From positions 1 through 20,146 of IMG/VR virus record IMGVR_UViG_3300032342_000093: a DNA stretch of 20,146 nt; one strand, written 5' to 3'. A model generated the notes under the pieces. It searched no databases and was not told where the DNA came from. It saw nothing but the letters and a program-made list of their open reading frames with translations. The DNA comes from a virus. Positions 1 through 20,146 of this stretch are shown here, in pieces (position 1 is the first letter of the stretch; every line of letters starts with the position of its first letter). A program made the translations under genes and the position numbers.

Positions 1-2421
1 ATTAACTTGGAAAGGGTCTAAAGGGTTAGCTTTAAAGTCACTAGGTTTTACTAATAGATATTTGATTACCTCCTTTGTGTCTTCTACTTGGGTTGTATCT
101 TCTAATTGAATTACTTTATAATCTTTGTATTCTTCTAATAGGTTTGAACTTCTTAATTCTCCTTTATTAAATATCTTCTTATCTGAAGGTGAGTAAACTC
201 TAAAAGAATCAGTAGCTGTTAAGGTAGGTTTTACTATACCATTACCACTGTATTCAAAGTCAGTTAGTCTGATATTAATCTCTTCCATACCCATAGTAGC
301 TTTACGGGCAAACTCATTATAGTTTTCTAAAGCATATTGAGTATCATTAATTTCTCTGTAAGCTTTGTAACTATCCCAAGCTTTATCAGAGTTAACTCCA
401 TCTCCAAGCCAATTTTTCTTGCTAAGTCTATTATAATGAGTATCAAACTCATCTCTATTAAACCAAACACCAGTTCTACCTTTCTCATCTGCAACAGCAT
501 CTCTACCTATAGCAGCTATGTCATTAACGATACCTAAGTCTTCTTTAGATACTTGTTTAACATATCTTGTAAGTAATGGGTTTATTATTTGGTTTCTTAT
601 AACATCTCTTGCGTTACCTGCAATACCTATATCTTCTAATAGATGGTCAGGTAAGAACTCTGCTGGTTCTGTTATAAACCTAGTTAATTCATTCTTAGCT
701 AGGATACTTGTAGAACCAAAGTCTATAGGTGAAGTGAATCCAGTTTCAGTCACTACTTTCTTGTGTACAGGGTAATACATACCTGTATCTGTTTTAACTA
801 TCTCTACTTCTAAACCTTCAGTTTGATTCTTAGCTATCTGTTCTGATTTATAACCCAAGCCTTTACCTTTAGTACCTAGATAAATATTAGCTGTATGAAC
901 TCCATTCTCTTGAGTTATTCTTATATCAGCAACACTATGCTCTGGGTATAAACCTATTATCTCTTCTTTAGTTTTGTTTATAGCAGAAGTTAATTCATCT
1001 CCTTGTAGTCTACCTACACCAAAGGTTATTCCTCTGATTTGTTCTACTACTTTACTAGCTTTAATTTGTGCATCTCTAATTGAAACAGCACCAGATAAAC
1101 CCACATCAGGTTTTATATCTAAAGGAGTTTTAAGTATAGTAGGAGTAGCAGCTTCTACAGCATCATCTGTTTTAGTCATCTCTTTCATTAGAGGATGAAT
1201 ATTAACATCATCTGCTAATACTTCTCTAGCTACAGCAGCAGCTCCTTCTGTATCACCTAGACTATCCATCATCTTAATAGGGTCTTCAGATATTTTCTTA
1301 TAAGGGGCTACTTTAGATTTTAAAGCTTTTAAACCTCTATAACCTTTAATTAAACCAAAGATTACACCTTCACCTGCTACGTTTAAAGCAGTAGATTCTA
1401 TAGCTTGTTTAGCTTTATTTTCCCAAGGACTATCTTCATTTCTATCTGCTAACCACTGGGTTACTGGTGTCTTTGTACTAGGGAACTTTTCTATCATTAA
1501 GTCTACAGCAGACTCTGTACCTCTAAATATAGAAATATCAGCTAGTACCCCAGCAGAGGCAAACCTTAAAGCATTTAAGCTAAGAGAAGTAGCTTTAGGT
1601 ATCTTAGTAACTATGCTAGCCATACCCAATGTAAAGGCAGATATAGTCTCAGCTACATCACCTACTACACCTGTTTTAAATTGAGGTAACGTATCTTTGT
1701 TTACTTGGTTCATTACAGCTTTTCTTAATGCTATACCATCACCATCTTGAGCTATTAAGTCCCAATAAGCTTTAGGTAATAGTTCATTAATGTTATCTGC
1801 AATACCTTCTAAGGCAGCAGGAACTCCATTAGCTACTCCTTTAAGAACATCTGTACCTATGTTACCACCATTTGAGTTAGCAGAGTAAGCTAAGTCTACC
1901 CAAATATCAGCAGCTTTATCAAAGAAACCTAATTGTTCTTCTTCATCTATCTTTTTACTAACTAACATCTGTGAAGATAGTAAAGCTTGTTTGTTATCTA
2001 GTAATTCAGAATCACTGTTTAGGTTATCATTTCTAAATGTATCTAAAGCATTAAACTCAATAGAGTCTGGGAGTAAATTCTCTTGAGATTGTTTAGCAAC
2101 ATTTAAAGCCCCTTCAGCTAAAACACTATCACCATTAGCTACTCCTTCTGCAAACAAACCCCTTTGAGCTTTTACATTGTTTAGTTGTTCAATAGCAGCT
2201 AAATTATCTCTAATCTCATTCTCTTTACCTGCATCAATAGCAGTTTTATTGTTTTGAAATAGAGTGCTAAAGTCTGTATCAGACTCAGGTGAAAGGTTTT
2301 GTTTAGCTAAGCTTGCTTCTATAGCTGTTCTTTTATTCTGTAATTCAGAATTAGTTCTAGTAGGCTCTGGAGATAATGAAAAACCTTGAGAAGGAGTATC
2401 ATCTGAAAGTGAAAATGACAT
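1..2421 (-). CDS. Large internal virion / DNA-ejection protein, C-terminus cut by window edge
   Basis: This frame is open from an ATG at 2421 down to position 1 (807 codons, no stop; I read every triplet), so the protein is longer than 807 residues and its C-terminus lies outside the window. The start overlaps the stop of the preceding gene as TAATG. The first ~160 residues are polar and rich in Gln, Asn and Ser. Hydrophobic or amphipathic stretches follow at about residues 192-206, 251-272, 284-299 and 343-358, and the rest is mixed alpha/beta. Its size, its position directly after a gp14-like gene and its hydrophobic patches fit a T7 gp15/gp16-type ejection protein that would enter the cell envelope with the DNA. 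I see no lytic transglycosylase or other catalytic motif in the visible part; one could be beyond the edge. The role is inferred mainly from position; the open frame itself is certain. Confidence 0.8.
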   Translation of the reverse strand, partial: MSFSLSDDTPSQGFSLSPEPTRTNSELQNKRTAIEASLAKQNLSPESDTDFSTLFQNNKTAIDAGKENEIRDNLAAIEQLNNVKAQRGLFAEGVANGDSVLAEGALNVAKQSQENLLPDSIEFNALDTFRNDNLNSDSELLDNKQALLSSQMLVSKKIDEEEQLGFFDKAADIWVDLAYSANSNGGNIGTDVLKGVANGVPAALEGIADNINELLPKAYWDLIAQDGDGIALRKAVMNQVNKDTLPQFKTGVVGDVAETISAFTLGMASIVTKIPKATSLSLNALRFASAGVLADISIFRGTESAVDLMIEKFPSTKTPVTQWLADRNEDSPWENKAKQAIESTALNVAGEGVIFGLIKGYRGLKALKSKVAPYKKISEDPIKMMDSLGDTEGAAAVAREVLADDVNIHPLMKEMTKTDDAVEAATPTILKTPLDIKPDVGLSGAVSIRDAQIKASKVVEQIRGITFGVGRLQGDELTSAINKTKEEIIGLYPEHSVADIRITQENGVHTANIYLGTKGKGLGYKSEQIAKNQTEGLEVEIVKTDTGMYYPVHKKVVTETGFTSPIDFGSTSILAKNELTRFITEPAEFLPDHLLEDIGIAGNARDVIRNQIINPLLTRYVKQVSKEDLGIVNDIAAIGRDAVADEKGRTGVWFNRDEFDTHYNRLSKKNWLGDGVNSDKAWDSYKAYREINDTQYALENYNEFARKATMGMEEINIRLTDFEYSGNGIVKPTLTATDSFRVYSPSDKKIFNKGELRSSNLLEEYKDYKVIQLEDTTQVEDTKEVIKYLLVKPSDFKANPLDPFQVN

Positions 2422-2978
2422 TATGCTGTTCCTGTAGCTTTCTTATTAAAGGCATCAAATCCACCTGCACCTGAGAATATAGTTGTACCTAGACCAGCTA
2501 CAGAAGAACCTATATTAGCAGAAGAAGTATATTTATTAGCTCTGCTTTCAAATATAGAGGCATCCACTAAAGCTCTATTAGCTACATCAGTTAATCCTGT
2601 TTGTGTATCTAAGAAAGATAAGTTAGATGCACCTTGAGAGCCTAGAGAGCTTACAGAGCCTTGTTCTCTACTTGAGCCACCACCTGCACCACTGGCAACA
2701 CCAGCTTGTATAGTAGCACTCCTAGCCAATCTATTACTCTTAATAGCCTCTCTTCTAGCTCTAGCTTGTTGTAGTTCTTGTTGTTTAGCTTGAGCAGCTA
2801 CAGCCCTTCTTGAAGCGTCAGTAGATTTTGCTTGTTCTTTTTGAGCCTTATTAGCTTTGTTAGCAGAATAGAGTGTACCCCCTACTGCTGCTGTTGCACC
2901 TACTACTGCTGCTGTAGCTGTGATAGCTGCAGAATAAGTTGTTGCAAACGCTACTATTGCTGTTGTTATTGCACCCAT
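2421..2978 (-). CDS. Internal virion protein, T7 gp14-like
   Basis: A 185-residue protein. Residues about 5-36 are a hydrophobic Ala/Thr/Val/Gly segment able to cross a membrane. Residues about 37-85 are a charged Lys/Arg/Gln/Ala-rich helix, probably a coiled coil. A Gly/Ser-rich stretch follows (about 92-115), then an Asn/Ser/Ala-rich tail. This build is typical of the small internal core/ejection proteins of T7-like podoviruses (gp14), which sit in the capsid and form an outer-membrane channel on infection. It lies between the GNAT-like gene and the very large ejection protein, as gp14 lies between gp13 and gp15. Both ends are TAATG junctions. An AGGAAGG ribosome site precedes the start. 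The assignment is by architecture and synteny, not by a catalytic motif. Confidence 0.7.
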   Translation of the reverse strand: MGAITTAIVAFATTYSAAITATAAVVGATAAVGGTLYSANKANKAQKEQAKSTDASRRAVAAQAKQQELQQARARREAIKSNRLARSATIQAGVASGAGGGSSREQGSVSSLGSQGASNLSFLDTQTGLTDVANRALVDASIFESRANKYTSSANIGSSVAGLGTTIFSGAGGFDAFNKKATGTA

Positions 2979-3424
2979 TAAATTACCTTCCTATAACTAT
3001 TTTCCATAAGAGTGTATCCTTTACTTTTATAAACTCTATCTAATACTTTAGACCCTAAGTCTTCCATAGAACACATTACAATCATATTAGCATCATTGGT
3101 CTTTGCCCATATTTCAAAAGCATTGAATAAAGGTTTACCAACTTTACCTCTAAAAGCAGGTAATACCCACCATGCAAATTCATTAGCAATCTTAAAGTTC
3201 TTATTAGTATAATGTGGACTAATCCCACCTGCTATTGAACCTTTAATACCATCTTCATCATAAACTAAAACAGTAGCGTTTGTACTATGAATTAAATTTA
3301 GAATCCAAATCTTTAAATCATTTTCATTAAAAGGGATACTTTCATTAATTTTAGATTCTTTTAGAAACTCAACACTCATTAAATAAAGTATTTCTAAATC
3401 ATTTATTGTAGCTTCTCTAATCAT
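2978..3424 (-). CDS. GNAT-type N-acetyltransferase-like protein in the gp13 position
   Basis: A 148-residue protein of GNAT length. It starts MIREATINDL, the usual first strand of GNAT enzymes. A central FAWWVLPAFRG segment looks like beta4 leading into the acetyl-CoA pyrophosphate loop, and the C-terminus has a Y.SKGY strand (about 131-136) seen in many GNATs. The loop reads RGKVGKPL, not the canonical RGxGxG/A, as in other phage-borne GNAT-like proteins, so acetyl-CoA binding may be weakened. No acceptor can be named. It is joined by TAATG overlaps to the nozzle gene upstream and the gp14-like gene downstream, the T7 gp13 position. It could therefore be a virion-assembly factor with a GNAT fold, an enzyme carried in the virion, or both. 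GGGGAGA precedes the start. Confidence 0.7.
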   Translation of the reverse strand: MIREATINDLEILYLMSVEFLKESKINESIPFNENDLKIWILNLIHSTNATVLVYDEDGIKGSIAGGISPHYTNKNFKIANEFAWWVLPAFRGKVGKPLFNAFEIWAKTNDANMIVMCSMEDLGSKVLDRVYKSKGYTLMENSYRKVI

Positions 3425-5640
3425 TATGGTCTAGTCTCCCCTGTCATCATAATCCCCCAACCAAGTAAATTAAAATCTTTACCTGATTCACTATAGAACT
3501 TTAAGCTTAATGATTCTCCAAACCCTCTTAGTTTGTTTTTAGTTATTATAACAGGAAACCCACTATCAAAGCCTAAGTCACCTAAAACAGGTAAAGGGTT
3601 TTGTCTAAACCTATACACTTGTTGAGCAGCACTCCACTTGTTTGAATTAACACTATCTGACCATTGCCATTGGGCTTGTAGAAAACAAGAAGAAGGATTT
3701 TGTAGAATGTAATCTCCATCCCCTGTTAATTCCCAAGCATCTTCAGTTCTTTTAAAGTAAGTATTAATATAAACTATTTGTTTATCTCTCATTATATCTT
3801 CTGATAAATCATAACCAGTAACAATATAAGAAGAGAAATCTACTCCTACACCATCAGAAGTTTCCCAATCAAAGAAGCTTCTACTATTTAATTCAGAGAA
3901 AGTATAACTAGAGAAACTACCTGAAGGGATTAAAGTTAAGAATTTTAAAAATGTATTAGTTCCCCCAGTAGTAATTACAAGGTCAGTTAAAGATACCCCA
4001 GAGTCTGTTACTGTTAAAGCACCATCTGTTACTACTTCATTAGTAGTTATTATATTAAGGTTTGAAGTATTAAATAAACTTGCTGGGTAAGGAGTGTTAG
4101 AAGCTAACTCACTAAACTTCCAAGGGTAGAAACTACCTAACCTTAAATCAAATAATAAAGCTCTATCAAATTGGTTTAAGTTAGTCCCAGTATCATCTTC
4201 TTTGTATAACCAAACGACTGTTTTACTTGCTCTATCATATTGTGCTTGTGCATTTAATTTAGCTGTAGCAGTAATGTTACTATCATAGAAAGTTTGAATA
4301 GTAGATTCAGTTAAATTCTTAACACTCAAGTTCTTAGCTATACTGTTTACTTCTAAAGTATAAATACCTTGATTAGACCACCAGATAGGGATTCCTTCTA
4401 CTTCTGTTAAAGAATCACCAGAGATACAATTAACTTTACTTACATCTAATACATCATAAGAAGCAGCAGTAAAGCCAGTATCAGTACCTGTTATAGCCCA
4501 GATACCATTGTCAGCAAATACAACTAGAAACCTATCTAAAGGTACAAGTTTTTTAATAGTACCTATTTGAGGAATACTTATAACTCCTCCATCTGCATCT
4601 GCTAGTATAGAATCATTCTCAGAAGTAGGGTCTGCTGTTTGATGACAGTAACCTACATTCTCAAAACTATCAAATAAGATTTGAGAGAAGTAAAGGTTAG
4701 AACCAACACTTGAACCTTGTACACCTGAGTAGAAAACTCTCCCTGAAAAGAAGGCTACCGACTCAGGTCTGTTAAGGACAGATTCAACTGTAATACCTGA
4801 AACACCAGAAACTGTACTTCTGTCTTTAAAGAAAGCATTAAGAATAAATCTTCCTCTAGGTGCTGGAGTATTACCAAAGTCTTGCTTAGATAATAAAGTA
4901 GGACTAAAGTTTTCATCTGTATCTTTACCAATAAACCAAATCTGGTTATTAGAAGGATACTTAGATTGAGAACTATAGTAAGTAGTTATTAAACTTGTAC
5001 TAACTCCTGGAGGGTTAACCCAACCTTGATTCTTTAAATTGTACTCATGTGCTGTAGACAATGATGTAGGATTCTCATCAACTGCTAAACCATCACTTAA
5101 CCCATTAAAGTCTCTAACCTCTACAGTAATCTCTGTAGTAGAAATAGTATCAGTTACAGAATCGTAAGTAATATAGAAAGGGTTTACTTTCTTAGAAACA
5201 ACAAAGCAGATACCCTTACCAGAGGCGATAGAAACTTTTTCTGTCTCTGCTCCTGATTGCCCTGGAGCTAGATAAGTAGTTAAATCTGCTGTAAAGCTTT
5301 TCTCACCAGCACTTACTGAACTTTCACCTAGGTCATGGAAGTATAGTGTACTTCCTATTTGTACTACAAGAAAGTTTAGATTTCCATCACCTCCTACTGC
5401 TTCCCAAGTATGTGTACTTACTGCCGTAGTACCAATATTACTACTATCAAAAGTATTAGTAGACAAAGCATAATCAGTTTCATAGTCAATCCCTAACCTT
5501 CTTTGTCTATTACCTTTAATAGTAGGTATGCAATTTAGTTCATCTAAAGAAGCATTTTCTGGAAATGTTAAAGCTTCGGCTTCTGTTATCAAGCCTTTAG
5601 TAAAGTTTACATACTTTTTTACAGTAGTATTTCTAGCCAT
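3424..5640 (-). CDS. Tail tubular protein B-like nozzle protein
   Basis: A 738-residue protein, close to the size of T7 gp12 (about 790). It begins MARNTTVKKYVNFTKGL and continues with FPENA..DELNC and a RQRRLGIDYE segment. This opening (strand, then ENA.DE.N, then an Arg-rich turn) recurs in gp12-type tail nozzle proteins of marine podoviruses. The rest is beta-rich with many Ser, Thr and Asn, as expected for a beta-propeller-like nozzle, for example the VPLDRFLVVFADNGIWAITG stretch. It would form the distal tail tube that docks on the adaptor encoded two genes upstream. TAATG overlaps join it to both neighbours. No good Shine-Dalgarno is visible before its ATG (A-rich leader only), so translation may depend on coupling to the 88-residue gene before it. 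Confidence 0.75.
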   Translation of the reverse strand: MARNTTVKKYVNFTKGLITEAEALTFPENASLDELNCIPTIKGNRQRRLGIDYETDYALSTNTFDSSNIGTTAVSTHTWEAVGGDGNLNFLVVQIGSTLYFHDLGESSVSAGEKSFTADLTTYLAPGQSGAETEKVSIASGKGICFVVSKKVNPFYITYDSVTDTISTTEITVEVRDFNGLSDGLAVDENPTSLSTAHEYNLKNQGWVNPPGVSTSLITTYYSSQSKYPSNNQIWFIGKDTDENFSPTLLSKQDFGNTPAPRGRFILNAFFKDRSTVSGVSGITVESVLNRPESVAFFSGRVFYSGVQGSSVGSNLYFSQILFDSFENVGYCHQTADPTSENDSILADADGGVISIPQIGTIKKLVPLDRFLVVFADNGIWAITGTDTGFTAASYDVLDVSKVNCISGDSLTEVEGIPIWWSNQGIYTLEVNSIAKNLSVKNLTESTIQTFYDSNITATAKLNAQAQYDRASKTVVWLYKEDDTGTNLNQFDRALLFDLRLGSFYPWKFSELASNTPYPASLFNTSNLNIITTNEVVTDGALTVTDSGVSLTDLVITTGGTNTFLKFLTLIPSGSFSSYTFSELNSRSFFDWETSDGVGVDFSSYIVTGYDLSEDIMRDKQIVYINTYFKRTEDAWELTGDGDYILQNPSSCFLQAQWQWSDSVNSNKWSAAQQVYRFRQNPLPVLGDLGFDSGFPVIITKNKLRGFGESLSLKFYSESGKDFNLLGWGIMMTGETRP

Positions 5641-5906
5641 TATTTAACTTTTTTATCTTTTGTGTTTACAGCTTCTTCTTCTTCAACTTCTTCTTTCTGT
5701 CTTTCATTAATACTTTTAATCCAATTAAGGATAGCTGCACTAGCTAAAGACCTACTAGTAAACTTCTGCCCTTTTAAATGTTCGGGTAAGTTAGTACCAT
5801 GTGGGTGTATAGTGTATAAGCCATATTGACCATCAGGGATTACTTCTATCTTCTTTCCCTTTGGGGTTTCATACATTTCATATTTTATATAATTGTTTTC
5901 ATTCAT
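5640..5906 (-). CDS. Unknown 88-residue protein between the two tail-tube genes
   Basis: I do not recognise a family. The first ~65 residues look folded and have aromatic residues (YIKYEMYETPKGKKIEV, then YGLYTIHPHG). The C-terminal ~20 residues are a charged tail with a run of Glu (EEVEEEEA) followed by Lys. It is linked by TAATG overlaps both to the tail tubular A-like gene upstream and to the nozzle gene downstream, so it is probably co-translated with the tail tube. A chaperone or minor tail role is possible but is inferred from position only. GGAAG lies upstream of its start. Confidence 0.6.
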   Translation of the reverse strand: MNENNYIKYEMYETPKGKKIEVIPDGQYGLYTIHPHGTNLPEHLKGQKFTSRSLASAAILNWIKSINERQKEEVEEEEAVNTKDKKVK

Positions 5907-6664
5907 TATCTTTTTCTTCCAAAGTCTGGGGTTGATTTAGTATTTGCTGCTTTAACTCTATGCCTTTTATTTTGTAAGTTATTCTGATGTCTCTTAGCTA
6001 TTTGTTCTATCTTAGGGTTACTTGCTTGTGTGGCATTAATAAATGCTAAACTTTTAGCTTCTGCTAACAGTAATGGAAACAAGTCAGAATCTAAATCAGG
6101 TACAAAACTATTACTAGCTGTCCAAGTAGGTTCAATAGTAACTAAAGCTAAAGTTCTACCAGCAGTTAAAGTAGATTCTTCTGCTGAATTATAAGAATCA
6201 AACACTAAGTATTCATCATCAAAAGAAGTGAAGAACTCTGGAAATTTATCATTTCTAATTAGTAAAGATACATTAGAGAAATCTACTACAGTAGTTACGT
6301 TAGTAGCGGCAGAATTATTACCTAGTATTTCTTGTAAAAAGTCAGAAGGAGTTTTATAGTCAATTGTAGTGTATTGAATATTAGTATCAGTAGAAGTTCT
6401 TACATCATACTTTAACCACTTAACTCTTTTTACATCAGTAGGGATTAACATATAATTAGGTTTAGCCGAACTACCTAAAGCAGTTAGTTGTTTTAAACCT
6501 TCATGCTCAGGGATACTTTTATCTGAAATTATATCAAAGTAAACAGTTTTAATTGTTTGGGCTACTTGTTGAGCTTCTATAGTATCAGTAATAGAATTAA
6601 CACTATCGCTGTTTAAGTCAGATAGAATATCTTGAACCATTTCTAAGAGAGTTAATTTAGGCAT
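5906..6664 (-). CDS. Tail tubular protein A-like head-tail adaptor
   Basis: A 252-residue protein, slightly longer than T7 gp11 (about 196). It starts MPKLTLLEMVQDILSDLNSD and continues with an ITDTIEAQQVAQTIKTVYFD helix. This N-terminal helical pair is typical of adaptor/tail tubular A proteins that sit under the portal ring. The C-terminus (LLLAEAKSLAFINATQASNPKIEQ, then a basic RHQNNLQNKRHR helix) also matches the layout of this group. Its place after the capsid genes and before the nozzle gene is the gp11 position. It starts 5 nt after the preceding stop, and I see no convincing Shine-Dalgarno there. It ends in a TAATG overlap. Confidence 0.72.
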   Translation of the reverse strand: MPKLTLLEMVQDILSDLNSDSVNSITDTIEAQQVAQTIKTVYFDIISDKSIPEHEGLKQLTALGSSAKPNYMLIPTDVKRVKWLKYDVRTSTDTNIQYTTIDYKTPSDFLQEILGNNSAATNVTTVVDFSNVSLLIRNDKFPEFFTSFDDEYLVFDSYNSAEESTLTAGRTLALVTIEPTWTASNSFVPDLDSDLFPLLLAEAKSLAFINATQASNPKIEQIAKRHQNNLQNKRHRVKAANTKSTPDFGRKR

Positions 6665-6669
6665 ATTAA

Positions 6670-7134
6670 TTACACATTTATTACAAAAGTTATTGTAGCA
6701 TTAACAGTATTAGTAGAACCACCATCACTTATAATTTCTATAGCCTGTCCTGCTGTTAAAGTTCTAGCAGCAGTAGGAGTTGAACTATCAATATCCCCAG
6801 CAGCAGAACCTGAGTGAGTAAGGGTTATGTTACCGTTTGTAACAGCTATACCAGCTATCTCAAAAGACATAACAGTATTAGCAGTTGCTATTGCACCATG
6901 TAACACTGAATAAATCTTTGAGATAGTTCCAGCAATAGGACAAACAACCCATTGACTGGAAGCAGTAGAAACATCCGTAAAGGTGTAGGTTAAAGTTATT
7001 TTATTTAAATTATTAATTGCAGTAAAAGAGCCTGAACCAGCTCCATCTGCCACATACACAGTACCAGAAGAAGCTGAGTAAGCTCCTTTAGGTTCATGAA
7101 TATTAGTTGGTGAAACATCTCTATGTTCAGGCAT
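6670..7134 (-). CDS. Putative minor structural protein (154 residues)
   Basis: A beta-rich, Thr/Ser/Ala/Gly-rich protein. The N-terminus contains HEPKGAYSASSGTVYVADG, a pattern I associate with small structural proteins of marine and other phages. A ..WVVCPIAGTISKIYSV segment and a TAARTLTAGQAIEI..DGGSTNT segment near the C-terminus resemble jelly-roll-like capsid or fibre decoration domains. It sits in a three-gene group between the major capsid gene and the tail adaptor, so a virion surface role is reasonable but inferred. AAAGGAAAG precedes the ATG. Its last residues (VNATITFVINV) resemble the end of the preceding gene's product (VNGTIIFNLLVVKV), which may mean the two share a C-terminal domain. 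Confidence 0.62.
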   Translation of the reverse strand: MPEHRDVSPTNIHEPKGAYSASSGTVYVADGAGSGSFTAINNLNKITLTYTFTDVSTASSQWVVCPIAGTISKIYSVLHGAIATANTVMSFEIAGIAVTNGNITLTHSGSAAGDIDSSTPTAARTLTAGQAIEIISDGGSTNTVNATITFVINV

Positions 7135-7149
7135 CTTTCTTTCCTTTAA

Positions 7150-8010
7150 TTATACTTTAACTACAAGTAAGTTAAAGATTATTGTACCATTTACTGCGGT
7201 TGCAGCAGTAGCATTTGTAAGACTTACTGTAATAGTGTTAGTAGTACATACAGCTTGTAGAACAATACTTTGAGTAGTATTTGTACCACCAGCTAAAGTA
7301 GCAAATACTAAATCAGTTGCAGTAATACCTGTGTAAGTAATCGTTGCAACGTGAGTAGCCTGTCCTGCTGTTGTTAATGCAGCAGTAGTTACTTGTGCTG
7401 ATAATGTAGTCATTGTACCAGTTGAAGTTCCACCTGTACCTGTTAAAGTTCTAGCAGCGTTACCTCCACCTACCACAAATGAACCACTAGCACCAGGGTC
7501 TCTAATTGAAAGAACTCTTGAAGCTACTGGTGCAACTGCATTTATTGTTGTAGTATTAGTTGTACCAAGTACAAGTTGATTGGTAGTTTTTGCTATAGAT
7601 AACTCACTTGCAGCACCAGCAATACCTACATCACCTGTAAGGGTAATTGCACCTGTGATACCCACAGTTGTGGAGTCTAAGGCTAATGAAGCAGCACCAG
7701 CATCATACGCTATTGCATCACCAGAAGTTAATTTCTTTACTGTAAAATCAGTGTCTAAAGATGTACTATTGAATATAGTTGTACCAGCACCTGTACATGT
7801 AATCGGGCCGACTCCAGACAAAGCGTTAGTAGTATCTGCTATAATTAAACCAGAGTTTTGTAAAATACCAGTTGTTCCGTTAAACCTAGCAATAGCATTG
7901 TCTGTAGAACTAATTGTGTCCAACAAAACTACTCCATTACTATCTTGAAATTCAGAAGCCTTAATAGCAAGACCACTAAAATCCATTACATTTCCGCCTG
8001 TTAAAGCCAT
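7150..8010 (-). CDS. Head-fibre/tail-fibre-like structural protein, low complexity
   Basis: A 286-residue protein very rich in Thr, Ala, Gly and Ser. I start it at the ATG at 8010 because AAAGGAG lies just upstream of it. A longer frame opens with TTG at 8043, but that extension (MKYTPFLKEKY) covers the hairpin and the Shine-Dalgarno, so it is unlikely. Near residue 35 it has STDNAIARFNGTTGILQNSG, a motif found repeatedly in phage fibre and structural proteins. The middle has repeating TG/TS strands that fit a beta-helical or fibrous region, and the C-terminal ~95 residues may be a separate beta domain. Its position among capsid genes suggests a capsid-attached fibre or decoration protein; a tail-fibre component is the alternative. 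Confidence 0.65.
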   Translation of the reverse strand: MALTGGNVMDFSGLAIKASEFQDSNGVVLLDTISSTDNAIARFNGTTGILQNSGLIIADTTNALSGVGPITCTGAGTTIFNSTSLDTDFTVKKLTSGDAIAYDAGAASLALDSTTVGITGAITLTGDVGIAGAASELSIAKTTNQLVLGTTNTTTINAVAPVASRVLSIRDPGASGSFVVGGGNAARTLTGTGGTSTGTMTTLSAQVTTAALTTAGQATHVATITYTGITATDLVFATLAGGTNTTQSIVLQAVCTTNTITVSLTNATAATAVNGTIIFNLLVVKV

Positions 8011-8027
8011 ATATTTCTCCTTTAAGA

Positions 8028-8049
8028 AGGGAGTATATTTCAACTCCCT
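8028..8049 (-). terminator. Hairpin after the capsid/decoration genes, possible attenuator
   Basis: On the minus strand AGGGAGT (8049-8043) pairs perfectly with ACTCCCT (8034-8028) across an 8-base loop. It sits in the longest gap in this part of the operon, between the decoration gene stop (8058) and the next Shine-Dalgarno (about 8015-8021). It is not followed by a proper U run, so it is at best a weak terminator. A message-stabilising or processing hairpin is equally possible. Confidence 0.45.
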
Positions 8050-8057
8050 CTAATTAA

Positions 8058-8564
8058 TTAGCTTGGTGTTGGTGCAAAGTATTGAATTACCAATTTACCT
8101 TTACCAGTAGTGAAGGTGACAGTGTTTACACCATAAGAAGGGTAAGCATCGTCAGTCAGCAATACTGCACCACTTGAATCAGCTATTAAAGCTCCATCAC
8201 AAGCTACTACTTTACCAATAGTATCAAGGGCAGATTCTGCAATTGTAGCATCAATACCATCATAGTCAAGTTCAGTACCATCATATTTAAGAAATCCTAA
8301 ATCGAGTGTAGCAGAACCACCTGAATCAAAAGCCTCTGTAACTGTTAAAGTCGCAGAAGTAATTGATGCACCAGCAGGTATAAAAGTGGCAGGTACTGTT
8401 TCAAAGAAGTCATCAGCTACTGTGTACGCATTAAGATATGCCTTATCAATATCAATAACTATCGTTTTATAAGCACCTGCTTGAGTAGGACTTCCTACCA
8501 TTTGTGTAGTACCTTGTTCAGTACCATACATAATATTAAGTCCATCAGAGTTATTCCAAACCAT
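8058..8564 (-). CDS. Putative capsid decoration / minor head protein
   Basis: A 168-residue protein encoded directly after the major capsid gene, preceded by a strong AAAGGAG. It contains FIPAGASITSATLTVTEAF followed by SGGSATLDLGF, a D.DGIDATIAESALDTIG stretch and a C-terminal GKGKLVIQYF strand. This series (PAGA-I-SATL, GG-ATLD-G, DGLD-A, GK-L-V-Y) recurs in beta-sandwich proteins encoded next to capsid genes in many marine phages. The acidic, beta-rich composition and the strong ribosome site suit an abundant surface protein. Decoration function is inferred from position and style; I see no motif that proves it. Confidence 0.62.
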   Translation of the reverse strand: MVWNNSDGLNIMYGTEQGTTQMVGSPTQAGAYKTIVIDIDKAYLNAYTVADDFFETVPATFIPAGASITSATLTVTEAFDSGGSATLDLGFLKYDGTELDYDGIDATIAESALDTIGKVVACDGALIADSSGAVLLTDDAYPSYGVNTVTFTTGKGKLVIQYFAPTPS

Positions 8565-8580
8565 TATTCATTCTCCTTTA

Positions 8581-9519
8581 TTAAACTTGGTCAGTGTCAG
8601 TAAGCACAACAACAAGATTTTCAGGACGGAATAATTTAGTTCCATAACGAGCAGTTGTTAAAAACTCATCCCTTTGATAATCTTTATTACGTTCACTTTC
8701 TACTCTAGGTTGTTGTCTCCAAGCTCCTACAAATGGTAATACATCTGAAGCAGCAGAAAAGAACATATTAGCCTTTCCAGCAGCAGTAGTTAAACCACTG
8801 ATAGTTTCATTTGCATCAGCAAGGTAGTTACTTGTATAAACGTCAAAGCCATAGATGTTTACAATAAATTTCATACCAGTAGAAATACCAGTAGAAACAA
8901 TACCTTCCCATCTAGGGTTGAAAGACATGTTAGTAATGTTAGACAATGTACTTAGAGCGTACTCTACAGAAGGGTCTACAATTGCTACCAAGTTTGTCAT
9001 TGGTACATTTGCTTTTGTTAAGGCAAAGCGAGCCTTAGCAAAGTCTTCTACAGCGATTGTTTCATTTGTACCAGTACCTACAAACCTATGTGCTGCACCA
9101 TTGATAGTGTTAGCATTAGCAGCTGTTTGAGATGCAGACAAAGCCATTACATTAGTCTCAAAGTGAGTCATAATAGCTCTAGCCTGTTTAGGCACAAAAG
9201 AAGAAACAAGCTCATTCATATAGAAAGTATCTTGTTTGTATTTATCTGTAATGTAAGTAGCAGAAGATAGATACTCGTTAATGGTAAACGTAAAGTTACC
9301 AGTATCCATTGCTCTGTATTTAACAGATTGGTCTTCTACATAGTTGTCAACAGTTGCTTGACCAATAGAAGGGATGTTAATAGTATCGCCATCAGGGAAA
9401 TCTGATAACATTCTAATGTATTTAGTTGCTTGGAGTTCATCCTCCAAAATCATTTTCAACTCATTTGACCAGACATTCGACCTAGTCAGATGGTCTATTC
9501 CAGTTGTAAAACCAGTCAT
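8581..9519 (-). CDS. Major capsid protein
   Basis: A 312-residue protein, in the usual range for HK97-fold coat proteins without a large N-terminal delta domain. It follows the scaffold gene by 15 bases and has an AGAGG ribosome site. Visible features are FPDGDTINIPSIGQATV near residue 42, a long helix around residues 104-130 (MNELVSSFVPKQARAIMTH) consistent with the HK97 spine helix, and an A-domain-like VAIVDPSVEYALSTL segment (about 178-192). An R-rich QQPRVESERNKDYQRDEF stretch precedes the final ARYGTKLFRPENLVVVLTD, a common ending of phage coat proteins. Portal, scaffold, coat order supports the call. It would assemble the icosahedral shell around the scaffold. Confidence 0.85.
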   Translation of the reverse strand: MTGFTTGIDHLTRSNVWSNELKMILEDELQATKYIRMLSDFPDGDTINIPSIGQATVDNYVEDQSVKYRAMDTGNFTFTINEYLSSATYITDKYKQDTFYMNELVSSFVPKQARAIMTHFETNVMALSASQTAANANTINGAAHRFVGTGTNETIAVEDFAKARFALTKANVPMTNLVAIVDPSVEYALSTLSNITNMSFNPRWEGIVSTGISTGMKFIVNIYGFDVYTSNYLADANETISGLTTAAGKANMFFSAASDVLPFVGAWRQQPRVESERNKDYQRDEFLTTARYGTKLFRPENLVVVLTDTDQV

Positions 9520-9534
9520 TTTAACCTCTTTTTA

Positions 9535-10269
9535 TTATGCTTTGTAAATACCCTTAGTAGCATAATCCATAATTTCAGTTTGTACTTTAGCAGACATATA
9601 TTTACTAGGGTTAGTTCGATACATCTCTCTGTAGTACTCTACTGTACCAACAGACAAACCAGACTTAAATTCTGTCTGACCATCAGTATTTTTAGTACCT
9701 TGAATTATAGGATTATTCTGTGGGTTAGATTTTTGTTCATCAACACCAATTACTTTTAAAAACGCAGATGGACTTTTAGCAGCAGTAGACATTAAAAATT
9801 CAATACCTAAACCTAATTCAATTGATTTTTGTTTTAGAAAATCTTGAGCTTTTTCTAAACCTCCAAGTTTTTGAACTAGAGTATCATTAGCTTTTTTAAT
9901 ATTAGTTGTTGCTTCATCTTGTGTTTTTGTTTTAGTTAAAGTATCTTGAACTATCCTTTGAATTTCATCAGTAGTTAGAGGTTCTACAGTGGTCTTTGTG
10001 TTCTCTTTCTCTTTAGATTCTAAAAGTTTATTGAAGACTTCATCTGCGTTGACTGTCTTTTCCCTAAGGTTTCTATTCTCAGCTTCTAACTTTGCTATGT
10101 GTTCATCTTTATAATTAACAGAAGCAGCTAGAGCTTCAACAGTTTTGAATTTTTTAGATTCCCCTACAAGCTCTGCAACAGTCCCTGTAAGTTCGTTCTT
10201 AGGTTCAACTGAAGTATTTGTCGGTTCAGTTTTAATTACGTCAGTAAATACATTGTCTGTATCTGTCAT
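9535..10269 (-). CDS. Capsid scaffolding protein
   Basis: A 244-residue, highly charged, mostly helical protein directly upstream of the major capsid gene. The N-terminal ~40 residues are acidic and probably disordered. Residues about 50-75 (NYKDEHIAKLEAENRNLREK) form a coiled coil. A long Lys/Glu/Thr-rich helical region follows, and the C-terminus (VGTVEYYREMYRTNPSKYMS) is basic and aromatic, as expected for the coat-binding end of scaffold proteins. Synteny with T7 gp9 (portal, scaffold, coat) is exact apart from one small gene. It has no sign of a protease domain. An AGAGGAC ribosome site lies in the end of the preceding gene, 2 nt before its own ATG region. Confidence 0.82.
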   Translation of the reverse strand: MTDTDNVFTDVIKTEPTNTSVEPKNELTGTVAELVGESKKFKTVEALAASVNYKDEHIAKLEAENRNLREKTVNADEVFNKLLESKEKENTKTTVEPLTTDEIQRIVQDTLTKTKTQDEATTNIKKANDTLVQKLGGLEKAQDFLKQKSIELGLGIEFLMSTAAKSPSAFLKVIGVDEQKSNPQNNPIIQGTKNTDGQTEFKSGLSVGTVEYYREMYRTNPSKYMSAKVQTEIMDYATKGIYKA

Positions 10270-10271
10270 TT

Positions 10272-10529
10272 TTAGTCCTCTTTTATTGCTAATAAATTTA
10301 TAAAGCTTTGTAAAGCTCTCTTATAACCATTTTTATCAGCTTGTTGATATGCCCAGTTTGGTGAACTGTATTCGTCAAAAGAACTTCTGTTTTTTTCATT
10401 CAGTTCTCTCTCAAGAATTTCTTTTAGAAGATTAAGAGTATATGTATTAGAAACTAAAGTTCTTTTAATCTCTTCTCTTTCTTCTTTATTCTTTGCGTGT
10501 TTTAACCAAGTAACATCTAATCTTGACAT
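10272..10529 (-). CDS. Unknown 85-residue protein between portal and scaffold
   Basis: A small charged helical protein. Residues about 9-47 are rich in Lys and Glu. The second half has SSPNWAYQQADKNGYKRALQSF, a stretch I believe is conserved in small proteins at this locus in marine podoviruses. No function is known to me. The ATG overlaps the portal stop (TAATG) with GGAG upstream, and the gene ends 2 bases before the scaffold start, so it is co-translated with head-assembly genes. A role in portal or scaffold assembly is possible but not shown. Confidence 0.65.
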   Translation of the reverse strand: MSRLDVTWLKHAKNKEEREEIKRTLVSNTYTLNLLKEILERELNEKNRSSFDEYSSPNWAYQQADKNGYKRALQSFINLLAIKED

Positions 10530-12310
10530 TAGATTTGCTCCGCAGGGTTAATGCCAGCAGGTGTAGCAGCTTCTATTTCTAATTGTTCAGAAGCAGTTTG
10601 GATTAATCTTTGAGTTTCAGTTTGTTCCATAACTCTTATATTTTCAGAAACAAGTTTATACTTTTCTATATCCATTGCTTTTTCTAGTAACTCTGCTATT
10701 TTTAAACCACTAATATGAGTAGTTACAGCAGGGTCTTGACCAATTGCAGAACCCATTAGAGTTGTTAGGTTTTGTATTAGGTTAGCCTTTCTAGCAAAGT
10801 GTGATGCACCTGTAGCTCTTATTTTACCAGAGATTTTTAAATCTTCTTTAGTTACAGATGTAAATGTAATAACATCCATTTCAGAATCTAACGTTCTAAT
10901 TAAATCAGACTCTGTTATATTACGTTTATTAATCTCTAATAGAAGATTAATCAATGGTTCTATGCCCATTTCTTCTAAGTAACTTACTTTATTTAGAAAC
11001 ACCCTAGAAGTATTGTTCTCTAATACCTGTACTTCAAATGCTGTCTTTTCACCAGGAGTTCTAAACCCCATTGCCTGTTTAGGTGCTCCAGCCATTTCTT
11101 CCATCTTTTGTTCTAATTGAAGAATCTCTGTATTAGCATTTAAAGCAGTAACATCAGGGTGCATAAACTCTACATCACCTTCATCACCTACATAGATTCT
11201 TTCATTAGGAGCGTATTCAAAATCATCTACGTTACCTTTTATTTTAAACACAGGAAATGCAATTAAATCAAATACGTCTGCCTTTAAATTCTCTAAATGG
11301 TCTATCCTATACTGCATACCTACTAGGTTAGCTAGAGGTGACATAGCATAAAGGTTATCAGGTCTTAACCTCCAACCTACATGTATAATATCATTCTTTA
11401 ACCAACTAGGTTTTTTCTTATTAGAAATTACATAACTTCTATCAACTACAGTTATAACTCTATCTTTGTATAAAATGTCTTTATCAATATCGTAGATAGT
11501 GCCAATGAATTGTAGAACTTCTACTAAACCTGAACTATAGTATTCTTGTAGAGTACCAAACCCGTCTACTTGAAACGCATCTACTTTATCTTTATTTTCT
11601 ATACTACCATCAGAGTATTGTTTACGAATATGGATAGACCTACCCATAACATATTCTAACATTAGTGTATCTTCTTCTGTAACAGACTCATTCTCTACAG
11701 CAGCCTTTAACTCTCCGATAGACATTAAGCTTCTAATGATTTTAGGAGTAGATTCAAACTCATTAGCTACAGGGTTAAACACAATATCTAAAGGACTTAT
11801 CCTTAATGGTTTAGCACCTATAAAAGTAGTCGTAACTTCCCCAGCTTCATTCTCAACTGTATCATGTACCCATTTACCAGTACAAAATAGATTACCATAA
11901 TCAATAAAATCATAAACTAACTTAGAGGTAAAAGCCCTAAACTTTACTTGTTTAAGTTTATTCTGCATGTAAGAAGTTATTACTTTTCTTTTCTCAGCAG
12001 CTTCTGAATCTTCATCATCACCCTCCCAAGTAAGCCAATCAGAACTTGGAAATAAGGCAGCCATATAGTTAGCATGTAAGTTGTCTCTAATCTGACAAAG
12101 TTTTGGAAGTGTAGTAGAATTTTTCCAAGGTAAGGTTTTATTACTTGTAGTGCTAGTATCAGTTGCAAATACATAGTTCCTTATCTCTTTAACTTCTTCT
12201 AACCATTTAATTCTTTGTTGATTCCAAGAAGTAAAGTTGTTAGAAATAACTTTTGCTAAAGCATCTCTACCATCATTTATCACTTCAAAATCTAATGTTG
12301 TTCCAACCAT
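10529..12310 (-). CDS. Portal protein (head-tail connector)
   Basis: A 593-residue protein, somewhat longer than T7 gp8 (about 536), next to the large terminase as usual for portals. N-terminal features are a long helix with WNQQRIKWLEEVKEIRNYVF, then LPWKNSTTLPKLCQIRDNLHANYMAALFPSSDW, a segment typical of head-tail connector proteins of podoviruses. A middle GDEGDVEFMHPDVTALN segment and an EEMAGAPKQAMGFRTPGEKTAF segment (about residues 408-428) fit the region leading to the tunnel helix and loop. The C-terminus is helical and Glu/Gln-rich. Twelve copies would form the ring through which the terminase pumps DNA. It begins in a TAATG overlap with the terminase stop. Confidence 0.85.
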   Translation of the reverse strand: MVGTTLDFEVINDGRDALAKVISNNFTSWNQQRIKWLEEVKEIRNYVFATDTSTTSNKTLPWKNSTTLPKLCQIRDNLHANYMAALFPSSDWLTWEGDDEDSEAAEKRKVITSYMQNKLKQVKFRAFTSKLVYDFIDYGNLFCTGKWVHDTVENEAGEVTTTFIGAKPLRISPLDIVFNPVANEFESTPKIIRSLMSIGELKAAVENESVTEEDTLMLEYVMGRSIHIRKQYSDGSIENKDKVDAFQVDGFGTLQEYYSSGLVEVLQFIGTIYDIDKDILYKDRVITVVDRSYVISNKKKPSWLKNDIIHVGWRLRPDNLYAMSPLANLVGMQYRIDHLENLKADVFDLIAFPVFKIKGNVDDFEYAPNERIYVGDEGDVEFMHPDVTALNANTEILQLEQKMEEMAGAPKQAMGFRTPGEKTAFEVQVLENNTSRVFLNKVSYLEEMGIEPLINLLLEINKRNITESDLIRTLDSEMDVITFTSVTKEDLKISGKIRATGASHFARKANLIQNLTTLMGSAIGQDPAVTTHISGLKIAELLEKAMDIEKYKLVSENIRVMEQTETQRLIQTASEQLEIEAATPAGINPAEQI

Positions 12311-13872
12311 TAACCTACAACCCCTCCAAATCTTCCTGTACTATATATAATATTACTAGAAGTTTTTCTATTTTTATGCCCAGTAGGCGGTACTGCAATC
12401 TCTATTGCAGAAGCTAAAGCATCTTTAACATCATCATGTGGTGGATGTTCTACTACTAATTCATCTTCGAGTATTTGACAGTTACCTTCTTTATAATGGA
12501 AGATACTTAAGTTCTCATACCTTGGGTTTAAAATAGCTTTCATTCTTTCTTCTTTGTTTCCAGAATGTCTATGAGGTGAGTGTTCATCAATGCTTAAAGA
12601 TAAACCATTTACTCTTATATAACTATTCTTTAACTCCTGAACTATAGCATTTTGAGCTGAAGTTATTTCTGCTCTTAATTTCCTAAAGTCCCACTTAACG
12701 TGCATGTTCAGGATATGTTCAAAGTATTCTTTAATAGATTCAGTTTTAAATCTATCAATATCTAAGATATAAATTATACCATTAGAGTCAAGCCCTATAA
12801 TTACTAATGCTGTATAGTCTGCCCTTTTATTTAAAGAATAAGCAAAGTCAATTGCAGCAAATACATTCAATCTATTTTGTTTATAATACCAATAAGAACC
12901 TTCTCTTCTTAAATGTACTTTATCATAGTATTGAAATAAGTTTCTTTTTATACCTGACTTTTCAGGGTCATTAGGGTCATTATAGTATTGTGCTCTAAAC
13001 TGAGTCTTATCTAAGTATTTAGCTTTCTTTCTAGCTAATTCTTCTCTATTGAAACCAAACCACTTACCATCAGTTCTTTGTTGTCTAGCCCATAGAAATT
13101 CACCAGAACCATCGCCATTACTTTCTACTTGTTTTTGGAATACTTCATAAACATTTTCAGTGTCAACAACTTCACCTTCTTTACTAAAGATGTCTTCCGC
13201 CATTCCTATCAAATCATTGTACAAATCTTTAGGGTGATACCTAGTACCTACTACCCACTCTTGTGCACCTGTAGACTCAATAGAAGCTAATAAAGAGTAT
13301 TGGCTTTTTACTTTACTTCTACCTTCTTCTGTATAAGCATTTTCAGGTACAACCACATCATCTAAAACAGCAACATCACAGTGTAAACCTGTAAGGGAAG
13401 TTGTTAAACCCCCAGTAAAGATGGTAGGGTCACGAACACCTTCTTCTTTACGTTTAGGGTGGTCAATAGATATTTCACTATTAGTCCACTTCTCTCTTTT
13501 ACCTTCTTCTGGGTTAATTAATTCTGACCAGTAATACCTAACTTTGTCTGAAGTTAGAATATCTTTAATCATCTTTAATTGTTTCTCTGCTAAGTTACTT
13601 GTTGCAGAGATATATAGTATCCTAACATCAGGGGTTTTAATAACCCACCAAGCTACCCTATAAGCTATCATAGCAGACTTTTGATGGTCTCTAGGTAGTA
13701 GCGTTAATTGACAGCTTTTCTTCTCTTGTCTAGTCCACCAGCTTAATAGCTCACAATGCACACTACCTAACATTCTATTAGGGGAAACAAGTCTTATGAA
13801 AAACTCTAAGTCATTCTCAGCAGCTTGGCGTGTTTCTAATTTCTTTTGTTCTAATTTACTTAGCGGTCTCAT
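12310..13872 (-). CDS. terL: Terminase large subunit (packaging ATPase and nuclease)
   Basis: A 520-residue two-domain packaging motor. In the ATPase domain, LLPRDHQKS at residues 58-66 is the variant Walker A loop with Lys65-Ser66. VAVLDD at 167-172 is Walker B with the acidic pair 171-172, and VVGTRYHP at 207-214 is the coupling motif. In the RNase H-like nuclease domain, FAAIDFAYS carries the first metal-binding Asp342, Glu402 in LRAEIT is a candidate second acidic residue, and HPPHDDVKDALAS carries the last (Asp480/481/484). Length and motif order match TerL. The ATG lies inside the end of the preceding gene (17-base overlap) with a weak GAAG upstream. It would cut and pump concatemeric DNA through the portal encoded next. 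Confidence 0.95.
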   Translation of the reverse strand: MRPLSKLEQKKLETRQAAENDLEFFIRLVSPNRMLGSVHCELLSWWTRQEKKSCQLTLLPRDHQKSAMIAYRVAWWVIKTPDVRILYISATSNLAEKQLKMIKDILTSDKVRYYWSELINPEEGKREKWTNSEISIDHPKRKEEGVRDPTIFTGGLTTSLTGLHCDVAVLDDVVVPENAYTEEGRSKVKSQYSLLASIESTGAQEWVVGTRYHPKDLYNDLIGMAEDIFSKEGEVVDTENVYEVFQKQVESNGDGSGEFLWARQQRTDGKWFGFNREELARKKAKYLDKTQFRAQYYNDPNDPEKSGIKRNLFQYYDKVHLRREGSYWYYKQNRLNVFAAIDFAYSLNKRADYTALVIIGLDSNGIIYILDIDRFKTESIKEYFEHILNMHVKWDFRKLRAEITSAQNAIVQELKNSYIRVNGLSLSIDEHSPHRHSGNKEERMKAILNPRYENLSIFHYKEGNCQILEDELVVEHPPHDDVKDALASAIEIAVPPTGHKNRKTSSNIIYSTGRFGGVVG

Positions 13873-14377
13873 ACATCTTCAATAATTCAAAATCAGAGTT
13901 GACTGCGTCAGATACTCTTTCATTTAGTTTATGGTGTCTTTCTTTTTCTTCCTTAGAAGGTCTGCCTCTTTTTTGTTCCCACTCTTTATTAATTAAGAAC
14001 TTAGTGGCATCTTTAGATTTAGAATCATCCCCTTGAGAAAACTCTATCATACGTTTGATACCTTCACATTTTAATTTAACTTCTAACTCTTCTTCCCATT
14101 CTTGTAAGTGTAATTGAAACCATTGTAAACCGCAAAGCTTTTTCCAATGTTCCCAACCACCTAGTAACTGTGTAGCTACTTTATATCCTGTAGGGTCTTG
14201 AAAGTTTAAGTAGGCTTTTTTAATAGAAGGTAATCCTTCATAGTCATCATCTTTTAAAGTATATAAAGGTTTCATACCAGCAAACTCTTTATAGGATTCC
14301 CTAAATAATGCTTGAGTATGCCATCTACCTTGTTTATCTTTAAACTTTATATTATCTGAATTAAAACTATTTTCCAT
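13856..14377 (-). CDS. Putative terminase small subunit / DNA-packaging protein
   Basis: A 173-residue protein immediately upstream of and overlapping terL, the standard place for the small subunit. It has an N-terminal region with tryptophans (GGWEHWKKLCGLQWFQLHLQ), a central charged helix and a C-terminal KDATKFLINKEWEQKRGRPSKEEKER segment. The RGRPSK motif (about 143-148) is AT-hook-like and could bind AT-rich DNA, and the ATKFLINKEW.. pattern before it resembles endings of other podovirus packaging proteins. I see no clear helix-turn-helix. The role is supported by position, length and DNA-binding character, so it is probable, not proven. It overlaps the DUF1353 gene by 11 bases. Confidence 0.65.
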   Translation of the reverse strand: MENSFNSDNIKFKDKQGRWHTQALFRESYKEFAGMKPLYTLKDDDYEGLPSIKKAYLNFQDPTGYKVATQLLGGWEHWKKLCGLQWFQLHLQEWEEELEVKLKCEGIKRMIEFSQGDDSKSKDATKFLINKEWEQKRGRPSKEEKERHHKLNERVSDAVNSDFELLKMYETAK

Positions 14378-14807
14378 ATTTCAGTTGCCCATATTTAACT
14401 ACTGCAAAGTGAGTCCAAGCTCTACGCCATATAGGCATACCATCTTCTTTTGCTATCGCTCTAAACATATCATCTCCTATACGTCTGTACTCTACAGGTA
14501 ACGCTCCAGCATCTACGGCATTACAAATAAAATCATGAAAGGCAGAAGCTCTGATTATACTAGGTGTATTAATCGCACCTGTTGCCAAATCCCACTCAAA
14601 ACCTTTATCTAAAACAATAGTTTTATCTAGGTGTATGCAACCCCCTTTAAATAGAAACTTAACACCGTGAGGAGGTTTTATATTACTTTTATAATGTCTT
14701 TCTCTTAGTAAAGTTGCACGAATTAAAGAGGGGCTACCATTTACAGGTTTCAACCATTGCCAACAGTAGTCAATACCACCATCTAAAAATCTATCTGGGT
14801 ATTTCAT
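14367..14807 (-). CDS. DUF1353 family protein
   Basis: A 146-residue protein that I match to DUF1353, a family of unknown function frequent in phage genomes. The signature is visible: a hydrophobic turn then FEWDLATGAINTP (about 70-82, family consensus F.TDLAS.P), then SAFHDFIC (His91-Asp92, consensus LHD.l) and RIGDDMFRAIAKEDGM (consensus aD..F...m...G). The conserved His and Asp residues suggest a metal site or an enzyme, but no reaction is known to me. It lies 2 bases after the M15 peptidase stop and overlaps the putative small terminase, so it links the lysis and packaging blocks. A role in lysis is a plausible guess from this position. Confidence 0.75.
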   Translation of the reverse strand: MKYPDRFLDGGIDYCWQWLKPVNGSPSLIRATLLRERHYKSNIKPPHGVKFLFKGGCIHLDKTIVLDKGFEWDLATGAINTPSIIRASAFHDFICNAVDAGALPVEYRRIGDDMFRAIAKEDGMPIWRRAWTHFAVVKYGQLKYGK

Positions 14808-14809
14808 AA

Positions 14810-15175
14810 TTAACCTATTAATTCAAAGTGTGGGTAATCTCTCATCTTCCAATCACCGCCCCACTGTATCTTTACATTCTTCTGTAGAGCTATTTTTTTA
14901 ACTATAACAGCAAGTTCTTTAAACCTTTCTAAATCATTCCAATCTATTGGATAAGGGGCTATATCAACAGCTTTAGAAGGTAATGTATTATGTTTAGATT
15001 TAGGAAACTTTAACTTACTAAACCCATCTTTAAACGCTTTGTTTTGCTCTTCTTCTCCACGATGTCCACATAAAACAACAAAGTCATATTCTTTAATAAC
15101 TTCTTTAAACAAGTCTATTAATTGTGGGTTACAAGTATTTAATTTTTCTAGTGATTTTTTACTAAAACTAGGCAT
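14810..15175 (-). CDS. Endolysin, M15-family peptidoglycan peptidase
   Basis: A 121-residue single-domain zinc peptidase of the M15 family (VanY/L-alanyl-D-glutamate or D-Ala-D-Ala peptidase type), used by many phages to cut the peptide part of peptidoglycan. The metal site is complete: SKHNTLPSKAVDIAP gives His62 and Asp71, and WGGDWKMRDYPHFEL gives catalytic Asp113 and zinc ligand His116. An HRGEEEQNKAF segment (about 38-48) is the usual helix with the Arg and Gln that line the site. There is no signal peptide, so it should need a holin to reach the wall; a candidate is encoded two genes upstream. Its start overlaps the previous gene by 8 bases. Whether the target bond is L-Ala-D-Glu or a D-Ala bond cannot be told. 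Confidence 0.88.
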   Translation of the reverse strand: MPSFSKKSLEKLNTCNPQLIDLFKEVIKEYDFVVLCGHRGEEEQNKAFKDGFSKLKFPKSKHNTLPSKAVDIAPYPIDWNDLERFKELAVIVKKIALQKNVKIQWGGDWKMRDYPHFELIG

Positions 15176-15377
15176 TTAATAATTCCTTTTTAGCTTGTTC
15201 TAATAACCAAAGAACAGAACCTCCATTTGCTTTATTAGAAGAAAAATAAAACTCACCTTCTTTATCATACCCTATGACTACAACTTCTTCTAGTTCTGCA
15301 TTTGTAGCCCCATCTAAAACTCTTTCAACAGGGATATCTAATCTTGTTATAACGTTTAATAAAACAACATCACCCAA
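15168..15377 (-). CDS. Unknown 69-residue protein in the lysis block
   Basis: A small soluble protein starting at a TTG codon (15377) four bases after the stop of the membrane protein gene, with a weak GGTGG upstream. The body ELEEVVVIGYDKEGEFYFSSN followed by GGSVLWLLEQAKKELL looks like a compact alpha/beta fold; I recall similar small proteins in marine phages but know no function. It overlaps the endolysin gene by 8 bases, so the two are probably translated together. A lysis-control role is possible from position only. Confidence 0.6.
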   Translation of the reverse strand: MGDVVLLNVITRLDIPVERVLDGATNAELEEVVVIGYDKEGEFYFSSNKANGGSVLWLLEQAKKELLNA

Positions 15378-15381
15378 TTAA

Positions 15382-15732
15382 CTACCACCAAAAGTATATT
15401 GTATTTAAGAATTTTAGAAATGGAATTAAACTAATTAAAATAGCAGAGGCTGTAGGAATTAACCATAGAGCTGTTTTTACTACTAACCTAAAATCACTTA
15501 TAGCCTTTGTATTTTCATTTGTAGCTTCAGCACTTAAACCAGTGGCACTTACTAAATCACTAATAGACTTCTCAATAGTTTGAAGTATTCCTTGGTGATT
15601 ATGTATAATATTAGCATGGTCATGCTTAGTCTTTCTTAATTCTTTTACTTCAGTATCTATACCATCAAGTCTTTTAGAGTGAGCCTCTATAGCCCCTTTT
15701 AATTCTCCTACATCTTTTTCTGTATCACTCAT
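15382..15732 (-). CDS. Coiled-coil membrane protein, holin candidate
   Basis: I start this 116-residue protein at the ATG at 15732, one base after the upstream stop, with GGGAG at a workable distance. A longer frame from 15771 would overlap the previous gene by 38 bases and adds a doubtful 13 residues. The N-terminal ~80 residues are charged and heptad-like (DVGELKGAIEAHSKRLDGI, then EVKELRKTKHDH), a probable coiled coil. The C-terminal ~27 residues (ALWLIPTASAILISLIPFL...) form one strong membrane segment ending in FWW. This layout resembles XhlA-type haemolysin/holin-associated proteins. With an endolysin encoded just downstream, a holin or holin-partner role is the best guess; a spanin-like or unrelated membrane protein is possible. 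Confidence 0.65.
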   Translation of the reverse strand: MSDTEKDVGELKGAIEAHSKRLDGIDTEVKELRKTKHDHANIIHNHQGILQTIEKSISDLVSATGLSAEATNENTKAISDFRLVVKTALWLIPTASAILISLIPFLKFLNTIYFWW

Positions 15733-15733
15733 A

Positions 15734-16510
15734 CTATATATGCTCCCACCTACCACGCCAGCCAACAACATCGTTATTACTAACTCCCTCTCCTGTAGAT
15801 TTTACAGTAATTGTGTTAGTCTCGGTTAATGTTAAATTCGCTTCTATAGCGGCTTCTGTAACCACTGCGACAGTTCCAATTGTTGTGTATGTCTTCAATG
15901 TACCTGAAGCTCTTTGAGTGCTTACACCAGTGCGTATAATACCAAATTCAGCTTTCCAGACTCCAAGCACACTAAGAGGCAATACTAACGTTGCAAGAAG
16001 GGTCGCACCAGCTCGTATTCTTACTGTTTTTACATTGGCGTTATTAGCAGTGTACCCCCCAAAAGAATAACTGATTCCTCTCCCTGTGACATTAAACTGG
16101 TTAGCAACATGAGTGACAGACGTTAAGTCGTCCTCCCCAACTCCAACAGTACCGTAAGAAGTATAATCACTTCCTAAGTAGCCTGTTAAAGCAGCTACAG
16201 AAGCCCCTGCTGTAAAGAAACATGTTGTTCCAAGTAAAGCATAAGGGGAGTTTGCAGATATAGCCGTAATATGTGCTACATTCACGTTTCCATCAATATC
16301 ACGACTACCGAAGTAAACTAGGTCGTTTAATGTAGTGCCAGCAAAAACACCTTTACCATTAAGGAAAGTTAAATCACTAGAATTAACAAGTAGATTCTCT
16401 TTGAGAACTTTTACATTTCTATATAATCCACCACCTAACGCCTCCAGTACATCGAAATAATCACCAGTGTCTGGCGTTGTTAAAGGGGGGAAGTCACTTT
16501 GGTATGTCAC
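15734..16510 (-). CDS. Putative virion/tail-fibre-associated protein (258 residues)
   Basis: Starts at GTG (16510) with AAGGATAT upstream. The N-terminus (FPPLTTPDTGDYFDVLEALGGGLYRNVKVLKENLL) looks like the short structural lead found in phage fibre and spike proteins, where tests of the type 'TGDYF.VLE' precede a receptor-facing domain. The remainder is beta-rich. From about residue 145 it has ISYSFGGYTANNANVKTVRIRAGATLLATLVLP, a regular strand pattern that suggests a jelly roll, ending in VGWRGRWEHI. It has no catalytic motif that I can see. It lies between the esterase and the lysis block, so I group it with the host-contact genes as a short fibre or capping protein, with modest certainty. 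Confidence 0.58.
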   Translation of the reverse strand: MTYQSDFPPLTTPDTGDYFDVLEALGGGLYRNVKVLKENLLVNSSDLTFLNGKGVFAGTTLNDLVYFGSRDIDGNVNVAHITAISANSPYALLGTTCFFTAGASVAALTGYLGSDYTSYGTVGVGEDDLTSVTHVANQFNVTGRGISYSFGGYTANNANVKTVRIRAGATLLATLVLPLSVLGVWKAEFGIIRTGVSTQRASGTLKTYTTIGTVAVVTEAAIEANLTLTETNTITVKSTGEGVSNNDVVGWRGRWEHI

Positions 16511-16520
16511 AATAATATCC

Positions 16521-17417
16521 TTATGCTAATATTTCTGCTATTTTTGCTTGTAGAGTATATGGAGGGGTATTGCTTGCTAATCCATATCTCATACTTTTTA
16601 TTGAGTGTTGTCCATAGGTTAATGACATATACTCAGTTGAAGAAGGTATAGTTCCGATAACTGTTTGCATAGTAGCAAGGCTCATGTACGAACCAAAACC
16701 ACCACCAGCTTCTGGTACTATTGTATCAAGTTGGCTGGTTATTGAAGTAAAGTTACCAGTAAAACTAAAAGGTTCTGTACCTGCATAGTCAAAGGCAATC
16801 ACACCATTAATTGAAATGCAATGTGTAGGTTTGTATGTAAAGTTCTGTCTATATGCTTCGGAGGCGTAGTATATAGCCATCATCGCACCAGCAGAAACAC
16901 CATCAACTACAATTACTTGTGTAGCTGGGTTTATGTTATATCTGGCACAGCAAGCATCTACCATGTCTCTTGAAAAGTCCACGTCGTTTGGTGAGTTTGC
17001 ATTTGTAAAAGGCAATAGCGTCCAACACAACCCACCAACAACCCCATTATAAGCTGCTGTTGGGTAAACATGGATGTAGTCCTGCAAGTATGTTCCATCA
17101 AAATCTAAAACCCTGCGATAACCTCCACTACCATTATCCACGCCATCACCGTCAACATCACCATCACCAGAGCCATACCCACCATGAAAGTGGAAAAATA
17201 TACCTAGAATATCTTCAGGGTCAGTTTCTTCAGGAATTTCTACTGTATATCTTCTTAGGTTATTTTTATTATCCCTAAGATAATGTCTTTCTAATCTTGT
17301 GATAGGCGTTTCTATCTCTATAGGCAAACCTCCTTCTGTAAGCAAAGTACCTCCAAGCTCCCCTCTTATGTAAGTAGGGACAAAAGGTGTTTTTTGAAAC
17401 AGTAAGAGGTCTGACAT
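16521..17417 (-). CDS. Alpha/beta-hydrolase esterase (PHB-depolymerase/LpqC-like)
   Basis: A 298-residue serine esterase of the poly-hydroxybutyrate-depolymerase-like group. Visible: oxyanion-hole strand FFHFHGG (74-80), IHVYPTA followed by LCWTL (about 115-134), nucleophile motif GVSAG with Ser175 after strand TQVIVVD, candidate acid Asp231 in SQLDTIVP, and His271 in GQHS. The order Ser-Asp-His and the YP/CW pair match that family. The N-terminal ~50 residues (LGGTLLTEGGLPIEIET) look like a structural attachment segment, so it may be virion-bound. There is no signal peptide. Directly after HGG, residues 83-98 form an Asp/Gly-rich insert containing DVDGDGVDNG, which resembles a calcium loop of dockerin or thrombospondin type 3 repeats. 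Its place beside fibre genes suggests removal of ester groups (for example acetyl) from surface polysaccharide; the substrate is unknown. Confidence 0.8.
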   Translation of the reverse strand: MSDLLLFQKTPFVPTYIRGELGGTLLTEGGLPIEIETPITRLERHYLRDNKNNLRRYTVEIPEETDPEDILGIFFHFHGGYGSGDGDVDGDGVDNGSGGYRRVLDFDGTYLQDYIHVYPTAAYNGVVGGLCWTLLPFTNANSPNDVDFSRDMVDACCARYNINPATQVIVVDGVSAGAMMAIYYASEAYRQNFTYKPTHCISINGVIAFDYAGTEPFSFTGNFTSITSQLDTIVPEAGGGFGSYMSLATMQTVIGTIPSSTEYMSLTYGQHSIKSMRYGLASNTPPYTLQAKIAEILA

Positions 17418-17418
17418 T

Positions 17419-17766
17419 TTACTCTATTTCTCTTGTGTAGTATGTAAATGTTTTAGCAGTTTCAGTAGAACCAAACTCTAATTTACAATAAGGTACACCA
17501 GCAGTTAATGGTGGAGGAATAGGAATGTATTTACTTGAAGCAATAGTAGTTATAAAATCACCCACAGTAACATACTGTCCTAAACCATCATAGACATTAA
17601 CATAAGTACCTGCTGTAGAAGGTGCTACTTTTATCTTTAGAGTTGTACTAGCTATACTAGCAGGAGTCTGGACACCTACTAAAACACGCCTACCTAGGTC
17701 TATAGCAGCAGTAGTTGTGCCTGAAGCTATAGTAATAGTATTTGTTGAAACTAAACTTGCTGGCAT
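17419..17766 (-). CDS. Putative small structural protein (115 residues)
   Basis: A beta-rich protein with NTITIASGTTTAAIDLGRRVLVGVQTP at the start, an LKIKVAPSTAGTYVNVYD segment and an FTYYTREIE end. This pattern (gain of Thr/Ala strands, an hydrophobic 'VGV.TPA.I.STTL', then Y..VYD and a final strand) recurs in small phage proteins encoded near tail or capsid genes. No function is known to me. The ATG overlaps the stop of the Lys-rich peptide gene as TAATG, and the esterase starts just after its stop (1-base gap), so it belongs to the fibre/esterase group. Confidence 0.6.
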   Translation of the reverse strand: MPASLVSTNTITIASGTTTAAIDLGRRVLVGVQTPASIASTTLKIKVAPSTAGTYVNVYDGLGQYVTVGDFITTIASSKYIPIPPPLTAGVPYCKLEFGSTETAKTFTYYTREIE

Positions 17767-17885
17767 TATTTCTTACCTGATTTATTCTTTTTATTAGTTT
17801 CTGCTACTTTCTTAGAAAAGGATTTATCACTACCTGTAGTTTTATCCATTTGTGTTTTACTTGCTTTCATTTTATTTTTAGGCAT
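17766..17885 (-). CDS. Lys-rich 39-residue peptide
   Basis: A short ORF of 39 codons plus TAA that fills the gap between the Tfa-like gene and the 115-residue gene. Support: the ATG at 17885 has a near-perfect AAAGGAG about 8 bases upstream (the stop of the previous gene is part of the same TAAAGGAG string), and its own stop forms a TAATG overlap with the next gene, exactly as other real junctions in the operon. The product starts MPKNKMKASK and has 13 Lys of 39 residues, no hydrophobic segment and no Cys. It is probably disordered and could bind nucleic acid or an acidic partner, or simply serve to couple translation. Function unknown. Confidence 0.7.
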   Translation of the reverse strand: MPKNKMKASKTQMDKTTGSDKSFSKKVAETNKKNKSGKK

Positions 17886-17897
17886 TAGTTTACTCCT

Positions 17898-18389
17898 TTA
17901 TAATTTATTACGTTCTATTGTTATTAAAGCTTTCTGCTGAGCTATCCAGCCATTGTTTTCTGTAACAGCCTCTATTAATCTGCGAATTGTTACTTGTGCT
18001 TCAAGGCGTGATATTTCTATTAAAGCTAACTCTGCTACTGTAGGAGGAGGTTTTGGTTTCCATTCATTATTAATCCAAACATCCCCTTTTTTTGGAACTT
18101 CTAAAGTACACCCTTCTGGTACTGTATAAACTAGAGTATCTATACACCCTGTAATTACTCTTGTTGTACAATCGTAAATAACAGCACCACGCTTATCTTC
18201 TACATACTCCCATTGACCATTGACAAACACCCTTGCAAAACCATCTTTATGTTTAGAGGGTTTAACTTCTGTACTAGAAACTGGCATTAAATATTCTGTT
18301 TGAGTGACTGGGCATAGATTAGCGTTCTGTTCACCAATATACTCTTTTGTATATTTATCATAGGCATAAACTGTTTTAGTTTTTATCAT
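17898..18389 (-). CDS. Tail fibre assembly (Tfa)-like protein
   Basis: A 163-residue protein encoded 2 bases after the tail fibre stop, with ATAGGTAA upstream. It has the style of Tfa chaperones: an N-terminal YDKYTKEYIGEQNANLCPV segment (the 'x-TGEY-G...A..dP' pattern), then VFVNGQWEYVEDKRGAVIYD, close to the usual W...eDhRG..., then VWINNEWKPKPPPTVAEL leading to a C-terminal helical arm. Tfa proteins help fold and trimerise the fibre tip and may stay bound to it. The fibre-then-tfa order supports the call. Two cysteines (near residues 74 and 82) and one near 94 are odd for this family but not decisive. Confidence 0.7.
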   Translation of the reverse strand: MIKTKTVYAYDKYTKEYIGEQNANLCPVTQTEYLMPVSSTEVKPSKHKDGFARVFVNGQWEYVEDKRGAVIYDCTTRVITGCIDTLVYTVPEGCTLEVPKKGDVWINNEWKPKPPPTVAELALIEISRLEAQVTIRRLIEAVTENNGWIAQQKALITIERNKL

Positions 18390-18391
18390 GT

Positions 18392-19918
18392 TTACCTATA
18401 TTTTATTTGCATTGATATAACCATTGAAGGTTGCATGTTATTGTGTGCTGAACTACTGCCTCTACTGGTTGTAGTAAGTGTACCGTTCGCAGACCCGTCT
18501 GTTGCGTTCATAACAGTCACCGTTGCAGGTGCTGATATAGTACCACCAGTAGGGAATGTGTGTGAGTGAGAAGGCATTTCACTACTTGACAAAGTATGTG
18601 TCTCAGTACCACCAGTATTACCAACAGCGTTACCTAATGTTCCAGTTCCAGAGCCACCAGAACCAACTCTTGTAAGCCTACCTGAAGTTGGTACGTTAAA
18701 GGTTGTTGAACCATCACCTGAACCCCATGTAGTGCCTACTACAGCAAACAAACCAGAGTAAGTTGTTCTTGAAATAGCAGCACCATCACAAGCTAAATAA
18801 TCAGTTTGTAAAGTAGCTGTAGCAAAATCAATTATTGCTCCTACAGGAACAGCAGTAGTGCTAGAAGCTACTACAGGTAAACCACTAGCTTTCATGTAGT
18901 TAGTACATCTATAATCACCAGAGGCATATTCTACAAACTCAGCTTCATCTCCAGCAGCAGTAGTGATGTTAGCTCCACCTGGAAGGATTAAATCAGTAGC
19001 ATGGTGAGTTAAAGTTAAAACAGCATCAAAGTGTAATTTAATTACAGTACCTACTACACCTGTGGTGTTAAACGAAGTAACTGTAGTTGTACCAGTAACA
19101 TCGAAATAGTTACCATCAGTAAGTACAGGTAAAGCAGTTGCAGAAGCTACATCAGCTCCTTTAGACCATTGTAATTGATTACCATTCATGTTTACATCAG
19201 AGCCTATAGCACCTAAAGTACCAGCATCTCCCTTAGGAGTAAAGTGAATATAAACAACATCTGTATTACTGAATGTACCATTAGAAACTACATGGGAAAC
19301 AGGAATCTGTAACCAAGTGGTATTGTTAGTTATAGCACCAGTAATATTAAAAATAGCAAAGGTGGATTCTGAGCCACTCTTTCTTAAAACAAGTATTCCT
19401 TTAATTGTAGAGCTACTATCATCCCATGTAGTAATAAAAGAAGTTATATCAGGATTACCAGTAGAATTAGTTAAACTACTAATGGCTAGATTGGTTACAG
19501 AGGCAACTGTAGCATTGTTGTATCTAATATCCCCTGTACCTGGGTTAGCCATTGTAGTAGAGGTATCAAACAAGTATTTATGTGAAGGGGCTACAGCAGA
19601 TAAGGCAGCACTCTCAGAGGCTGTTTGAGATGCTAAGGCTGCGGCTGCTGAAGCGGCTGCTGCGGCTGTTGTACCTGCTGCACTTGAATTATCATCTACA
19701 TATTTTTTAGTAGCAGCATTATAGTCTGTAGTAGGAGTAGCTAAGTTTAGTAGTTGATTACCATCCATGTCTAAGTCATTAGACATAGTGTTAGGTGTAC
19801 TGCCATCTAAACTAACGGTATTATCAAAAGCAGTTAGAATATTAGTGAAATTACTATTTAACTGACTATTAGAAAGATAGCCAGAAGTAATAGTTGTAAT
19901 AGTAGGTCGTTTAGCCAT
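18392..19918 (-). CDS. Tail fibre with C-terminal tail-collar domain
   Basis: A 508-residue fibre and the first gene of the operon. The start MAKRPTITTITSGYLSNSQLN is the typical lead of podovirus fibres that attach to the tail. A DMDGNQLLNLATPTTDYNAATKKYVDD segment (50-76) is a standard fibre element, with a partial repeat at 241-250 (DVNMNGNQLQ). An Ala-rich linker follows (84-110), and a short KGDAGTLGAIG is collagen-like. Residues 355-412 (VPVGAIIDFA...YLACDGAAISRTTYSGLFAVVG...FNVP) form a phage tail-collar domain. Near the C-terminus are SHSHTF (His451, His453), a likely metal site, and the AHNNMQPSM..S.QIKY ending. It would form the receptor-binding trimer. No Shine-Dalgarno is visible before its ATG. 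Confidence 0.88.
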   Translation of the reverse strand: MAKRPTITTITSGYLSNSQLNSNFTNILTAFDNTVSLDGSTPNTMSNDLDMDGNQLLNLATPTTDYNAATKKYVDDNSSAAGTTAAAAASAAAALASQTASESAALSAVAPSHKYLFDTSTTMANPGTGDIRYNNATVASVTNLAISSLTNSTGNPDITSFITTWDDSSSTIKGILVLRKSGSESTFAIFNITGAITNNTTWLQIPVSHVVSNGTFSNTDVVYIHFTPKGDAGTLGAIGSDVNMNGNQLQWSKGADVASATALPVLTDGNYFDVTGTTTVTSFNTTGVVGTVIKLHFDAVLTLTHHATDLILPGGANITTAAGDEAEFVEYASGDYRCTNYMKASGLPVVASSTTAVPVGAIIDFATATLQTDYLACDGAAISRTTYSGLFAVVGTTWGSGDGSTTFNVPTSGRLTRVGSGGSGTGTLGNAVGNTGGTETHTLSSSEMPSHSHTFPTGGTISAPATVTVMNATDGSANGTLTTTSRGSSSAHNNMQPSMVISMQIKYR

Positions 19919-19944
19919 AAAGGTAATAGATATGTTATAAGTTT

Positions 19945-19973
19945 ATTATATCATAGTATTTTGTATTTGTCAA
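19945..19973 (-). promoter_or_regulatory. Consensus sigma70-type promoter for the late operon
   Basis: On the minus strand, TTGACA (19973-19968) is followed by a 17-base spacer and TATAAT (19950-19945). The spacer ends in TGA, giving the extended -10 TGn. Both hexamers are exact consensus. Transcription would start near 19938, about 20 nt before the tail fibre ATG, and read left through the whole window. No other comparable site is seen in the window. Confidence 0.85.
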
Positions 19974-20028
19974 GTGTTATTTTAATAAAACATAAAATAA
20001 TCCTTAAGTAATAATTAATAAACATAAA

Positions 20029-20142
20029 TAGTTAATTAATTAAAACAAAATAGTTAATCTATCTATTATCTTTAATAAACATTAATAGATAGTTAATAGT
20101 AATTTAATTAATATCTTAAATAATAGTTAATAGATAGTTAAT
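20029..20142. repeat. Five TAGTTAAT boxes
   Basis: Exact plus-strand copies of TAGTTAAT start at 20029, 20051, 20090, 20124 and 20135, with start-to-start distances of 22, 39, 34 and 11. The 22, 34 and 11 steps are close to whole turns of DNA, and 39 is not. In such AT-rich DNA some copies could be chance, but five within 114 bases is dense. Confidence 0.6.
20059..20092. repeat. 10-bp inverted repeat
   Basis: CTATCTATTA at 20059-20068 is the exact reverse complement of TAATAGATAG at 20083-20092, with a 14-base AT-rich loop. The right arm overlaps the 17-bp direct repeat, and the same arm sequence recurs at 20128-20137. The all-AT-leaning stem would be weak as a hairpin, so a dimeric protein-binding site is the better guess. 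Confidence 0.55.
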
Positions 20143-20143
20143 A
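20082..20143. repeat. 17-bp direct repeat pair
   Basis: TTAATAGATAGTTAATA occurs exactly at 20082-20098 and 20127-20143, 45 bases apart. It includes one TAGTTAAT box in each copy. Confidence 0.75.
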
Positions 20144-20146
20144 ATG

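Follow-up and report, generated by a model that had tools for sequence, protein, structure and literature searches.

The phage surface esterases described in two publications (PMC13123978, PMC8471582) are SGNH enzymes, in agreement with the sequence-only reading of the DNA analysed here, which had considered this type the usual one. The SGNH deacetylases of phage surfaces, such as G7C gp63.1, Aristophanes gp41, and those of Klebsiella prophage fibres, carry out the reaction that is also proposed for the present protein, namely the de-esterification of host polysaccharide. However, they have another fold and are fused in the fibre or spike, whereas the putative enzyme studied here is a separate alpha/beta-hydrolase. 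In mycobacteriophages, an esterase involved in lysis, LysB, is known (PMC5707550). Its target is mycolyl-arabinogalactan, whereas the lineage of the phage studied here is known from proteobacteria. LysB has a fold of the alpha/beta-hydrolase type and, like the present protein, is a phage-encoded esterase of this kind located near lysis genes. Among bacterial enzymes, the LpqC/COG3509-type esterases (here L130, L117, L114, L099, and L138) share with the phage protein the HGG motif, the YP end of a strand, a CW/CC motif, the DV-F helix, the GxSAG/GxSNG elbow, the Asp in D-x-x-VP-x-GG, the late His, and the order of these elements. The phage protein differs from them in its sequence (about 21–31% identity in the alignments made), in a 13-residue Asp/Gly insert, in its short C-terminal part, in its location in a phage operon, and in that no signal peptide is seen. 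Regarding the insert, loops of the type Dx[DN]xDG bind calcium in many unrelated folds, aided by one or more acidic or amide residues further along the chain; they are thought to arise easily in acidic Gly-rich loops, even from a hexanucleotide repeat, and they occur as inserts (PMC3123361).

The gene is found in a window of 20,146 nucleotides, the whole stretch of DNA that was analysed (IMG/VR record IMGVR_UViG_3300032342_000093, positions 1 to 20,146). The terminase is about 60–66% identical to those of Celeribacter, Lentibacter, and Roseobacter phages (Cobavirinae), in which the fibre genes are also located upstream of the terminase. The relatives of the terminase and of the tail appendages point to a Zobellviridae/Cobavirinae-like phage of marine type. 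The nearest relative found for the esterase is an alpha/beta-hydrolase of 220 aa (Pfam Abhydrolase_2) encoded by IMGVR_UViG_3300032277_000056 (hereafter L133), a phage otherwise unrelated. The features of the locus, following the direction of transcription, are:

18392..19918, minus strand: tail fibre with a phage tail collar domain (PF07484, E 7.6e-15)
17898..18389, minus strand: tail-fibre assembly protein (phrog_105, E 3.6e-18)
17419..17766, minus strand: 115-aa orphan directly upstream of the esterase, with no phage relatives
16521..17417, minus strand: putative alpha/beta-hydrolase esterase (P0001), 298 aa, Ser175/Asp231/His271 (sequence, NF050058, profile alignment, fold search)
17178..17186, minus strand: HGG, residues 78-80, following the oxyanion strand (beta strand 72-78 in the model; aligns with LHGG of the relatives)
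17143..17169, minus strand: imperfect hexamer tandem repeat, CCATCA on the plus strand, 4.5 copies with 80% matches, coding for a Gly-Asp tract (repeat search)
17124..17162, minus strand: Asp/Gly insert GDVDGDGVDNGSG, residues about 86-98, with the Dx[DN]xDG core at 87-92 (sequence; gap in the relatives)
16887..16901, minus strand: nucleophile elbow GVSAG, residues 173-177, with Ser175 (sequence and alignment with relatives)
16725..16727, minus strand: codon of Asp231, the putative catalytic acid (sequence, alignments, and profile alignment)
16605..16607, minus strand: codon of His271, the putative catalytic base (sequence; aligns with the GHxW/YHSW His of the relatives)
15734..16510, minus strand: 258-aa orphan directly downstream of the esterase
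15382..15771, minus strand: coiled-coil protein with one C-terminal membrane segment, perhaps holin- or XhlA-like (a homologue follows the L133 hydrolase gene, E 3.8e-9)
14810..15175, minus strand: M15-peptidase endolysin (phrog_465, E 5.8e-42; PF13539)

The tail fibre, fibre assembly, and 115-aa orphan genes are thus followed by the esterase, the 258-aa orphan, and the coiled-coil membrane protein, and then by a 69-aa protein, the endolysin, a DUF1353 protein, a phrog_8035 protein, and the terminase. Other parts of the window present features of their own. Positions 1-2420 comprise about 2.4 kb with only short plus-strand ORFs, opposing the long minus-strand structural operon; AT-rich tandem repeats (a 22-bp unit in 2.2 copies and an 11-bp unit in 5.5 copies) are found at 20012-20143, upstream of the fibre gene, and may be regulatory or terminal. 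Near the capsid gene, positions 7150-8043 encode a Thr/Ala/Gly-rich protein of 297 aa with no Pfam or PHROG match, a possible fibre or head-decoration protein whose better start is probably the ATG at MALTGGNV.

The reading frame of the esterase runs uninterrupted on the minus strand from its ATG to the stop (16521-17417, 298 aa). The same protein, 100% identical, is encoded by two further IMG/VR contigs, whose DNA is 99.9% identical to the window over 15.4 and 8.0 kb with a handful of mismatches; therefore, neither the frame nor the insert is an assembly error. Yet another contig from this phage population stops short of the gene. The residue numbers given previously for the triad are exact; HGG occupies residues 78-80 and DVDGDGVDNG residues 87-96. 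Asp231 is located within SQLDTIVPEAGG (the LDTIVPEAGG stretch) and His271 within YGQHS, and the N terminus, as read from its sequence, contains no visible signal peptide.

The order of elements in the protein, with a GxSxG elbow between a strand and a helix followed by Asp and then by His, is the canonical one of the alpha/beta-hydrolase superfamily. For family placement, the five LpqC/COG3509-type relatives and the PHB-type relatives L110-L122 were used. A profile-profile alignment with the LpqC/COG3509-like relatives covers residues 54-240 (probability 96.8%, E 3e-10), and the addition of L133 raises the probability to 98.1% (E 1e-13). In it, HGG, the DV-F helix, Ser175, and Asp231 are paired with the relatives, while His271 is paired with the histidine of GHxW or YHSW in an alignment of five sequences. 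The triad goes beyond chance, since its columns match those of independent relatives and the profile alignments score well. The claim that it follows the order of PHB depolymerases is sustained by this alignment with bacterial PHB-depolymerase/LpqC-like alpha/beta-hydrolases, and the protein is probably an ester-cutting enzyme akin to bacterial PHB-depolymerase-like esterases. Membership of PF10503 (Esterase_PHB), the family named earlier as one to search, is not supported: a profile search gave no match up to E 10, and the Pfam search returned no significant family for the protein. The sole and best family match, NCBIfam NF050058 (extracellular catalytic domain type 1 scl-PHA depolymerase), is partial, covering residues 113-185 with an E of 1.6e-6 and scoring 27.8 bits, where the cut-off is 150. 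Because below-cut-off matches to NF050058 also appear in 13 of the 14 control genomes, this match indicates kinship within the alpha/beta-hydrolase superfamily only and not PHB-depolymerase membership. As for the SGNH/GDSL enzymes, Pfam gives no SGNH match for the esterase and the fold search returns alpha/beta-hydrolases. A Pfam match to Photo_RC (E 0.065) and matches to PDB 'pizza' entries were set aside as chance.

A structure model predicted by AF2 from five sequences is partial (pLDDT 47, pTM 0.55). Its elements follow the order b-HGG-a-b-a-b-Ser-a-b-b, which matches the arrangement of alpha/beta-hydrolases. When used for a fold search, it gave 324 PDB matches at E<=0.001, with a TM of about 0.35; the best 50 of them are mostly esterases, including feruloyl and acetylxylan esterases, and alpha/beta-hydrolases and esterases, phage ones among them, also predominate in the viral matches. 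The pLDDT drops under 50 at the insert and near both Asp231 and His271, where the model, triad geometry included, is unreliable. A single-sequence AlphaFold model (pLDDT 32) was discarded.

Relatives of the esterase are scarce in the collections searched. With the protein as a tblastn query, none was found in 50,697 phage records and nothing in plasmids, and a scan of cellular genomes with its peptides left none confirmed. The motif patterns used on IMG/VR contigs retrieved only one clear and two weaker relatives; both scans require exact peptide or DNA motifs and may miss distant relatives. DNA patterns for HFHGGYG led to unrelated proteins and those for VxGxSAGAM to structural proteins, while the pattern for GVSAGAMMA retrieved one true relative, L099. 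A sample of 398 genomes of one phylum yielded L130, a weak but real relative, and L131, a match that proved spurious. In 41 genomes of this sample HGG...DxDGDG occurs at the DNA level, and in none of the 20 such loci examined is it in frame in a GxSxG hydrolase. The 24 contigs with related terminases, most of them fragments and many ending short of the fibre region, gave no NF050058 or SGNH match. An approximate LpqC-like consensus used purely as bait in the phage collection retrieved two unannotated faecal contigs, and none of the conclusions draws on it. A second PHB-like esterase fragment on a phage contig is found at L132:4806-5393 (PF00756 and PF10503 above the cut-off), where a portal protein is also encoded.

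The insert is the most distinctive part of the protein. From HGG to the next strand there are 32 residues, compared with about 20 in the LpqC-like relatives; hhalign leaves residues about 86-98 unaligned, and HGGYGSGDGDVDGDGVDNGSGGYRRVLDF corresponds to HGGYGNPFDF of L133. Neither L133, the nearest phage relative, nor any bacterial relative aligned contains the insert. The sequence-only reading, which had placed it directly after HGG at 83-98, was thus right in that it is a true insert, and its extent has now been narrowed to about 86-98. The residues DVDGDG at 87-92, followed by Asp94 with one residue in between and by Asn95 with two, correspond to the Dx[DN]xDG motif as defined for such loops (PMC3123361). 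The likeness to the calcium loops of dockerins and thrombospondin type 3 repeats that had been noted holds for the DVDGDG core and the downstream amide and fails elsewhere. Position 12 of an EF-hand or dockerin loop would be Gly98, so the twelfth ligand is lacking; there is a single copy of the motif, no Cys in the stretch, and no Pfam match to EF-hand, dockerin, or thrombospondin type 3 families. Compared with the reference loops (PMC3123361), the site is also putative.

Two views of the insert have to be weighed, whatever the role of the enzyme. We favour, with modest confidence, the view that it is a flexible, non-functional Gly-Asp tract with no link to calcium, which grew or drifted where a surface loop tolerates change. 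Its absence from every relative aligned, its coding by the imperfect hexamer repeat, the non-acidic residue at EF-hand position 12, the low pLDDT, and the lack of any match to a calcium-repeat family in Pfam up to E 10 are consistent with this, as is the occurrence of the looser Dx[DN]xDG in 1.3% of shuffles of the esterase and in the fibre protein. On the contrary, the exact D-x-D-G-D-G spacing plus Asn95 fits the ligand pattern of the published loops (PMC3123361), and the stricter pattern D.D[GN]D[GN].D appears in only 0.01% of the shuffles. An origin by slippage also finds no independent proof in the DNA: the hexamer repeat is real, but the lag-6 identity of the coding DNA (20) equals the 20.0 expected from the peptide and the codon usage (P 0.60), so that synonymous sites carry no extra signal. 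The earlier reading had named a disordered loop absent from all relatives as a result that would speak against it, and half of this applies: the absence extends to every relative found, while the unreliability of the model at this point does not amount to disorder. Taken from its residues, calcium binding by the insert is possible, though rather doubtful; the insert is a loop specific to this lineage, at the entrance to the predicted active site, and Asp87, Asp89, Asp91, and Asn95 might bind Ca2+ and so fix it. In the more ambitious proposal, growth of the Gly-Asp tract gave rise to a new calcium site of the Dx[DN]xDG type, moulding the substrate pocket and making the enzyme a calcium-dependent surface deacylase unlike the phage SGNH enzymes. 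This would be a natural instance of the hexanucleotide-repeat origin proposed for such loops; it is improbable in our judgement.

With regard to the role of the protein, the best explanation is a putative serine esterase of the alpha/beta-hydrolase fold, near the LpqC/PHB-depolymerase-like (COG3509-type) and the feruloyl and acetylxylan esterases, which was acquired by a Zobellviridae/Cobavirinae-like podovirus. Ser175, polarised by His271 and Asp231, would attack the ester, and the loop after HGG would help to form the oxyanion hole, as family knowledge suggests. Judging from the gene spacing, expression would be late and tightly coupled to that of the fibre-proximal genes: the ATG is one base past the upstream stop, so that co-expression with the late genes is very probable, and a gap of 10 bases separates the gene from the next one downstream. 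Most likely the protein would travel with the virion, as a separate accessory to the tail fibres, and would strip acyl, probably acetyl, groups from the host surface polysaccharide during adsorption. This virion-borne, fibre-associated function in removing acyl groups from a host surface polymer is, to us, evenly poised. It is supported because fibre and fibre-assembly genes lie upstream with tight gaps and because the L133 hydrolase is also located after fibre genes. Against it, the esterase is also beside lysis genes, an order common to L133. The placement in a fibre cluster by the sequence-only reading is therefore correct for the upstream side and incomplete, as the gene occupies the boundary between fibre and lysis genes. 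The flanking orphans (15734-16510 and 17419-17766) have no match in phage records, which suggests a fast-changing slot; the GC and GC3 of the esterase and the downstream orphan, slightly above those of most neighbours, fit acquisition weakly.

In L133, fibre genes, one with a weak Phage_depo_C match and one with a weak LamG match, lie upstream of the hydrolase. Comparison with the window proteins gives E 5e-9 for this hydrolase, E 4e-9 for the coiled-coil membrane protein that follows it, and E 2e-42 for the M15 endolysin after that; the contig stretches compared have no other similarity to the head and tail proteins of the window phage at E<=0.01. The L133 hydrolase has motifs like those of the esterase triad (GISNGGMMA, SIRDKIIPYAG, and YHSW), and differs in its shorter length and in the lack of the insert. 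The neighbouring genes of the two phages (window 14810-15771 and L133:5551-6380) may form a shared fibre–lysis module. The common order means either that the usual fibre–lysis boundary collects accessory host-interaction genes or that the hydrolase belongs to the lysis module. For this reason, the main rival that we keep, and a serious one, is an esterase linked to lysis. In a Gram-negative setting, this helper, resembling LysB, would act with the coiled-coil membrane protein and the endolysin at the end of infection, cutting ester-linked groups such as O-acyl groups on peptidoglycan or envelope polymers. Conservation of this order in an otherwise unrelated phage and the precedent of LysB (PMC5707550) speak for it; nonetheless, there is one shared example only, M15 endolysins abound in phages (1272 records), the orphan at 15734-16510 lies between the esterase and the lysis genes, and fibre genes are directly upstream in both phages, so the slot may simply be the usual fibre–lysis boundary. 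We consider it unlikely. An intracellular accessory enzyme, encoded by a moron or auxiliary metabolic gene that is adjacent to the fibre genes by chance and directed at host metabolites or a storage polyester, would agree with the resemblance to PHB-depolymerase-like enzymes, the lack of a visible export signal, and the patchy distribution. It is quite unlikely, given the tight coupling to late structural genes, the signal-peptide-like segment with which L138 begins, and the lack of any other recognised metabolic gene in the window. LpqC-type relatives are mostly secreted, which also counts against it.

The kind of enzyme is known; what appears to be new, from its sequence, is a lineage-specific Asp/Gly loop on a phage alpha/beta-hydrolase esterase. 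If the insert binds calcium, it would represent a young calcium loop that one lineage has and its relatives lack, and it would make the published idea that such loops originate from Asp-Gly repeats testable. The presence of a separate alpha/beta-hydrolase at the fibre–lysis boundary of two otherwise unrelated phages suggests that phages may use a second fold for the de-esterification of the host envelope, in adsorption or in lysis.
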